From assembly GCA_001184205.1 (NCBI GenBank), contig LBMP01000004.1:62001-126000 (forward strand): a stretch of DNA of 64,000 bases, written 5' to 3'. The position numbers were made by a program, and so were the translations under genes. Positions 1-64,000 of the stretch are shown here, one piece after another (position 1 is the first letter of the stretch; the number at the start of each line of letters is the position of its first letter). The DNA comes from Desulfocarbo indianensis. Its GTDB lineage: Bacteria > Desulfobacterota > Desulfarculia > Desulfarculales > Desulfarculaceae. The notes under the pieces were generated by a model. It saw only the letters and a program-made list of their open reading frames with translations. It did not search any database and was not told where the DNA came from.

Positions 1-2246
1 GCTCCGTAAAAGGCGTGGCGCACCTGCCGGGAGAGGTCCTCCAGGGTGAGCCCCAGGGAGCGGGCCATGGGCTTGAGCTTCAGTTGCAGCTCGTCCTTGC
101 CCGGCAGCCAGCTGTCGGCCACGTCGCTCACGCCGGGATAGGTTTTCAGGCGCGCCTTGAGTTCGTCCGCCGCCGTTAGAAGCATCTCCTGGTCATCGGA
201 ACTCAGGTGAACCTCGATGGCGTTGCCCGCGCTGAAAAGATCGCTGGAGAAAGTCACCGCCTGGGCCTCGGGAATGACGCCGGTTTCCTTGCGCCAGCGG
301 TTGCCCAGTTCGGCGGCGGCGAAATCGCGCTTTTCGCCCTCCAGAAGCTGGGTGAACACGGTGGCCACGTGGCTGCCCGTTTCAGGGCTTCCGCCGTGGG
401 GGCCGCTGCCGCCGGCCTGCACCCCCACCAGGCTCACGGTGTATTTATACAGGGATGGCTCGTCCTGGGCGCGCTCCTTGTCGGCGCTGGTCACCGCCTC
501 CTTGGCGGTCCGCTCCAAATCGGCCACCACCTGGGAGGTGCGCTCCACCGGCGTGCCGGCGGGCATGGTCAGGTTGGCGGTGAGCACGTCGCTTTCCACC
601 TTGGGAAACAGGGTGAATTTTAAAATGCCGCTGGTGAAGGTGCCCAGGGCCAGGAACAAGACCATGATGCCCAGGGCCACCGTGGCGTAGCGCCAGCGCA
701 GGCTAAAGTCCAGGAGACTGCTGTAGGGTCCGTTGATGACGCCCATGAGCCAGGTGGTGGTTTTCTTCTCCTTGCGCACCCTGGCTTGTTTGGTGCGGGC
801 CAAATGGGCGGGCAGGATGAAAAGCGATTCCAAGAGAGAGCCCACCAGCACCACGCAGACCACCACGGGAATGTTGCGCATGACCTTGCCCATGGAGCCG
901 CTGCCCAAAAGCAGGGGCACGAAGGCCACCAGCGTGGTCAGCACCGCGAATACCACCGGCGCGGCCACCTCCCTGGTGCCTTCCACCGCCGCCTTCATGG
1001 CGGACATGCCCGCCTCGCGTTTCTTGAAGACGTTTTCGCCCACCACGATGGCGTCGTCCACCACGATGCCCAACACCAGGATGAAGGCGAACAGGGAGAT
1101 CATATTGATGCTGACGTCCACCGGGGGCAGCACCCACAAGCCGAAGGCGAAGGAAATGGGTATGCCCAGGGTCACCCAAAAGGCCAGCCGCAGATCCAGG
1201 AAAAGGCCCAGCACTATGACCACCAGCGCCAGGCCCATGGCCATGTTGCGCAAAAGCAGGTCCAGGCGGCTGCGCAGGATTTCCGAACGGTCCGCGAAAT
1301 AGTCCACGTTGATGCCCTTGGGCAGGTTGGGGCGGACCTTTTCCATGAAATCCTTGACCTTGGCGGCCACGTCCAGGGCGTTTTGATCGGCCACCCGGTA
1401 GACCTGGATAAGCGCCGCGTTTTGCCCCTGGAAGCGGGCGAAAAGGTCGGTGTCCTCGAAGCCGTCGCTGATCTCGGCTATCTGGCTCAAGGTGAGCTTG
1501 CTGCCGTCGGGCTTGGTCAAAAGGGCGATGTCGCCGTATTCCTTGGCGTAGTAGCGCCGGCCCTTGGCCCGCACCAGTATCTCGCCTCCCACGGTCTTGA
1601 CGCTGCCCGCGGGCAAATCCAGGCTGGCCTGCTGCACCGCGGACGCCACTTGGCTTAGAGTCAGGCCGTGGCGGCGCAGGGTGTCCTCGGATATCTCGAT
1701 GTGGATCTCCCCGGTGCGCACCCCGAAAAGATCGGCCTGGGTGACGCCGGGCAGGGCGGTGATGTCGTCGCGCAGGTTCTCGGCCAGGTTTTTGACGGTG
1801 CTTTCCGGCGCATCCCCGAAAATGGCCACCCACAACACCTGGGTGCGGCGCACCTCCTCCCGCACGATGGGCTTTTCCGCCTCCTCCGGGAAGGTGGTTA
1901 TGCGGTCCACCTCGGCCTTGACGTCGTCCAGGAGCTTTTGCAGGTCCCACCCGCTGACCACCTCTATGGTGATGAGGCCCAGGCCCTCGCGGGCGGTGGA
2001 GTCTATGCGGCGCACGCCGGCCAGGCCGGCCACCCGTTCCTCCACCCGGGTGATGATGGCTTCCTCCACCTCGGCCGGGGAGGCGCCCTTATACTCCACC
2101 TGCACGGTGATCTTGTCCAGGGAGGTTTCGGGGAACACCTCCACCTTCATGGTGAAGGCGGTGATCAGGCCGCCCACCAGACAGAAGAGCATCAGCAGGT
2201 TGGCGGCGACGTGGTTGTCGGTGAACCAGGCTATGGGGCCTTTCAT
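1..2246 (-). CDS. RND efflux transporter inner-membrane permease (C-terminus cut by window edge)
   Basis: About 749 residues are visible, read from the ATG at 2246 leftwards off the window. RND permeases of the AcrB/HAE type are proton-driven trimeric exporters of about 1,000-1,050 residues working with a periplasmic adaptor and an outer-membrane channel. Visible family features are the N-terminal transmembrane helix near residues 15-32 (ANLLMLFCLVGGLI), the long periplasmic porter region, and the helix cluster carrying the motif VLGIVVDDAIVVGENVF, which is the conserved helix-4 Asp pair used in proton relay. The start overlaps the adaptor stop by four bases (ATGA), so translation is probably coupled. 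Substrate cannot be told from sequence; the TetR gene upstream suggests inducible efflux of a toxic or signalling compound. The last quarter of the gene lies outside the window. Confidence 0.93.
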   Translation of the reverse strand, partial: MKGPIAWFTDNHVAANLLMLFCLVGGLITAFTMKVEVFPETSLDKITVQVEYKGASPAEVEEAIITRVEERVAGLAGVRRIDSTAREGLGLITIEVVSGWDLQKLLDDVKAEVDRITTFPEEAEKPIVREEVRRTQVLWVAIFGDAPESTVKNLAENLRDDITALPGVTQADLFGVRTGEIHIEISEDTLRRHGLTLSQVASAVQQASLDLPAGSVKTVGGEILVRAKGRRYYAKEYGDIALLTKPDGSKLTLSQIAEISDGFEDTDLFARFQGQNAALIQVYRVADQNALDVAAKVKDFMEKVRPNLPKGINVDYFADRSEILRSRLDLLLRNMAMGLALVVIVLGLFLDLRLAFWVTLGIPISFAFGLWVLPPVDVSINMISLFAFILVLGIVVDDAIVVGENVFKKREAGMSAMKAAVEGTREVAAPVVFAVLTTLVAFVPLLLGSGSMGKVMRNIPVVVCVVLVGSLLESLFILPAHLARTKQARVRKEKKTTTWLMGVINGPYSSLLDFSLRWRYATVALGIMVLFLALGTFTSGILKFTLFPKVESDVLTANLTMPAGTPVERTSQVVADLERTAKEAVTSADKERAQDEPSLYKYTVSLVGVQAGGSGPHGGSPETGSHVATVFTQLLEGEKRDFAAAELGNRWRKETGVIPEAQAVTFSSDLFSAGNAIEVHLSSDDQEMLLTAADELKARLKTYPGVSDVADSWLPGKDELQLKLKPMARSLGLTLEDLSRQVRHAFYG

Positions 2247-3475
2247 GAATTAGCCTCCCCGCTTTTCTTGGCCGGCCCGTCGGCGGCCCGCCCCGACTCG
2301 TTCTGGCCTTTAGCCGACGGGTCCACCGTCTGCACGGCCATGCCGTCGCTTACCACCCGCAACTGGGTGGTGACCACCTTTTCGCCCTGGGCCAGGCCGG
2401 ATTTGATGAGCACCTGCTCGCCTTGCACGCGGGCCACCTCCACCTTGCGGAACTTGAGCACCCCGGCCTGGTCCACCACCCACACCTGATCGCCCTGCCG
2501 CAGGGCGGCCCTGGGCAGGCGGACCGAGTTATCCAGGGTTATGCCCTTGATGTTCACCTTCACGAACATGCCCGGCGACAGGGGAGGCTGGGTGGCGTCG
2601 GGGGCGTCCACCCGCACCACCACCGGCACCAGGCGGGTGCGCGGGTCCAGTTCGCCCAGGGCGCGGACCACCCGGCCCGGCCAGGATATGCGCCCGCCGG
2701 AAAATTGAATGAAGACCTCGGCCGCCGAGCCTTGGCCCCTCTCTTGGGTGAGGCCCGGCACCTTGAGCCAGGCCAGGGCCGCGTCTTCCAGGTGAACCAC
2801 CACCTCGGCGGCGTCGGTGCCGTAGAGTTCGGCCACCTTGTCGCCCGCCTTGAGATATTGCCCCAGGTCCACGGATTTGACGCTTATGCGTCCCTTGTAG
2901 GGGGCTTTGATCTCGGTGCGGCTCAAATCCAATTCGGCCTGGGCCAACTGGGCCTGGGCCGCGGCCAGATTGGCCTTGGCCTCGTCCAGTTGCGGCTCGC
3001 GGGCCACCAGCGGCGGCGGCGCCTCCCCCTTGGCTCCCTGATAGCGCCGCCACTCCTCCAGGGAGGCCTCGGCGTCTTCCTGCACTTTTTTCAGGGCGGT
3101 TTCGGCTTCCTTCACCTTGGCCCGGCTCAAGGTGACGGCCAACTGGTAGTCCAGCTTATCCACCTTTACCAAGACCTCGCCCTTGGCCACCGCCCCGCCG
3201 TCCACCAGGTTGGGGGAGGTGTGAACGATCCGCCCTTTCACCTCGGAAGCCAGGGTGCTGCGGCGCAGGGGACTCACCGAACCTTCGCCTTCGATCATCA
3301 CGGTGCGGGAGGCCAACTCGGCGGTGACCGTGCGCACCAGGGGCAACACCGGCGCGGGCCGGCGCTGGGCCATGGGAGGCTTGCTCATGGTCAACACCAC
3401 GAATCCCACCGCGCCCAAGGCCACCAAACCTAAGGCCACGCCCAGATGAATCATGAACGCAGGCTTTTTTTTCAT
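2243..3475 (-). CDS. RND efflux periplasmic adaptor (membrane fusion protein)
   Basis: 410 residues. It bridges the inner-membrane RND pump and the outer-membrane factor. An N-terminal signal anchor (residues about 4-28, FMIHLGVALGLVALGAVGFVV) is followed by a split lipoyl/biotinyl domain (ASEVKGRIVHTSPNLVDGG and later KAPYKGRISVKSVDLGQYL), a coiled-coil hairpin rich in Ala/Glu/Lys and Leu between them, and a C-terminal beta-barrel/membrane-proximal region (VKVNIKGITLDNSVRLPRAAL). I chose the ATG at 3475: it gives a normal signal anchor and leaves a 5-nt gap after the preceding gene, whereas a longer reading would run into that gene. The C-terminus is a charged, Glu/Lys/Ser-rich tail. It is part of the tetR-outer membrane factor-adaptor-permease operon. 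Confidence 0.93.
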   Translation of the reverse strand: MKKKPAFMIHLGVALGLVALGAVGFVVLTMSKPPMAQRRPAPVLPLVRTVTAELASRTVMIEGEGSVSPLRRSTLASEVKGRIVHTSPNLVDGGAVAKGEVLVKVDKLDYQLAVTLSRAKVKEAETALKKVQEDAEASLEEWRRYQGAKGEAPPPLVAREPQLDEAKANLAAAQAQLAQAELDLSRTEIKAPYKGRISVKSVDLGQYLKAGDKVAELYGTDAAEVVVHLEDAALAWLKVPGLTQERGQGSAAEVFIQFSGGRISWPGRVVRALGELDPRTRLVPVVVRVDAPDATQPPLSPGMFVKVNIKGITLDNSVRLPRAALRQGDQVWVVDQAGVLKFRKVEVARVQGEQVLIKSGLAQGEKVVTTQLRVVSDGMAVQTVDPSAKGQNESGRAADGPAKKSGEANS

Positions 3476-3480
3476 TTCCT

Positions 3481-4926
3481 TTAACTCTCCTTGGAAGCGA
3501 TCGCGGTCTGATCCCATCCGCCGCCCAGGGCGCGATGCAAGGTGACCCGGTTGGTTAAAATGGCCAACTCCACCAGAACCAGCGAATCTTCCAACTGATA
3601 GCGGGTTTGCATGGCCTCCAGCACCCTCAGATAATCGGTGAGTCCTCGGCGGTAACGGCTCTCGGCGGTCTCCTGGGTGGCTCTGGCCTCCACCAGCGCC
3701 TCCTTGACCAAACCCCGTTTCTCCATGAGTTCCTTGCGGGACAACAGCGCCTCCTCCACTTCCCGGAAGGCCTCCAGCACCGCCTTGGCGTATTCGGCCA
3801 CGCTCTGCTCATAGCGGGCCTCGGCCGCGCGCTGGCGGGCCCAAAGCTCGCCGCCCTTGAAGATGGGGGCGGTGATGCCGCCGGCGATGCTCCACAGCTC
3901 CGAAGCCGGAGAAAACAGGTTGTCGAGTTCGGTGGTGGAATAACCGAAGGCGCCCGTTAGCTTGATGCTGGGAAAACGCGCCGCCTTGGCCGCGCCGATC
4001 CTGGCGTTTAGCGCCTGGAGCTTGGCCTCGGCCTCGCGCAGGTCGGGCCGCCGCAAGAGCAGCTCCGAGGGCAAGCCCGCCGGCACGGGCCGCAGGTTGG
4101 GGAAATAATCTTCCGGTATGGGGCGGGCCGGGGCGGTTTCCGGGTAGCGCCCCAAGAGCACCATGAGCTTTTGCTGCTCCTTGCCCAGATCCAGGCGCAG
4201 CTGGGGGAGGCTGGACCTGGCCTGGGCCAGGGCCCGGCGGGCCTGCTGGTAATCCAGGATGCTGACCAGGCCGCGGCGGTAGCGGATGTCCACCAGCTCC
4301 AGATTGTTGCGGTAGGCTTCCAGGCTTTTCTCCTGCACGGCCAGGCGCCGCTCCAGGGCCTCCATGGAAAGATAGGAGCTGACCACCCCGGCCGCGATGG
4401 TCTGGATCACGGTGCGCCGGTTCTCCTCCACGTTGAGGAGTTCGGCCCTGGCCGCTTCCTCCAGGCGGGCCAGGCGGCCCCACAGGTCCACCTCATAACT
4501 GGCCGCCGCCGTCAGGTTGTATGACTCGGTGCGGCGCTCTTGGGTGAGCACCGAGGGCAGGTTGGGATTGGAAATGGCGGTCTGGTTGCGGGCGCCCTCG
4601 CCCTCCACGCCCAGGCTGGGATATTGGGGAGCTCTGGCTTCCACGAACAGCGCCTTGTACTCCAGCACCCGGGCGGCGGCCTTTTTGATGTCCAGGTTGC
4701 GCTGGAGGGCCTCGCGCACCAGGGCATCCAAGCGGGCGTCGCCCATTTCGCGCCACCATTCATCCGAGCCCCGGTAATCGCCGCTCCAGGCCCCGGCGTG
4801 CTGGTATTTGGCGGGCGGGGGCTGCTCCGGGTCGGGCCGGGCGTAGTCCGGCCCCAGCTTGAGACAGCCGGCCCCGCCCAAGAGCAAGGCGGAAACCGCC
4901 AGCGCCGCTGCGATCTTTCTCCTCAT
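3481..4926 (-). CDS. Outer-membrane efflux lipoprotein, NodT/TolC family
   Basis: 481 residues. NodT-type factors form the trimeric outer-membrane channel of tripartite RND pumps. The N-terminus is a lipoprotein signal with a lipobox ending at Cys21 (LLGGAGC), then the typical KLGPDYARP start of mature NodT proteins. Two homologous long-helix repeats follow, marked by AAASYEVDLWGRLARLEEAARAE around residue 150 and FGYSTTELDNLFSPASELWSIAGGITAPIFKGGELWARQRAAEA around residue 340. The start ATG overlaps the tetR stop by four bases. Gene order (regulator, outer-membrane factor, adaptor, permease) is common in Desulfobacterota. Length and both repeats are complete, so the gene looks functional. 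Confidence 0.94.
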   Translation of the reverse strand: MRRKIAAALAVSALLLGGAGCLKLGPDYARPDPEQPPPAKYQHAGAWSGDYRGSDEWWREMGDARLDALVREALQRNLDIKKAAARVLEYKALFVEARAPQYPSLGVEGEGARNQTAISNPNLPSVLTQERRTESYNLTAAASYEVDLWGRLARLEEAARAELLNVEENRRTVIQTIAAGVVSSYLSMEALERRLAVQEKSLEAYRNNLELVDIRYRRGLVSILDYQQARRALAQARSSLPQLRLDLGKEQQKLMVLLGRYPETAPARPIPEDYFPNLRPVPAGLPSELLLRRPDLREAEAKLQALNARIGAAKAARFPSIKLTGAFGYSTTELDNLFSPASELWSIAGGITAPIFKGGELWARQRAAEARYEQSVAEYAKAVLEAFREVEEALLSRKELMEKRGLVKEALVEARATQETAESRYRRGLTDYLRVLEAMQTRYQLEDSLVLVELAILTNRVTLHRALGGGWDQTAIASKES

Positions 4927-5576
4927 GAGCCAGCCTCCGCGGCGCGGCCGCTAAGGCCGTATAGCGAAAAACGGGTTATATGGTCCACCACCTGGCTGCT
5001 GAAGGCCTGGTCATATTCCCGGCCGGTCAAGATGCTCACCATGTTGCGGCCGACGTTGAAGAAGACGATTTGGGCGAACACGCTGAAAACGCACATGAAT
5101 ATGTACTCCACGTTCTGGCTGGCGGGCAGGCGGCTTCTAAGGGCGTCCTTGAAGCGCAGGAAAAACGGCTTGGTCACCTGCTCGGCGACCATGCGCAAGG
5201 CCTCGCTGGGCTGGGACATCTCGCGGTAGATCAGTTGATGATGCCGGTGGCGCTCCGCGTCGTTGGCAAAGCCCAGTATGAAGCTTTCGGACATGGCGTG
5301 CACTATGTCCTCCGCGCTGCTGCCTTCTCTGGTTTCATGCAGGTCCAGGCTGCTCAGAATCCTTTTCGCCCTGGGTATCCAGCGTTCCTGGAAAACCGAG
5401 AAATATAGGTTCCTTTTGGAGCCGAAATGATAATTGACGGCTGAAAGGTGCGAGCCCGCCTTGGCGGTGATTTCGCGGACGCTGACCGCGTCAAAGCCTT
5501 TTTCAGCAAACAGCTTTTCCGCTTCATCCAAGAGCCGCTCGCGAGTGGTGTCGGCAGCGATTTGTTCTGGTTCCAT
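4923..5576 (-). CDS. TetR/AcrR-family repressor of the efflux operon
   Basis: 217 residues. The N-terminal 55 residues form the TetR helix-turn-helix (RLLDEAEKLFAEKGFDAVSVREITAKAGSHLSAVNYHFGSKRNLY); the alpha-helical C-terminal ligand/dimer domain follows. The variant AVNYHFGSK at the end of the recognition helix is typical of TetR proteins of the CerR/YbiH-type group with a long C-terminal domain. It is the first gene of the efflux operon and overlaps the next gene by ATGA, so it very likely represses its own operon from the palindrome inside the promoter at 5610-5623. A strong AGGAGG ribosome-binding site lies 4 nt before the ATG. The inducer is unknown. Confidence 0.93.
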   Translation of the reverse strand: MEPEQIAADTTRERLLDEAEKLFAEKGFDAVSVREITAKAGSHLSAVNYHFGSKRNLYFSVFQERWIPRAKRILSSLDLHETREGSSAEDIVHAMSESFILGFANDAERHRHHQLIYREMSQPSEALRMVAEQVTKPFFLRFKDALRSRLPASQNVEYIFMCVFSVFAQIVFFNVGRNMVSILTGREYDQAFSSQVVDHITRFSLYGLSGRAAEAGS

Positions 5577-5602
5577 GCGGCCTCCTAACTTTATGTCGAA
5601 CG

Positions 5603-5631
5603 TTTGTATCGAACAATTGTTCGTTTGTCAA
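5603..5631 (-). promoter_or_regulatory. Promoter and TetR operator of the efflux operon
   Basis: On the minus strand a consensus -35 TTGACA (5626-5631) is separated by exactly 17 nt from a -10 TACAAA (5603-5608). The spacer contains the perfect 14-bp palindrome CGAACAATTGTTCG (5610-5623), flanked on both sides by ACAAACG-like half repeats. A symmetric site occupying the -35/-10 spacer right upstream of a tetR gene is the classic arrangement for autorepression. The protein-site pairing is inferred. Confidence 0.75.
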
Positions 5632-5976
5632 GAGAGGCATGGTGCTCTCAGCGCCGCTGCTCACAAACGCCATAAATGCTTGCCGCCTGGCCCCACCCTT
5701 ACCGCGGGCGCGATACCTCGCGCCAACAGTTATTGCACGCGGCATGCCAGGTTTCAGGCAGGGCCGCTTGTGGCTATATGCAAAATTATCAAATGGTTGC
5801 CATATTGGATTCGATTGGCGCGATAGGGGGAAGAAAATAGCCGCATAAAAAATACTCACCGCTTGGCGGCCGCTGAAAACCAATTACCCATGGCAGCCAT
5901 GGCCTTAACATCGCCGGCCTGGCCCTGCTTTAGGGGCCTGCGGGTGGCCGAGGCGCTATCGCCGGGAGGCTCGCAC
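5632..5976. other. Intergenic region between divergent tetR and NifU-like genes
   Basis: 345 bases. An AT-richer stretch (about 5760-5860) stands in a GC-rich surrounding. I see no convincing gene: reading frames here have no ribosome-binding site and no recognisable protein. Apart from the two promoters at its edges nothing else could be supported. Confidence 0.5.
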
Positions 5977-6005
5977 TTGCTCCGGGCGCGGTGGGGTTAT
6001 ATATT
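5977..6005 (+). promoter_or_regulatory. Probable sigma-70 promoter of the NifU-like gene
   Basis: TTGCTC (5977-5982), a 17-nt spacer and TATATT (6000-6005). The predicted transcript start near 6012 lies only about a dozen bases before the ATG at 6025, which supports that ATG over longer readings that would begin upstream of the promoter. Confidence 0.5.
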
Positions 6006-6024
6006 ACTTTGCGGAAGCGGATTC

Positions 6025-6561
6025 ATGGCTGTTTCCTCCAGATTAACCTTAACCGGAGTGGCAGGCAAGGTGCGGCAAGATCATCTTCATGACAAAAACG
6101 AGTTGGCCCAGGCGGCGGACCAGATCAAGGACCCCAAGGTGCGGGCCGAGGCGGCGGCCAGCCTGGGCGTCAGCGAGGAATTTCTAACCCACGCCCTGAC
6201 CCCGGCCAACGTCGGCCTCCTGCCCAATCCCGACGGTTTCGCCCGGTCCAAGGGCTCTTGCGGCGATCACATCGAGGTCTACCTGAACATCAGGGACGAC
6301 CAGATCAAGGACATCCGCTTCATGCCCGAAGGCTGCGTGCACACCATAGCCTGCGGCTCGGCGCTCACCAGCCTGGCCAAGGGCCGCGCCCTGGAAGAAG
6401 CGGCCAAGGTGGACGCCAAGAGGGTGGAGGAGGAGTTGGGCGGCCTGCCCAGGGAGCATAAGCACTGCGCGGTGCTGGCGGCCGCGGCCCTGCGCTCGGC
6501 CCTGCGCGATTATCACAAGAAGCGCAACGAACCCTGGAAGAAGCTTTACGGCGACCGCTGA
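6025..6561 (+). CDS. NifU/IscU-type iron-sulfur cluster scaffold protein
   Basis: 178 residues. Members of this family hold a nascent Fe-S cluster on three conserved Cys and pass it to apo-proteins. All three IscU-like sites are present: SCGDHIEVYL (Cys followed by Gly-Asp), GCVHTIACGSALTS and HKHCAVLAAAAL. An N-terminal helical extension of about 60 residues precedes the core; stand-alone versions like this, without the C-terminal NifU domain, are common in anaerobes with many Fe-S enzymes. No NifS/IscS cysteine desulfurase is adjacent, so it acts with a partner encoded elsewhere. The start is placed just downstream of a good promoter. Confidence 0.85.
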   Translation: MAVSSRLTLTGVAGKVRQDHLHDKNELAQAADQIKDPKVRAEAAASLGVSEEFLTHALTPANVGLLPNPDGFARSKGSCGDHIEVYLNIRDDQIKDIRFMPEGCVHTIACGSALTSLAKGRALEEAAKVDAKRVEEELGGLPREHKHCAVLAAAALRSALRDYHKKRNEPWKKLYGDR

Positions 6562-6573
6562 TTGCGATCAGCG

Positions 6574-6802
6574 AAGACGTTGTCCACGGATTGCCGGTCT
6601 TGCGATCGTCGGTTTGTGATTAAGGGCGGTGTGTGGTCTGGGTTGGTGTGAGGTTCCAGCCAGGCTCGCGGCCGCCCCGTTTTTTGGTTAAGGCCTCGTA
6701 AGCCTTTTCATGGGCCCATTCCCCGAGACTGGCCTGAGTGAACCGTTCGTCCCCACCGCACAACTCAGTTCTCTAGCAATCGCGGCGTGTGAACAACGTC
6801 TT
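6574..6802. repeat. Inverted-repeat-bounded intergenic segment
   Basis: Between the convergent NifU-like gene and the kinase gene, AAGACGTTGTCCAC (6574-6587) recurs inverted as GTGAACAACGTCTT (6789-6802), 13 of 14 bases matching. The roughly 200 bases between them hold no gene that I can support. A poly-T run after a GC-rich stretch (about 6678-6685) might end transcription of the plus-strand gene. Confidence 0.45.
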
Positions 6803-6814
6803 TAGCGACTGCCC

Positions 6815-8275
6815 TTAGCTCCCGGCGGCTTTTTCCGTGCCCAGGGGCAGCTTGATGGTGAAGGTGCTGCCCTGGCCCGGCTGGCTCTCCAACTCGATGG
6901 TTCCGCCGTGCTCTTCCACCACCTTCTTGACAATGGGCAAGCCCAGGCCGGTGCCCACGATGTGGCGGGTGTTTTCATCCTTCACCCGGTAGAAGCGCTG
7001 AAAGACGCGTTCCTGGTCCTCGGGTGAGAGGCCGAAGCCGGTGTCCGCCACGTAGATTTTCACGCCGCCGGCCATGGGACGGGCGCCCACGGTGACGCTG
7101 CCGCCGTCGGGAGTGTATTTCACCGCGTTGCTCACCAGGTTGGTGAAAACCTCCAGCAAGGCCCGGCCCACGCCGTAAACCGGCGGCAGGCTGGCCTCCA
7201 GGCGCAATTCCAGCTCCTGTCCCTTGCTCTCGGCCTTGGCCGCCATGACGTCCACCGCCTCCTTCAGGAGCGGCTCCAGGGCGATCATTTCCATGTCTCC
7301 CAGGGTGCCGGCCTCGATGCGGGCCAGGTCCAGGAGATCCTTGGAAAGGGTGATGATGCCTTCCACCCTGGCGGCTCCCCGCTCGATGAGGTGGCGCTGC
7401 TTGTCGGTCAGCTCCCCGGCCACGCCTTTCAGAATGGTCTGCAACTGGCTCAGCACCGAACTCAAGGGGCTGGCGATCTCATGGGCCACCATGGACACCA
7501 CCTCGCTTTTGAGCTGGTCCAGGCGCTTCAAGGCGGTGATATCGTCGAAGACCGCCAGGGCCCCCACCAGATGGCCCCGGCCGTCCACGAAAGGCGCGCA
7601 ATGCACCTGCAGGTGCACCGGTTCCTCCTCGCTGCCCAGGGTGATCTGGCAATCGGCGGGCCGCGCCTGCTCCACGCCGGAGGAAAGAATCAACTCCAGG
7701 GAGTGGGCGACTTCCGGGCAGGGCATGACCTGGGCCACCGGCAGGCCCTTGGCGTCGGTTTTTTCCCAGCCGGTTAGCTTGGCCAGGGCCGGATTCATGA
7801 GGGCCACCAGCCCATCGGCGTCCACCACCAGGACGCCGTTGGTCATGGCGTTCACCAACACCCTGGTGCGGCTCTTTTCAATGGCCATGTCCTGCACGGT
7901 GCGCACCCGCTTGAGCACCCGCTCCACCACCAGGCGCAGCTCCTGGGGCTTGAAGGGCTTGGCCAAAAAGTCGTCGGCGCCCTGCTTCATGGCCTCCACG
8001 GCCTTTTCCAGGGTGGCGTAGCCGGTGATTACCACGAAGGTGAGGTCCGGGTGCAGTTCGCGGGCCGCGGCCAGGAACTCCATGCCGTCCATGAGGGGCA
8101 TCATCAAATCCACCAGCACCAGATCGGGCAGGTCCTTTCCAATGGCCTCCAGGCCGGCGCGGCCGTCCGGCGCTTCGGTGACCAGGTGGCCCAGGGGCTC
8201 CAGCACCCGCCGGCAGACCTGGCGCAGGCGCTCCTCGTCGTCCACCACTAGGATTCGGTAGGGGGTGTCGCTCAT
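6815..8275 (-). CDS. Hybrid receiver-PAS-histidine kinase
   Basis: 486 residues. Order of domains: N-terminal response-regulator receiver (1-125) with phospho-acceptor Asp56 in VDLMMPLMDG and the conserved Lys in AKPFKP; a PAS domain (about 135-250); a dimerisation/phosphotransfer domain with His265 in MVAHEIASPLS; and a C-terminal ATPase domain with N box FTNLVSNAVKYTPDGGS, G1 DTGFGLSP, F box and G2 GTGLGLPIVKKV. No membrane segment, so it is a cytoplasmic kinase controlled by phosphorylation of its own receiver. It starts 5 nt after the stop of the upstream kinase gene, so the two kinases are co-translated and probably form a phosphorelay. No DNA-binding output domain is present. Confidence 0.92.
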   Translation of the reverse strand: MSDTPYRILVVDDEERLRQVCRRVLEPLGHLVTEAPDGRAGLEAIGKDLPDLVLVDLMMPLMDGMEFLAAARELHPDLTFVVITGYATLEKAVEAMKQGADDFLAKPFKPQELRLVVERVLKRVRTVQDMAIEKSRTRVLVNAMTNGVLVVDADGLVALMNPALAKLTGWEKTDAKGLPVAQVMPCPEVAHSLELILSSGVEQARPADCQITLGSEEEPVHLQVHCAPFVDGRGHLVGALAVFDDITALKRLDQLKSEVVSMVAHEIASPLSSVLSQLQTILKGVAGELTDKQRHLIERGAARVEGIITLSKDLLDLARIEAGTLGDMEMIALEPLLKEAVDVMAAKAESKGQELELRLEASLPPVYGVGRALLEVFTNLVSNAVKYTPDGGSVTVGARPMAGGVKIYVADTGFGLSPEDQERVFQRFYRVKDENTRHIVGTGLGLPIVKKVVEEHGGTIELESQPGQGSTFTIKLPLGTEKAAGS

Positions 8276-8280
8276 GGCTG

Positions 8281-9792
8281 CTATCCTCGCGGTTGAGGTT
8301 TGTAGGCCCTGGCGAAAGCCAGAAGCTCATGGGGGGCCTCGGCCGGCAAACGCACCAGGAAGGTGGTGCCCTGTTGGCCGGTTTCCTTGACCGAGATTTC
8401 GCCGCCGTGCCGGGTGATGACGCCGAAGGCCACGGAAAGCCCCAGGCCGGTTCCCTTGCCCACCGCCTTGGTGGTGAAAAAGGGATCGAAGACCCTGCGC
8501 AGGTTTTCCTGGTCAATGCCTCCGCCGGTGTCGGAAACCTCCACGCAGCGGAAGTCCTCGGCGTCTAGGTAGGTGGTCACGGTGAGGGTGCCCCTGCCGT
8601 CCATGGCGTCCACCGCGTTCATGAGCAGGTTGATGAACACCTGGCGCAAGAGCTTTTTGTCGCCCTGGATCATGAGGGGTTCCGGGAAGTAGTGGCGCAC
8701 CACCTCCACGTGCATGAACACCGAGTTGTCCCGGATCAGGTTGAAGGCGTCCTCCACCACCTCGGATATGTCGGTGTCCTCCACCTGGAGTTCGCCCTGG
8801 CGGCTGTATTCCAAAAGGCCCCGCACGATGTCCCGGCAGCGCTCGGTGTCCTCGATGATGTAGTTCAAGTCGTTTTGGGCCGGGTGGTCGGGGGGCAGGG
8901 ATTCCTTGAGCAACTCGGCGTAGACCGTGATGCCGGTCAAGGGATTGTTCAGCTCGTGGGCGATGCCCGCGGCCATGCGCCCCAGGCGGGCCAGCTTCTC
9001 GGAATGAACCACCTGCATGCGCGCCTGCACCAGATGGTCCTCCATCTTCAGCTTTTCCCGCAGATCCGTGAAAATGCCCACCGTGGCCACCGGCGCCCCG
9101 TCCCGGTAGACATAGGAGGAATTCAGCCGGACCGGCACCTCCTCGCCGATTTTGGTGAAGACCTTGGTGCGCACTCCCTGCACCTGGCCGCGGCTGTTGT
9201 CCAGAAGCCGGCGGGCCTGGCGCAGGTCCTCCGGCGGGCCCAGCATGGTCAAGGGCTTGCCCACCAGCTCCTCGGGCTCGAAATCCAGCACCCGTTTTAC
9301 GCTTTGATTGACGAAGAGTATCTTGCCGTCCATGTCCGCGGCCACCACCACGCCCACCATGGAATTGAGCAGGCGGTGCAGGAACTCGTTGGTCTCGGTG
9401 AGGCTGGCCTCCAGGCGCTTGGCCTGGCTGATGTCGCGCACGATCTCCAGGACGCCTTCCACCTCGCCCTGGTCGTCGCGCAAGGCCACCAGGTGAATCT
9501 CCTCGAACACCTCCTCGCCGGCCCGGTTCACGTAATGGTGCAGGTTGAAGCAATTATCCTGGCCGGCCAGGGCCTCGGCGAAGTGGCAGCGGTTTTCCGG
9601 GCACACCGATTCGCTCTGGTAGAAAACCTCGTGGCAGCGGTGGCCCAGCACCTGATCCTCGCTCAGGCCGTAACGCTTCAGGAAGACCTGGTTCACCGCT
9701 TCCACCACCATCTCGCGGTTCAGCACCACGGTGGGGAAGGGGAGCTGGTTGAACAGCCTGGCGTAGGGATTGCCGGCGGGGTGGCCCATCAT
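8281..9792 (-). CDS. PAS-PAS sensor histidine kinase with a Cys-rich first PAS
   Basis: 503 residues, soluble. Two PAS domains (about 10-120 and 130-245) precede a HisKA domain with His279 (AAGIAHELNNPLTG) and an ATPase domain with N box FINLLMNAVDAMDG, DTGGGI and GKGTGLGLSVAFGV. The first PAS carries Cys53, Cys64, Cys69 and Cys81 interleaved with His residues, a pattern that could bind a metal or redox cofactor; this is inference. The second PAS is a normal PAS with FTDL at its end. The gene follows the ACT-domain gene after 7 nt and precedes the hybrid kinase by 5 nt, so they belong to one transcript. Confidence 0.92.
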   Translation of the reverse strand: MMGHPAGNPYARLFNQLPFPTVVLNREMVVEAVNQVFLKRYGLSEDQVLGHRCHEVFYQSESVCPENRCHFAEALAGQDNCFNLHHYVNRAGEEVFEEIHLVALRDDQGEVEGVLEIVRDISQAKRLEASLTETNEFLHRLLNSMVGVVVAADMDGKILFVNQSVKRVLDFEPEELVGKPLTMLGPPEDLRQARRLLDNSRGQVQGVRTKVFTKIGEEVPVRLNSSYVYRDGAPVATVGIFTDLREKLKMEDHLVQARMQVVHSEKLARLGRMAAGIAHELNNPLTGITVYAELLKESLPPDHPAQNDLNYIIEDTERCRDIVRGLLEYSRQGELQVEDTDISEVVEDAFNLIRDNSVFMHVEVVRHYFPEPLMIQGDKKLLRQVFINLLMNAVDAMDGRGTLTVTTYLDAEDFRCVEVSDTGGGIDQENLRRVFDPFFTTKAVGKGTGLGLSVAFGVITRHGGEISVKETGQQGTTFLVRLPAEAPHELLAFARAYKPQPRG

Positions 9793-9799
9793 GGCATGC

Positions 9800-10825
9800 C
9801 TACCTCCGGGGCCCGCAGAACTTGGCGGCCAGGCCCTCCAGCGCGGCCTTGACGTCCCCAGGCCGCAAGGCCAGGAAAAGGGAATGCACCACGCCGCTCA
9901 AGGCCAGGGGCTCCACCCCGGCCTGGGCCAGGCCGGCCAGGGCCTCGTGGGCGATGCCGGGCCGGTCGCCGAAATGGGGGCCCTGCAAATGCACCAGGCT
10001 GGCGTCCCGCCCCGGCGGGCAGGAGCCCAAGCCGGCCCAGGTTTGGGCCAGCGGCGCTGCTTGATCCTTGGGCAGGCAAATGCTCAATGAGCAACTCCCC
10101 TCATGCCAATAGCCCGCCATGAAGCTCAAGCCCGGCGAGGGCTCCAGGGCGGCCAGGCGGGAAAGCGCGGAACCGAGAGCGGGGCCGGGGCCGTGGGCCT
10201 GCCAGAGGGCCAGCCCCGCATTTTCCTTCAACCCATAACATGATACCGGGCATTCCGCGTATACCGCCACTGTTTCGCCGGAAATTCGCTCGGCCACGGT
10301 GGAGCCGGCGGGTATCTGCCCGGCCTGCACCACCTTTACGCCCATCTGGGGCGGCGTGGCATCCGGGGGCAGGGCAAAGGCGTTTCGCATGGCGGCCATG
10401 GCCGCCCGCAGGTCGTCGCCGGCGAAAAGGGCCGCCAGGGCCGACAGGGAGGAGGCCAGGCCCAGGGGCTGCAGGCCGGCTTCCTGACAGGCCGCCAGCA
10501 TGAGGGCCGGCAGCTTGAGGCTTCTGCCCAGGGGATAAAGCGTGAGCGAAAAGGCCGGCGAGATAAGGCTCGGCTGGGGAAGGTCGTGGGCCAGGGCGAT
10601 TTCGCGGGCCAGGGCCAAGGCGCGGGAGCCCCTGGCCTCCTCCACGCAAAAGCAGAGCCCGGGTCCGGCGCCGGGGCATGACTGCCAGGCCACCAGGGCC
10701 AGGTTCAGGCGCTCGGCGGCCAAGGCGTTTAGCAGCGACCTAAGCCAAGGGCCCGTGGTCCCTGGCGCGCGCACCAGAGCCAGGGGCCCCGACTGTTTGA
10801 GGCCGGCAATGGGGAATGGGTGCAT
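9800..10825 (-). CDS. Protein composed of tandem ACT-like domains, no catalytic domain
   Basis: 341 residues. I read four ACT-like modules in a row: residues about 12-75 (ALVRAPGTTGPWLRSLLNAL), 90-155 (SLTLYPLGRSLKLPALMLAA... SSLSALAALFA), 160-275 (more diverged) and 278-338 (LVHLQGPHFGDRPGIAHEAL). The last resembles the second ACT domain of aspartokinases, ending in the ALEGLAAKF helix. ACT domains bind small ligands, usually amino acids, and control a partner enzyme or regulator. No kinase or DNA-binding domain is attached. Lying between a receiver gene and a sensor-kinase gene in one minus-strand run, it may be a ligand-sensing input for that signalling system; this role is inferred. The ribosome-binding site AGGAGG lies about 12 nt before the ATG, slightly far. 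Confidence 0.6.
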   Translation of the reverse strand: MHPFPIAGLKQSGPLALVRAPGTTGPWLRSLLNALAAERLNLALVAWQSCPGAGPGLCFCVEEARGSRALALAREIALAHDLPQPSLISPAFSLTLYPLGRSLKLPALMLAACQEAGLQPLGLASSLSALAALFAGDDLRAAMAAMRNAFALPPDATPPQMGVKVVQAGQIPAGSTVAERISGETVAVYAECPVSCYGLKENAGLALWQAHGPGPALGSALSRLAALEPSPGLSFMAGYWHEGSCSLSICLPKDQAAPLAQTWAGLGSCPPGRDASLVHLQGPHFGDRPGIAHEALAGLAQAGVEPLALSGVVHSLFLALRPGDVKAALEGLAAKFCGPRR

Positions 10826-10855
10826 CGCCCGGCCGAACCTCCTTTTAGCTGGGGG

Positions 10856-11242
10856 CTAGGGTATGAGCTCGCCCACCAAGTTTACCAGCTTGTCCATGTC
10901 CACCGGCTTGGGCAGGTAGTCGTCGGCCAAGAGCTGCATGCCGTCCTGGTGGGTGTAGGTGGTGGAACTGACCGCCGACCCCACCGCCGTCAGCATGAGG
11001 ATGGGAATGTCCTTGTATTGGGGGTCGTTTTTCAGGTCCTCGCACAGTTCGTAGCCGTTTTTACGCGGCATCATCACATCCAGCACGATGGCGTCGGGCC
11101 GCCGGGACTTTATGCTATCCTGGGCCTCCAAACCGTCGTAGGCCTTACCCACCTCATACCCCTTGGCCTCCAGGTTCATGGAGACGGTTTCCACCAGATC
11201 GGGATCGTCATCCACCACCAAGACATACTTGGCATCGGCCAT
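10856..11242 (-). CDS. Single-domain CheY-like response regulator
   Basis: 128 residues, only a receiver domain. Acidic pocket DDD at 11-13, phospho-acceptor Asp55 (VLDVMMPRKNG), conserved Thr in LTAVGS and Lys in YLPKPVDMDKL. The loop after beta-4 is long (GSAVSSTTYTHQDGMQLLAD), a feature seen in many receiver proteins of Desulfobacterota. The ATG at 11242 has an AAGGAGG site 5 nt upstream, which decides against a longer reading. It sits between metF and the ACT-domain gene and has no output domain, so it probably shuttles phosphate between the kinases encoded downstream or acts by protein binding. Confidence 0.92.
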   Translation of the reverse strand: MADAKYVLVVDDDPDLVETVSMNLEAKGYEVGKAYDGLEAQDSIKSRRPDAIVLDVMMPRKNGYELCEDLKNDPQYKDIPILMLTAVGSAVSSTTYTHQDGMQLLADDYLPKPVDMDKLVNLVGELIP

Positions 11243-11371
11243 GGTTTCCTCCTTCGGGTTGGGGGCTTCCTGCGGTGTGAAAGCGGCTCCGGCCCCTCTC
11301 ATCATCGCGCCCCCGTTCGTGAAGCCTTGCTGAAAACGGCCGCCGCCGCCTTCACGGGTGTCGGGTCTTGA

Positions 11372-12301
11372 CTATACCTGGGGCCGCGGCAGGCACTTGG
11401 CCTGCTCCAGGATCTCGGGCACCTTGTGCTCCCACTCGATGGCCATCAAATGGATGCCGGCCACGCCCTCGATCTCGCGCATCTCCTCGATCTGCTCGCA
11501 GAGGAACTTGATGCCCTCCTCGGCCTGCTTCTCCTTGGGAGCGCTGGCGATGCGTTTGACCACATCGTCGGGCACGTCCATGCCCGGCACCTTGGTGGCC
11601 ATGTACTTGGCCATGCCCGCGCTCTTGAGCGGGGTCACCCCGGCCAGGATGTAGGTCTTCTCGTGCAGGCCCTTGTCCACGGCCATTTTCATATAATCGC
11701 GGAATTTTTGCATGTTGTAAATGCACTGGGTCTGGATGAAATCCGCGCCGGCGGCCACTTTCTTGGCCAGGCGCAGCACCCTTAGCTCAAAGGGATCGCC
11801 AAAGGGGTTGGCCGCCGCGCCGATGAACATCTTGGGCGGGCGCTTGATTTCGGCGCCGCCCTGGAACTTGCCGTCGTCCATCATGCCGCGCACCATCTGG
11901 ATGAGCTGGATGGAGTCCAGGTCGTGCACGTTGGAGGCCATGGGGTGGTCGCCGAAGCTGGGATGGTCGCCCGAAAGGCACAGCATGGTGTTCAGGCCCA
12001 TGGCGTAGGCGCCCAGAATGTCGGACTGCATGGCGATGCGGTTGCGGTCGCGGCACACCATCTGATAGTTGGGCTCCAGGCCCATAGACTTGCAGATCAG
12101 GGAAGCCGCCCAGGAAGACATGCGCACCATGGCGGTCTGACAGTCGGTGATGTTCACCGCGTCCACCTTGCCCACCAGGTGGGCCGCCTTTTCGCGCACC
12201 GCCTCGGGGTCGGACCCCCGGGGAGGGCCAACCTCGCCGGTCACCGCGAAATGGCCGGCCCGCAGCACTTTTTCCAGGTTGCTATCGGTCTTAAGCTCCA
12301 C
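11372..12301 (-). CDS. metF: Methylenetetrahydrofolate reductase, MetF family
   Basis: 309 residues, a TIM-barrel flavoprotein. MetF reduces methylene-tetrahydrofolate to methyl-tetrahydrofolate, here most likely for the methyl branch of the Wood-Ljungdahl pathway. Residues matching the E. coli active site are present: Glu23 in TGEVGPPRG, Asp112 in LCLSGDHP and Gln192 in DFIQTQC. CRDRNRIAMQSDILGA is the FAD-binding stretch. It follows the metV-like gene after 54 nt. In acetogens with the same gene pair, MetF and MetV form a complex and electrons come from HdrA/MvhD-type modules rather than directly from NADH, which fits the neighbours here. The next gene downstream is a receiver, 129 nt away. 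Confidence 0.92.
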   Translation of the reverse strand: MELKTDSNLEKVLRAGHFAVTGEVGPPRGSDPEAVREKAAHLVGKVDAVNITDCQTAMVRMSSWAASLICKSMGLEPNYQMVCRDRNRIAMQSDILGAYAMGLNTMLCLSGDHPSFGDHPMASNVHDLDSIQLIQMVRGMMDDGKFQGGAEIKRPPKMFIGAAANPFGDPFELRVLRLAKKVAAGADFIQTQCIYNMQKFRDYMKMAVDKGLHEKTYILAGVTPLKSAGMAKYMATKVPGMDVPDDVVKRIASAPKEKQAEEGIKFLCEQIEEMREIEGVAGIHLMAIEWEHKVPEILEQAKCLPRPQV

Positions 12302-12355
12302 GTTCCTTCTCCTGCCCTAGCGGCACCTGGCCGCGCTGAATGCGTTTGTCCCGGC

Positions 12356-13024
12356 CTAGGCCAACAAATCCTCGCGCACGATCTTGCGCGGGCCGCCGTC
12401 GCGGGCGGCGCGCCAATCCTTGGCCGGCATTATGCGCTCGTAAAGGTCGGTGCGGCCCAGCGCCTTCAGGCGGTCCCAGATGAGCTGCCAGGCGCAGTCC
12501 ACGTTGGGATCGATCTCGCACTTGCCGCCCGAGCTGCCGCCGCAAGGGCCGTTGAAGATGCGCTTGGAGCAGCGCGCCACCGGACAGATGCCGCCGGTGA
12601 AGGCCAGCACGCAGTCGCCGCAGCCCTGACAGCGCTCGGCCCACACGCCCTGGCGCTCGCTGGCGCCCATGAACTTGGTGTTCACCATGGGGTAGACCGG
12701 CTTGTCCTTGTAGCGCCCCGCTATGGTTTGCACCCCGCAACCGCAGGCCATGGAGCACACCGCGTCGTATTGCTGGATGGTGCGCGCCAGCTCTTCCACG
12801 TATTCGGGATCGCATTGGCGCTCCAGGGTGAGTTCGTCGATCTCCACCTTCTGGCCTTGTTTGAGGAAAGCCATGGAAAGGGCGGAGGCCAAGATGCCCA
12901 CCTCCTTGCGGCCGCCGGCGTAGCACACCGTGACGCATTCGTTGCAGCCCAACAGAAGAATCTTCTTGTAGGGCTTGACGTACTCCATGATCTCTTCGAT
13001 CGGTTTCCGTTCCGCTGTAATCAT
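12356..13024 (-). CDS. metV: MetV-like zinc/Fe-S partner of methylenetetrahydrofolate reductase
   Basis: 222 residues of the MetV family (methylene-THF reductase C-terminal-type domain). It is Cys-rich: LLLGCNECVTVCYAGG near the N-terminus, CSMACGCGVQTIAG in the middle, and RCQGCGDCVLAF, GICPVARC, NGPCGG and KCEIDPNVDC in the C-terminal part, enough for a zinc site and Fe-S clusters. MetV is the obligate small subunit of MetF in acetogens such as Moorella and passes electrons to the MetF flavin. The gene lies directly before metF. A 345-nt gap separates it from mvhD upstream, so it may have its own promoter. Confidence 0.88.
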   Translation of the reverse strand: MITAERKPIEEIMEYVKPYKKILLLGCNECVTVCYAGGRKEVGILASALSMAFLKQGQKVEIDELTLERQCDPEYVEELARTIQQYDAVCSMACGCGVQTIAGRYKDKPVYPMVNTKFMGASERQGVWAERCQGCGDCVLAFTGGICPVARCSKRIFNGPCGGSSGGKCEIDPNVDCAWQLIWDRLKALGRTDLYERIMPAKDWRAARDGGPRKIVREDLLA

Positions 13025-13369
13025 GGCCCTGGTCCTTTGGAGTTAGTTGGGTTGCCGTGGGAGAGCCCAATCCGGGCTGGCCCTCCAGCCGCCCCCTCTC
13101 GAAACTTTAGCGGAAAACAGCCCCGGCCGCTTTCCGGTTTATCGCAAATCACGCGCTCCCATGTGATACGAGAGCCTTGAAATCATCCTTCCGTTCGTGC
13201 GGGAGGCCTCCCGGCAGCCCATGCCGCCCTCGCCCCCGCACATCACCGGCCCTAGGTTGATCTGTGGGGCCCTGGGCCTGTCACATTAAGCTGCCCACCG
13301 TCTGCTCTGGCCCCTATCTGCCGTGCCGGTCTATCTGCCGTCCTCATCGGCCCCACTGGCCCTCAGAGG
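13025..13369. other. 345-bp gap inside the hdrA-mvhD / metV-metF block
   Basis: Holds no gene that I can support. It contains a perfect 14-bp palindrome CGGGAGGCCTCCCG (13200-13213) and an 11-bp direct repeat CTATCTGCCGT at 13314-13324 and 13331-13341. No clear -35/-10 pair or poly-T terminator is visible. It is unusually long for this tightly packed block and could hold a promoter or processing site for metV-metF. Confidence 0.45.
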
Positions 13370-13798
13370 TTATGCCGCCTTTTTGGCGCCCGCCTTGATG
13401 GGGTTGGGCCCCAGTTGGCGGATTTTCTCGGTGAACAGGGCGGCCTCCTCGGCGAATTTCTTGCCTTGGCCGGCGGTCATGAAAACCATGTGAGCCCTGT
13501 CGCCGCCCACGCCGATGCTGTCCAAGAGCTTTTTAACGTAGCCCACCCGCTTTTCGGCGCGCAGGTTGCCGTTCTTGAAGTGGCAATCGCCTTTGATGCA
13601 GCCGGCCACCAGCACGCCGTCGGCGCCTTTTTGCAGGGCGCGCATGAGGTGCAGGGTGTCCACCTTGCCGGTGCAGGGCACCTTTACTATCTTCACGTTG
13701 GCCGGATAGGTCAGGCGTTGGGTGCCGGCCATGTCCGCCGCAGTGTAGGCGCAATAGTGACAAGCGAAAGCCACGATGATGGGCTCGAACTCGGCCAT
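13370..13798 (-). CDS. mvhD: MvhD/FlpD-type [2Fe-2S] electron-transfer subunit
   Basis: 142 residues. The MvhD family links HdrA to hydrogenase, formate dehydrogenase or other electron sources through a [2Fe-2S] cluster. The five conserved Cys are present: CHYC, VPCTGK and GCIKGDCH, followed by the family stretch GNLRAEKRV. A short Lys/Ala tail (KAGAKKAA) extends the C-terminus. The ATG at 13798 shares one base with the hdrA stop (TGATG), so the two are translated together. No hydrogenase large subunit is nearby; the electron partner must be MetFV or something encoded elsewhere. Confidence 0.92.
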   Translation of the reverse strand: MAEFEPIIVAFACHYCAYTAADMAGTQRLTYPANVKIVKVPCTGKVDTLHLMRALQKGADGVLVAGCIKGDCHFKNGNLRAEKRVGYVKKLLDSIGVGGDRAHMVFMTAGQGKKFAEEAALFTEKIRQLGPNPIKAGAKKAA

Positions 13799-16700
13799 CA
13801 CAGGACTCCTTCCAGCAAGGCGTCGGTGCGTCCCATGATCTGATCGTCCTGGTAGCCTTGCAATTGAATCGCCTTGGCCGGGCACTCGGCAGCGCAGACG
13901 CCGCAGCCTTGGCACTTGGCGGGGTCTATCTGGGAGTAGCCGTCGGCGTTGATAAAGGGGACCTCGAAGGGGCAGGCCCGCACGCAGACCAGACAGGCGG
14001 CGCACATGTCGCCCTGCACCCTGGCCACGCCGCCTTCCACGGCCAGGCTTTCCCGGGCCAGGAGGGTGAGCGCGCGTCCGGCCGCGGCCAAGCCCTGCAC
14101 CTGGGCCTCGTTGAGGCTCTTGGGGGCCAGGACCGAGCCGGCCAGGAACAGGCCGGGAATGGGGCTGTCCACCGGTTTCAGTTTCACATGATCTTCCATC
14201 AGGTAGCCGGAAGGCGTGCGCTGCAGGCGGAAAATCTCGGCAAGCTCCTCGATTTCCTCGTCGGGCGCGATCTGGGGCGTGGAGAGCACCAGGGCGCTGG
14301 GCGCCACCACCAGCTTGCGCTCCAGAATCTTGTCGGTGAAGCGCACCCAAAGCTGGCCGTCTTCCTGATAGGCCTCGGGCGGATCATCGCCGCTGAAGCG
14401 CACGAAAAGCACGCCCTGCTCGCGGGCCTTGCGGTAGGCCTCCTCGGCCACGTAGGGCATGCGCATGTCGCGGTAGAGCACGTAGATCTGCGCCTCGGGC
14501 TTGAGTTCCTTGAGCCACAGGGCGTTCTTGACCGCCGAGCGGCAGCAGATGCGTCCGCAGGAGGGGTTGGCGTCGTTGCGCGAGCCCACGCACTGGATCA
14601 TGACCACGGTTTCCAGGGCGGCGTCGGAGCCGTCGCCCTTGGCCAGGAGCTTTTCCATCTCCAACTGGGTCAAGACCTTGGGGTCTTGGCCGTAGAGGAA
14701 CTCGCTGGGCTTGTATTCCTTGGCGCCGGTGGCCAGGATGGTGACCCCGTGGTTGATCTGCTGGTAGTACATGCCGGGGCCGGACTGCACGCCGGTGACG
14801 AAGGCGCCCACCTGGCCGTCGTGATCCACCACCAGGGCGTCGCTGATGACCGTGATGCGCTCGTTGGTCTCGACCTTGGCGATCATGGCCTCCACCGCCG
14901 GCCGCACCGGAGAGCCGTCCAGGCTGCGCTCCAGGTTGCGGGCCATGCCGCCCAGCTCCTTGCCGCGCTCGACGATGGTCACCTGCCCCAGGCCCAGCTC
15001 GGCCAGGGCCAGGGCGGCGCTCATGCCGGCCACGCCGCCGCCCACCACCAGGGCGTCGTGATTCAGGGGCTCGTGATGGGTGAAGATGGGCCGGGCCTTT
15101 TTGACCCCGCCGATGGCCATGCGGATCAAATCCTTGGCCTTGGCGGTGGCCACCGCGTTATCGGGATGCACCCAGGCGTCCTGCTCCAGGATGTTGGCCA
15201 TCTCCAGGTAGCCGGGGTTCAGGCCCGCCCGACGGATGGTGTTGGCGAAAAGCACGCCCTGGCCGCGGGGGCTGGAGCCGGCCACGACCACCCGGTTGAT
15301 GCCTTTTTCCTTGATGGCCTCCACCATGCGGTCCAGACAGGCGTTCTGGCTGTCGGCGCTGAGCTCCTCGACGTGGGCCACGCCCTTGATGCCGCTTACG
15401 TATTGCAGCACCTGATCGAAATCCACCACCTTTTTGGTGTTGCCGCCGAAGTCGGCCAGGAACACGCCCACCTTGGGCTCATCCTCGGCCACGTCGCGCT
15501 CGGCCGGCAGGGCCTGCTCAAAGGGGGCCACCTTGGGCGGGGCCAGGTTGAGGCTGGCCTGCATGGCCGCCGCCGAGGCCTGCATGATGCTGTCGGGGAT
15601 GTCCCTGGGGCCCAGGGCCATGCCGCAGGCGTAGACGCCGGGGCGGCTGGTGCTCACCGGGGCGAAATCGCTGGCCGCCACGAACTGGTAGGGGTCCAGG
15701 TCGATGCCCAGGGCCTGGGCCTGGGCCTGGGCGGTGGTGGGCGCGCAGAAGCCGGTGGCCAAGACCACCATGTCCAGCTTGGCCTTGGAGGCCTTGCCCT
15801 CCTCGGAGAGGTATTCCAGGTTCAGGTCCTTGTTCTCGGCGTCCCAGGTGACGGTGTGGGGACGGCAGCGCACGAAATTGACGCCCAGCTCATGCTTGAT
15901 GCGCTGGTAATACTGCTCGTAATCCTTGCCCATGGGACGCATGTCCATGAAGAATATGGTGGCGTCCAGGTCGTCGGCGAAATGCTCCTTGGCCCAGGCG
16001 GCTTCTTTCATGGCGAACATGCAGCAGATGCTGGAGCAGTAGAGCTTGCCCGGCTCCTTGGTGGTGCGGCTGCCCACGCACTGAATCCAGCCGATGCGCT
16101 GGGGCCGGCGGCCGTCGCTGGGCCGGTTGAAGGAGCCCAGGGTGGGGCCGGAAGCCGAAAGGATGCGCTCGAACTCCAGGCTGGTGACCACGTCGGGGAA
16201 TTTGCCGTAGCCCCAAAGCTCCTGCATGGGGGTGGGGTCGAAAAGCTCGGCTCCGGTGGCCACCACCACCGCGCCCACTTCCACCGCGTTATCCTGGGGG
16301 CCCTGATCCAGCTTGATGGCGCCGGTGGGGCAGCACTTGGTCCAGGAATCGTCGCCGGTGAGTTTTGATTTGTCGATGCTGTAGGCCATGGGCACGGCCT
16401 GGGGATAGCGCATGCAGGTGGGCGAGCGGTGGTCCAGGCCGGGGGTGAAGCGCACCGCGCCCTCCGGGGCGGCCTTGAGACACTCGCCGCAGGCGGTACA
16501 GAGATCGAGATCAATGTAGCGCGGCTCGCTCTTCAGCTTGGCCGTGAAAGCCCCGGCCTCACCCTCCAGGGCGGTCAAGGTGGTCAGGGGAAGGACCTCG
16601 ATATCCAGCTCGGAGCCGCTCTTGGCCAATTCCGGCGAAAGGAAGCAGATTTGGCAGTCGTTGGTGGGGAACTGGCGGTCCAGGAGCGGCAGGAAGCCGC

Positions 16701-16836
16701 CCAGAGCCGGCGAGCGGTCTATCACGTAGACCTTGCGGCCGGCTTCGGCCAAATCCAAGGAGGCCTTGATGCCGGCGATGCCGCCGCCGATCACCAATAC
16801 CGAGTTGGATGTGGCATTAACGCTTTTATCTGACAT
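13798..16836 (-). CDS. hdrA: Large HdrA-like flavin/Fe-S protein with two FAD domains
   Basis: 1,012 residues. HdrA proteins carry FAD and Fe-S clusters and perform flavin-based electron bifurcation. Layout: a first FAD domain (VLVIGGGIAGIKASLDLA, residues 13-31) with CVGSR/CSSICCMF; a ferredoxin-like insert (110-175); a linker resembling an MvhD fold (PKVGVFLADFGGN, about 460-570); a second FAD domain (VVGGGVAGMSAALALAELG, about 615) with a second CVGSR and ICCRSAV; and a C-terminal 2[4Fe-4S] ferredoxin with both CxxCxxCxxxCP motifs complete. In the insert, motif 1 keeps Cys113, 116 and 119 but has Ala123, and motif 2 has Leu159, Asp162 and Trp165 and keeps only Cys169, so one cluster should bind and the other should not. 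No HdrB or HdrC genes are near. It sits 62 nt after the metF-like gene. Confidence 0.93.
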   Translation of the reverse strand: MSDKSVNATSNSVLVIGGGIAGIKASLDLAEAGRKVYVIDRSPALGGFLPLLDRQFPTNDCQICFLSPELAKSGSELDIEVLPLTTLTALEGEAGAFTAKLKSEPRYIDLDLCTACGECLKAAPEGAVRFTPGLDHRSPTCMRYPQAVPMAYSIDKSKLTGDDSWTKCCPTGAIKLDQGPQDNAVEVGAVVVATGAELFDPTPMQELWGYGKFPDVVTSLEFERILSASGPTLGSFNRPSDGRRPQRIGWIQCVGSRTTKEPGKLYCSSICCMFAMKEAAWAKEHFADDLDATIFFMDMRPMGKDYEQYYQRIKHELGVNFVRCRPHTVTWDAENKDLNLEYLSEEGKASKAKLDMVVLATGFCAPTTAQAQAQALGIDLDPYQFVAASDFAPVSTSRPGVYACGMALGPRDIPDSIMQASAAAMQASLNLAPPKVAPFEQALPAERDVAEDEPKVGVFLADFGGNTKKVVDFDQVLQYVSGIKGVAHVEELSADSQNACLDRMVEAIKEKGINRVVVAGSSPRGQGVLFANTIRRAGLNPGYLEMANILEQDAWVHPDNAVATAKAKDLIRMAIGGVKKARPIFTHHEPLNHDALVVGGGVAGMSAALALAELGLGQVTIVERGKELGGMARNLERSLDGSPVRPAVEAMIAKVETNERITVISDALVVDHDGQVGAFVTGVQSGPGMYYQQINHGVTILATGAKEYKPSEFLYGQDPKVLTQLEMEKLLAKGDGSDAALETVVMIQCVGSRNDANPSCGRICCRSAVKNALWLKELKPEAQIYVLYRDMRMPYVAEEAYRKAREQGVLFVRFSGDDPPEAYQEDGQLWVRFTDKILERKLVVAPSALVLSTPQIAPDEEIEELAEIFRLQRTPSGYLMEDHVKLKPVDSPIPGLFLAGSVLAPKSLNEAQVQGLAAAGRALTLLARESLAVEGGVARVQGDMCAACLVCVRACPFEVPFINADGYSQIDPAKCQGCGVCAAECPAKAIQLQGYQDDQIMGRTDALLEGVL

Positions 16837-16898
16837 GGGAATTCACCCTTTTCAACATCTTCTGGTCTGGTTGGGGCCCGGCCGATGGCGGGCCTTTT

Positions 16899-17771
16899 CT
16901 ATAAACCGGCCTCGTCCAGAATCTCGGGCAGGCGGTTTTCCCAGCCGGTGGTGACCAGAAGCGCTCCGCCACAGATTTTTTTGAGCCCCTTCACGGTTTC
17001 GGCCGCGATCTTGACGCACTCGGCCGGGCGGTCGCTGGCGGTGCGGATGCGGCGGATCAGGTCCTCGCTCACCTCAACGCCCTTGAGATTCTGGTTGAGG
17101 TAGCGGGCCATGCCCACGCTCTTGAGCAGGAGAACCGAGCCGACCACCGGAGCGCCCAGGTCGCCGGCTTTCTCCAAGAAGCCGCCAAAGGCGTCCAGGT
17201 CGAACACCGGGGGCGAAACCAGGAATTGGGCTCCCTTGTCCACCGCGGCCTTGGCCTCGCCGATGCGCTGGGCAGCCTCGGCCTGGTCTTGCCAGGAGTC
17301 GATGCGCGCGCCCAGACAGAAGCTCGGCGCGCCCTTCAGGGGCTTGGCGCCCAGGTCCTTGCCGCTCATCAGGGCGGCGGCGGCGGCGATGAACCCCTTG
17401 GGGTCCAAATCGTTCACCGGTTTGGCCTCCAGGTTGTCGCCCATCTCCACGGGTTCGCCGGCCACGGCCATCACCGCGGGCAATCCCAGGATGTGCGCGC
17501 CCAGGAGGTCGGACTGCAAGGCCAGGCGGTTGCGGTCGCGACAGGAGAACTGAACGATGGGCTCCAGGCCCTGCTCCTTGAGCAGCACCGCGCCGGCCAG
17601 AGCCGAAAGGCGCATCACCGCGTAGCCCATGTCGGGCACCAGAACCGCGGTGACCCGGCCCTTGAGATGCCGGGCGTTGGCCACGAAATCGGAAACATCC
17701 ACGCCCTTGGGAGTTTCCATTTCGGCTATGATGGCGAATTGCTTGGCTTTCAGCGTGTCGGTCAAGGCCAT
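16899..17771 (-). CDS. MetF-like paralogue with altered folate-site residues
   Basis: 290 residues, MetF fold (FSCRDRNRLALQSDLLGAHILG is the FAD-binding stretch shared with the other MetF in this window). Glu17 is kept, but the Asp that follows Gly in true MetF is Glu105 (VAGEPVE) and the folate-binding TQ pair is Ser185-Pro186 (LVSPPVFD). These changes argue that it either uses another substrate or has a structural or electron-transfer role beside HdrA. The ATG at 17771 has GGAAGGA upstream and gives a normal N-terminus. It is the first gene of the hdrA-mvhD run and lies behind a possible transcription-attenuating hairpin. The enzyme name MetF should not be applied without a test. Confidence 0.8.
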   Translation of the reverse strand: MALTDTLKAKQFAIIAEMETPKGVDVSDFVANARHLKGRVTAVLVPDMGYAVMRLSALAGAVLLKEQGLEPIVQFSCRDRNRLALQSDLLGAHILGLPAVMAVAGEPVEMGDNLEAKPVNDLDPKGFIAAAAALMSGKDLGAKPLKGAPSFCLGARIDSWQDQAEAAQRIGEAKAAVDKGAQFLVSPPVFDLDAFGGFLEKAGDLGAPVVGSVLLLKSVGMARYLNQNLKGVEVSEDLIRRIRTASDRPAECVKIAAETVKGLKKICGGALLVTTGWENRLPEILDEAGL

Positions 17772-17832
17772 GGGAAATCCTTCCCCGCTTAGGTGTCCAT
17801 CCAGGAGGCACACCGGAATCGGCTGCGTGGGT

Positions 17833-17867
17833 AAAAACCTACCCCTTCGCTAAAGAGAAGGGGTTTT
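17833..17867 (-). promoter_or_regulatory. Terminator-like hairpin in the leader of the metF-like/hdrA/mvhD operon
   Basis: On the minus strand ACCCCTTC, an 8-nt loop and GAAGGGGT (arms 17857-17864 and 17841-17848) are followed by AGG and a TTTTT run (17833-17837), 62 nt before the ATG. No minus-strand gene ends upstream, so this is not an ordinary 3' terminator. It could act as an attenuator, or it may simply be a leader hairpin. No known riboswitch was recognised. Confidence 0.5.
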
Positions 17868-18216
17868 CTAAAAGGTCCGCGCCCGCCGCGCAATAGCTCG
17901 GGCGCCATGGTAACTCATCCACCCGCCGCATTGGTTGTGCCCTTTTTTACAATTCAGTTTCATATACTTTCTTGAGTTAAGATTCAACTATTATTTGTGA
18001 GAAATATAACATAATCCCTAGTCCCTTTATTCGCGATGCAATGTAAAGGTTAATATATTAGAGCGGTTATGATGAAGTGGCTCCGGCTGGCCATTGAGCG
18101 ATTAAGGGAGGTGGAAAGGTGGGGATTCAGGAGGCGCGGGGATTTGTGCCTCCGGGCCGATTGTGCAACACTTGAAGGGCAGGAACCAGGAGAAACCCCT
18201 TGCTGCGAGGCTGAAA
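17868..18216. promoter_or_regulatory. AT-rich divergent intergenic region
   Basis: This is one of the most AT-rich stretches in the window (about 17940-18065), between the minus-strand metF-like operon and the plus-strand hydroxylase gene. A possible plus-strand promoter is TTCAAC (17983-17988), 16 nt, TATAAC (18005-18010). For the minus strand, TTGAAT with a TATATG about 15 nt away is a weak candidate. No coding sequence is supported here. Confidence 0.4.
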
Positions 18217-19011
18217 ATGCTGGAAAACCACCCCGCTTTGCTGCGCACCGCCATTTTTACGGGGGTGCTGCTGTTTTTCTTGATCTGGGAGCTGTTGTCG
18301 CCCTACCGGCCGAACTCGGTTTCCAAGGTTAAGCGCTGGCTCATCAACCTGGGCATGACCGGCTTCAACACCGTGGTGCTGGGTTTGATCTTCGGCGCGG
18401 CCCCGCTCATGCTGGCGGCATATGTGACCAAGAACCAGATCGGCGCGCTAAACGCCCTGGCCGCGCCCTATTGGCTCAAGGTGCTGCTGGCGCTGATGTT
18501 CATGGATTTCATGCTGTGGGTATGGCATCTGCTCAACCACGAGGTGCCCCTTTTGTGGCGCTTCCACCGGGTGCACCACACCGACCTCGACATGGACGTA
18601 TCCACGGCCACCCGGTTCCATTTGGGCGAATTGGGCATAAGCGCCCTGATCAAGCTGGCCCTGATCTATCTCCTGGGCTTGGACGTTCTGATGGTGCTGC
18701 TCTTCGAGAGCCTGGTGGTGGCCACGGCCCAGTTCCACCATTCCAGCCTGAAGGTGCCGGCGTGGTTCGAGAATATCTGGTATGTGCTGTTCGTGCCGCC
18801 TTCCATGCACCGGGTGCACCACTCGGTGAAGATCAGGGAGCGCAACACCAACTACGGGACCATCTTCTCGTTGTGGGATCGGTTCATGGGCACCCTGCTC
18901 ACCGCGGTGGACCAGGCGGGCATCAGGATCGGCGTGGGCGGCCACTTCGAGGAGAAAAAGCTCAACCTGCCGCAGCTTTTGGTAATGCCCTTCACGAGGT
19001 ACGTGCGATGA
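18217..19011 (+). CDS. Sterol desaturase / fatty acid hydroxylase superfamily membrane protein
   Basis: 264 residues from the ATG at 18217; a GTG at 18163 would add 18 residues. The family uses a non-heme diiron centre held by clustered His in a four-helix membrane protein to hydroxylate or desaturate lipids. The His motifs are all visible: HLLNH, FHRVHH, FHHSS and MHRVHHSV. Hydrophobic helices lie at about 10-25, 45-70, 85-105 and 150-175. GAGG 7 nt before the ATG favours the shorter start. The stop overlaps the next start (ATGA), so the rhodanese-ferritin protein is made with it. An O2-using enzyme family in an apparent anaerobe is worth noting, though some members may work at trace oxygen. 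Confidence 0.88.
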   Translation: MLENHPALLRTAIFTGVLLFFLIWELLSPYRPNSVSKVKRWLINLGMTGFNTVVLGLIFGAAPLMLAAYVTKNQIGALNALAAPYWLKVLLALMFMDFMLWVWHLLNHEVPLLWRFHRVHHTDLDMDVSTATRFHLGELGISALIKLALIYLLGLDVLMVLLFESLVVATAQFHHSSLKVPAWFENIWYVLFVPPSMHRVHHSVKIRERNTNYGTIFSLWDRFMGTLLTAVDQAGIRIGVGGHFEEKKLNLPQLLVMPFTRYVR

Positions 19012-19865
19012 AGACCTGGGAAGCGGGGCGTTTGGTGTGGAGGGGGATCTTCGGCGGGGTTCCCGAAATCAGCGTACAGGAACTAAAGGACTACCGCCGT
19101 GAGCACGGGGAGGGGACTTACACCCTCCTGGACGTGCGCCAGCCGGGCGAATACGAAAAAGAGCATCTGCCCGGCGCGCTCTTGATCCCCTTGCCCCAGT
19201 TGGAAAGCCGCCTGGCGGAGCTTGAGGCGGACAAGCCGCTCATCGTTTATTGCGCGGTGGGCGGGCGCAGCCGGGCGGCCGCCGAGATGCTTTTGGGGCG
19301 GGGCTTCAAGGAGGTGAGCTCTCTGGCCGGCGGCATCAAGGCCTGGGCGGGCGGGGTGGCCCGCGGCCCCCGGCAGTCCGGCCTGGGCCTCATGCGGGGG
19401 GACGAGAGCCCGGCCGGGGCCCTGGCCGTGGCCTTTGGCCTGGAAGAGGGCCTGCGCTTGTTTTATGAGGCCGCCGCGGATATAACCGGGGAGGCGAGGG
19501 CCAAGGAACTGCTGCGCAAGCTGGCCGGCGTGGAAGAAAAGCACAAGGCCGTGATACTGGAGATGTTCGAGGCCGCCGGCCCCGGCGAGGGGGAGCGCCG
19601 GGCCCTGGAGCAAGCCTCCGGCCAGGCGGTGGAAGGCGGCCAAACGCGCCAAGGCCTTTTGGACCAGTTCGGCGGCGGGGATTGGCAAACGCCTGATATC
19701 ATCGATTGGGCCATGGCCTTGGAAACCCAGGCCTGGGACCTGTACCTGCGCCTGGCCGAACGCGCCCGGGACGCCGGGGCGGCCCAGGCGCTGGCCCGGC
19801 TGGGCGACGAGGAAAAGGCCCATCTGGAATCCCTGGCCAGGCTGCGCGAAGAAGCCGTCAACTAA
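19008..19865 (+). CDS. Rhodanese domain fused to a ferritin-like (rubrerythrin-type) domain
   Basis: 285 residues. The N-terminal rhodanese domain (about 20-118) has LLDVRQPGEYEKEHLPGALLIPL and active Cys82 in YCAVGGRSRA. The C-terminal part (about 130-283) is a four-helix ferritin-like domain with the metal-ligand pattern EEGLRLFYEAA, EEKHKAVI, ALETQAWDLY and DEEKAHLESL, two ExxH pairs plus helix Glu, expected to hold a diiron site. Rhodaneses move sulfane sulfur; rubrerythrins remove peroxide. Fusions of this type occur in anaerobes and suggest peroxide/sulfur stress defence. Overlap with the hydroxylase gene suggests a common role, perhaps protecting or supplying it; this is inference. Confidence 0.9.
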   Translation: MKTWEAGRLVWRGIFGGVPEISVQELKDYRREHGEGTYTLLDVRQPGEYEKEHLPGALLIPLPQLESRLAELEADKPLIVYCAVGGRSRAAAEMLLGRGFKEVSSLAGGIKAWAGGVARGPRQSGLGLMRGDESPAGALAVAFGLEEGLRLFYEAAADITGEARAKELLRKLAGVEEKHKAVILEMFEAAGPGEGERRALEQASGQAVEGGQTRQGLLDQFGGGDWQTPDIIDWAMALETQAWDLYLRLAERARDAGAAQALARLGDEEKAHLESLARLREEAVN

Positions 19866-19930
19866 AACCGGCCGGAACCGGGAGCCCCTGCTTACCCGGC
19901 CCCGGCGGCCGCCACGGAAGCGAAGGAATC

Positions 19931-21520
19931 ATGGAACAGGAACTCACCAACCCCACCATGCCGGCCGCGCTGTATCAGGCCGCGCTGAGCTATCCGGACA
20001 ATCTGGCCCTGGTGCACCGGGCCGGCGACCTGCGTCTGACCTACCGCCATTTCGCGGCCGAGGTGGCCCAAGCCGCCCGCGGCCTCAGGGCCCTGGGCCT
20101 GGGCCCGGAGGACCGGGTGGTGATCTGGGGGCCCAACGCGCCGGAATGGCTCCTGGCCCAATGGGCCATATCCCATTTGGACGCGGCCTGGGTGCCCCTG
20201 GACCCCAAGTCCTCGCCGGAGCAGGCGGCCTATGTCCTGGAGCATTGCGCGGCCAAGGGCCTGATCATGGCCGACGAGCTGTGGCCGGTTCTGAGGCAGG
20301 TGCCGCCGGAGGCCCTCCCCCGGACCGTGGTGTGCTGGCGGCAAGCGGGCGTGGAGCACGGCGGCACGGACTGGCGGGATATGCTGGCCGGCTGCCGGCG
20401 GACCTCGCCGGGGGCCATGGCCAAGCTGGTGGGCGGGGTGCGGCGGCATCACCTGGCCGCCATAGTGTACACCTCCGGCACCACCGGCCGGCCCAAGGGG
20501 GTGATGCTGGACCACGAGGCCCTGATCAACAAATGTTTCATGGCCACCGAGCGCCTGGGCCTGGAGCAGAGCGACCGCCTGGCCCTGTTCTTCCCCCTGT
20601 TCCACATGTTCGGCAACACCTGCATCGCCCTGGCCGGCATGGTGCGCGGCGCCACCCTGGTGATGCCGGCGGCGGATTTCGATCCGGCCAGCGCGCTCAA
20701 GGCCATGGCCGAGGAGGCGTGCAGCGCGGTGTTCGGCACCCCGGCCATGCTGGCCGCCCTCTTGGACCATCCCTCGCGCCCCGGCCTGGATCTGAGCGCC
20801 CTGCGCACCGGCATCATCGGCGGGGCCCGCTGCCCCCTGGCCCTCATGGAGCGCATCTGCCACGAGCTGGGCGCGGAGCAGGCCGCCATAGGCTACGGCT
20901 GCACCGAGACCGCCTCCTGGATCACCCTCACCAGCCCGGACGACCCCCTGGAGCTGCGCGCCTCCACCGTGGGCCGCCGCCTGCGCGGCGTGGAGCTGAT
21001 GATCGCCGATCCGGCCGGCGGCGGGGCCCTGGAGCCCGGCCTGCCGGGCGAGGTTTGCAGCAAGGGCTGGCTGATGAAAGGCTATCTGGACGACCCGGAG
21101 CGCACCGCCCGGGCCATCGACGCCCAAGGCTGGTACCACACCGGCGACCTGGGGGTGCTGGACGCCGACGGCAACCTCAAGGTCCTGGGCCGCCTGGTGG
21201 AGACCATCAAGAAGCAGGGCCGGGAGATCGCCCCGGCCGAGATCGAGGAGGTCGTCTGCGAGCTGTCCCAGGTGGCCGAGGTGCAGGCCTTCGGCGTGCC
21301 ATTGGAGGGCGGCGGCGAGGAGGTGGCCGCCTGGCTGCGCCTCAAGCCCGGCGCGGAGCTCCGCCCTGAGGCGGTGCTGGCCCATTGCCGGGAGCGCCTG
21401 GAGGCGCTTTTGGTGCCGGATGAGGTGCGGGTGGTGGAGAGCTTTCCCGTAAGCAACGCCGGCAAGATACAGAAGTCCAAGCTCAGGGAGATGGCCCTGG
21501 AACTGCGCCGCAAAGCCTAG
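19931..21520 (+). CDS. Acyl-CoA synthetase, AMP-forming (ANL superfamily)
   Basis: 529 residues. ANL enzymes adenylate a carboxylic acid with ATP and transfer it to CoA. The P-loop-like motif YTSGTTGRPKGVM is at about residue 180, the A5 motif GYGCTETASW at about 320, WYHTGDLG at about 400, and the catalytic Lys in NAGKIQKSKLRE near the C-terminus. The ATG at 19931 follows an AAGGA site; a longer reading would overlap the previous gene. It lies 65 nt after the rhodanese-ferritin gene on the same strand. The acid substrate cannot be named; a fatty or aromatic acid is likely for this medium-chain-like type. Confidence 0.92.
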   Translation: MEQELTNPTMPAALYQAALSYPDNLALVHRAGDLRLTYRHFAAEVAQAARGLRALGLGPEDRVVIWGPNAPEWLLAQWAISHLDAAWVPLDPKSSPEQAAYVLEHCAAKGLIMADELWPVLRQVPPEALPRTVVCWRQAGVEHGGTDWRDMLAGCRRTSPGAMAKLVGGVRRHHLAAIVYTSGTTGRPKGVMLDHEALINKCFMATERLGLEQSDRLALFFPLFHMFGNTCIALAGMVRGATLVMPAADFDPASALKAMAEEACSAVFGTPAMLAALLDHPSRPGLDLSALRTGIIGGARCPLALMERICHELGAEQAAIGYGCTETASWITLTSPDDPLELRASTVGRRLRGVELMIADPAGGGALEPGLPGEVCSKGWLMKGYLDDPERTARAIDAQGWYHTGDLGVLDADGNLKVLGRLVETIKKQGREIAPAEIEEVVCELSQVAEVQAFGVPLEGGGEEVAAWLRLKPGAELRPEAVLAHCRERLEALLVPDEVRVVESFPVSNAGKIQKSKLREMALELRRKA

Positions 21521-21702
21521 CCCAAACGGCGCGGGCGGATCGCGCCTGGCGTCAACGGGGAGCTGCACCAGCGGCTTCGGACCCGGCAAGCATCGCTGGC
21601 TTTCAGGGCCGGTTTGGGTTAATTTTAATTTGAGGAGTTGGAGGTGGATTCTTGCATGGCCGGCGTTGCGCGGCCGCTCCAAGTTACCAAGGGGGCCGGG
21701 AC

Positions 21703-22341
21703 ATGAAGGTAAAGAACTGGATGACATCCAACCCCATAACCGTTAAGCCCAACACGCCGGTGATGGAGGCCTCCAAGCTCATGAAGGAGCACGGCATCCG
21801 GCGTCTGCCCGTGGTCAAGGGAGACAAGGTGGTGGGCATCGTCACCCACCGCAACCTTCTGGAGGCTTCTCCCTCGGCGGCCACCACGCTTTCCATCCAC
21901 GAGCTGAATTACCTCATCGCCAGGTTGGAAGTGAAGGCGGTGATGCACAAGGACCCCATCTGCGTCTCGCCCGAGGATTCGGTGATGGACGTGATGATGC
22001 TGGGCCACCAGAAGGGCATCGGCGCGTTTCCGGTGGTGGACAGGGGCCGCCTGGTGGGCATCGTCAGCGAGACCGAGATATTCCGGGCCACGATGCACCT
22101 TTTCGGGGCCAAGCAGGAGGACGCCTTCGTGGTGCTGGCCAACGTGCGCCTGCGCGAGCGCATCGGGGCCATGAGCCGCATCGCCAGCATTGTGGAGGGC
22201 CAGAACGTGCCGGTCCTGGCCATTTTTTCCCTGCCGCACCGCCGCCAGGAGGGCAACCGGCTCTATATCCGGGTGCCCGCCAAGGGCCTGGAAAAGGCCA
22301 GAAAGGCGCTCAGCGAGGCCGGTTATAAACTGGACGATTGA
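21703..22341 (+). CDS. CBS-pair plus ACT-like domain protein
   Basis: 212 residues. Two CBS domains (about 1-58 with MTSNPITVKPNTPVMEASKLM, and 74-130 with AVMHKDPICVSPEDSVMDV) are followed by an ACT-like C-terminal domain (about 140-210, VVLANVRLRERIGAMSRIASIV). The layout is that of AcuB-type proteins. CBS pairs bind adenine nucleotides (AMP, ATP, SAM) and ACT domains bind small metabolites, so this is a nucleotide-sensing regulator. It is downstream of the acyl-CoA ligase by 182 nt, which would fit AcuB-type control of acyl-CoA synthesis, but no deacetylase gene is adjacent and the target is unknown. Confidence 0.88.
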   Translation: MKVKNWMTSNPITVKPNTPVMEASKLMKEHGIRRLPVVKGDKVVGIVTHRNLLEASPSAATTLSIHELNYLIARLEVKAVMHKDPICVSPEDSVMDVMMLGHQKGIGAFPVVDRGRLVGIVSETEIFRATMHLFGAKQEDAFVVLANVRLRERIGAMSRIASIVEGQNVPVLAIFSLPHRRQEGNRLYIRVPAKGLEKARKALSEAGYKLDD

Positions 22342-22366
22342 AGCGGCGCATTCATAAGCATTCTTG

Positions 22367-22405
22367 GCCGCGCCTGCCCGCTCGGGCGGGCGCGGCTCGC
22401 CTTTT
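22367..22405 (+). terminator. Rho-independent terminator after the CBS-ACT gene
   Basis: A 14-bp GC-rich stem (22367-22380 with 22383-22396, one G-U pair) and a 2-nt gap, followed within 5 nt by CTTTTG. It lies 25 nt after the stop codon. Confidence 0.65.
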
Positions 22406-22486
22406 GACTGTGGTGGGGAAACCCGCTTTCCCAGTATCATTAGAGACGTGCGGCCAAAAAGATATCAAGGAGAGGAACAGGCGACC

Positions 22487-23077
22487 ATGGGCGTGCTCGA
22501 TGATCTGGGAGTTCCGGTGTTCAAGGCGGGCGGCATGCCCGACCCGGACCCCGCCAGCCATCGCCTGGCGGTGGGCGGTTTGGTGGAGCAAGAGGCTTCC
22601 TTCAACCTGGCCGAGATAAAAACCTGGCCGCTGACCCAAGCCGACGCGCGGCTCACCTCGGTTTCGGGCTTTTCGGTGCGGGCCCTCTGGCAGGGCGCTT
22701 CCTGGCGCGAGTTCCTGAGCCGGGTGACGCCCACGGCCGCGGCCAGCCACGCCACCTTCACGAGCGTCGGCGGCGGCTATCAAACCACGGTGAGCCTGGC
22801 CGACCTGGATCACCCGCGGGCGCTTCTGTGCTACGCCGTGGGGGGTGAACCCCTGGAGCCGGCCTACGGCGGGCCCTTGCGGATGTTCATCCCCCACCTG
22901 TGGGGATACAAGAGCGCCAAATGGCTGGCCGGGATAGAGTTCGGCGACCGCATGCTGGGCGGTTATTGGGAAGACCGGGGTTACCCCCGCGAGGCCCCCA
23001 TCCAGCCGGGCAGCACCCTGGACGTCAACACCCGCACCCGGCGCGCCATCGCCGGCGGCGAGGTGACCGAGTTTTAA
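22487..23077 (+). CDS. Sulfite-oxidase-fold molybdopterin protein lacking the metal-ligating Cys
   Basis: 196 residues, cytoplasmic (no Tat or Sec signal). The fold of the small Oxidored_molyb family is clear: LADLDHPRALLCYAVGGEPLEPAYGGPLRM, HLWGYKSAKWLAGIEF and GGYWEDRGYPREAP. In these proteins a Cys in a motif like TCVTGWS binds molybdenum; here the aligned position is Ser58 (TSVSGFS, codon TCG at 22658-22660). Either the protein binds the cofactor without a thiolate ligand or it is not an enzyme. A hairpin GGGAAA-CCCGC-TTTCCC (22416-22432) lies upstream and an AAGGAG about 14 nt before the ATG. No maturation or cytochrome partner is adjacent. Confidence 0.8.
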   Translation: MGVLDDLGVPVFKAGGMPDPDPASHRLAVGGLVEQEASFNLAEIKTWPLTQADARLTSVSGFSVRALWQGASWREFLSRVTPTAAASHATFTSVGGGYQTTVSLADLDHPRALLCYAVGGEPLEPAYGGPLRMFIPHLWGYKSAKWLAGIEFGDRMLGGYWEDRGYPREAPIQPGSTLDVNTRTRRAIAGGEVTEF

Positions 23078-23122
23078 GGACTTGAACAGCCCTTGACCCC
23101 AGGGCGGATAGGAGAGGATCCC

Positions 23123-24463
23123 GTGAGCGAACGAAGTCCGCGCCTGCAGCCAGGCATGACCGAGATAGCCGCCCTGGGCCCAGCCAAGATACCCAATCCC
23201 ATCGTGGACATGTCCGCGGCCCACGAGAAATTCTCTTCCTTCGTGTCGGACGGCGAGGGCATCAACGTGGACCCCTTCCTGCGGCCCGGCCGGGAGCGCT
23301 CCGAGGTGTTTTTCGAGCACGCCGGCCCGCGCAGCCACATCTATTTCGATCCCAGCAAGCTCAAAGCCGCCATCGTTACCTGCGGCGGGCTCTGCCCCGG
23401 CATCAACTCCCTGGTGCGGGCCATCGTGCTGCAGCTGCATTACATATACAAGGTCCGCAACATCGTGGGCATGCGCTACGGCCTGCAAGGCTTCATACCT
23501 TCCTATGGCCACGAGCTGGTGGAGCTGATTCCCGAGACGGTGCAGGACATCCACGGCCGGGGCGGCTCCTTCCTGGGCATGAGCCGCGGCGGCCAGGCCA
23601 TAGAGGAGGTGGTGGACACCCTGGAGCGCCTCAACATCGGCGTGCTGTTCATGATCGGCGGCGACGGCACCCTGCGCGCGGCCAAGCAGATCTACGAGGA
23701 GATCACCGAGCGCAAGCTCAAGACCGGCGTGGTGGCCATACCCAAGACCATTGACAACGACATCGGCTTCGTGGAGCGCACCTTCGGCTTCCAGACCGCG
23801 GTGGAGGCCGCCGCCCAGGCCATTCTGGGGGCCCACAACGAGGCCACCGGCGCGCCCCACGGCATAGGCCTGGTCAAGCTCATGGGGCGGCACGCCGGTT
23901 TCGTGGCGGCGTTCGCCACCCTGGCGCTATCGGACGTGAACTATTGCCTCATACCCGAGGCGGACTTCGACCTGGAGGGGCCCGAGGGGCTTTTAAGCGC
24001 CCTGGAACAGCGCCTGCAGAACCGGGGCCACGCGGTGGTGGTGGTGGCCGAGGGCGCGGGCCAAAAGTATTTCAAGAACGGGTCGGGCGGCGAGGACGCC
24101 AGCGGCAACGTCAAGCTGGGCGACATCGGCGTGTATCTGCGGGACGGCATCAACGCCCATTTCGCGGCCAAGGGCCGGGAGATCACCCTTAAATATATGG
24201 ACCCCTCCTATTTGATCCGCTCCATGCCGGCCAACTCCAACGACCGCATCTACACGGGCTTCTTGGCCCACAGCGCGGTGCACGCCGCCCTGGCCGGCAA
24301 GACCGGCATGATGGTTTCCCTGTGGGGCAACCACAACGTGCACGTGCCCATCGAATTGGCCATAAGCTATCACGCCCAGGTGGACCCCGACGGCGGGCTG
24401 TGGCGCGCGGTGCGCGAGGCCACGGGCCAGCCTCCCCTGAAAAACAGCCCGCCGGACGCCTGA
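23123..24463 (+). CDS. 6-phosphofructokinase (ATP-type, long clade)
   Basis: 446 residues. PFK phosphorylates fructose 6-phosphate, the committing step of glycolysis. Motifs: TCGGLCPGINSLVRAIV, MIGGDGTLRAAKQIY (the Gly after Asp predicts ATP rather than pyrophosphate as donor), IPKTIDNDIGFVERTFGF (catalytic Asp) and MGRHAGFVAAFAT. The Lys in PKTIDND is shared with pyrophosphate enzymes, so the pair Gly/Lys matches the plant-like and spirochaete ATP-PFK clade. An N-terminal extension of about 80 residues precedes the core. The GTG start is chosen because AGGAGAGG lies 6-13 nt upstream. A strong terminator follows. Confidence 0.88.
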   Translation: MSERSPRLQPGMTEIAALGPAKIPNPIVDMSAAHEKFSSFVSDGEGINVDPFLRPGRERSEVFFEHAGPRSHIYFDPSKLKAAIVTCGGLCPGINSLVRAIVLQLHYIYKVRNIVGMRYGLQGFIPSYGHELVELIPETVQDIHGRGGSFLGMSRGGQAIEEVVDTLERLNIGVLFMIGGDGTLRAAKQIYEEITERKLKTGVVAIPKTIDNDIGFVERTFGFQTAVEAAAQAILGAHNEATGAPHGIGLVKLMGRHAGFVAAFATLALSDVNYCLIPEADFDLEGPEGLLSALEQRLQNRGHAVVVVAEGAGQKYFKNGSGGEDASGNVKLGDIGVYLRDGINAHFAAKGREITLKYMDPSYLIRSMPANSNDRIYTGFLAHSAVHAALAGKTGMMVSLWGNHNVHVPIELAISYHAQVDPDGGLWRAVREATGQPPLKNSPPDA

Positions 24464-24484
24464 GCCGGCGTTCCAGGCGCGTCA

Positions 24485-24513
24485 GCCGGCCCCTATGGGG
24501 CCGGCGCTGTTTT
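24485..24513 (+). terminator. Rho-independent terminator after the phosphofructokinase gene
   Basis: Perfect 9-bp stem GCCGGCCCC / GGGGCCGGC (24485-24493, 24497-24505) with a 3-nt loop and a TTTT run at 24510-24513. It also lies at the 3' end of the convergent ABC-2 permease gene. Confidence 0.7.
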
Positions 24514-24559
24514 CTCGTGAGTAACGGGCCGGGCGCGGCGGGCGTCCGCGCGCCGCCGG

Positions 24560-25678
24560 CTATTGCATGCGATGCCGGAAGAGGATGCCGGCCGCGGCCA
24601 GGGTGGTGAGGCCGATCACCGCCATGGGCCAGTATTGCCCCCAGAGGACATCCATGCCGGCCCCTTCCAGGAACACCTTGCGCACCACCACCAGGAAATA
24701 GCGCATGGGATTGGCCAGGGTCATGGTCTGCACCGCCGGCGGCATGTTGGCGATGGGGGTGGCGAAGCCGGAGAGGATCACCGCCGGCACCATGAACAGA
24801 AAGGTTCCCAAGAGGCTCTGCTGCTGGGTGGCCGAGAAGGAGGAGATCATGAGCCCCACCCCCAGGGCGGAAAGCAGGAACAGGAACAGGCCCAGATAGA
24901 GCGCGGGCAGGCTGCCCAAAAGCGGCACGTCGAACCACAGGGTTCCGGCCACGATGATCGCCGTGGCCTCGGCAAAGCCGATGACCATGCCGGGGAGCGC
25001 CTTGCCCAAAAGAATCTCCACCGGCCGCAAAGGCGTCACCAGAAGTTGGTCAAAGGTGCCCGCCTCCCGCTCGCGGGCCACCGAAAGCGAGGTGACCAGG
25101 AGCGAGACCACCAGGGTGAGAAGCCCGGCGATGCCCGGCACGATGAACCAGCGGCTCTCCAGGTTGGGGTTGAACCAGGCCCGTATCTCCAACTCGGCGG
25201 GCAGCGCGCCGCCGCCGTTTTCCCGGGCCCAGTCCCGGCTGAAGGCGTTGACCACGCTTTGCACGTAGCCCAAAAGGACGAGGGCGGTGTTGGAGTTGCG
25301 GCCGTCCACGATCACCTGCACCCGGCCGGGCCGGCCGCTCAGCAGGTCCTTGCTGAAGTGGGGATGGATCACCAGGGCCATGAGGACCTGGCCGTCGCGC
25401 ACCATGGGGCCGATCCGTTCCTGGCTGTTCAGGTTGGCCACCTGGCGGAAATTGCGCGAGCCGTCGAAATAGGAAACCAGCTCGCGGGAGGCCAGGCCCG
25501 CGTCCTGGTTGTAAAGCGCGTAGGGCACCTGGTTCAAATCGAAGGTGGCGGCGTAGCCGAACACCATGAGCTGAAACAGAGGCGGCACGATCAGGACCGT
25601 GCGGCTGCGCCGGTCCTTGAGCAAGGCCAGGAACTCCTTGAGCATCAGCGCCCAAACCCTGTGCAGCATGGCGCGCAT
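24560..25678 (-). CDS. ABC-2 type exporter permease (second of two)
   Basis: 372 residues. A cytoplasmic N-terminus and first helix (TVLIVPPLFQLMVFGYAATF) are followed by a large extracytoplasmic domain of about 140 residues, then five helices in the C-terminal half (IAGLLTLVVSLLVTSLSVAREREAGTFDQLL carries the coupling motif; FLFMVPAVILSGFATPIANMP is the ABC-2 signature). This is the YhhJ-like layout of multidrug and polysaccharide exporters. It follows the other permease after 4 nt; the two probably form a heterodimer with the twin ATPase. The start could be 25678 or the ATG nine bases later. Confidence 0.92.
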   Translation of the reverse strand: MRAMLHRVWALMLKEFLALLKDRRSRTVLIVPPLFQLMVFGYAATFDLNQVPYALYNQDAGLASRELVSYFDGSRNFRQVANLNSQERIGPMVRDGQVLMALVIHPHFSKDLLSGRPGRVQVIVDGRNSNTALVLLGYVQSVVNAFSRDWARENGGGALPAELEIRAWFNPNLESRWFIVPGIAGLLTLVVSLLVTSLSVAREREAGTFDQLLVTPLRPVEILLGKALPGMVIGFAEATAIIVAGTLWFDVPLLGSLPALYLGLFLFLLSALGVGLMISSFSATQQQSLLGTFLFMVPAVILSGFATPIANMPPAVQTMTLANPMRYFLVVVRKVFLEGAGMDVLWGQYWPMAVIGLTTLAAAGILFRHRMQ

Positions 25679-25682
25679 GGCT

Positions 25683-26831
25683 TCAATCCAGCCTTTTCTT
25701 GGTTTTTTTGGCCACCAGTAGCAGGAAGAGCGCCCCCATCACCGCCAGGGCCAGGGCGTTGTGCCAGAGGATGGACCACACGTCGCCGGCCAGAAACACG
25801 CTTTGCAGAATGGATACGAAATAGCGGGCCGCGATGAAGCGGGTGATGAACTGCACCACCTCCGGCATGGAGCCGATGTTGAAGATGAAGCCCGACAGCA
25901 TGAAGGCCGGCAGAAAGGTGGTGATGATGGCCACCTGGGCGGCCACGAACTGGTTGCGGGCCAGGGTGGAGATCAACAGCCCCATGCCCAGGGCGGTGAA
26001 CATGAACAGGGCCGCGGCGCCGCTCAACACCCACAGGGAGCCCCTGAGCGGCACCTCGAAGAATAACACCGCCATGGCCACCGAGAGCGCCATGCCGCCC
26101 ATGCCCAGTATGAAGTAGGGCACCAGCTTGCCCAGGAGTATCTCCCGCACCGTGACCGGGGTGACCATGAGGGCCTCCATGGTGCCGCGCTCCCATTCCC
26201 TGGCCACCACCATGGCCGTGAGCAGAGCGCCGATCAGGGTCATGATCACCGCGATGAGCCCCGGCACCAGGAAGTTGCGCGAACGCACCTCGGCGTTGAA
26301 CCAGACCCTTTCCTCCACCTCCACCGGCAGGGCCAATTCCCGTCCCTGGCTTTGGGCGTAATCCTCCAGCCAGCGCTGCCAGGCCCCCTGCACGTAGCCT
26401 TCCACGATGCGGGCGGTGTTGGCGTCCACCCCGTTGGTTATCACCGCGATGGGGGCCTGCTCTCCGGAAAAGAGCTTGCTGTCGAAATCGGATTTCAGCC
26501 AGACGATGCCCTCCACCTGGCCCAGGCGCATCATCTCCTCGGCTTCCTGGATGGTGGCCGCGCGGCGGGACTCGAAATAGGGCGAGGCCTCGAAGCCGGC
26601 GGTGAAGGCGGCGCTCACCGCGCTGGGCTCCTCGACCACCAGGGCCAGGGGCACGTCCTTGGCGTCCAGGGAGACCGCGTAGCCAAAGAGGAGAAGCAGG
26701 ATCAAGGGCATCACGAAGGCGATGGCGATGCTGGAAGGATCGCGCACCACTTGCAGCATTTCCTTGCGCCAGAGTCCCTTGAGCCGCCGCCAGGAAAAGC
26801 GGCGCAGCTTCAGATGCGATTCCGGCGTCAT
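25683..26831 (-). CDS. ABC-2 type exporter permease (first of two)
   Basis: 382 residues with the same architecture as its neighbour: helix near 30-50 (IALAFVMPLILLLLFGYAV), a large periplasmic loop, then the coupling-helix region VAREWERGTMEALMVTPV and the ABC-2 signature FMLSGFIFNIGSMPEVVQFITRFIAARYF. A basic N-terminal stretch of about 30 residues precedes the first helix. The start overlaps the ATPase stop by ATGA. It shows only distant similarity to the second permease by eye, so a heterodimeric pore rather than a recent duplication is likely. Confidence 0.92.
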   Translation of the reverse strand: MTPESHLKLRRFSWRRLKGLWRKEMLQVVRDPSSIAIAFVMPLILLLLFGYAVSLDAKDVPLALVVEEPSAVSAAFTAGFEASPYFESRRAATIQEAEEMMRLGQVEGIVWLKSDFDSKLFSGEQAPIAVITNGVDANTARIVEGYVQGAWQRWLEDYAQSQGRELALPVEVEERVWFNAEVRSRNFLVPGLIAVIMTLIGALLTAMVVAREWERGTMEALMVTPVTVREILLGKLVPYFILGMGGMALSVAMAVLFFEVPLRGSLWVLSGAAALFMFTALGMGLLISTLARNQFVAAQVAIITTFLPAFMLSGFIFNIGSMPEVVQFITRFIAARYFVSILQSVFLAGDVWSILWHNALALAVMGALFLLLVAKKTKKRLD

Positions 26832-28603
26832 GCCGCCTCCTTGGGCGCGCGGTGTTCCTCCAGGAGCGCTATGAAGGCGTCCTCCATGCTGGGGTTGGGG
26901 TTTTCCGGCGTCACCCAGCGGCTTTTCATCTCATGGGGCGTGCCCCGGGCCAGGATCTGGCCCCGGTCCATCACCACCATGCGGTCGCAGTATTCGGCTT
27001 CCTCCAGATGGTGGGTGGTGATGAGCACCGTCACCTTTTGCTCGGCCAGGGCGTTGATGCGCCGCCAGAAATCGCGCCGGGCCAGGGGGTCCACCCCGCT
27101 GGTGGGCTCGTCCAGGAACAATATCTCCGGGCCGTGCATCAGGGCCGCGGCCATGGCCAGGCGCTGCTTGAAGCCCAGGGGCAGCTCCGCGCTGGGCGCC
27201 TCGGCCACCTCGGCCAGGCCGAACTCGTCCAGGGCCCAGGCGATCATCCGGCGGCGGCGCTCGCCGCCCAGGCCGTAGGCGCTGGCGAAAAAGCTTAAAT
27301 TATCGCGCACCGAGAGCTGGCCATAAAGGCTGAAGCGCTGGGCCATGTAGCCGATGCTGGCCCTGGCCCGGGCCGGCGCGCGGCGCAGGTCCCAGCCCGC
27401 CACCCGCAGCCGGCCCTGGCTGGGGGGCAAGAGGCCGCACAGCATGCGGAAGGTGGTGGACTTGCCCGCCCCGTTGGCCCCCAAAAGCCCGAAGACCTCG
27501 CCCCGCTTCACCTGAAACGATATGCGGTCCACCGCCACGAATTCGCCGAAGCGCTTGGTCAGTTCCTCCACCTCGATCACGGTGTCGCGGGCCTTGGAGG
27601 CCTCCGCGCCGCGCTGGATAAGTTGCAGTTCCGGCTCCTGGCTTTCGTGCCGCCGGCCGCCCATGAGGGCCAGGAAGCCGTCCTCGAAGCGGGGCTCCTC
27701 CTCCCGGACCTGGAGGCCGGTCATTGCGTCGCCCAGGCCGCTCAGATCCGGCGGCGCGGCCTTATCCATGACCAGGCGCACCCCGTCGCCCTGGATCACC
27801 GAATCCACCACCCCCGGCCCGCGCGCCAAAAGGCTTTGCAGGCGGCGGCGGTTGTTTTGCCCGCTTTTCACCAGAAAGCTTTTGCCCCGCATGCGCCGGC
27901 TGAATTCGCCCGGCGCTCCCTGGCCCAGCACCTTGCCCTGGTGCAGCAGCACCACCTCCTGGCAGCGCTCGGCCTCGTCCAGGTAGGAGGTGGAGAGCAG
28001 CACGCTGAGCCCCTCGCTTTCCACCAGCCGGTAAACGATCTCCCAAAGCTCCCGGCGGGAAACCGGGTCCACCCCCACGGTGGGCTCGTCCAGGATGAGC
28101 ATCTCGGTGGGTTTGACCAGGGCGCAGGCCAGGCCCAGCTTCTGCTTCATGCCGCCGGAGAGCGCGCCGGCCAGGCGATCCTGGAAGGGCTCCATGCCGG
28201 TCATGCCCAGAAGCTCGGCATAGCGGGGCGGCCGGTCCTCCGGGGCCAGGTCGCGCAGGTCGGCGTAGAGGTCCAGGTTTTCCTTGACGGTCAAGTCTTC
28301 GTAGAGCCCGAAGCGCTGGGGCATGTAGCCCACCAGGGCCTGCACCCGCTGGGGGTCCTGACCCACCTCCACCCCCAACACGCTGATGGAGCCCTCGTCC
28401 GGCAGCAAAAGCCCCACCGCCAGGCGCATCAAGGTGGTTTTGCCGGCGGCGTCCGGCCCCACCAGGCCGGTGACCGCGCCGTGGGCCACCTGGGCGCTCA
28501 CCTGGTCCAGCGCCTGCACCGGCTTTCCCGCCAGCTTGAAGGCGCGGCTCACCCCCTGGATGGAGCAGGCGGGCGCGTGGTTTTTCCCCGGCGTGGCGCT
28601 CAA
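26828..28603 (-). CDS. ABC exporter ATPase with two fused nucleotide-binding domains
   Basis: 591 residues from a TTG at 28603 that overlaps the adaptor stop (TTGA); no earlier start avoids a 120-nt overlap. The first domain (about 10-300) has Walker A GPDAAGKTT, signature LSGGMKQKL and Walker B LILDEPTVGVDP. The second (about 335-590) has Walker A GANGAGKST, a diverged signature LPLGFKQRLAMA and Walker B ILFLDEPTSGVDP. Note that the first Walker A has Asp-Ala-Ala where Asn/Ser-Gly-Ala is usual. Fused twin ATPases next to an HlyD adaptor and YhhJ-like permeases match the yhiI-yhiH-yhhJ/RbbA type of exporter system. Confidence 0.9.
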   Translation of the reverse strand: MSATPGKNHAPACSIQGVSRAFKLAGKPVQALDQVSAQVAHGAVTGLVGPDAAGKTTLMRLAVGLLLPDEGSISVLGVEVGQDPQRVQALVGYMPQRFGLYEDLTVKENLDLYADLRDLAPEDRPPRYAELLGMTGMEPFQDRLAGALSGGMKQKLGLACALVKPTEMLILDEPTVGVDPVSRRELWEIVYRLVESEGLSVLLSTSYLDEAERCQEVVLLHQGKVLGQGAPGEFSRRMRGKSFLVKSGQNNRRRLQSLLARGPGVVDSVIQGDGVRLVMDKAAPPDLSGLGDAMTGLQVREEEPRFEDGFLALMGGRRHESQEPELQLIQRGAEASKARDTVIEVEELTKRFGEFVAVDRISFQVKRGEVFGLLGANGAGKSTTFRMLCGLLPPSQGRLRVAGWDLRRAPARARASIGYMAQRFSLYGQLSVRDNLSFFASAYGLGGERRRRMIAWALDEFGLAEVAEAPSAELPLGFKQRLAMAAALMHGPEILFLDEPTSGVDPLARRDFWRRINALAEQKVTVLITTHHLEEAEYCDRMVVMDRGQILARGTPHEMKSRWVTPENPNPSMEDAFIALLEEHRAPKEAA

Positions 28604-29649
28604 GAGGCCTTTTCCGGGCAGGGTTGGCTCTGGCCGCGTCCTTCCGGGTTCTTGGCCTGGTCCAGGCCGATGGTCACCGTCACCGGCATGCCCAGTCTTA
28701 GTTCGCCTTCGGGATTGCACACGACGATCTTGACCCGGTAGACCAGCTTGGTGCGCAGCTCGGTGGTCTGCACCCGCTTGGGGGTGAATTCGGCGGTGGG
28801 CGATATGTAGCCCACCCAGCCTTGGTATTTCTTATCGGGATAGGAATCGGTGAAGACATAGGCGGTCATGCCGGGGGCTATCTTGCCCAGATCGGGCTCC
28901 TCCACGAAAGCCCGCACCCACACCGGGCTGGTGAGCGCCAGGGTGTAGACCGGCCTTTCCGGCGAGGCCATGTCGCCCGGCTCCAGGACGCGGGCCTGCA
29001 CCACGCCGGCGCTGGGCGCGTAGAGCTTGGTGTCGGCCAGGTTTTTCGTGGCCAGCTCCAGCTCGGCCTGGGCCGCGCGCAGCTCGGCCTGGGCCGCGGC
29101 GATGTCCTCCACCCGGGGGCCCTTGACCGCCAGCTCCAGGGACTGGCGCGCGGCGTCCACCTGGGCCCGGGCCGCCTCGTAGGTGGCGGTGGTGTTGTCC
29201 AGTTGCTGGGGAGGCAGACTCTTGGTCTTGGCCAGCGCCTTGTGCCGCTGGTAGAGCTTGCTGGCGTCCTGCAGACGGGCCTGGGCTTCTTCCAGGTTGG
29301 CCCTGGCCCGGGCTATCTCCTCGGGCCGGGAGCCCCGCTCCAGGCGGGCCACTTTTTGTTCCTGGGCGGCCACCTGGGCTCTTGCCCTGGCCTCATTGGC
29401 CTGGTAGCGCAGGTCTTCCAGTTGGGCCACCAGTTGGCCGGCCTGGGCCCGGTCGCCTTCCTGCAAGGGCAGGCTGGTCACCCGGCCGCTGGCGTTGAAG
29501 GCCAGCCGCACCTGGCGGATATCCACGTTGCCGTAGAGGGTCAATTGGCCGGAAGGCGCTTCCTCGCAGGCCACCAGGCAATAGATTCCATACCCGGCCC
29601 CCGCCAAAACCAATAGTGACGCCAAGGCTATTACTAGTTTCTTCGGCAT
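28600..29649 (-). CDS. HlyD-family periplasmic adaptor of the ABC-2 exporter
   Basis: 349 residues. N-terminal signal anchor (LVIALASLLVLAGAGYGIYCLV), then a biotinyl/lipoyl half-motif, a long coiled coil (ARARAQVAAQEQKVARLERGSR to AELRAAQAELELATKNL) and the second half (LYAPSAGVVQARVLEPGD), beta-barrel and C-terminus (LRTKLVYRVKIVVCNPEGELRLGMPVTV). It corresponds to YhiI. The ATG at 29649 is preferred because AAGGCGAGG lies just upstream; another ATG five codons earlier is possible. It is the first gene of the exporter operon. Confidence 0.92.
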   Translation of the reverse strand: MPKKLVIALASLLVLAGAGYGIYCLVACEEAPSGQLTLYGNVDIRQVRLAFNASGRVTSLPLQEGDRAQAGQLVAQLEDLRYQANEARARAQVAAQEQKVARLERGSRPEEIARARANLEEAQARLQDASKLYQRHKALAKTKSLPPQQLDNTTATYEAARAQVDAARQSLELAVKGPRVEDIAAAQAELRAAQAELELATKNLADTKLYAPSAGVVQARVLEPGDMASPERPVYTLALTSPVWVRAFVEEPDLGKIAPGMTAYVFTDSYPDKKYQGWVGYISPTAEFTPKRVQTTELRTKLVYRVKIVVCNPEGELRLGMPVTVTIGLDQAKNPEGRGQSQPCPEKAS

Positions 29650-29735
29650 GTGCCTCGCCTTCATGAGCCCGCCGCGCCAGATTCCGCCGGCGGGTCTTGC
29701 CCCAGGTTGCTAAGCGGATTCAAGAGCACGTTACT

Positions 29736-29765
29736 ACTATATCACCTGACGAACCTTCGTCCCAA
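29736..29765 (-). promoter_or_regulatory. Promoter of the ABC-2 exporter operon with internal palindrome
   Basis: TTGGGA (29760-29765), 18-nt spacer, TATAGT (29736-29741) on the minus strand. The 12-bp near-palindrome ACGAACCTTCGT (29749-29760) lies in the spacer and could bind a repressor. No regulator gene is adjacent. Confidence 0.5.
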
Positions 29766-29900
29766 ACGGGCCGGACCATAATTAATCATAAGGAATAATT
29801 GCCTCCCCCCATGGTCAAAAGTCATCGGCCAAGTCAGAATATAGGCAAGAGAGCGGGCGTAAAAAAAGTCTATTTCCGCCATAGGGGAGGGGGAGGCGTC

Positions 29901-30392
29901 ATGCCGTTTGCGCTGGCTTTTTTGCTTTTTGCCGGGTGCTGTCTGGCGCCGGCGGCTCCCGCCCAGGCGGAGGTGGCCATGCCGCCCGAAAAAGCCTGCC
30001 GCGCCTTGCGCGGCCTGGGGCTGAAGCCCGGCCCCTACAAGCTCCAGGGCGATATGCATTGCTGCCTGGCCGAGGTGGTGCTCACCCCCGGCGCGCGGTG
30101 CAACAGCCTCATCTACCAGGCTTTCGGCGATAGGGACCAGGTGCGGGAACTGCGCCTGGAACTCAGCGTGGACCAGCCCCGCGAGGAACGCGCGGCCAAG
30201 GAGCTTTTCACCAGGGCCGCGCTCCGGCTGGCCGAGGCGGCGGGCTCCCAAGAGCCGCCGGACGGTTTGGCCGAGGCCGCGGCCAGGAATTCGGAAGGCA
30301 ATTGGGAAGCGGGCAAGGCGCTCATAGACCTGGTGGACCACCCGTCCTTTGATTCGCCGGGCGGCTACAAGCTGGTGCTTACCATCCGTTGA
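29901..30392 (+). CDS. Small secreted protein of unknown function
   Basis: 163 residues. A signal peptide (PFALAFLLFAGCCLAPAAPAQAE, cleavage near residue 25) is followed by a hydrophilic domain with Cys residues at KACRALR, MHCCLAEV and ARCNSLIY, so disulfides in the periplasm are possible. The C-terminal half is predicted helical (ELFTRAALRLAEAAG). A purine-rich GGGGAGGGGGAGG run precedes the ATG. I do not recognise the family. It is divergent from the exporter operon and convergent with the HD/HDOD gene. Confidence 0.7.
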   Translation: MPFALAFLLFAGCCLAPAAPAQAEVAMPPEKACRALRGLGLKPGPYKLQGDMHCCLAEVVLTPGARCNSLIYQAFGDRDQVRELRLELSVDQPREERAAKELFTRAALRLAEAAGSQEPPDGLAEAAARNSEGNWEAGKALIDLVDHPSFDSPGGYKLVLTIR

Positions 30393-30475
30393 ATCGCGGC
30401 CGGCCCAAAACCGGTCCCGCCCCGTGGCGGGGCCGCGGGCTTCGCAAAAATAAAAGCCCTCGCTTACACCGCGCT

Positions 30476-31984
30476 TCAGGAGGAATACAGGCTCATCAGC
30501 AGGGTTTGGTGGTCTATCTGGTCGGAGTCGGTGGCGGACATGAGGCCCTGCAGCGAGTTGTAGCGCCGCAGGGTGGCGGCAAACGCCCGGTTCAAATCCT
30601 GGGGCTCTATTTCCAGATTGTGCTCGGCTATTATATCTTGCAGCGGGTTTCCCGCGCGGCGATCCTCCCCCAAAACGCTTTTAACCACTTCCTTGGCCAT
30701 GAGCAACAGCAGGGCTTCCCGGTTTCTTTTCAAAAATACCGGCTGGTCGCTGCGTTTGAGCGCCTCCACCAGGGAGTTGGGAAGGTGGGCTTCTTTTAAC
30801 AGCCCCGCGCCGGTGCGGTGGTGCCAGAAATCTATCCTGGCCAGGAGCACGTCCAACTGCCATTCCGTGAGCTGGCGTTCGCCGCTTTGGGACACGAAGA
30901 CCCGCAGCAGGGCGGGTTTGCCGATATTGCTAAGCAGGCCAGCCAGATAGGCGTAATGGCGGTTGGCCATGCCCAGGTTTTCCGACAAACTGCGGCAGGC
31001 GGCCGCCCTGAGCAGGGCTTGCTCCCACCAGGATTGCATGATCTGGCGGAGCACCAATTGGCTGGCCTTGAAAAGCGTCTGGTAGACAAAGGTGATCATC
31101 AGGCTGCGGGCCTCGTTGAGGCCGATGCGGACCAGGGCGTCGCTGATGGCGCTCACCGGCGGCATGCCGTAATACAATGAGGAATTGGCGGTGGAGATGA
31201 TCTTCAGGGCCAGGGCGGGCTCCAGTTCGATTATGGCGGAAAATTGCCGCAGGGAAAGCCCGTCGTCCTGCATCAGCTTTCTTATCAATGACATGGCCCC
31301 CGGAACCGCGGGCGCCTGAATGCGTCCGTCCGCCGTGTCCTCGAAGGCGTCGTCCAACTCCTGGGTGAATTCGTCCAGCTCCACCTGCTCGGGCCGGTCG
31401 TCGGCGGTGTCCAGGCGCAGGACCGCTATCAAGGCCTCCACCACCGCGGGGTCGAACTTGCCCTGGTTGGCCGTGATCTCGTTGAGCGCGGCCCGGTAGC
31501 ACAGCTTGCGCCGGTGGGGCCGGTCCGAGGACAGCGCCTCGAAAACGTGGGCCACGTGCAAAATGCGCGAACCCAGGGGGAGTTCCTCCCCTTTGAGGTC
31601 GTTGGGAGTGTCTTGGCCGTCAAAGCGGTTGAGATGATAGCGGATAAGGCGGCTGACCGGACCCAGCAAGGAAACCGAGTCCAAAATCTGGAGGCCCACT
31701 TGCAATTGGGAGTCCACGATCTCCCTTTGCTGGGGGGTCAACGGCTCGTTGCTCTGCAGGATATCGTCCGGCATGACCAGGTAGCCCATGTCATGCAACA
31801 GGCCGGCCAGGTATATCTGGCTGGACTCTTCGGAGGAAAGGCCCATGTGCTCCGCCATGGCCCTGGCCAGGTCGGCCACCCTCTGGGAATGACCTATGGC
31901 ATAGGGGCGGCGGGATTCCAGCGCCGAGACGATCTTGATTAAAAGCCCCAATAGTTCCTTATAATTGGGGGGCATCTTGGTCAT
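30476..31984 (-). CDS. Degenerate HD-GYP domain joined to an HDOD domain
   Basis: 502 residues. Residues about 10-205 are an HD-GYP-like domain with GHSQRV and the metal pair in LLHDMGYL. The c-di-GMP phosphodiesterase signature is damaged: the usual HH-x3-DG-x-GYP is YHLNRFDGQDTPNDL and the usual VADxFDA is VAHVFEA. Residues about 228-420 form an HDOD domain (LQDDGLSLRQFSAIIELEPALALKI-type core, ANSSLYYGMPPVSAISDALVRIG). HDOD proteins act in signalling and are often fused to c-di-GMP modules. Loss of several key residues suggests a binding or scaffold role, not hydrolysis. It is a single-gene unit with its own promoter. Confidence 0.85.
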   Translation of the reverse strand: MTKMPPNYKELLGLLIKIVSALESRRPYAIGHSQRVADLARAMAEHMGLSSEESSQIYLAGLLHDMGYLVMPDDILQSNEPLTPQQREIVDSQLQVGLQILDSVSLLGPVSRLIRYHLNRFDGQDTPNDLKGEELPLGSRILHVAHVFEALSSDRPHRRKLCYRAALNEITANQGKFDPAVVEALIAVLRLDTADDRPEQVELDEFTQELDDAFEDTADGRIQAPAVPGAMSLIRKLMQDDGLSLRQFSAIIELEPALALKIISTANSSLYYGMPPVSAISDALVRIGLNEARSLMITFVYQTLFKASQLVLRQIMQSWWEQALLRAAACRSLSENLGMANRHYAYLAGLLSNIGKPALLRVFVSQSGERQLTEWQLDVLLARIDFWHHRTGAGLLKEAHLPNSLVEALKRSDQPVFLKRNREALLLLMAKEVVKSVLGEDRRAGNPLQDIIAEHNLEIEPQDLNRAFAATLRRYNSLQGLMSATDSDQIDHQTLLMSLYSS

Positions 31985-32036
31985 GGACGATCTCCCGATC
32001 CTTCATGAGACGAGAGCAAACCCTGATCAGTATACC

Positions 32037-32067
32037 AGTATATGCGAAAAGGGGCGGTCTTTTGCAA
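32037..32067 (-). promoter_or_regulatory. Probable promoter of the HD-GYP/HDOD gene
   Basis: TTGCAA (32062-32067) with -10 candidates CATATA (32039-32044, 17-nt spacer) or TATACT (32037-32042, 19-nt spacer). A second TATACT follows 8 nt downstream, so the exact start is uncertain. Confidence 0.4.
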
Positions 32068-32120
32068 CGACGCCGGGCAGGGTAGCCAAACCGTCACGTT
32101 TAGTCAACGGGCCTGGCGGA

Positions 32121-32879
32121 TCAATCGCTCTTCATCATGGGCACAAAGCGCACCTGTCCCAGGCTTTGGCGGCTGATGACGCCCTGGCGGCCTTTGGTTA
32201 TCAGTAATAGTTCCTGCACGCCGAACCTGGGCCCCAAGGGCAGGATCATGCGGCCGCCGGGCGCCAGTTGCTCCACCAGCGCCTGGGGAATCTTCGGCGG
32301 CGCGGCGGTGAGGATGATGGCGTCAAAGGGCGCGGCCTGGGGCCAGCCCTGGTAGCCGTCGCCGATCTTGAGCCGCACCCGGCCGTAGCCCAGGCCGGCC
32401 AGCGCCTGGGCGGCCCGCTTGCCCAATTCCTCCACGATCTCGATGCTATAGACTTCTCCGGCCAGCTCGGCCAGGACGGCGGCCTGGTAGCCGCTGCCGG
32501 TGCCGATCTCCAGGACCTTGTCTTGGGGGGTGAGCTTCAGGGCCTCGCTCATGAGCGCCACCACGTAGGGCTGGCTGATGGTCTGGCCCTGGCCGATGGG
32601 CAGGGGATGGTCCGCATAGGCGCTTTCCCGCTGCCTGGCCGGCACGAAACAGTGGCGGGGCACCTTGCCCATGGCGGCCAGCACCCTGGGGGCCTTGACC
32701 CCGCGTTGGCTTATCTGCCGGCGCACCATGAGGGCGCGCTCTTCCCGGTATTGGCCGCCGTGGCAGGCCGCCTCCCGCGGGGGCGGGCCTTGCCCGGCGG
32801 CCAGGGCTCCGGCGGCCCAGGCCAGCATGAGGGCCAGCGCCGTGGCCCGGGCGGCCTTTGGCAGCGCGCGGCAAAGCAA
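32121..32879 (-). CDS. pcm: Protein-L-isoaspartate O-methyltransferase with signal peptide
   Basis: 252 residues. PIMT repairs isoaspartyl residues in aged proteins using S-adenosylmethionine. SAM-binding motif VLEIGTGSGYQAAVLAEL, motif II VRLKIGDGYQGW and AIILTAAPPKIPQAL are typical. Unusually the N-terminus (ARATALALMLAWAAGALAAG) is a signal peptide, followed by about 20 residues before the catalytic domain, so the enzyme is predicted periplasmic or membrane-attached; exported PIMTs are known in this bacterial group. How SAM would be available there is unclear. The TTG start has AGGAGG 6 nt upstream, overlapping the end of the zinc-ribbon gene. Confidence 0.88.
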   Translation of the reverse strand: MLCRALPKAARATALALMLAWAAGALAAGQGPPPREAACHGGQYREERALMVRRQISQRGVKAPRVLAAMGKVPRHCFVPARQRESAYADHPLPIGQGQTISQPYVVALMSEALKLTPQDKVLEIGTGSGYQAAVLAELAGEVYSIEIVEELGKRAAQALAGLGYGRVRLKIGDGYQGWPQAAPFDAIILTAAPPKIPQALVEQLAPGGRMILPLGPRFGVQELLLITKGRQGVISRQSLGQVRFVPMMKSD

Positions 32880-32889
32880 GGCGGACCTC

Positions 32890-33054
32890 CTAGCTCTTGC
32901 GCGAGGTCTTGGCCATGAAGCCGCTCATGAGCTGGGTGACCTTGCGCCCCTTGCAGTGGGGGCAGGCGGTTTTTTTCTTGTCGCGCTGGGAGATGCTCAT
33001 CACCTGACTGAATTCCTTGCCGCAGGATCGGCAGGCGAAATCATAAGTGGGCAT
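32890..33054 (-). CDS. FmdB-type small zinc-ribbon protein
   Basis: 54 residues, beginning MPTYDFACRSCGKEFSQ. Two CxxC knuckles (CRSC and CPHC) form a zinc ribbon; the start MPxYxFxCxxCGxxF is the hallmark of the FmdB regulatory-protein family. The C-terminus is basic (KTSRKS). A strong GAGGAGG site lies 6 nt before the ATG. The stop codon is 10 nt before the pcm start, so both are in one transcript. The function of the family is not settled; some members are suggested regulators of amidase genes. Confidence 0.88.
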   Translation of the reverse strand: MPTYDFACRSCGKEFSQVMSISQRDKKKTACPHCKGRKVTQLMSGFMAKTSRKS

Positions 33055-33412
33055 GGCTTACCTCCTCGACCATGACGTTCTCTATTCTATATTCTCTGCA
33101 AAAGACCGGGGGGCTGGTCAAGGGCAAAGCGGCGCGGTTCATCACCAGAAGGCGCCGTTGCAGGGAAACCTTGGATAGCGTGCGAATTGGATATCGCGGG
33201 AAGGGGAATGCGCAATTGACCAACAACGCAAACGTGGAGTAGCATGCTGCAAACCAAGGTATTAGTTATTTGCCGGCCTCATTTAAGGCAAAAAGCGCAG
33301 AAAAAGTGCGAATGGCGCCTTATCACGGCAATTGAACGGCAAATAAACCACCGGATGCAGTTTTAAGCGCACATGAAGCTGGAGCGGCGAACGCTGCCCA
33401 AAGAGGGGGCAA
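33055..33412. other. Intergenic region with an AT-richer composition
   Basis: 358 bases between divergent genes with no supported coding sequence. A plus-strand promoter is possible at TTGACC (33216-33221), 18-nt spacer, TAGCAT (33240-33245). On the minus strand an ATATAGAAT stretch near 33080-33095 may serve the zinc-ribbon gene but has no good -35. The composition change starts here and continues through the next gene. Confidence 0.45.
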
Positions 33413-35740
33413 ATGAAAAATAGCAGAAAAATCAAACTGGCGGCGAGCAACCTCAAACTGATCGGATTCCTAGTCATAAGCTTGATGTTGAGTTCTTGCG
33501 TAACCGTTGATAGCCAGTTGGCCAGCGGCAATTACCAGGAAGCCATCTCGTTGGTCAAGAAAATGCCCGCCAACGAGCAGTCGGGCGAATACCTGAAAAT
33601 AGCCAAGGCCTTAACCTTGGCCGGTGAAAGAAAAAAGGCCATTGAGCTATACCAGACGGCCGGGCTCGATGAGCAACAGGCCAAGGCCAAGACCATTGAA
33701 GAATTGAAGGCGGCCGGCAAGATCGAAATGGCGGCCTCCGCGCTGAAAGAGGACGGCAATACGGATGCGGCGGCCAATCTATATATTTCCGCCGCCAACA
33801 AGGCTTTGGCCGATGACAACCTCGCGGAGGCTCGCGCGCTATTCAGAAAAAGCGGCATGCCGGAGGCGAAAATAGACGCCCAAATCGCGGCCAAGGAATT
33901 GATACAAAAACGCGAAAGCCTTAATCCCATTCTGCAAGGCCAGGAAAAACCCTCCCCGGAAACCGTCGACAAGTTGGCTGAAATGGGAGTCGCCTACCTG
34001 CAGGCCGGACAGCTGAATGAATCGGCCGCCTTCTTCGGCGCCGCGTCGTTGGAAGGCCGGCGCTATTACGACCATTGGCTCAATAACATATCGGGCACTA
34101 ACATCACCTATATCATGAACCGGATGCCGCTTTTCATAATGACCTACGCGAGTCTTTCCTTTGAGGACGAATATAAATACATCTATGCCCTGCGCCTTGA
34201 AACGTTCCAAAAAGGCATAATGTTGAATATGCTGTCCGATGCCAATCTCCTCAAGGGAAAGAACGACGCCAAGGAAACCCGTAATCTCATAACCCAAGCG
34301 GCGCGCGGCGTGGAGCTGTTCCAAGACGAGGCGGCCATGGAGCCGGTGCTGCAATATTTAAAGAAGAACTCCCGGCCGCCCAAGGATAAGTCGGGCAAGG
34401 TGGATGAAACCGACAGAAGGGGATATCACGGCGCTTACATCAAGGCGTTGGCCAATATCTACAGCCTTAAAACCATGAAACAGATCGCCGCGGAAATAAA
34501 GGACTACCTAGAACTCGACGTCATCAAAATGATAAAAGACTTCGAGATCGGGCATCAACAAACCTTGCGGGAACTATGGAACACCGGAACGCCCGCCTTC
34601 AAGGGCAATACGGCCATGGCGCTGGCCATGGCGGGCAAAGCGGAATGGAAAAGCGAGTTCGAAAAGGCGCTCAAGGCAACGACCGATGCCAAACTCCAGG
34701 TTTGCTTGAATTATGCCTTGGCGCGCCTGGGCCAGAAGGAAAAGACCGAATCGCTCTTCGCGCTGCTGAATAATCCGGACAACGACGTCCAGAACAATGC
34801 GGTGGCCGCTCTGGGCCTGCTCCAGATGGAAGGCAAGCTGCAATTATCCTCCACGCGTTTTTACGATTGGGCAAGGGCCAAGTATGCGGCCAAAAAGGCG
34901 GCCACGCCCGACACGATTTACCTTATCGGCAAACTGACCAAGCCCGATCAAAAAGAGATAATCGACTTCCTGTTCGCCATCCTGCCCCCCAAGAAGGAAA
35001 AGTCCCAGACGGGCATGGGCGGCGCCTTTGAGATGCTTTTTGCGGGCAGGGACGAACAAAGAATAAAAAACGTGGTGGACGCGCTTGTCAGCATAGGCGG
35101 GCCCCAGGTCATGGCCGAGGTCAAAAAGCGCTTATCCGCCATGCAGGAACAGGCCAAGAAGGAGCAGCCGGGCGCCAGCTCGGAGGCTCTCTGGGGACCG
35201 GAAGCTGAATGCTGCATACGCGTACTTTGCGGCCTGGGCAACAAGGCCGACAAGCTCCACGCCTTGAGCCTGGCGGCCCAGGGCGATACCGCGTTCAAGC
35301 GCGCCTGCATCGTGGCGCTGGCGGAAAAAGCGGACAAGGAACTGTTCGAAAAGATAGCCGACCTGGTGAAGAAAGATAATGATCTGAAATTCGTGGGCGC
35401 CCTGGTTTTGGTGGGCGGCAAGGGGGACCGCACCTTGCTGGAGCAATTGATGCCCGACAACGATCCCATTGCCAAAGCCTACCTTCAGATGCTCATGGGC
35501 AATCCCGCCGGCCTAGAGGTGATAGACAAGCAGATTCGCTCCAACAATATCGACAACGTATTGCGGGCCACCACCATGGCCGCCCAACTGGCGGATGAAA
35601 GATTGCTGCCCGCCCTGCAATACGCCGCTGATTATGCCAACGGCACCTATGAGCCTTATGATCTGAAAGTAAGGAAAATGGCTTGGAACGGCATATCGAA
35701 GATATATGCCAAGCGCTTGGCAGCCGGCGGCAACAAGTAA
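33413..35740 (+). CDS. Large lipoprotein with TPR-like and HEAT-like repeats
   Basis: 775 residues. A lipoprotein signal ends at Cys29 (LMLSSC); the +2 residue is Val, so outer-membrane sorting is expected by the E. coli rule. Residues 35-180 are helical hairpins resembling tetratricopeptide repeats (YQEAISLVKKMPANEQSGEY, AGERKKAIELYQTAGL). Residues about 400-770 resemble HEAT repeats (LNNPDNDVQNNAVAALGLL, DALVSIGGPQVMAEV, ATTMAAQLADERLLPAL). Such proteins usually act as scaffolds. Use of AAA, ATA and TTA codons is higher than in neighbouring genes, suggesting acquisition or low expression. AGAGGGGG lies 3 nt before the ATG. I do not recognise a named family. Confidence 0.8.
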   Translation: MKNSRKIKLAASNLKLIGFLVISLMLSSCVTVDSQLASGNYQEAISLVKKMPANEQSGEYLKIAKALTLAGERKKAIELYQTAGLDEQQAKAKTIEELKAAGKIEMAASALKEDGNTDAAANLYISAANKALADDNLAEARALFRKSGMPEAKIDAQIAAKELIQKRESLNPILQGQEKPSPETVDKLAEMGVAYLQAGQLNESAAFFGAASLEGRRYYDHWLNNISGTNITYIMNRMPLFIMTYASLSFEDEYKYIYALRLETFQKGIMLNMLSDANLLKGKNDAKETRNLITQAARGVELFQDEAAMEPVLQYLKKNSRPPKDKSGKVDETDRRGYHGAYIKALANIYSLKTMKQIAAEIKDYLELDVIKMIKDFEIGHQQTLRELWNTGTPAFKGNTAMALAMAGKAEWKSEFEKALKATTDAKLQVCLNYALARLGQKEKTESLFALLNNPDNDVQNNAVAALGLLQMEGKLQLSSTRFYDWARAKYAAKKAATPDTIYLIGKLTKPDQKEIIDFLFAILPPKKEKSQTGMGGAFEMLFAGRDEQRIKNVVDALVSIGGPQVMAEVKKRLSAMQEQAKKEQPGASSEALWGPEAECCIRVLCGLGNKADKLHALSLAAQGDTAFKRACIVALAEKADKELFEKIADLVKKDNDLKFVGALVLVGGKGDRTLLEQLMPDNDPIAKAYLQMLMGNPAGLEVIDKQIRSNNIDNVLRATTMAAQLADERLLPALQYAADYANGTYEPYDLKVRKMAWNGISKIYAKRLAAGGNK

Positions 35741-35767
35741 ACCTTAACGATAAACGCTTGCGCTGAG

Positions 35768-35820
35768 AAGGCTGTTCGCACGCCGCGCTGATTGGGGCGG
35801 CGTGCGAACAGCCTTTATTG
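35768..35820 (+). terminator. Strong terminator after the large lipoprotein gene
   Basis: A perfect 19-bp stem (35768-35786 pairing with 35797-35815) with a 10-nt loop is followed by TATTGTTT. The arm reads AAGGCTGTTCGCACGCCGC. Being symmetric it could also stop any transcription entering from the right. Confidence 0.8.
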
Positions 35821-35939
35821 TTTAGTTCGCCAATTGTGTTTCGGGAAAACCTCCGCGCCTTGGGGAGACAGGGCGGGCCGTGGAAATTATTAGTGTCCAG
35901 GCGTGGCACCGGCCAGGACGAGCTTTTGCTTTTCCACGT

Positions 35940-35970
35940 AAAAAGGCCCACCCCCATGGGATGGGCCTTT
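35940..35970 (-). terminator. Terminator of the gap-pgk-tpiA-secG-tRNA operon
   Basis: On the minus strand AAAGGCCCA, a short GC loop and TGGGCCTTT form a stem and run into TTTTT (35940-35944). It lies 9 nt past the tRNA 3' end. Confidence 0.75.
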
Positions 35971-35979
35971 CGGCTATTT

Positions 35980-36064
35980 TGGTGCCGTCGGCCGGATTTG
36001 AACCGGCACGGGTCGCCCCACCGCCCCCTCAAGACGGCGTGTCTACCAATTCCACCACGACGGC
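35980..36064 (-). tRNA. leuU: tRNA-Leu (anticodon GAG), CCA encoded
   Basis: 85 nt. Acceptor stem GCCGTCG / CGACGGC, discriminator A and genomic CCA (35980-35982). The D-arm GGAATTGGTAGACACG is leucine-type, the anticodon stem CCGTC / GGCGG encloses loop TTGAGGG with anticodon GAG (36028-36030), a long variable arm follows, and the T-arm has GGTTCAAATCC. It begins 10 nt after the secG stop, the same secG-tRNA-Leu(GAG) linkage found in E. coli, and is probably processed from the operon transcript. Confidence 0.95.
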
Positions 36065-36074
36065 AGCTTATGCT

Positions 36075-36479
36075 TTAATTCTTGCCCTCCGCTGGAGCCT
36101 TTTCCGCCGGAGCCGCCGGAGCGGTCTGCGCCGCCGGAGCCTTGTCAGCCGGGGCCGCTGGCGCGGTCTGCGCCGCCGGTTTGTCGGGCGCGGCAGGCGC
36201 GGGCGCGGTCTGGGCTGGAGGGGCAACCTCCTGCATCACCGATGGCATGCCGCCTTGATTGGCGAAAATGGCCAGTCCCAGGGAGGTGAGCATGAACAAT
36301 ACGGCCACCACCGTGGTGAGTTTGGCCAGAAACGGCGTGGCGCCGGCGCTGCCGAAAACGGTCTGGGAAGCGCCGCCAAAGGCCGCGCCTATGGAGGCGC
36401 CCTTGCCGGCTTGCAACAGCACCACCAGGATCAGCGCCAGGCAGGCCACAACGTGAATTATCAGCACCACCAGGGACAT
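36075..36479 (-). CDS. secG: Preprotein translocase subunit SecG with Ala-Pro repeat tail
   Basis: 134 residues. SecG assists SecYEG protein export. Two membrane helices (VVLIIHVVACLALILVVLLQ and LAKLTTVVAVLFMLTSLGLAIF) flank the conserved cytoplasmic loop GKGASIGAAFGGASQTVFGS. The C-terminal 45 residues are an Ala/Pro/Lys tail containing two copies of PAAQTAPAAPA(D/E)KAP, longer than in most SecG proteins and probably disordered. It is the last protein gene before tRNA-Leu and follows tpiA after 23 nt. Confidence 0.95.
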   Translation of the reverse strand: MSLVVLIIHVVACLALILVVLLQAGKGASIGAAFGGASQTVFGSAGATPFLAKLTTVVAVLFMLTSLGLAIFANQGGMPSVMQEVAPPAQTAPAPAAPDKPAAQTAPAAPADKAPAAQTAPAAPAEKAPAEGKN

Positions 36480-36502
36480 TATTTGTTTGCCTTCTGGACG
36501 GC

Positions 36503-37255
<753 letters not shown>

Positions 37256-37280
37256 GATCTCCTCCCAGTAATGAAATCGT

Positions 37281-38522
<1,242 letters not shown>

Positions 38523-38542
38523 GTGATAGATATCCCCTCTCA

Positions 38543-39553
38543 CTATAATTGACGGGCCACGTGAGCGGCCAGGTCCACGAAGCGCTGGGCAAACCCCATT
38601 TCATTATCATACCAGGCCAGAACCTTCACCATCCGTTTGTTCATCACCATGGTCAAGAGCGAGTCCACCACCGCCGAATAGGGGCTGGAGGTGTAATCCA
38701 CCGAAACCAGGGGCACCTCGGTGACCGCCATGACGCCCTGCAAATAGCCCTCGGAAGCCTGGCGCAGGGCGTCGTTGACCTCCTCCACGGTTACCTCGCG
38801 GCCGGCCCGGCAGTTCAGGTCCATGAGGGATACGTCCGGGGTGGGCACCCGGATGGCGAAGCCGTCCAGCTTGCCGGCCAGCTCGGGGATGACCTGGCCC
38901 AGGGAGCGCGCCGCGCCGGTGCTGGTGGGCACCATGGAGATGCCCGCCGCCCGAGCCCGGCGGATGTCGTTGGCCGAGCCGTCCAGCATGCGCTGGCTCA
39001 TGGTGTAGGCGTGCACCGTGGTCATGAGGCCGTATTCCATGTCAAAGGCGTCGTGCAGCACCTTGGCGATGGGGGCCAGGCAATTGGTGGTGCAGGAGGC
39101 GTTGGAGATTATGTGCATGGTCTTGGGATCGTAGGACTTATGGTTCACGCCCATCACGAACATGGGGGTGACGTCCTTGGAAGGCGCGCTGATGATCACC
39201 TTTTTGGCCCCGCCTTTTTCGATGTGGGGCAGGGTGTTGTCCGTGCGCTTGAACACGCCGGTGGATTCCAGCACCACCTCCACGCCCCAATCCTTCCAGG
39301 GTATCTCGCCGGGCTGGTTAAAATGGGAGACCTTGATCCGCTTGCCTTCGATGATAAGCGAGTCGGCGTCGTGCTCCACCGAGCCGGCATAGGTGCGGTG
39401 CACCGAGTCGTATTTCAGCAGATGGGCCAGGCTGTGGTTTTGGCCCCGGCTGTTGATGGCCGTAAGTTCCAGATCCTTGTGTCCCATGCCCAGTATGCGG
39501 GCCGCCAACCTGCCGACCCGCCCGAATCCGTTTATGCCGATTTTTACCGCCAT
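38543..39553 (-). CDS. gap: Glyceraldehyde-3-phosphate dehydrogenase
   Basis: 336 residues. NAD(P)-binding [15 protein letters not shown], catalytic Cys in [12 protein letters not shown], His in [15 protein letters not shown] and the C-terminal [18 protein letters not shown] follows beta-2 where many NAD enzymes have NDxxD, so coenzyme preference is uncertain. It heads the glycolysis operon, with a promoter about 185 nt upstream. Confidence 0.97.
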
Positions 39554-39737
39554 GGCTAAGGCCCTCCCCGGCCCATGCAGTCGCCCGCCGGGACGGCGGG
39601 CCTGCCAGGTATGAAAAAACCAAAGAGGACGGAACCTTAGCGCCGTTGAACAGCGTCAAGAACGCAGCCTGCCGCAGGCGGCCCGGCTCGCGGCGGCCCA
39701 GCAGGTGAATCAAATCGGTAACCTCTTTTTAACTTAA

Positions 39738-39766
39738 AAATAGAACGCGGCGGGAACCCAGGTCAA
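39738..39766 (-). promoter_or_regulatory. Probable promoter of the gap operon
   Basis: TTGACC (39761-39766), 17-nt spacer, CTATTT (39738-39743; TATTTT one base further is equivalent) on the minus strand, in the 268-nt gap after rimI. The rest of this gap holds no gene. A GC hairpin at 39776-39792 with T-run at 39798-39803 points the other way (plus strand). Confidence 0.5.
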
Positions 39767-39821
39767 GGGATGATAGGCCCCATCGGGGTCCTTTGCCGTT
39801 TTTTGTTGATTAGGAAGGCCG

Positions 39822-40346
39822 TTAGTCGGCAATAGGCGGCAAGAAGCGCGACTTGGCCAGGTTGCAATCCAGCAGAATGGCGTCCTCGCCCTCGCTTTGG
39901 TAATAGCCCGGCCGGCGGCCCACCTCGAAGAAACCCAGGGAGTTGTAAAGCCGGCGGGCGGCCGTGTTGGAGGGGCGGACCTCCAGGGTGGCCAGCCTGG
40001 CTCCCCGGCGGCGGGCCTCTTCCAGGCCCTTGATCAGCAGATAGCGCCCCACTCCCCGGTCGCGGTAGGCGGGGTGCACGGCCAGGTTTTGCACCTGGAC
40101 CTCGTCCAGCACCAGCCACAGGCATAGATAAGCCAGGAGGATTTCGCTGGGCAGGGAGAGCGCGCCCAATACCAGGGCGTGGCGGTGGCGCAGTTCGGCC
40201 TCGAAAAGGCTCCTTTGCCAGGGGGTGGTGAAGGAAACCCGCTCGATGGCCATGACGGCGTCCAGATGCCGCGCTTTCAGCGGGGCGATGAGCAGGCGCA
40301 GGCCCCGGGGGGCCCATTGCTCAAGATGAGAGTAGCTCTCCGGCAA
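39822..40346 (-). CDS. rimI: Ribosomal-protein-alanine N-acetyltransferase (GNAT family)
   Basis: Up to 174 residues. RimI-type GNATs acetylate the N-terminal Ala of ribosomal protein S18 or similar targets. Typical features: IERVSFTTPWQRSLFEAEL, LAVHPAYRDRGVGRYLLIKGLEEA (acetyl-CoA pyrophosphate loop) and EVRPSNTAARRLYNSLGFFEVGRRPGYY. The only start that keeps the first strand is a TTG at 40346 inside the EIIA gene (26-nt overlap) without a clear ribosome-binding site, so the exact N-terminus is uncertain. The last gene of the lpt-rpoN-pts cluster. Confidence 0.85.
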   Translation of the reverse strand: MPESYSHLEQWAPRGLRLLIAPLKARHLDAVMAIERVSFTTPWQRSLFEAELRHRHALVLGALSLPSEILLAYLCLWLVLDEVQVQNLAVHPAYRDRGVGRYLLIKGLEEARRRGARLATLEVRPSNTAARRLYNSLGFFEVGRRPGYYQSEGEDAILLDCNLAKSRFLPPIAD

Positions 40347-40719
40347 CCGAGATCGCTTCGCGGCCGGCTGAGCAGACCTGGCTGGCCAGTTCGCTAAGGG
40401 GGTGCTTGTCGCGGCCGCTCAGGGCCTTGATGACCATGGGCAGGTTCACGCCGGTCACCACTTCCACCTTGCCTTGCTCCCACATGGTCAAAGAGATGTT
40501 GTTGGGGGTTCCGCCGAACATGTCGGTGAGCACCAGCACGCCTTCCGGGCCGCCCACCTTGACGATGGCTTCCTTGATTTGCTTGCTGAGCTCCTCGGGC
40601 AGGGTCTGGCTGATAACCGAGAGGCTGGTTATCTTTTCGCGGCGGCCCATGATGAACTCGGCCGCCTTGATGAGTTCGCGGCCCAGCTCGCCGTGGGTTA
40701 TGACCAATAGTCCAATCAT
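40321..40719 (-). CDS. PTS system mannose-type EIIA domain protein
   Basis: 132 residues. The single EIIA-Man domain carries the phospho-accepting His9 in VITHGELG, and DMFGGTPNN is the conserved active-site loop. Single EIIA-Man genes beside rapZ and ptsN are common in Deltaproteobacteria, often with no sugar permease in the cluster, so this is probably part of a regulatory phosphotransferase chain. It begins 1 nt after the rapZ stop. No EIIB/C/D or HPr gene is in the window. Confidence 0.93.
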   Translation of the reverse strand: MIGLLVITHGELGRELIKAAEFIMGRREKITSLSVISQTLPEELSKQIKEAIVKVGGPEGVLVLTDMFGGTPNNISLTMWEQGKVEVVTGVNLPMVIKALSGRDKHPLSELASQVCSAGREAISVAGELLSS

Positions 40720-40720
40720 G

Positions 40721-41599
40721 CTATCCCAGCTCCACGTCCCGATGCCGGAGGGTGACCCGGCAGTCCGGCGACTTAAGCTCCTTGGCCAGCCACTCGCTGA
40801 TGGCCACCGAGCGGTGCCGGCCGCCGGTGCATCCGATGGCGATGGTCAGCTGGCTTTTGCCCTCCTTGTGGTACAGGGGAATGAGAAAATCCAACAAGTC
40901 CTTAAAACGGTTTAGGAAAACACCGGTGGTGTTCTGCCTGAAAACGTAATCTACCACCCGCGGGTCGCGACCGTCAAGCGGGCGCAGATTATCCACGAAA
41001 TAGGGATTGGCCAGAAAGCGCACGTCCATGACCACGTCGGACTCCCGAGGCACCCCGTATTTATAGCCAAAGGACATGAGGTTGACGTGCAATCTGGCCG
41101 GCGGGGCCAGCCGCGAGTACACCCGGAAGATTTCCTTGCGCAGCTGGTGGATGGTAAACCGGCTGGTGTCCAGCACCTGGGTGGCCTGCGACCGGAGGGG
41201 CTCCAGGAGCTCGCGCTCCCGGCGCAGGCCGTTGGCCAGGGTCTCGCCCGCTTCGCTCAAGGGGTGCTGCCGCCTGGTCTGGGAAAAACGGCGGATGAGG
41301 ATGTCTTCCTCGGCCTCCAGGAACAAAAGCTCCAGGCTGTAGCCCTTGATCAAAAGGTCTTGCAGGATGGGGGGGAAAACCTCCACGAAACGCGGCGTGC
41401 GCACGTCCATCACCAGGGCGGCCTTGAAGGGCTCGCCCACGTATTCCAGGGGAAGGTTGACGAAAGCGGGCAGCAACTCGGCGGGCAGGTTGTCCACCGC
41501 GTAGAACCCCATGTCTTCCAGCGCCTTCAAGGCGGTGGATTTGCCCGAACCGGAGAGCCCGGTGATTACCACGAAGCGGGCGTTGGCCCTGGCGTCCAT
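40721..41599 (-). CDS. rapZ: RapZ/YvcJ-family nucleotide-binding protein
   Basis: 292 residues. N-terminal Walker A [16 protein letters not shown], Walker B-like VMDVRTPRF, and the C-terminal domain with [23 protein letters not shown]-like sequence and [17 protein letters not shown]. In E. coli RapZ delivers the small RNA GlmZ to RNase E and senses glucosamine 6-phosphate; in other groups the role is less clear. It sits in the usual rpoN-hpf-ptsN-rapZ order. A tandem repeat array lies just upstream, where its promoter or leader would be. Confidence 0.95.
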   Translation of the reverse strand: [292 protein letters not shown]

Positions 41600-41636
41600 G
41601 GCCTACTCTCTCTCGCGGCCCCCGGCAATGGGTCGA

Positions 41637-41790
41637 TTGGGATTTGGCGCCCCTGCCACGGTTGGGATTTGGCGCCCCTGCCACGGTTGGGATTTGGCGC
41701 TCCCTGCCACGGTTGGGATTTGGCGCTCCCTGCCACGGTTGGGATTTGGCGCCCCCTGCCACGGTTGGGATTTGGCGCCCCCTGCCGCGG
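41637..41790. repeat. Six-unit 25/26-bp tandem repeat between ptsN and rapZ
   Basis: Units begin at 41637, 41662, 41687, 41713, 41739 and 41765. The first two are 25 bp, the others 26 bp. Each unit starts TTGGGATTTGGCGC, has a C/T-rich middle and ends CTGCCACGG (last unit CTGCCGCGG). They are near identical, differing by one indel and one or two substitutions. There are no spacers, so this is not CRISPR. On the transcribed strand the units carry GGGGGCGCC runs. The array fills most of the 208-nt gap and ends 38 nt before the rapZ start. Confidence 0.95.
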
Positions 41791-41807
41791 GGGGCTTTCC
41801 CTTAGGG

Positions 41808-42269
41808 CTAGAATTCCTCGTCCTGGGCCTCTATTATGGCGAAAATGCCGCGCGCGTCCTTGGCTTCCATGAGCTCGCGCCGCACCACGTTGCTTTTCAG
41901 GAGGCGCGAAATGCGCGCCAGGGCCTTCAGATGGGTGCCGGCCGAGTTTTCCGGGGCCACCACCAGGAAAAAGAGATGGGCCGGCTTGCCGTCCAAGGAA
42001 TCGAAGTCCACCCCGTCCAGGGAACGGCCAAAGGAAAGCAGCAGGTCGTCCAGGTCGGGCAGCTTGCCATGGGGAATGGCTATGCCGTCGCCAATGCCGG
42101 TGGAGCCCAGGCGTTCGCGCTCCACCAAGACCTCCATCAGGCTTTTCATGTCCAGGGAAGGGTGTTCCTTGGCCAGGGCCTGACAGAGTTCTTCCATGGC
42201 CGCGCGCTTGCCGCGGGCCTTGAGATCGGCGATGACCTGCTCCTCGCGGAGAATGTCGGTTAGTTTCAT
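41808..42269 (-). CDS. ptsN: Nitrogen-PTS EIIA protein
   Basis: 153 residues. Phospho-acceptor His67 in GDGIAIPHGKLPDL; the rest (LGSTGIGDG, LFFLVVAPENSAGTHLKALARISRLL) is typical of PtsN. PtsN is phosphorylated by the PTS-Ntr chain and regulates potassium transport, nitrogen and sigma-54 related functions. It lies 27 nt after hpf, in the conserved rpoN-hpf-ptsN order. Confidence 0.96.
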   Translation of the reverse strand: MKLTDILREEQVIADLKARGKRAAMEELCQALAKEHPSLDMKSLMEVLVERERLGSTGIGDGIAIPHGKLPDLDDLLLSFGRSLDGVDFDSLDGKPAHLFFLVVAPENSAGTHLKALARISRLLKSNVVRRELMEAKDARGIFAIIEAQDEEF

Positions 42270-42296
42270 GATGCTTTTTTAATTCCGCCTGACCGC

Positions 42297-42836
42297 TTAT
42301 TGGGGTTCGATGAGCCCGAACTCACCGTCGCCCCTGCGATAAATTACGTTCATGGCCCCGGTGCGGGCGTTGATAAACACCAGGAAGTCGTCCTCGGACA
42401 AATCAAGCTGCATGGCCGCCTCATCCACGTCCATGGGTTTGGCGGTGAGCTTGTGGCTTTGCACCATCTTGGGCTCGGGCTCGGTGAAGCTATCGGCTTC
42501 GAAAACGTCCACCTTGAAGGACATTTCCTCGCCCTTGCGGCTGTTGCGCCCCAGATTTTTCAACTTGTCGCGGTAGCGCCTGACCTGTTTTTCCAGCTTG
42601 TCCATCACCAAGTCGATGGCCGAGAAAAGATCGCCGGTGGTCTCGCGGCCGTGAATTTTCAGGCCGCTGGCAATGACGTTCACATCGGCGTCATGACGGT
42701 GCTTTTCCACCGAAAGGGTGATGTTGGCCTCAACTGGACCATCCAGGTATTTTTCCAGTTTGCCCACCTTCTCCCGCGCGTACTCCTTGACAGCCTCGGA
42801 AGGCTCCACGTGGCGAAAGGTGACTTGAATCTGCAT
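42297..42836 (-). CDS. hpf: Ribosome hibernation-promoting factor, long form
   Basis: 179 residues. The N-terminal S30AE domain (about 1-105, QIQVTFRHVEPSEAVKEYAREKV) binds the 30S decoding centre and the C-terminal domain (about 120-179, DEAAMQLDLSEDDFLVFINARTGAMNVIYRRGDGEFGLI) mediates 100S ribosome dimers, as in long HPFs. AAGGAG lies 9 nt before the ATG and a separate promoter lies upstream, so it can be induced apart from rpoN. Confidence 0.96.
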   Translation of the reverse strand: MQIQVTFRHVEPSEAVKEYAREKVGKLEKYLDGPVEANITLSVEKHRHDADVNVIASGLKIHGRETTGDLFSAIDLVMDKLEKQVRRYRDKLKNLGRNSRKGEEMSFKVDVFEADSFTEPEPKMVQSHKLTAKPMDVDEAAMQLDLSEDDFLVFINARTGAMNVIYRRGDGEFGLIEPQ

Positions 42837-42889
42837 TTAGTGGTTCTCCTTATTACTCGGGCCTCAAATAAAACACGTGCAAGGGTAAG

Positions 42890-42918
42890 TCCTTATCGCC
42901 CAGAGAGAGAGTTGTCAA
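42890..42918 (-). promoter_or_regulatory. Internal promoter upstream of hpf
   Basis: TTGACA (42913-42918), 17-nt spacer, TAAGGA (42890-42895) in the 116-nt rpoN-hpf gap. The -35 is consensus, the -10 is weak. Confidence 0.45.
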
Positions 42919-42952
42919 CGGCCTTTTTGGCGAAGCGGGAGCCGCCAGGGGC

Positions 42953-44443
42953 CTACAAGGTCCGCCTGCGCCGGCTGGAAGGCAGGATGTTAAGCATTTC
43001 GCGGTATTTGGCCACGGTCCTCCTGGCGATGTCTATGTTCTCTTTCTTAAGTATATTGGCGATTGCTTGATCGGACAGCGGCTTTTTGGGATCTTCCTCG
43101 CTCACCAGCCGGCGGATGCGCTCCTTCACCGCTTCGGAGGCCACCGAGCCTCCCTCCACCCGGTTGATGCCGGAATTGAAGAAGTATTTCAACTCGAACA
43201 CCCCTTGGGGCGTGTGCACGTACTTGTTGGTGGTGACCCGGCTGATGGTGGATTCGTGCATGCCCACGTCCTCGGCCACGTCCCGGAGCACCATGGGCTT
43301 CAGATAGGCCACGCCCTTGTCGAAAAAGCTTCTCTGGTGCTTTAAAATGCTCTCGGTCACCTTGTAGATGGTGCGTTGCCTCTGGTGGATGGAGCGGATC
43401 AGCCAAAGGGCGCTGCGCAGCTTGTTCTGCACGTATTCCTTGGCGTCGGCCGAGCCGCCCTCGGCAAGGGCGTCCTTGTAAAAAGAGTTGACCTTGAGCT
43501 TGGGCAGGCCGTCCTCGTTGAGCATGATGACGAACTCGCCGTCCACCTTGTAGACGTAGATGTCCGGGGTGATGTACTGGGGCTCCTCGTCGTTGATGGA
43601 GCGGCCGGGCTTGGGCTCCAGGCTCTGGATGACCCTGAGGGCCTCGCCCACCTCTTCCATGCTGACGCCCAGCTTCTTGGCGATGTTGTTGTAGGTGCGT
43701 TTTTCCAGGTCGCCCAGGTGGTTTTCCAGGATGTCGTGCACTAGGTCATGCCCCGGGTAAAGCTCGGTGGCCTGGATGATGAGGCATTCCTTCAAATCCC
43801 GGGCGGCGATGCCTAAAGGATCGAAGCGCTGGATGACCTGCAGCACCTTTTCCACCTCGGGAACCTCGGTCTCGGCGGCCTGGGCCAGGTCCTCCAGGGG
43901 GGTCTGCAAATAGCCGTCCGGGGTCAGGTTGCCGATGACGTGGGAGCCGATCTCCATCTGGCGCTGGTCCAAGGCGCTCAGCCTGAGCTGCCAGAGCAGG
44001 TGGTCTTTCAGGGAGGGGGCGCGGGTCAGCATGTTCTCGAAGGAGGGCGTGTCGCGCTCCTCGTAGGAGGAGCCCTCCCGGCTGGCCGGGGAGGAGGAAT
44101 ATTCGCCCAGGTAGTTTTCCCAGTCGAATTCCTCCTTGGCCTCCTCGGCCACCTTGATCTCCTCCAGCTCAGGGGCGGGGGCATCCTCTCCGCCGGCCGG
44201 CTCCGACTCGTTTTCGTTGCCCGGCTGGTCCCGGCCGTCGCCTTCGCTCTCGCTGCCCTCGCCGGGCTCGGTGTCGCTGGCGTCCTCGGAGATTTCCAAC
44301 AGGGGATTTTCCAGGAGCTCCTGGCCGATGGTTTCGGCCAACTCCAGGCGATTGAGCTGCAACAGCTTGATGGCCTGCTGGAGTTGGGGCGTCATCACCA
44401 GCTGCTGGCTAAGCTTGAGGCTTTGTTTGATCTCCAAGCCCAT
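42953..44443 (-). CDS. rpoN: RNA polymerase sigma-54 factor
   Basis: 496 residues. N-terminal activator-binding region I (LKLSQQLVMTPQLQQAIKLLQLNRLEL), acidic Glu/Asp-rich region II (about 55-120), core-binding region, helix-turn-helix, and the C-terminal RpoN box ARRTVAKYREML, which reads promoter -24. The ATG at 44443 shares one base with the lptB stop (TAATG). Standard gene order lptB-rpoN-hpf-ptsN. Confidence 0.97.
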   Translation of the reverse strand: MGLEIKQSLKLSQQLVMTPQLQQAIKLLQLNRLELAETIGQELLENPLLEISEDASDTEPGEGSESEGDGRDQPGNENESEPAGGEDAPAPELEEIKVAEEAKEEFDWENYLGEYSSSPASREGSSYEERDTPSFENMLTRAPSLKDHLLWQLRLSALDQRQMEIGSHVIGNLTPDGYLQTPLEDLAQAAETEVPEVEKVLQVIQRFDPLGIAARDLKECLIIQATELYPGHDLVHDILENHLGDLEKRTYNNIAKKLGVSMEEVGEALRVIQSLEPKPGRSINDEEPQYITPDIYVYKVDGEFVIMLNEDGLPKLKVNSFYKDALAEGGSADAKEYVQNKLRSALWLIRSIHQRQRTIYKVTESILKHQRSFFDKGVAYLKPMVLRDVAEDVGMHESTISRVTTNKYVHTPQGVFELKYFFNSGINRVEGGSVASEAVKERIRRLVSEEDPKKPLSDQAIANILKKENIDIARRTVAKYREMLNILPSSRRRRTL

Positions 44444-45165
44444 TACAGCTTGAACTGCTCCCCTAGATAGATCCTGCGGGCCACCTCGCTGCCGGCGATG
44501 GCGGCGGGGTCGCCCTCCTCCAGAATGGTGCCTTCGTTCAGAATATAGGCGCGATCGCAAACGTTGAGCGTCTCTCGAACGTTATGATCGGAAATCACCA
44601 CGCCGATGCCCCGGTCCTTGAGCTGGCGGATAATGTTTTGCAGATCAGCCACCGCCAGGGGATCGATGCCGGCGAAGGGCTCGTCGAGCAGGATGAACAT
44701 GGGCTCGGTAACCAAGAGCCGGGTGATCTCCACCCTGCGGCGCTCCCCGCCGGAGAGGCTGTAGGCCCGGTTGTTGCGCAGATGGCTGACGCCCAATTCA
44801 GCCAGCAGATGCTCCAGCTTGGCGTCCTGCTCCAGCTCGTTCATGTCCAGGGTCTGCAAAATAGCCCTTACGTTATCTTCCACCGTGAGCTTGCGGAAAA
44901 TGCTGGGCTCCTGGGGAAGGTAGCTGATGCCCCTGCGCGCCCGCTTGTACATGGGCAGATCGGTTATGTCCTGGCCATCCAGCATTATCATGCCCTCGTT
45001 GGGCTTGATCAGCCCCACGGTCATGTAAAAGGTGGTGGTCTTGCCGGCGCCGTTGGGCCCCAACAGGCCCACAATCTCGCGCTCGCGCACCGCCAGGGAC
45101 ACGTTGTCCACCACCCGGCGGCCACCGTAGACCTTGACCAGGTTGTGCATGCTCAGTCGTGGCAT
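44443..45165 (-). CDS. lptB: Lipopolysaccharide export ATPase LptB
   Basis: 240 residues. Walker [13 protein letters not shown], signature [11 protein letters not shown], Walker [14 protein letters not shown] and switch His in [10 protein letters not shown]. It powers LPS extraction with LptFG (not in the window) and works with LptC and LptA encoded just upstream. The start could be the ATG at 45165 or the next Met five codons later. Confidence 0.96.
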
Positions 45166-45201
45166 GGGGAGGGTCCATTCTCCGGAGAGAGCCCCCAGGG
45201 G

Positions 45202-45792
45202 CTATTTTTCTCCCGCTTTCTTGGGTTGAATGGTCACCGCCACCCGCTTGCCCGGCTCGCCGTGCACCACCGCCCGGTCCTGGTCCATGAACACGGTTAT
45301 CTGTTCGCCGGAAACCTGGTTTTGGCCGCGCCACACCGTGGCCTGGCCCTCCATGAGCATTTTGCGGCCGCCGGCCCAATAGGTCGCCTTGCGTCCCACG
45401 GCCACCCGGTCCTTTTGGGTGATCTTCACGTGGCCCAAGGCGATGACCTTGCGCACCTTGCCGCCGCCGTCCATGATGCCGGGGGCTCCGCCCTGGTCTT
45501 CCCCGCTCTTGGGCTGTTCGGGTTTCTTGGCCTTGTCCTCGGCGTCGCGGTCGTAATAAACCTCCAACTTGTCGCTGACAATGGTCACATCGCCTTGCGT
45601 GGCCTTGACCGCGCCGATGAAAACCGCCACCTGGGTTTTGTTGTCAACTTCCAGGCTGTCGGAGACCACGTGAATGGGCTGGTCGCTGGAGGCCGGCTCC
45701 GCCGTTTGCGGCGCGGCCAGCGCGGGCGGGACGGAAAGCGCGCAGCACACGGCCAGCGCGGCGAAAAGGGCCGGGATAGGCAGTCGCCTCAT
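45202..45792 (-). CDS. lptA: Lipopolysaccharide transport periplasmic protein LptA
   Basis: 196 residues from the ATG at 45792. Signal peptide (RLPIPALFAALAVCCALSVPPALA), then the OstA-like beta-jellyroll (IHVVSDSLEVDNKTQVAVFIGAVKATQGDVTIVSDKLEVYY ... VTGEGN-like repeats). A Lys/Glu/Gly insert (RDAEDKAKKPEQPKSGEDQGG) interrupts the fold in a place where other LptA proteins have a short loop. An ATG at 45834 is in frame but sits one base from GGAGG and would spoil the signal peptide. It bridges the periplasm between LptC and the outer membrane. Confidence 0.9.
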   Translation of the reverse strand: MRRLPIPALFAALAVCCALSVPPALAAPQTAEPASSDQPIHVVSDSLEVDNKTQVAVFIGAVKATQGDVTIVSDKLEVYYDRDAEDKAKKPEQPKSGEDQGGAPGIMDGGGKVRKVIALGHVKITQKDRVAVGRKATYWAGGRKMLMEGQATVWRGQNQVSGEQITVFMDQDRAVVHGEPGKRVAVTIQPKKAGEK

Positions 45793-45826
45793 AACTCTCA
45801 CTCTCCCAGGCTGCGATGGATTGCCT

Positions 45827-46426
45827 TTAACCATCCTCCACCGTGGCTCCCGGCGGAGGTCCTTTACCTTCGGGAATGAAGGTGGAGTCCACTTGGCTTT
45901 TGAACACCACCTTTTGCTGCGGCACCAAGACCAGCATGCCCCTTCCCCTTACCCGGAAGCGGGGGCCGGTTATGGTCACCTCGGCGTCGGTGTCCACCTC
46001 TTCCCTTTGCTCGAAATAGGTGAGCACCGTGGTTTCCAGAGTCATGCCGTCATGGGAGCGCCCCTTGACCTGACCGATGAGGGTGACCACCTTGTTGTTC
46101 TGGTCGTAGGTGCCCTCGTTGCCGGCGATGGTTATCCAGCCGCCGTTCTCGGGGTAGAATTTCAAGCGCACATCGGTCAAGGTGGCGGTCTTCGCATCCT
46201 CGTCGAAACGGGCTCCCGTGGCGGCCAGGGTCCATTTGCGCACGCCGCCTTCCACCTGGGTGTAGGTCAGACCGTGCAGGCGCGGCTTGCCGTCCTGGTT
46301 GGCCGGGGCCTCGCCCTGCATGTCCAACATGGGCAGGCTGACCGGCGGATTAAGCCAGTAAGCCAGCCCGGTGCCTACGACCATGGCGGCCAAGGCGCCC
46401 AGGAGTATGAGCCTGAATCTCTTCAA
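45827..46426 (-). CDS. lptC: LPS export protein LptC
   Basis: 199 residues, TTG start at 46426 directly after an in-frame TAG. One N-terminal membrane helix (LILLGALAAMVVGTGLAYWL) anchors a periplasmic jellyroll (TYTQVEGGVRKWTLAATGARFDEDAKTATLTDVRLKFY). This matches the DUF1239/LptC family. It heads the lptC-lptA-lptB-rpoN operon. No good ribosome-binding site is visible, so weak initiation or a different start is possible. Confidence 0.9.
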   Translation of the reverse strand: MKRFRLILLGALAAMVVGTGLAYWLNPPVSLPMLDMQGEAPANQDGKPRLHGLTYTQVEGGVRKWTLAATGARFDEDAKTATLTDVRLKFYPENGGWITIAGNEGTYDQNNKVVTLIGQVKGRSHDGMTLETTVLTYFEQREEVDTDAEVTITGPRFRVRGRGMLVLVPQQKVVFKSQVDSTFIPEGKGPPPGATVEDG

Positions 46427-46552
46427 ACGGCCCCGCTAACTCTTGGGTGATTGCTCCCGGTCGCGCTCCCTCGGATGGCTTTGCGGCCCCCGCCTACGCG
46501 ACCGATGGGCCTGGATAAGGCTCCCTAGACCCTATGAACCGCACGCGCCAAG

Positions 46553-46581
46553 AGTATATCCAGCCGCGGCCCATCGGTAAA
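46553..46581 (-). promoter_or_regulatory. Promoter of the lptC-lptA-lptB-rpoN operon
   Basis: TTTACC (46576-46581), 17-nt spacer, TATACT (46553-46558) on the minus strand, about 130 nt before lptC. The -10 is near consensus. Confidence 0.55.
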
Positions 46582-47101
46582 GGCAAAATTCTTGCATGCA
46601 GCGGCGCGCCGGGAGCGGGCCTTGACGGACGCCTTGTTTTCCGCTTGTCGCCGCAGGGCGGCCGCAGTCTCGCTGAACGAGACATTTTATTGTTTTCAAG
46701 CAAAAAAGGAACCGGGCCCCTGATGGGGACTGATTGAATAACCTATTGATATATCGCGTTGATCAAATAAACACCTTGGTTGGCATTCTATTTGTATCAA
46801 GCTTCGGTCACATAAAACCCTAATGCAGGGCTGGGGGGATAAAAGGCGGTTCCTTGGTAGTGACCAAGAGCAGAAAACACATTCCGTAAAAACTCTCCCC
46901 GAGTTTTTCACATTTCACCTCACCGTAAAGTGACCCCACAGGCAATCTGCGGGGCGCCTGGCCGCAGGTGAGCGCGGACGGCCCGGTGAGCGGCGGAGCG
47001 GTCTCCGGCATTAAGGGGCGGATCATGATCGTATCCGCCGCGGGGGGATTCAGAGACCATATCGCCATCAGGTCTATTCTTCCTTCAGGAGGGGGCACGA
47101 T
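46582..47101. other. Long intergenic region before the chemoreceptor gene
   Basis: 520 bases without a supported gene. An AT-rich part (46725-46800) contains a possible plus-strand promoter TTGATA ... TAAACA and a sequence TGGCATTCTATTTGT (46781-46795) that resembles a sigma-54 site but has GT instead of the needed GC. A hairpin with arms GGCGGAT / ATCCGCC lies at about 47015-47036. AGGAGGGGG precedes the chemoreceptor ATG. No c-di-GMP riboswitch consensus was found. Confidence 0.4.
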
Positions 47102-49060
47102 ATGCTTAATCGGTTGAAGCTTAGCGGCAAGATGGCTCTGGGATTCGGTCTGTTGATTATGATAGCCATGATAATGGGCGGACTGGCGGTGTACAGCATG
47201 AAAACGGTCGAGAAGAAATCGGCCGCGCTGGACGAGCAACATATTCCCGAAGTGCAGTTGTTGGCCCAGTTGGAGCGCCGCGCCCAACGCACCATGTACA
47301 ACATGCGCGGTTACACCATGAGTCAGGATAAATCCTACTTTGAGGCGGGACGCAAGGACTTGGCTCTGGCCAAGGAAAACCTGGCCCAGGGCCGCGAATT
47401 ATGCAAGCAATACCCAAACCTGGTGATATTGAAAGAGAAGGTCGCCCTGGCCACGAGCAAGGTGGAACGTTTTGAAGACTTGGCCAACCAGACCGTGGAG
47501 AAAAACGACCAATTGGCCAAGCTGCGCAAGCAAATGGACGAGGCCGCCAAAATCTACGTGGAAAATTGCAAGGCCTTTTGGGCCAGCCAAAACCAGACGC
47601 TTCTTGAAGAGGTGAAATCCGGGGTCGGATCGGAAGCCGTTTTAGGGCGCTATCAAAAAACCGTGCTGGTGAACGACGTAATCAACTTTGGCAGCGTGGT
47701 GAGAGAGGCCAACTTCAAGGCGCAAGCCACCTGGAACCCCGAGCTCATCAAGGAGATACTCCCCACTTTCGCGGAGATCGACAAAAAACTGGACGCTTTG
47801 AAAGCCATCACCCAGAGGGACGAGAATTTACGGCAGATCGACAATATCAGACAGGCCGCCTCGACCTACCAGACCGAGCTGCGTGAATACATGAAAACTT
47901 GGCTGGAAGCGCGCCAGGCGGACAAGGAATGCGGCGGCGCGGGCGACGAGGTGCTGGCCATAGCCCGCGAGACCAACTATGCCTGCCTGGGCAGCATGAA
48001 GGAGATTTCCCAGGACGGCAGGAGCAGCCTGAACGCGGCCTCCACGGTGATGGTCAGCGGTTTGGCCGTGGCCTTGGCCTTGGGCGTGCTCTTGGCCTTT
48101 TTCATCACCCGCAGCATCACCAAGCCCATCAACGTGGTGATCGCCGGCCTTTCCAGCGGCAGCGAGCAGGTGGCCGCGGCCTCCAACCAGGTGGCCAACG
48201 CCAGCCAGTCCCTGGCCCAGGGCGCGGGCCATCAGGCGGCCAGCCTGGAGGAGACCTCGTCCTCCCTGGAGGAGATGGGTTCCATGACCCGCCAGAACGC
48301 CGACAACGCCAAGCAGGCCGATTCCCTGATGGCCGAGGCCAAGCAAGTGGTGGACAAGGCCGACAAGGCCATGGCCGAACTGACCGATAGCATGAACGAG
48401 ATCAGCCGGGCCGGCGAGGAAACCGGCAAGATCATCAAGACCATCGACGAGATCGCTTTCCAGACCAATCTGTTGGCCTTGAACGCGGCGGTGGAGGCGG
48501 CCCGGGCCGGCGAGGCCGGCGCTGGTTTCGCCGTGGTGGCCGACGAGGTGCGCAACCTGGCCATGCGCGCCGCCGAGGCCGCCAAGAACACGGCGGAGCT
48601 CATCGAGGGCACCATCGCCAAGACCAAGCATGGCTCAGACCTTGTGGCCAGGACCAACGAGACCTTCGTGGAGGTGAGCCAAAGCTCCACCAAGGTGGCC
48701 GAGCTGATAAGCGAGATTTCCGCCGCTTCGGCCGAGCAATCCCAGGGCATCGACCAGGTCAACCAGGCCATGAGCGAGATGGACAAGGTGACCCAGCAAA
48801 ACGCGGCCAACGCCGAGGAGAGCGCCGCCGCCAGCGAGGAGCTTTCCGCCCAGGCCGAGACCATGCAGGGCTTTGTGATGGATCTGGCGGGGCTGGTGGG
48901 CGGAGCGAAAAACAACGGCCAGCGCCGCAAGCCGGGCTTGGCCGCCAAGCGGCAAGCCAAGGCCCTGCCCGCGCCGCAGGCGAGCAAACAGGCCATGAAC
49001 AAGAAGGCCCGGGAAGCCATTCCCCTGGAAGATGGCGACGGCGACTTCAGGGATTTCTAG
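47102..49060 (+). CDS. Methyl-accepting chemotaxis protein
   Basis: 652 residues. First helix 10-31 ([22 protein letters not shown]), a periplasmic helical sensor of about 270 residues (32-305) resembling HBM-type double four-helix bundles, a second helix ([24 protein letters not shown], about 315-340), HAMP-like linker, and the signalling domain with the hairpin tip [38 protein letters not shown]. Methylation-helix Gln/Glu pairs are visible. The C-terminus ([12 protein letters not shown]) lacks an NWETF-type CheR tether. No che genes are near, so it serves a pathway encoded elsewhere. A terminator follows. Confidence 0.93.
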
Positions 49061-49093
49061 CGCGTTTTAAGCAGCGGTGAGTGAACATAACAA

Positions 49094-49130
49094 GGGCGCG
49101 GGGGAGCATTTTCCCCGCGCCCGTTTTTTT
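49094..49130 (+). terminator. Rho-independent terminator of the chemoreceptor gene
   Basis: Perfect 10-bp stem GGGCGCGGGG / CCCCGCGCCC (49094-49103, 49113-49122) and a TTTTTTT run (49124-49130). The T-run touches the stop codon of the convergent permease gene. Confidence 0.85.
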
Positions 49131-49978
49131 CAGCGCAGGCGGGGGTCCAGGGCGTCGCGGATGCCTTCGCCCAGAAGATTGTAGCCCAGCACGGTGACCA
49201 GGATGGCCAGGCCGGGGAACAGGGAGAGCCACCAGGCTATCTCTATGTTGGCCTTGCCCTGGTTGAGGATATTGCCCCAGGAGGCCAGAGGCGGCTGCAC
49301 GCCCAGGCCCAGGAAGCTGAGCCCGCTCTCGGTGAGGATGGCCCCGGCCACCCCCAGGGTCAAGGCCACCAGCACCGGGGCCAGGGAGTTGGGCAGGATG
49401 TGGCGGAAGATGATGCGCGCGTCGGAAGCGCCCAGGCTGCGGGCGGCGATCACGTAATCCCGCTCCTTCAGCGTGAGGAACTCGGCCCGCACCAGGCGGG
49501 CCACCCCCATCCAGGAGGTGAGCCCGATCACGGCCATGATGTTCACTATGCTGGGCTCCAGAAGCGCGATCACCGCCAGGATGAGGAAGAAGGTGGGAAA
49601 GCATAGCATCATGTCGGTGAAGCGCATGATGAGGGCCTCCACCTTGCCGCCGTAATAGCCGGCCAGGGCCCCCAGCAGCACCCCCACCAGGGTGGCCAAG
49701 CCCGCCGCCACGAAGCCCACCTCCAGGCTCACCCGCGCGCCGTAGACCATGCGCGAGAAAACGTCGCGCCCCAGTTCGTCGGTGCCGAAGGGGTGCTCCG
49801 GGCTGGGCGGCAGGAGGATGGCGGCTACGTCCACGTTGTAGGGATCGTGGGGCGCGATGAAGGGCGCCAGCGCCGCCACCGCCACCAATACGCCCACCAC
49901 CAGCGCGCCGGCCATGGCCAAACGGTTGGCCAAAAGCCTCTTCAAGAACGCCCGGAACAGGGTGTCGTCAGGCTTCAT
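49130..49978 (-). CDS. Oligopeptide/dipeptide ABC importer permease, DppC type
   Basis: 282 residues. N-terminal OppC_N helix ([24 protein letters not shown]), [24 protein letters not shown], and the EAA loop [32 protein letters not shown] that docks on the ATPase. Six membrane segments. Overlaps the DppB gene by 11 nt. Partner ATPases (DppD/DppF) are not encoded next to it, so the operon is incomplete or shares ATPases. Confidence 0.94.
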
Positions 49979-50945
49979 GGCGCACCCTGGGGTCCACGGC
50001 GGCGTAGCCCAGATCGGCCAAAAGGTTGCCCACCAGGGTGAGCACCGCGCCGATCACCAGGCCTCCCATGACCAGGGGATAGTCCCTGGCCATGACCCCG
50101 TCGTAGAAAAGCTTGCCCAAGCCGGGAATGGCGAAGATGGACTCGAAGATCACCGAGCCGCCGATAAGCCCCGGCACGCTGAGGCCCAGGATGGTCACCA
50201 CCGGCATGAGGGCGTTGCGCATGGCGTGGCGGTAGATCACCACCCGCTCGGAAAGCCCCTTGGCCCGGGCGGTGGTGATGTAGTCCTGGCGCACCACCTC
50301 CAGCATGTTGGCCCGCATGTAGCGGCTCATGCCGGCCAGCCCGCCGAAGGCCGAGAGCACCACCGGCAGGAACAGGTGGCGGCCGTAATCCCAGAGCTGG
50401 GCCCACAGGCCCATCTGATCGTGGGCGAGGCTCTTGATGCCGCTGATGGGCAGCCAGCCCAGGTTCACCCCGAAGAGGATCATGCACAAAAGCGCCAGCC
50501 AGAAGGTGGGCGTGGCGAAGCCTATGAAGACCAGCACCGTGGAGGCCTGGTCGAAAAACGAGCCCCGCCGGGTGGCCGAATAAACCCCCAGGGGCACGGC
50601 GACCACCAATATCAGAAACAGGCTCAGCAGGTTGATGGTCACGGTCACCGGCAGGCGGTTGAGGATTTTCTCCAGCACCGGCCTGCCGTCCGGCGCGAAG
50701 CTCTGGCCGAAATCCAGCACCGAGAGCCGCTTGAGCCAGTTCCAATACTGGATGTGCATGGGCTGGTCCAGGCCGTAGAGCTTGGTGAGGCGCTCCTTGG
50801 CGATGGCGCTCATCTTGGGGTTCAGGTCGGTGGCCATGTCGGTGGGGCTGCCGGGGGCCAGATGCATGATGGCGAAACTGATGAAGGTGATGCCGATCAA
50901 AAGCGGCACCATCATGGCCAGGCGTTTACTTAGGTAGATGAGCAT
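49968..50945 (-). CDS. Oligopeptide/dipeptide ABC importer permease, DppB type
   Basis: 325 residues. N-terminal helix ([26 protein letters not shown]) with the DppB signature, EAA loop [37 protein letters not shown], and [18 protein letters not shown]. It forms the heterodimeric pore with the DppC-type protein. A 52-nt gap separates it from the small membrane protein gene upstream. Confidence 0.94.
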
Positions 50946-50997
50946 GGGCTATCTTGTTGGTTTTCCTTTGGCGGTAAAAACAAAAAACTGATCCCCC

Positions 50998-51243
50998 TTA
51001 CCACTTCTCCATCTTTATGAAGGCCTTGCAGGCCGAATCGATCAGCATGCCCAGGCTGCCCAGGATGAACAACCAGGTCCCGGTCTTGATCCAGGCGGGC
51101 CACAGAAAAAAGATGCTGCCCACGAAAAAGCTGACGCCGCCGAAGATGCCGATGCAGGTGTGCAGCCACTCGTAGTGCTTGACCAGTTCGCGCGCCGCGC
51201 GCACTTCCTCTTTGTGTATATACGCCTTTATCGCCGCCTTCAT
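50998..51243 (-). CDS. Small two-helix membrane protein, YrhK-like
   Basis: 81 residues. A charged N-terminal helix (KEEVRAARELVKHYEW) is followed by two hydrophobic helices (CIGIFGGVSFFVGSIFFLWPAW and GTWLFILGSLGMLIDSACKAF). The GGxxFxxGSxxFL ... GxWLFxxGSxxxLI pattern resembles the YrhK domain, whose function is unknown. It lies 18 nt after the binding-protein gene and before dppB, an odd place for such a protein, so it may help assemble or modulate the importer. The family call is by pattern only. Confidence 0.7.
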   Translation of the reverse strand: MKAAIKAYIHKEEVRAARELVKHYEWLHTCIGIFGGVSFFVGSIFFLWPAWIKTGTWLFILGSLGMLIDSACKAFIKMEKW

Positions 51244-51261
51244 GTCTCCTGTTTCAGGCCT

Positions 51262-52875
51262 TTACTGCACCAGCTTGATTCCCTGCCGCGCCTTGGGCAC
51301 CCACCAGCGCTCGAAATTGTAGGTGATGCCCGCGGGCGCGGGCTTGATGCCCTGGAAGCGGGAGTTGACGATGGGCAAGGCCTCGGCCACGTACAGGAAG
51401 GTGTAGGGCACGTCCTCGGCCATGATCTCCTGGATGCGGTCGATGATGGCCTTGCGCTTGGCCTGGTCAAAGGTGAGCCGCTGTTCGGCCAGGAGCCTGT
51501 CCACCTCCGGGCTCTTGTAGTCGGTGAAGTTCAAGCCGCCGGGCTTGGCGTTGGAGGAATGCCACACGTCGTAGAGGTCCGGGTCGGGCGGAATGGTCCA
51601 GGCCAGGATGCAGGCCTCGAAACGGCCCTTGTTGATGAACTCCTTGAGGAACGCCGCCCACTCGATGGTGCGCAGCTCGGCCTTTATGCCGATCTGGGCC
51701 AGCCGCCGCTGGATGATGACCCCGGCGTTGGCCCGGTACTGGTTACCCTGGTTGGTTATCATGGTGAAGGCGAAGGGCTCGCCGTCCTTGTCCAGGATGC
51801 CGTCGCCGTCGCTGTCCTTCCAGCCGCACTCGGCCAAAAGCGCTTTGGCCTTGGCCGGGTCGTACTCATAGCGTTTCACCTTGGGGTTGTACCAGTAGGT
51901 GCCCGGCTTCAAGGGGCCGGTGGCGGGCTGGCCCAGGCCCAGGAGCACGCCCTTGATGATCTCGTCCTGGTCGATGGCGTAGGAGAGCGCCCGCCGCACC
52001 CGCACGTCCTTGAAGCGCTTGTCCCGCAAGTTCCAGCCCACATAGGTGTAGGTGGAGGACAGGTAGCGGTATTTCTTGAAGTTGCGCTCGAAGAACTTGG
52101 TGCTGGTCTGGCGCTTGTATTGCAGCGCGTCCAGGCCGGTCATGTCTATGCCGCCGGAGCGCAGCTCCAGAAAGATGGTGGCCGTGTCCGGGATGACCCG
52201 GTAGACCACCCGGTCCACATAGGGCCGGCCGTCGAAATAATCCGGGTTGGCTTTTAAGCTGATGCGGGTGCCCGGCTCCCATTCCTCCAGGATGTAGGGC
52301 CCGGTGCCCACCGGCTTGCGGTTCAGGGGGCTGGAGCGCACGTCCTGGCCCTTGAGCAGATGGGCGGGCAATTGGGAAAGGCCCCAGGAGGCCAGGCCCG
52401 GCGCGAACACCTCTTTGTAAGTCACCTTGAAGGTGTGGGGGTCCGGGGCCTCGGCCTTGGCCACCTTCAGGTAATCGCCGGAATAGGGCGTCGGCGTCTT
52501 GGGGTCCACCATGAACTGATAGGAGAACAGGGCGTCGGCCGAGGTGTAGGGCTTGCCGTCCTGCCAGCGCACGTTCTTGCGCAGGCGGAAGGTGATGGTC
52601 AGCCCGTCCGGGCTCACCTCCCAGGATTCGGCCAGGTCGCCGGTGAGCCGGATGTCTTTGTCGTATTTCAGAAGGCCGTTGTAGATATGCGTCTGGATGT
52701 CGCTGGAGGCGCTGTCCGAGGTGATCATGGGTATGAGGCTGGTGGCGTCGCCGATGGTGCCCAGGATGATCTCGCCGCCGGTGACCGGCTTGGCCTCCTC
52801 GGCCGCCAGGGCGGGGGACGCGAGCAAAAGGGCCAGGGCGATGACTATGGGAATAAGGTACTTGCGGTTGTGCAA
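51262..52875 (-). CDS. Extracellular oligopeptide-binding protein (SBP family 5)
   Basis: 537 residues. Signal peptide (YLIPIVIALALLLASPALA). Family-5 signature NGLLKYDKDIRLTGDLAESWEVSPDGLTITFRLRKNVRWQDGKPY; later VRRALSYAIDQDEIIKGVLLG and LLAECGWKDSDGDGILDKDGEPF, a segment typical for peptide-, nickel- or opine-binding members. It delivers substrate to DppB/DppC. The TTG start has GGAGA 4 nt upstream and a good promoter further up. The ligand cannot be read from sequence. Confidence 0.94.
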   Translation of the reverse strand: MHNRKYLIPIVIALALLLASPALAAEEAKPVTGGEIILGTIGDATSLIPMITSDSASSDIQTHIYNGLLKYDKDIRLTGDLAESWEVSPDGLTITFRLRKNVRWQDGKPYTSADALFSYQFMVDPKTPTPYSGDYLKVAKAEAPDPHTFKVTYKEVFAPGLASWGLSQLPAHLLKGQDVRSSPLNRKPVGTGPYILEEWEPGTRISLKANPDYFDGRPYVDRVVYRVIPDTATIFLELRSGGIDMTGLDALQYKRQTSTKFFERNFKKYRYLSSTYTYVGWNLRDKRFKDVRVRRALSYAIDQDEIIKGVLLGLGQPATGPLKPGTYWYNPKVKRYEYDPAKAKALLAECGWKDSDGDGILDKDGEPFAFTMITNQGNQYRANAGVIIQRRLAQIGIKAELRTIEWAAFLKEFINKGRFEACILAWTIPPDPDLYDVWHSSNAKPGGLNFTDYKSPEVDRLLAEQRLTFDQAKRKAIIDRIQEIMAEDVPYTFLYVAEALPIVNSRFQGIKPAPAGITYNFERWWVPKARQGIKLVQ

Positions 52876-52908
52876 TTTGTCTCCATGGCATGGGTTTGGA
52901 CTGGCCCC

Positions 52909-52937
52909 AGTTTAGCCAGCCCGGCGGCGGGAAGCAA
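52909..52937 (-). promoter_or_regulatory. Promoter of the peptide-importer operon
   Basis: TTGCTT (52932-52937), 17-nt spacer, TAAACT (52909-52914) on the minus strand, about 34 nt before the TTG start. Confidence 0.55.
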
Positions 52938-52953
52938 GGCCAACTGGCTTGGC

Positions 52954-52982
52954 TTGACCTGCTGTGGGCCATGGGCTAGACT
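52954..52982 (+). promoter_or_regulatory. Promoter of the nitroreductase gene
   Basis: TTGACC (52954-52959), 17-nt spacer, TAGACT (52977-52982), 30 nt before the start. It is back to back with the importer promoter; the -35 boxes are 16 nt apart. Confidence 0.6.
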
Positions 52983-53012
52983 CCCACATAAGCCCGCAAG
53001 GAGGCAGTTGAA

Positions 53013-53531
53013 TTGGATTCGCAAGACGTGCTGGAGCTGATAAGGACCCGTCGCAGCGTGCGCAAATACGCCGAACGCCCGGTGGAGGACGCGCTGGTGG
53101 ACCAGATCCTGGAGGCGGGCCGCTGGGCTCCCTCGGGCCTGGACAACCAGGCCTGGCGTTTCGTGGTGGTGCGCGAGCCCGGCCTGAAAGACCGGGTGGC
53201 CGCTTTCACCCGCTACGCCAAGATCATCCAGTCGGCCCCGGTGATCATCGCGGTGTTCATCCACAAGCCCTCCATGTACAACGAGGTCAAGGACCACCAG
53301 GCCATGGGGGCCTGCCTGCAGAACATGCTGCTCATGGCCCACGGCTTGGGCCTGGGGGCGGTGTGGCTGGGCGAAATATTGAAAAACGCGGAAGCGGTGC
53401 GCGAGACCTTGCAGGTTTCCGGGGATATGGAGCTCATGGCCGTGGTGGCCCTGGGCTGGCCGGCCTCGGGCAAGGAAAAAGGCTCGCGCAAGCCTATGGA
53501 GGAGCTGATACTGGCCCGTCATGGCCGCTGA
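53013..53531 (+). CDS. Nitroreductase-family flavoprotein
   Basis: 172 residues, TTG start with AAGGAGG 8 nt upstream. FMN-binding RTRRSVRKYAERPV, GRWAPSGLDNQAWRFVVV and QNMLLMAHGLGLGAVWLGEI, and the C-terminal VVALGWPA are typical. These small NADH/FMN oxidoreductases reduce nitro compounds, quinones or unknown substrates. The protein is short for the family but complete. Confidence 0.92.
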   Translation: MDSQDVLELIRTRRSVRKYAERPVEDALVDQILEAGRWAPSGLDNQAWRFVVVREPGLKDRVAAFTRYAKIIQSAPVIIAVFIHKPSMYNEVKDHQAMGACLQNMLLMAHGLGLGAVWLGEILKNAEAVRETLQVSGDMELMAVVALGWPASGKEKGSRKPMEELILARHGR

Positions 53532-53563
53532 AAAATAATTCGGGACCGAACCGGGAGAGGGGC

Positions 53564-54043
53564 ATGAATATGAGGAAGACCGCATTGGTGATTTGCATGG
53601 CGGCCTTGGCCTGCCTGGCGGTGGGTTGTTCAGTTTTCCATAAGGAAGCCACCGCCGGCCAGCAATCTACCACCTCAGACGGCGAGGCCGCGACCAACGT
53701 GGCCAACAGCAACGTCCCGGTCAAGGCGGCCATGGGCCGGTATTATGATTTCGACGACATCCAGGTTCCCACCCAGCTCAAGCTGGACAAGGACAAGTCC
53801 ATACTTTTCAAGGTGGGCACCTTCAAGGCCGGGCTCCTCACCTTCTCGGACAACCTGGAGGTGGAGAGCCTCATCAACTTCTTCGCCGAGGGCATGGCCC
53901 GTGACAACTGGGTGTTGAAAAGCTCGTTCAAATATCCCAAGGTGGCGCTGTTTTTCGCCAAGCAGGGCAAGACCTGCGTGATCCATATAACCGAGCACAC
54001 CTTTTCCACCGAGGTGGCCATTTGGGTGGCTCCCACCCTCTAG
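53564..54043 (+). CDS. Lipoprotein of unknown function
   Basis: 159 residues. Lipobox LACLAVGC with Cys22; mature protein has a Ser/Thr-rich linker (about 25-50) and a folded domain with YYDFDDIQVPTQLKLDKDKSIL, LTFSDNLEVESLINFFAEGM and TCVIHITEH. The domain resembles small DUF-type lipoproteins of this bacterial group that keep the DIxVPxxL start; I do not know the role. GGGAGAGG is 3 nt before the ATG. It lies between the nitroreductase and coaBC genes. Confidence 0.8.
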   Translation: MNMRKTALVICMAALACLAVGCSVFHKEATAGQQSTTSDGEAATNVANSNVPVKAAMGRYYDFDDIQVPTQLKLDKDKSILFKVGTFKAGLLTFSDNLEVESLINFFAEGMARDNWVLKSSFKYPKVALFFAKQGKTCVIHITEHTFSTEVAIWVAPTL

Positions 54044-54062
54044 GCCAGGGGTTTATAGCTTC

Positions 54063-55274
54063 ATGACCGACAGCCAAGATTCTCCGCGCGTGATCCTGGG
54101 GGTCAGCGCCGGCATCGCCGCCTACAAGGCCTGCGAACTGGCCAGCCTGCTCACCAAGCAGGGCTTTTCCGTGCGGGTGGTGATGACCCCGGCGGCGCGG
54201 GAGTTCGTGGGGCCCTTGACCTTCGCCGCGCTCACCGGCAATCCGGTGTCCTGCGAGATGTTCGATCCCCATCAGGAGGCGGCCATCAGCCACATAGACC
54301 TGGCGCGCTGGGCCCAGGCCGTGGCGGTGGCTCCGGCCACCGCCGATCTCCTGGCCAGGGCCAGCCTGGGCCTGGCCAACGACCTGCTCAGCACCGTGCT
54401 CCTGGCCACCTCCGCGCCCTTGCTCTTCGCGCCGGCCATGAACCCCCACATGTACGCCCATCCCACCGTGGCCGAGCACTTGCAGCGCCTCAAGGCCAGG
54501 GGCGCGCGCCTGGTGGGGCCGGCCAGCGGCCGCACCGCCTGCGGCGAGGAGGGCCCCGGCCGCATGGCCGAGCCCGTGGAGATAGCCCGGGCCCTGTACG
54601 GCCTCCTGGCGCCCCAGGATCTGCGGGGGGTCAAGGTGGTGGTCACCGCCGGGCCCACCAGGGAGCACCTGGACCCGGTGCGCTATATCTCCAATCCCTC
54701 CACCGGCCGCATGGGCATCGAGGTGGCCCGGGCCGCGGCCCAGCGTGGGGCGCAAGTGACCCTGGTCCTGGGCCCCACCCATCTGGCCCCGCCGCCCGAG
54801 GCGCGCACCATCGCCGTGATCTCGGCCCAGGAAATGCTTGAGGCGGTGATGGCCGAGGCGGCCGACGCCCAGGTGGTGGTCAAGGCCGCGGCGGTGAGCG
54901 ATTTCCGGCCGGTGGACTGCGCGCCCTGCAAGGTGAAAAAGGGCGACGCCGCCGCCAGCCAGTGCCGCCTGGAGCACACCACCGATATCCTGGCCGCCCT
55001 GGGGCGGGACAAGCGCGGGCGGGTGCTGGTGGGTTTCGCGGCGGAGACCGACGATCTTCTGGCCCACGCCCGGGCCAAGCTGAAAGCCAAGAACTTGGAC
55101 CTTTTGGTGGCCAACGACGTGAGCGCCAAGGACGCCGGGTTCGCGGTGGAAACCAACCGGGTGGCGCTGCTTTCGCCCTCCGGCGAGGTGGAGGAACTGC
55201 CCCTCATGAGCAAGGAGGCCGTGGCCCAGCGCTTGTGCGAGCGGGTGGCCCGGCTTCTGGGCCGCGCGACGTGA
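54063..55274 (+). CDS. coaBC: Bifunctional phosphopantothenoylcysteine decarboxylase / synthase
   Basis: 403 residues. CoaC domain (1-185): flavin-binding [16 protein letters not shown], substrate His in [10 protein letters not shown], and [10 protein letters not shown] with the conserved substrate-binding Asn. CoaB domain (190-403): [29 protein letters not shown] and [10 protein letters not shown]. It makes 4'-phosphopantetheine precursor for CoA. The stop overlaps the uracil-DNA glycosylase start (GTGA). Confidence 0.95.
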
Positions 55275-56053
55275 GCCCCGCCGGCCCGGACCCGGCCTGG
55301 CTGGCCGCCCTGGCCGAAAACCTGGCCTGCCGCCAGCGCCTGGGCTTCCATCTGGTGGAGGGAAGCCCGGATGGCCTGGCCAGCCTCGCCGCCGGGCTGA
55401 ATCCCCGGCAATCCGCCTCTGCACCACGCAATCCCAAACCGGGAGTCAAAGACGCCCCTTCGGCCGGGCCGGAAGATTTCTCCCACGCCGGCGGCGGGCT
55501 TGCCCAGGTGCGCGCGGCCATGGGAGAATGTGTTAGATGCCCCCTGCATGAGGGCAGGCGTCACATAGTTTTCGGCAAGGGCGCGGAAAGCGCCGAACTG
55601 ATGTTCATCGGCGAGGGGCCCGGCGCCGAGGAGGACCGGCTGGGCGAGCCCTTCGTGGGCCGGGCGGGCCGGCTCTTGGACAAGATGCTGGCCGCGGTGG
55701 GCTTGACCATGGACCGGGTGTACATCACCAACATCGTTAAATGCCGCCCGCCGCAAAACCGCGACCCCCAGGCCGGGGAGGTGGAGGCCTGCCGCCCCTT
55801 TCTGGCGGGGCAGATAAAAGCGGTGTCGCCCAGGATAATCTGCGCCCTGGGCCGGCCCGCGGCCAAGGCCCTATTGGGTGGGGACGCGCCCATCAGCGCG
55901 ATTCGGGGCAACTGGCACAGCTACCAGGGCGTGCCCTTGCTGCCCACCTTTCACCCGGCCTATTTGCTGCGCTCGCCCGAGCGCAAGGGCCAAGCCTACC
56001 AGGACCTGAAGGCCCTGGCGCGGGCGCTGGAGCAGGGACCGCCGGAGGTTTAG
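55271..56053 (+). CDS. Uracil-DNA glycosylase, family 4 (Fe-S), with N-terminal extension
   Basis: 260 residues from a GTG overlapping the coaBC stop. Family-4 UDGs remove uracil from DNA and hold a [4Fe-4S] cluster; four Cys are at 87, 90 (CVRC), 158 and 174. Catalytic motif [20 protein letters not shown] and the second motif HPAYLLR are present. A Pro/Ala-rich N-terminal extension of about 80 residues is not part of the enzyme core. Co-expression with coaBC is common in this group. Confidence 0.92.
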
Positions 56054-56055
56054 CT

Positions 56056-57366
56056 ATGCGCGCAATCCTGGCCATGCTGCTGATTAGCCTGATCGCGGGC
56101 ATGGCCGCCTGCCCGGCGGCGGCCGCCCAGGCCGGCGAGCCTCCGGCCGGAAGCGGTCCGGTTTTCATCATAGAGCTCAAAGACACGGTCAATCCCGGCA
56201 GCGCCGATTACCTGGCCGCCGGCCTGGAAGCGGCGGCCCAGGCCCAGGCGGCCTGCGCGGTGATCCAGTTGGACACGCCGGGCGGGCTGGTGGATTCCAT
56301 GCGGGCCATGGTGCGGGCCATCTTGGCCTCGCCGGTGCCGGTGGTGGTCTACGTGGCGCCTTCCGGGGCCAGGGCGGCCTCGGCCGGGGCCTTTTTGGTC
56401 TTGGCGGCGCCGGTGGCGGCCATGGCCCCGGCCACCAATCTGGGCGCGGCCCATCCCGTGGCGGCGGGCGGCCAGGAGATCAAGGGCGCCATGGCCGACA
56501 AGGCGGTGGCCGATCTCAAGGCCATGATAAGCGGGCTGGCCAAGCGCCGGGGCCGCGACCCCGGCCCGGCCATGAAGATGGTGACCGACTCGGCCTCCTA
56601 TGACGCGGGCCAGGCCAAGGAGCTGGGCCTGGTGGATATCCTGGCCGGCGATCTGGGCCAGCTTTTGAGCGCCCTGGAGGGCCGGGTGGTCCAGACCTCG
56701 GCCGGGCCCATGCGCATCGCGGTTCAGGGCAAGCCCCTGCGTTTTTACGAGCCCAGCCTGCGCCACAAGGTGCTGAGCCTTTTGGCCAGCCCCAACCTGG
56801 CCTACATCCTTTTGATGATCGGCCTGATGGGGCTTTATTTCGAGCTGTCCAATCCGGGGGCCATCCTGCCCGGCGTGGTGGGCGGTCTGGCCCTGATTCT
56901 GGCCCTGTACGCCATGAGCGCCATGCCGGTCTCCTATACCGGCCTGGCCCTGATCGGCCTCAGCGTGGTGCTGTTCATCACCGAGATCTACGTGGTCTCC
57001 GGCGGCGTGCTGGCCGTGGGCGGGGCGGTGGCCCTGGTCCTGGGCTCTTTGATGCTTTTTGAATCCGACGATGAGATGCTAACCGTGTCTTTAAGCATAT
57101 TGATCCCCACCGTGACGGCGGTGGTGGTTTTCTTCGGCGCGGTGACCTGGCTGGCCATGCGCGCCCAGCTAAGGAAAACCAGCACCGGCTCCGAGGGGCT
57201 GTTGGGCCAAAGGGGCGTCATGGTGGAGCCGGGCAGGGTGCGGGTCCTGGGCGAACTGTGGCGGGCGCGTAGCGGCCGGCCCCTGGAGCCCGGCCAGGAG
57301 GTGGTGGTCACCGCGGTGGAGGGGCTCTTGCTCACGGTGGAGCCCACGCGGCCCGACGGACCTTAG
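56056..57366 (+). CDS. NfeD-family membrane serine protease (full-length form)
   Basis: 436 residues. Signal peptide, then a ClpP-type protease domain (about 35-210) with catalytic Ser109 (AASAG) and Lys149 (ADKAVAD), spaced like Ser97/Lys138 of the archaeal 1510-N protease; four to five membrane helices (235-345); and a C-terminal OB-fold NfeD domain ([19 protein letters not shown]). These proteases cleave stomatin-like proteins, and the next gene encodes one. Starts 2 nt after the uracil-DNA glycosylase stop. Confidence 0.93.
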
Positions 57367-57382
57367 CCAGAGGAGGCTTTTC

Positions 57383-58147
57383 ATGTTTACCGGCTTGTTG
57401 CCCGTGGTGGTGCTGGTGGTCCTGTTCCTGGTGGTCTCCCTAAGGGTGATGCGCGAATACGAGCGCGCCGTGGTTTTTCGACTGGGCCGCTGCGTGGGAG
57501 TCAAGGGGCCGGGTCTCATCATCCTCATCCCCGTCATCGACCGCATGGTCAAGGTGAGCCTGCGCCTGGTGACCATGGACGTGCCGCCCCAGGACGTGAT
57601 CACCCGCGACAACGTGAGCGTCAAGGTGAACGCGGTGGTCTATTTCCGGGTGGTGGATTCGGAGCGCGCGGTGATCCAGGTGGAGGATTTTCTCTACGCC
57701 ACCAGCCAGTTGGCCCAGACCACCCTGCGCAGCGTGTGCGGCCAGGTGGAGCTGGACGAGCTTCTTTCCGAGCGCGACAAGATCAACTCCCAGCTCCAGG
57801 AAATATTGGACACCCACACCGACGCCTGGGGGGTCAAGGTGACCACGGTGGAGCTGAAGTTCATCGATCTGCCCCAGGAGATGCAGCGGGCCATGGCCAA
57901 GCAGGCCGAGGCCGAGCGCGAGCGGCGGGCCAAGATCATCAACGCCGAGGGCGAGTTCCAGGCGGCCGAGCGCCTGGCCCAGGCTGCGGCCATCATATCC
58001 GAGCATCCCCAGGCCCTGCAATTGCGCTATTTGCAGACCTTGCGCGAGGTCGCCGCCGAAAACAACTCCACCACCTTGTTCCCCATTCCCCTGGATCTGA
58101 TAACTCCTTTCCTCAAAGGGGTTGCCAAGCCGGGCCCCAGCGAGTAA
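57383..58147 (+). CDS. Stomatin/prohibitin-like SPFH protein
   Basis: 254 residues. A short N-terminal membrane helix ([19 protein letters not shown]), SPFH domain ([34 protein letters not shown]), coiled-coil region ([33 protein letters not shown]) and a short tail. It forms ring-like membrane assemblies and is the substrate or partner of the NfeD protease encoded directly upstream. Confidence 0.95.
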
Positions 58148-58212
58148 ACTCCGGCTTTTGAAGGCAAACCAACCAGATCAACCATGCCTATACGGGAGGC
58201 ATTGATTAAGCC

Positions 58213-58539
58213 ATGGCCGAGAAGCAGGTCAAAGAAAAACCGCTGGAGAAGATGACCGCCAAGGAACTCCGCGAGATGGCGCTGGGCATCGAGGGCATCT
58301 TGGGGGTGCACTCCATGAACAAGCCCGAGCTGATCGCCGCCATCAAGGAGGCCAAGGGCATAGTGGACGGGGGCGGCAAGAAGGCCGATCCGGCCGCCAT
58401 CCGGGCCGCTAAAAAGAAAATCAAGGAAATCAGGGCCAAGCGCGAGGAGTTGGGCGAGGACGCCGACAAGAAGCAGCTCAGCATGATGCGCCGCCGCATC
58501 AGCCGCCTGAAGAAGAAGACCCGCGCCCTGGCCGGCTAG
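58213..58539 (+). CDS. Small basic protein with a Rho N-terminal-like motif
   Basis: 108 residues. Residues 10-50 (LEKMTAKELREMALGIEGILGVHSMNKPELIAAIKEA) match the Rho_N SAP-like helical motif; the rest is a charged coiled coil ending in KKKTRALAG. Related small proteins are common in Deltaproteobacteria and might bind nucleic acid. Its TAG stop lies inside a repeat arm (58536-58552). Confidence 0.75.
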   Translation: MAEKQVKEKPLEKMTAKELREMALGIEGILGVHSMNKPELIAAIKEAKGIVDGGGKKADPAAIRAAKKKIKEIRAKREELGEDADKKQLSMMRRRISRLKKKTRALAG

Positions 58540-58798
58540 CCCGCATATTTCACGAGGGCCGCGCGTCCGGCTGCGCCAGCCAGCGGCACCCTGCGTTGCC
58601 GGCCGCTCTCGGGCCTTGAGGTGGCTTTGGCTGCGCCCGCGGCCCTCGCTTGCCAGACGCCTTGTCTGCCGGCGGCTGGCTGTGCCGGGCCCGAGTGCGA
58701 ACCGTCCCTCGATTATGATGCGGCCTTCTTCATATTAGTCCCATGAATACTAACTCGTCGCTTAATGCCGCCCGCCCCTCCTGAAATATGCGGGCTAG
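58536..58798. repeat. 263-bp element with perfect 17-bp terminal inverted repeats
   Basis: Terminal arms CTAGCCCGCATATTTCA (58536-58552) and its exact inverse (58782-58798). Nested inside is another perfect 11-bp inverted pair CGAGGGCCGCG (58553-58563) and CGCGGCCCTCG (58638-58648). No open reading frame of its own. The left arm includes the stop codon of the Rho-N-like gene and the right arm the ATG of the HD gene. The end sequence recurs at 60217-60307, so this is a small dispersed element, MITE- or REP-like. Confidence 0.8.
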
Positions 58799-59369
58799 AA
58801 AGGCCGAGGCCTCCTTGGATTTGGCCGCCGCCCGGCAGTTGATGGAAGTCCATTTGGCCGACCAGGCCTTGCGCCGGCATTGCCTGGCCTCGGCCGCGGT
58901 GCTGGCCGCCCTGGCCCGGCGCTTGGGCCAGGACGAGGAAACCTGGGCGGTGGCCGGCATGCTGCACGATCTGGACTACGACCAGACCGCCGGCGACATG
59001 GCCCGCCACGGCCTGGTGAGCGCCGAGATGCTGGCCCAGCGCGGGCTTCCTGCCGAGGTGATCGCCGCCATCAAGGCCCACAACGCCGAAAACCTGGGGC
59101 TGCAGCGCCAAACTCCATTGGACTACGCGCTGACCTGCGGCGAGACCATCACCGGCCTGGTGGTGGCCACCACCCTGGTCTATCCGGACAAGAAGCTCTC
59201 CTCGGTGAAGCCCAAGAGCGTGACCAAACGCATGAAGGAAAAAGCCTTCGCCGCCAGCGTGAACCGGGATCACATCCGGCTCTGCGAGGAACTAGGCATT
59301 CCCCTGAACGAATTCGCCGCCCTGGCCGTGGAGGCCATGGGCGGCATAGCTGACGAATTGGGGCTCTAG
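58788..59369 (+). CDS. HD-domain hydrolase-like protein
   Basis: Up to 193 residues. HD motif in AGMLHDLDYDQT with a preceding conserved His in LRRHCLASAAVLAAL and a following HNAENLG; ends GIPLNEFAALAVEAMGGIADELGL. These metal-dependent phosphohydrolases act on nucleotides or other phosphates. The ATG at 58788 lies inside a repeat arm with no ribosome-binding site; a TTG at 58815 with GAGG upstream is a plausible alternative start. It converges with the lipoprotein gene, stops 3 nt apart. Confidence 0.82.
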   Translation: MRARKAEASLDLAAARQLMEVHLADQALRRHCLASAAVLAALARRLGQDEETWAVAGMLHDLDYDQTAGDMARHGLVSAEMLAQRGLPAEVIAAIKAHNAENLGLQRQTPLDYALTCGETITGLVVATTLVYPDKKLSSVKPKSVTKRMKEKAFAASVNRDHIRLCEELGIPLNEFAALAVEAMGGIADELGL

Positions 59370-59372
59370 GCT

Positions 59373-59852
59373 CTAAGGCCGGCCGAAGCTTTCCACGATC
59401 TTCCATTCCTGCCCGGCCGTCAAATCCACCTGCCAAGTCTTGCTGTAGCTGGCCACCGGCCGGGCCACGGTCTGGTCGCCGGCCTCCACCATCACGTAGC
59501 CTTCCAGGGAAAGCGTGAGTTCATGCTTGCCCGGCGGGGCCAGGAATATGAGGTGCTGCTCCAGGGGATTGGCCGCCAGGGCGCTGAATTTGACCGCCTG
59601 GGTGGGGCCCAGCCGTTTCCACACCCCATCCGGGGTCACCAGGTAAAGCCCCCAATCCCAGAGCACGGGTTTCCCGCTGCTGGGCAGGCTGGCCGCCGGA
59701 GCCTGGGCCTTGATGGAGACCACCACCCGGGCCGGGTTGGGGCCCGGGTCCAGATAGGTGTAGCCGCAGCCCACGGCCGCCAGCGCCACGATGAACAATC
59801 CCAAGCCGCAGAATAATAAACTCCTGGGAGCTACCTTTGCCAGCCGGCTCAT
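59373..59852 (-). CDS. Lipoprotein of unknown function
   Basis: 159 residues from the ATG at 59852, AAAGGA upstream. N-terminal Arg/Lys region and helix (SLLFCGLGLFIVALAAVGC) ending in a lipobox at Cys29. The mature part is beta-rich: VVVSIKAQAPAASL, WDWGLYLVTPDGVWKRLGP, GKHELTLSLEGYVMVE and WQVDLTAGQEWKIVESF, resembling a carbohydrate- or calcium-independent beta-sandwich. I do not recognise the family. Confidence 0.78.
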   Translation of the reverse strand: MSRLAKVAPRSLLFCGLGLFIVALAAVGCGYTYLDPGPNPARVVVSIKAQAPAASLPSSGKPVLWDWGLYLVTPDGVWKRLGPTQAVKFSALAANPLEQHLIFLAPPGKHELTLSLEGYVMVEAGDQTVARPVASYSKTWQVDLTAGQEWKIVESFGRP

Positions 59853-60020
59853 GGCCCGATCCTTTCTATGTTTCTGTGAATTACAGCCGATATAATAATT
59901 ATGGAGCCGGGCGGCCGCTCCGGCAATAACCATCGGCGGCCGCCCTGGCGCTTGCCCAGCGGCGACCCCATGGTTTAATGATGACCTGATCGATAACCAT
60001 TAAGGAAAGGCGGGCCCTCC

Positions 60021-60215
60021 ATGGCCAGACATTTGGCGGTGAACCAGGATGAATGCATAAGCTGCGGCAATTGCCAGGAAGTGTGCCCCGAGGTTTTTCA
60101 ATTGGACCCGGCCAGCGAAAAATCGCGCCCCATCAAGCCCGAGGGCGGCCCGGCCTGCGTGGAGGACGCCATAAACGGCTGTCCGGTGGAGGCCATCTCC
60201 TGGCAGGAGGATTAG
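60021..60215 (+). CDS. [4Fe-4S] ferredoxin
   Basis: 64 residues. One cluster motif CISCGNCQEVCPEVF plus a downstream GCPVEAI Cys; the second cluster motif is reduced to a single Cys (ACVED), as in Desulfovibrio-type single-cluster ferredoxins where it forms a disulfide. The protein is acidic. A likely electron carrier for HdrA-type or pyruvate enzymes. Good spacing to an AAGGAAAGG purine run before the ATG. The stop codon is followed at once by another copy of the repeat end. Confidence 0.93.
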   Translation: MARHLAVNQDECISCGNCQEVCPEVFQLDPASEKSRPIKPEGGPACVEDAINGCPVEAISWQED

Positions 60216-60216
60216 G

Positions 60217-60307
60217 TCCCGCATATTTTATGAAAAAATGAGCCTCATTTTCAAAGTTCGCCAACTGGCGCAGCCGGACGCCCAACTACCATGAAATATG
60301 TGGGCTA
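60217..60307. repeat. Short copy of the terminal-inverted-repeat element
   Basis: GTCCCGCATATTTTATGA on the left and CATGAAATATGTGGGCTA on the right are imperfect inverse copies of each other and of the arms at 58536/58782. About 55 bases lie between, including a small hairpin AAAATGAGCCTCATTTT. It sits between the ferredoxin stop and the stop codon of the convergent permease gene, which lies inside the right arm. Confidence 0.7.
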
Positions 60308-61531
60308 TGCCCCGCGCACCGCCTGGGCCGGGGGCAGGGCCGCGGCCTTGCGGGCCGGCCAAAAGCCGAAGAAAACCGCGATGACCAGGCAAAGGCCCAG
60401 GCCCAGGCCCGCCGCGGGCCAGGGCAGGTCGAAGCTGTAATCGCTCGCCAGGCGCAGGCCGGCGGCCAGGCCCAGCCCCAGGAGCGCCCCCGGCAGGCCG
60501 CCGGCCAGACCCAGGAGCAGCGACTCCATGAGGAACTGGGCCAGCACGTCGCGCCGCCGGGCCCCCACCGCCCGGCGCACGCCGATCTCCGGGGTGCGTT
60601 CGCGCACCGCAATCAGCATCACCGCCATCACCCCCACCCCGGCCACCAAAAGGCTCAAGCCCGCCACCCCGATGATCAGCCCGCTGAACAGGCGCGAGGA
60701 CTCGGCCTGGGTCTCCAGGGTTTCCAGTTGGGTGGCGATGCGGAAGTCGTCTTTTTGGCCGGGGCGCAGGCGGTGGCGCTGGCGCAGGATTTGTCTTATT
60801 TCCTCGGCCAGGCGCGGCATGGCCGACTGCTGATTGACCTGCACCACCACCTGATCCACGTGGCGCTGGCCCGCCAAAAGACGGCTCTGGGCCGTGGCCA
60901 GCGGCAGGTAGACCCGGTCGTCCAGGTCCTCGCCGCTGGGGTCCAGGCCCTTGGGCTTGAGTTCGCCCACCACCTTGAAGGGCTGGCGGTTGACCAGGAT
61001 GGTCTTGCCCACCAGGCTGGCCTCGCCGGAGAGCGTGCGGCGCAGGGAGGGGCCCACCACCGCCACCCGCCGGGCGGCTTTGTCCTCCTTGGCCTCGAAG
61101 AGGCGTCCCTCGGCGGCTTCCTGGTATTCCAGGGAGAAGATGGCCGGCGGCGCGGCCACCACCGTGCTGTCGCTCTCGCCGGCCCCGGCCGCTATGCGCC
61201 AGGCCTTGTTGATGAGCGGCACCGCCTCCCTGACGCCCTCCAGGCGTCCCAGGGCGGCGGCGTCGGCGGGCGACAGGCTGATCTGCTCGTCCAGGCTGCG
61301 GCCCCGCGCCCCGCTGTAGGCCACCTTGGCGGCCCGGACGAAAATGAGGTTGCTGCCCATGGCGGTGACCTGGCTGAGCACCCGGTTGGAAGTGCCCGCG
61401 CCCACCGCCACCATGAGGATGACGGCGCCCACCCCCACCAGAAGGCCCAGGGCGGCCAGGCCGGCCCGCATGCGGGCGGCGATGATGCCTTCCCAGGCCG
61501 AGAGCAGAAGGCGCGTCCAGCGCTGGTTCAT
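60305..61531 (-). CDS. MacB-like ABC transporter permease (second of two)
   Basis: 408 residues. Helix near 22-48 (GLAALGLLVGVGAVILMVAVGAG), a periplasmic MacB_PCD domain (about 50-270), then three helices of the FtsX domain (SGLIIGVAGLSLLVAGVGVMAVMLIAVRERTPEIGVRRAVGARRRDVLAQFLMES). The EIGVRRAVGA stretch is the coupling motif. Starts by ATGA overlap with the first permease. Such proteins transmit ATP hydrolysis mechanically to a periplasmic adaptor and outer-membrane channel. Confidence 0.92.
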   Translation of the reverse strand: MNQRWTRLLLSAWEGIIAARMRAGLAALGLLVGVGAVILMVAVGAGTSNRVLSQVTAMGSNLIFVRAAKVAYSGARGRSLDEQISLSPADAAALGRLEGVREAVPLINKAWRIAAGAGESDSTVVAAPPAIFSLEYQEAAEGRLFEAKEDKAARRVAVVGPSLRRTLSGEASLVGKTILVNRQPFKVVGELKPKGLDPSGEDLDDRVYLPLATAQSRLLAGQRHVDQVVVQVNQQSAMPRLAEEIRQILRQRHRLRPGQKDDFRIATQLETLETQAESSRLFSGLIIGVAGLSLLVAGVGVMAVMLIAVRERTPEIGVRRAVGARRRDVLAQFLMESLLLGLAGGLPGALLGLGLAAGLRLASDYSFDLPWPAAGLGLGLCLVIAVFFGFWPARKAAALPPAQAVRGA

Positions 61532-62747
61532 CGCAGGGTCTCCAGGGGCGGCAGCAGGGCCGCCCGCCGCGCCGGCCACAGGCCGAAGATCAGGCCCACC
61601 GCCGCGCTGAAGGCGAAGGAGACCACGAACCCCTTGGCGCTCAAAGCGGTGGGCATATCCAGGCCCCAGGTGACGCCGCGGGCCAGAATTAGGCCCAGCA
61701 CCAGGCCGCAGGCCCCGCCCACCAGGGCGATCACCACCGCCTCCAAAAGGAACTGGGCCATGATGTCCCGCCGCCGCGCGCCCAGGGCCCGGCGCACCCC
61801 GATCTCCCTGGCACGCTCGCTTACCGTCACCAGCATGATGTTCATGATCACGATGCCGGCCACCAGGAGGCTCACCCCGGAGATGACGGTGAGCATGAAA
61901 ACCATGGCCCGGCTTTGCCGGGTTATCATCTCCAGAAGCGCCTCCGGGGTGATGATGGTGAAATCGTCGGGCGCCTCCGGGGCCAGGCGGTGCCGCTGGC
62001 GCAGCAGGGCCTGGGCCTCGGCCACCAGCGCCTCCTTGTCGGCGTCGTCTGCCACGTTCACCCGCAGACCGGAAACCTTGTCCTCGCCGGAGATGCGGCG
62101 CTGGGCCGTGCTGAGGGGCACCATCACCCGGTCGTCGCGGTCGCCGCCCCGGTGGCTCACCCCCTTGGGGGCCAGCACCCCCACCACGGTGAAAGGCACG
62201 CCGCCAACTTTTATGGTCCGGCCCAGGGGGCTTTGCCCGGCAAACAGCTCCTTGACCGTGGTGTTGCCCAGCACCGCCACCCGCTGCCGGGTGGCCAGGT
62301 CTTCCTGGGTGAAAAAGCGGCCGCTCTGCATGTCCCAGCGCCGGGCCGGGGCGTAATCCGGGGTGGTGCCTATCAGACGCACCGAGGTGTGAGCTCCGCC
62401 GTGGGATACCTTCTTGTTGCGGATGTTCTGGTGGGGCGTCACCAGGGTAACGCCCACCAGGCGCTTCAGCGCGTCGGCGTCTTCCAGGGTGAGGGTCAGC
62501 CTGCCCTGGCCGCCGTGGCGGAAACCCAGGGAGCCGCCGCCCGATCTGACGTAGAAGGCGTCCGCGCCGAAACCCATGTTTTCCATGAGCCCCTGCACCC
62601 GCGCCCGCACGCCCTCGCCCATCTCGTAGATAACCGTCACCGCGGCGATGCCGATGATGAGCCCGGCCATCATGAGAAAGGCGTATAGCCGGATGTCCCA
62701 CAGGGAGCGCGCGCCCTCGGCGGCCATTCGCAAAAAGCGGCTCAGGC

Positions 62748-62751
<4 letters not shown>
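61528..62751 (-). CDS. MacB-like ABC transporter permease (first of two)
   Basis: 407 residues, same architecture: first helix (LYAFLMMAGLIIGIAAVTVIYEMGEG), MacB_PCD domain, FtsX helices with SGVSLLVAGIVIMNIMLVTVSERAREIGVRRALGARRRDIMAQFLLEAVVI. It is similar to but clearly distinct from the second permease, pointing to a heterodimer. Starts inside the ATPase stop (ATGA). Confidence 0.92.
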
Positions 62752-63485
<734 letters not shown>

Positions 63486-63490
63486 GATCC

Positions 63491-64000
63491 CTAGTGCCTG
63501 TTCGGCCGGGCCCCGGAACGGGGCACGATGACGGTCTGTCCCTCCTGGAGGCCCTTTTTTATCTCCACCCGGTTCTGCTGGCTCCAGCCGGTTTCCACTT
63601 CCTGGGGGCGGGCGTCGCCGTTTTCCACCAGGTAGACCACTTCCTTTCCGGCCTTGCGCCGCACCGCCTCGGCCGGCAGCCACAGGGCGTCTTGCTTGCG
63701 GTCTGCCACGATGGAAACGTTGGCGGTCATCTCCGGCTTCAGGAGGCCCTGGTATTGGTCCTGTATCTCGATGATCACCGCGTAGTAGACCACGTTGTCG
63801 ATGATCTTGGCCGAGGGATAGATGGCCTGCACCCGCCCCTGGAAGCGCCGGCCGGGAAAGGCGTCCACCGTGAACCAGGCCTTTTGCTCTATCTTGACCT
63901 GGCCCACGTCGGTTTCGTCCACGTAGTCGTCCACCTGCAGCCGCCCCAGGTCCACGATGGTGATGAAGGTGGGCGCGTTGAGACTGGCGGCCACGGTCTC
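63491..64000 (-). CDS. MacA-like periplasmic adaptor (N-terminus outside the window)
   Basis: Only the last 169 residues are visible. They contain the MacA-type second half-lipoyl and beta-barrel part (FITIVDLGRLQVDDYVDETDVGQVKI, AWFTVDAFPGRRFQGRVQAIYP) and the membrane-proximal domain (ALWLPAEAVRRKAGKEVVYLVENGDARPQEVETGW). The order adaptor, ATPase, two permeases matches tripartite MacAB-type exporters. The coding frame runs off the right edge of the window. Confidence 0.9.
   Translation of the reverse strand, partial: ETVAASLNAPTFITIVDLGRLQVDDYVDETDVGQVKIEQKAWFTVDAFPGRRFQGRVQAIYPSAKIIDNVVYYAVIIEIQDQYQGLLKPEMTANVSIVADRKQDALWLPAEAVRRKAGKEVVYLVENGDARPQEVETGWSQQNRVEIKKGLQEGQTVIVPRSGARPNRH

Follow-up and report, generated by a model that had tools for sequence, protein, structure and literature searches.

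The HdrA of Desulfocarbo indianensis, a member of the Desulfarculaceae, a family of sulfate reducers, carries an inserted ferredoxin domain that has lost all four cysteine ligands of its cluster II and none of those of cluster I. The gene belongs to a five-gene operon in the window (the whole stretch of 64,000 nucleotides analysed here), and the insert is quite probably a one-cluster ferredoxin, its cluster II pocket filled by other residues, within a MetF-HdrA-MvhD-MetVF complex that was pared down step by step. The gene and the domains of its product are as follows.

13798..16836, minus strand: hdrA, encoding a fused double HdrA of 1012 amino acids
15547..16812, minus strand: TrxR-like half 1 (residues 9-430), which holds the insert; E223/K277 bifurcation signature, HA4-type Cys253/267/271/272, Cys61/Cys64
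16303..16518, minus strand: inserted ferredoxin domain (residues about 107-178); C113/C116/C119/C169 kept, A123, L159, D162 and W165 in place of the cluster II ligands, clade-specific C141
15085..15501, minus strand: HdrA N-terminal-like domain (residues 446-584); cluster ligands gone (A461, F463, S496, S521)
14047..15063, minus strand: TrxR-like half 2 (residues 592-930), without insert; Cys749/760/764/765, E728/K770
13861..14025, minus strand: C-terminal 2[4Fe-4S] ferredoxin (residues 938-992); eight Cys kept

The protein is recognized as a fused double HdrA because three of its segments align with the solved archaeal HdrA 8rvu (E 5.8e-147), namely, residues 9-429, which correspond to the TrxR-like domain with the inserted ferredoxin, residues 446-584, which correspond to the HdrA N-terminal domain, and residues 857-1008, which correspond to the C-terminal part. 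A Foldseek search with the AlphaFold2 model (mean pLDDT of 83, with the loops 49-75 and 132-150 below 50) likewise places HdrA structures at the top (4.8e-49). Membership in the HdrA family can further be gleaned from the homology of the TrxR-like FAD domain, the HA4-type Cys253/267/271/272 and the complete set of eight cysteines in the C-terminal ferredoxin (945, 948, 951, 955, 975, 978, 981 and 985), which the first-pass annotation had reported and which are all read in the sequence.

In 2[4Fe-4S] ferredoxins, cluster I is held by the first three cysteines of motif one and the fourth cysteine of motif two, and cluster II by the reverse set. The corresponding codons of the insert are listed below.

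16498-16500, minus strand: C113, codon TGT
16489-16491, minus strand: C116, codon TGC
16480-16482, minus strand: C119, codon TGT
16468-16470, minus strand: A123, codon GCC
16360-16362, minus strand: L159, codon CTC
16351-16353, minus strand: D162, codon GAC
16342-16344, minus strand: W165, codon TGG
16330-16332, minus strand: C169, codon TGC

Both the alignment with 8rvu and the MAFFT alignment with about 85 homologues put A123, L159, D162 and W165 in the four columns of the missing cysteines, in agreement with the residues given by the first-pass annotation. Thus, the archaeal form of the insert, with ligands for two [4Fe-4S] clusters, is not found in this protein: four of the eight ligands are replaced and, by the ligand rule, these are the entire cluster II set, with cluster I untouched. 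Sequencing error or a pseudogene can be dismissed because the reading frame is intact and the same state is found in the genomes of two further genera of the family, including that of the isolate Dethiosulfatarculus sandiegensis (L009/L039).

The HdrA orthologues, as distributed among Desulfobacterota loci, fall into one clade, with full support, that splits into two arms, one of 13 Desulfarculaceae (arm D, with two sequences cut by contig ends) and the other of 24 other Desulfobacterota (arm F); 47 outgroup HdrAs were aligned with them. All four cluster II cysteines are gone in three arm D members, the window protein, L009 and L012, with A, L/V, D and W as the replacements, and all eight insert cysteines are retained in the other ten, the nearest relatives, with 61-66% identity. 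Arm F has lost three cluster II ligands in all 24 members (F at 123, L or V at 165 and no fixed residue at 162), with the fourth, Cys159, left as an orphan in 20. The expectation, raised in the first-pass annotation, that the four losses would always occur together is therefore not borne out. None of the 37 clade members has lost a cluster I cysteine, and all 47 outgroup HdrAs have the full eight. Scattered, independent cysteine losses, the pattern named beforehand as speaking against a coherent change, are not seen among the aligned homologues. If four of eight cysteines were lost at random, one whole ligand set would go in only 2/70 of the cases (simple arithmetic), and chance becomes even less likely because the second arm, too, has lost cluster II ligands only.

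Nor does the insert evolve as a decaying domain. For the insert versus the remainder of half 1, the mean pairwise identity is 73.7 versus 72.7% among the three arm D losers, 75.5 versus 73.8% among the ten keepers, and 71.2 versus 64.1% in arm F, so that constraint on the one-cluster insert is normal or stronger, with no relaxation. With the cluster I cysteines invariant throughout the clade (37 of 37) and the insert conserved, random decay is rejected, and the original description of the loss as coherent for cluster II holds.

The cluster II state requires a minimum of two changes on the tree. A single clade of all losers that excludes the ten keepers is rejected (AU test, p 2.65e-53); a clade of the three arm D losers is neither rejected nor established (p 0.15 for HdrA less the insert, p 0.22 for the five-gene operon), and a clade of the keepers is not rejected in the tree test. 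Most simply, the tree is explained by two losses, and cluster II was most likely lost at least twice; that arms D and F lost it in separate events is indicated by the different replacement residues (A, L/V, D, W versus F, mostly C, variable, L/V). A single loss at the base of the clade, with cluster II later restored in ten Desulfarculaceae (through gene conversion from a paralogue, for instance), has the same minimum of two changes, and several eight-Cys paralogues are indeed present in the genomes. This scenario is, nevertheless, improbable because several cysteines, three or four of them, would have to return in register; furthermore, the inserts of the keepers retain the clade-specific FTPGLD and PTCxRYPQ and lack the extra motif 2 residues found in most of the family paralogues.

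The insert is not the only iron-sulfur site affected. Cysteines are present at positions 461, 463, 496 and 521 of the N-terminal-like domain in arm F and in every outgroup HdrA of the alignment. All 13 arm D members have lost them, save for Cys461 in L009, through changes from CDCG to xDWG or xDFG and from GCSP to GYSP or similar (15274-15456 of the window); in the window HdrA, the four positions are occupied by A, F, S and S, in place of the ligands of the archaeal form. In archaeal HdrA, according to a survey of ANME HdrAs (PMC9012536), a cluster is bound jointly by cysteines of the N-terminal domain and by Cys197 from the second protomer, and Cys197 aligns with Cys64 of the window protein, which is invariant. 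Given these cysteine states, the arm D keepers lack the N-terminal-domain site, arm F lacks cluster II of the insert, and the window protein lacks both.

Cys61 and Cys64 are invariant where the N-terminal-like domain ligands have gone, and Cys141 (16414-16416, in PTCxRYP) is invariant in both arms of the clade and absent outside it, so that a second cluster might be bound by other ligands, namely, Cys141, Cys168, Asp162 or Cys61/Cys64. The L009 insert, however, has no other spare cysteine, and Cys141 is not a replacement ligand because the members with all eight ligands have it too; such alternative ligation is highly improbable.

The paralogous HdrAs of the same genome show peculiarities of their own. 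Three of these (L003, L004 and L005), along with many relatives, have one in-frame TGA at the Cys64 position, which probably encodes selenocysteine; selenocysteine-containing HdrAs have been reported for Desulfobacterium autotrophicum (PMC2702500). The window HdrA has a cysteine at position 64, with no TGA. Two HdrL-like paralogues, L006 and L008 (contig C279), apparently carry ∼450-500 additional residues around query residues 157-172, within motif 2 of the ferredoxin insert, and resemble the NfnB/GltD-bearing HdrAs of ANME-1 and Moorella.

The other genes of the operon are the following.

16899..17813, minus strand: metF2, a divergent second member of the MTHFR family, which opens the operon and is conserved with it
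13370..13798, minus strand: mvhD, Pfam FlpD (PF02662), five Cys; its start overlaps the hdrA stop by one base
12356..13024, minus strand: metV, Pfam PF12225 (methylene-tetrahydrofolate reductase C terminal), 15 conserved Cys
11372..12301, minus strand: metF1, methylene-THF reductase (PF02219)

The gene order metF2-hdrA-mvhD-metV-metF1 is common to the clade loci inspected, except that metF2 was not detected in L082 and L084. The presence of metF, metV, mvhD and hdrA in one operon is a feature shared with the MetFV-HdrABC-MvhD (Met) complex, the complex itself being predicted from the genes. No hdrB or hdrC was found among the operon genes of the window or the clade loci inspected; an hdrBC encoded at some other locus of the genome might still take part. 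Four outgroup loci (L122, L123, L125 and L126), with eight-Cys inserts, have HdrB/HdrC-like ORFs, recognized by eye from their Cys-rich motifs rather than by a profile search, between metF2 and hdrA. In two other loci, L121 and L127, the five genes stand in the same order without hdrBC, and the encoded HdrA has all eight insert cysteines, which suggests that hdrBC was lost first and the clusters later.

Two simple causes of the cluster II loss were considered. Linkage to metV is ruled out as the cause because metV-linked outgroup HdrAs keep all eight cysteines, and an automatic consequence of the absence of hdrBC is unsupported given the intact inserts of L121 and L127. The cysteines of MetV and MvhD do not differ between cluster II keepers and losers within the family, so that MetV is not yet indicated as a partner of the insert. 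Arm F MvhD (L079-L089) has a double cysteine, FCCHYC, where Desulfarculaceae have FACxYC.

According to the route proposed for archaeal HdrA, the low-potential electron passes from FAD to the shuttle cluster HA3, then to the insert clusters HA5 and HA6 and on to ferredoxin, with the insert serving as the docking site of FmdF or MvhB (PMC6019823, PMC12350162). The flavin site of half 1 in the window protein is intact: E223/K277, the equivalents of E356/K409 of M. thermolithotrophicus, a pair that has been described as distinguishing the HdrA flavins that bifurcate (PMC9430772), are invariant in all aligned homologues; in half 2, the corresponding residues are E728/K770, at a position that varies elsewhere. 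With this signature preserved, the ferredoxin chemistry could be unchanged with one cluster. In the favored explanation, Cys113/116/119/169 would bind a [4Fe-4S] cluster I, with the cluster II pocket occupied by other residues, and the stripping would have started with an operon devoid of hdrBC, continued with the loss of cluster II from the ferredoxin port in arm F and some Desulfarculaceae, and included the loss of the N-terminal-domain cluster in all Desulfarculaceae. With cluster I as a one-cluster port, the archaeal chain from HA3 through HA5/HA6 to ferredoxin would be one hop shorter here or would meet a different partner, so that the electron route probably differs from that of archaeal HdrA. 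The remaining cluster may trade electrons with a docked partner, possibly MetV, or with soluble ferredoxin. Clusters have also been predicted for MetV (PMC9430772), a candidate for such a partner.

The one-cluster insert might, alternatively, be an ordinary ferredoxin port, in which cluster I alone accepts electrons from the shuttle cluster and reduces soluble ferredoxin, cluster II is dispensable and bifurcation proceeds unchanged. Single-cluster ferredoxins are good carriers, the E223/K277 signature is invariant, the insert shows no less conservation than the remainder of the half, and the eight-Cys relatives in the same operon suggest the same reaction with either form. This possibility can be entertained only tentatively, given that the N-terminal-domain cluster is gone as well and hdrBC is absent from the operon, which implies that more than one route is altered, and that with one relay fewer the electron should have to cover a greater distance in at least one hop. 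At the opposite extreme, the insert would be a structural remnant that carries no current, its cluster I, if built, holding the fold or anchoring a partner. The loss of two sites on the low-potential side of the window protein and the reported lack of the insert in the MetVF-linked HdrA of Sporomusa ovata (PMC9430772) fit such a remnant, but it is unlikely because the four cluster I cysteines, invariant in the 37 clade members and all outgroups, would be needless for mere structure. Finally, and speculatively, a methylene-THF reductase complex of these Desulfobacterota may have made HdrA, otherwise a three-way bifurcator, into another kind of electron hub, without hdrBC in the operon, with a one-cluster port that meets MetV directly and a bifurcating flavin that serves MetF/MetV (perhaps MetF2), and with neither a heterodisulfide branch nor a two-cluster ferredoxin exit; this far-reaching change is doubtful.

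The window HdrA resembles the archaeal HdrA of the HdrABC-MvhAGD and Elp-Hdr complexes (5odc, 8rvu) in its TrxR-like FAD domain with an inserted ferredoxin, the HA4-type C-x13-C-x3-CC, the MvhD partner and the C-terminal 2[4Fe-4S] ferredoxin. It differs from these in being a fused double HdrA, encoded in an operon without hdrBC, and in lacking one insert cluster and the N-terminal-domain cluster. With the MetFV-HdrABC-MvhD complex of Moorella thermoacetica and HdrCBA-MvhD-MetVF of S. ovata, it shares the two TrxR-like halves, the second without an inserted ferredoxin, and the link to MvhD, MetV and MetF (PMC9430772, PMC6085437). Those complexes, however, have HdrB and HdrC, and the window operon has a second MetF; furthermore, a GltD module is reported as an addition to Moorella HdrA and the inserted ferredoxin as absent from that of S. 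ovata (PMC9430772), whereas the window insert stays, with one cluster. An HdrA adjoining metF has been reported in syntrophic sulfate reducers (PMC10553843).

Like the window protein, the ANME HdrA groups include fused or tandem HdrAs that keep the FAD residues and vary in the Fe-S cysteines; in the accessible part of that survey (PMC9012536), the variation stressed for these archaeal proteins concerns Cys197, the N-terminal domain and the C-terminal ferredoxin, with no description of cluster-by-cluster loss in the insert. Neither the cluster II pattern nor its recurrence nor the eight-Cys keepers were found in the freely readable HdrA literature. Variable Fe-S cysteines in HdrA are thus already on record (PMC9012536), and the loss of cluster II alone from the insert is, as far as these sources go, an apparently new pattern. 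Nature has, in this clade, run an experiment on the iron-sulfur clusters that are dispensable to a bifurcating HdrA: relatives with 61-70% identity in the same operon differ by exactly one cluster, and the sister arm differs by a second. Comparison of keepers and losers would directly test the need for a two-cluster insert in ferredoxin reduction and would bear on how MetVF-linked HdrA works, an unsettled matter for acetogens and sulfate reducers alike. A parallel is offered by the single-cluster [4Fe-4S] ferredoxins that derive from 2[4Fe-4S] ferredoxins, with the cluster I ligands kept and those of cluster II lost; these proteins are free-standing carriers, whereas the window insert is a domain within a flavoprotein.
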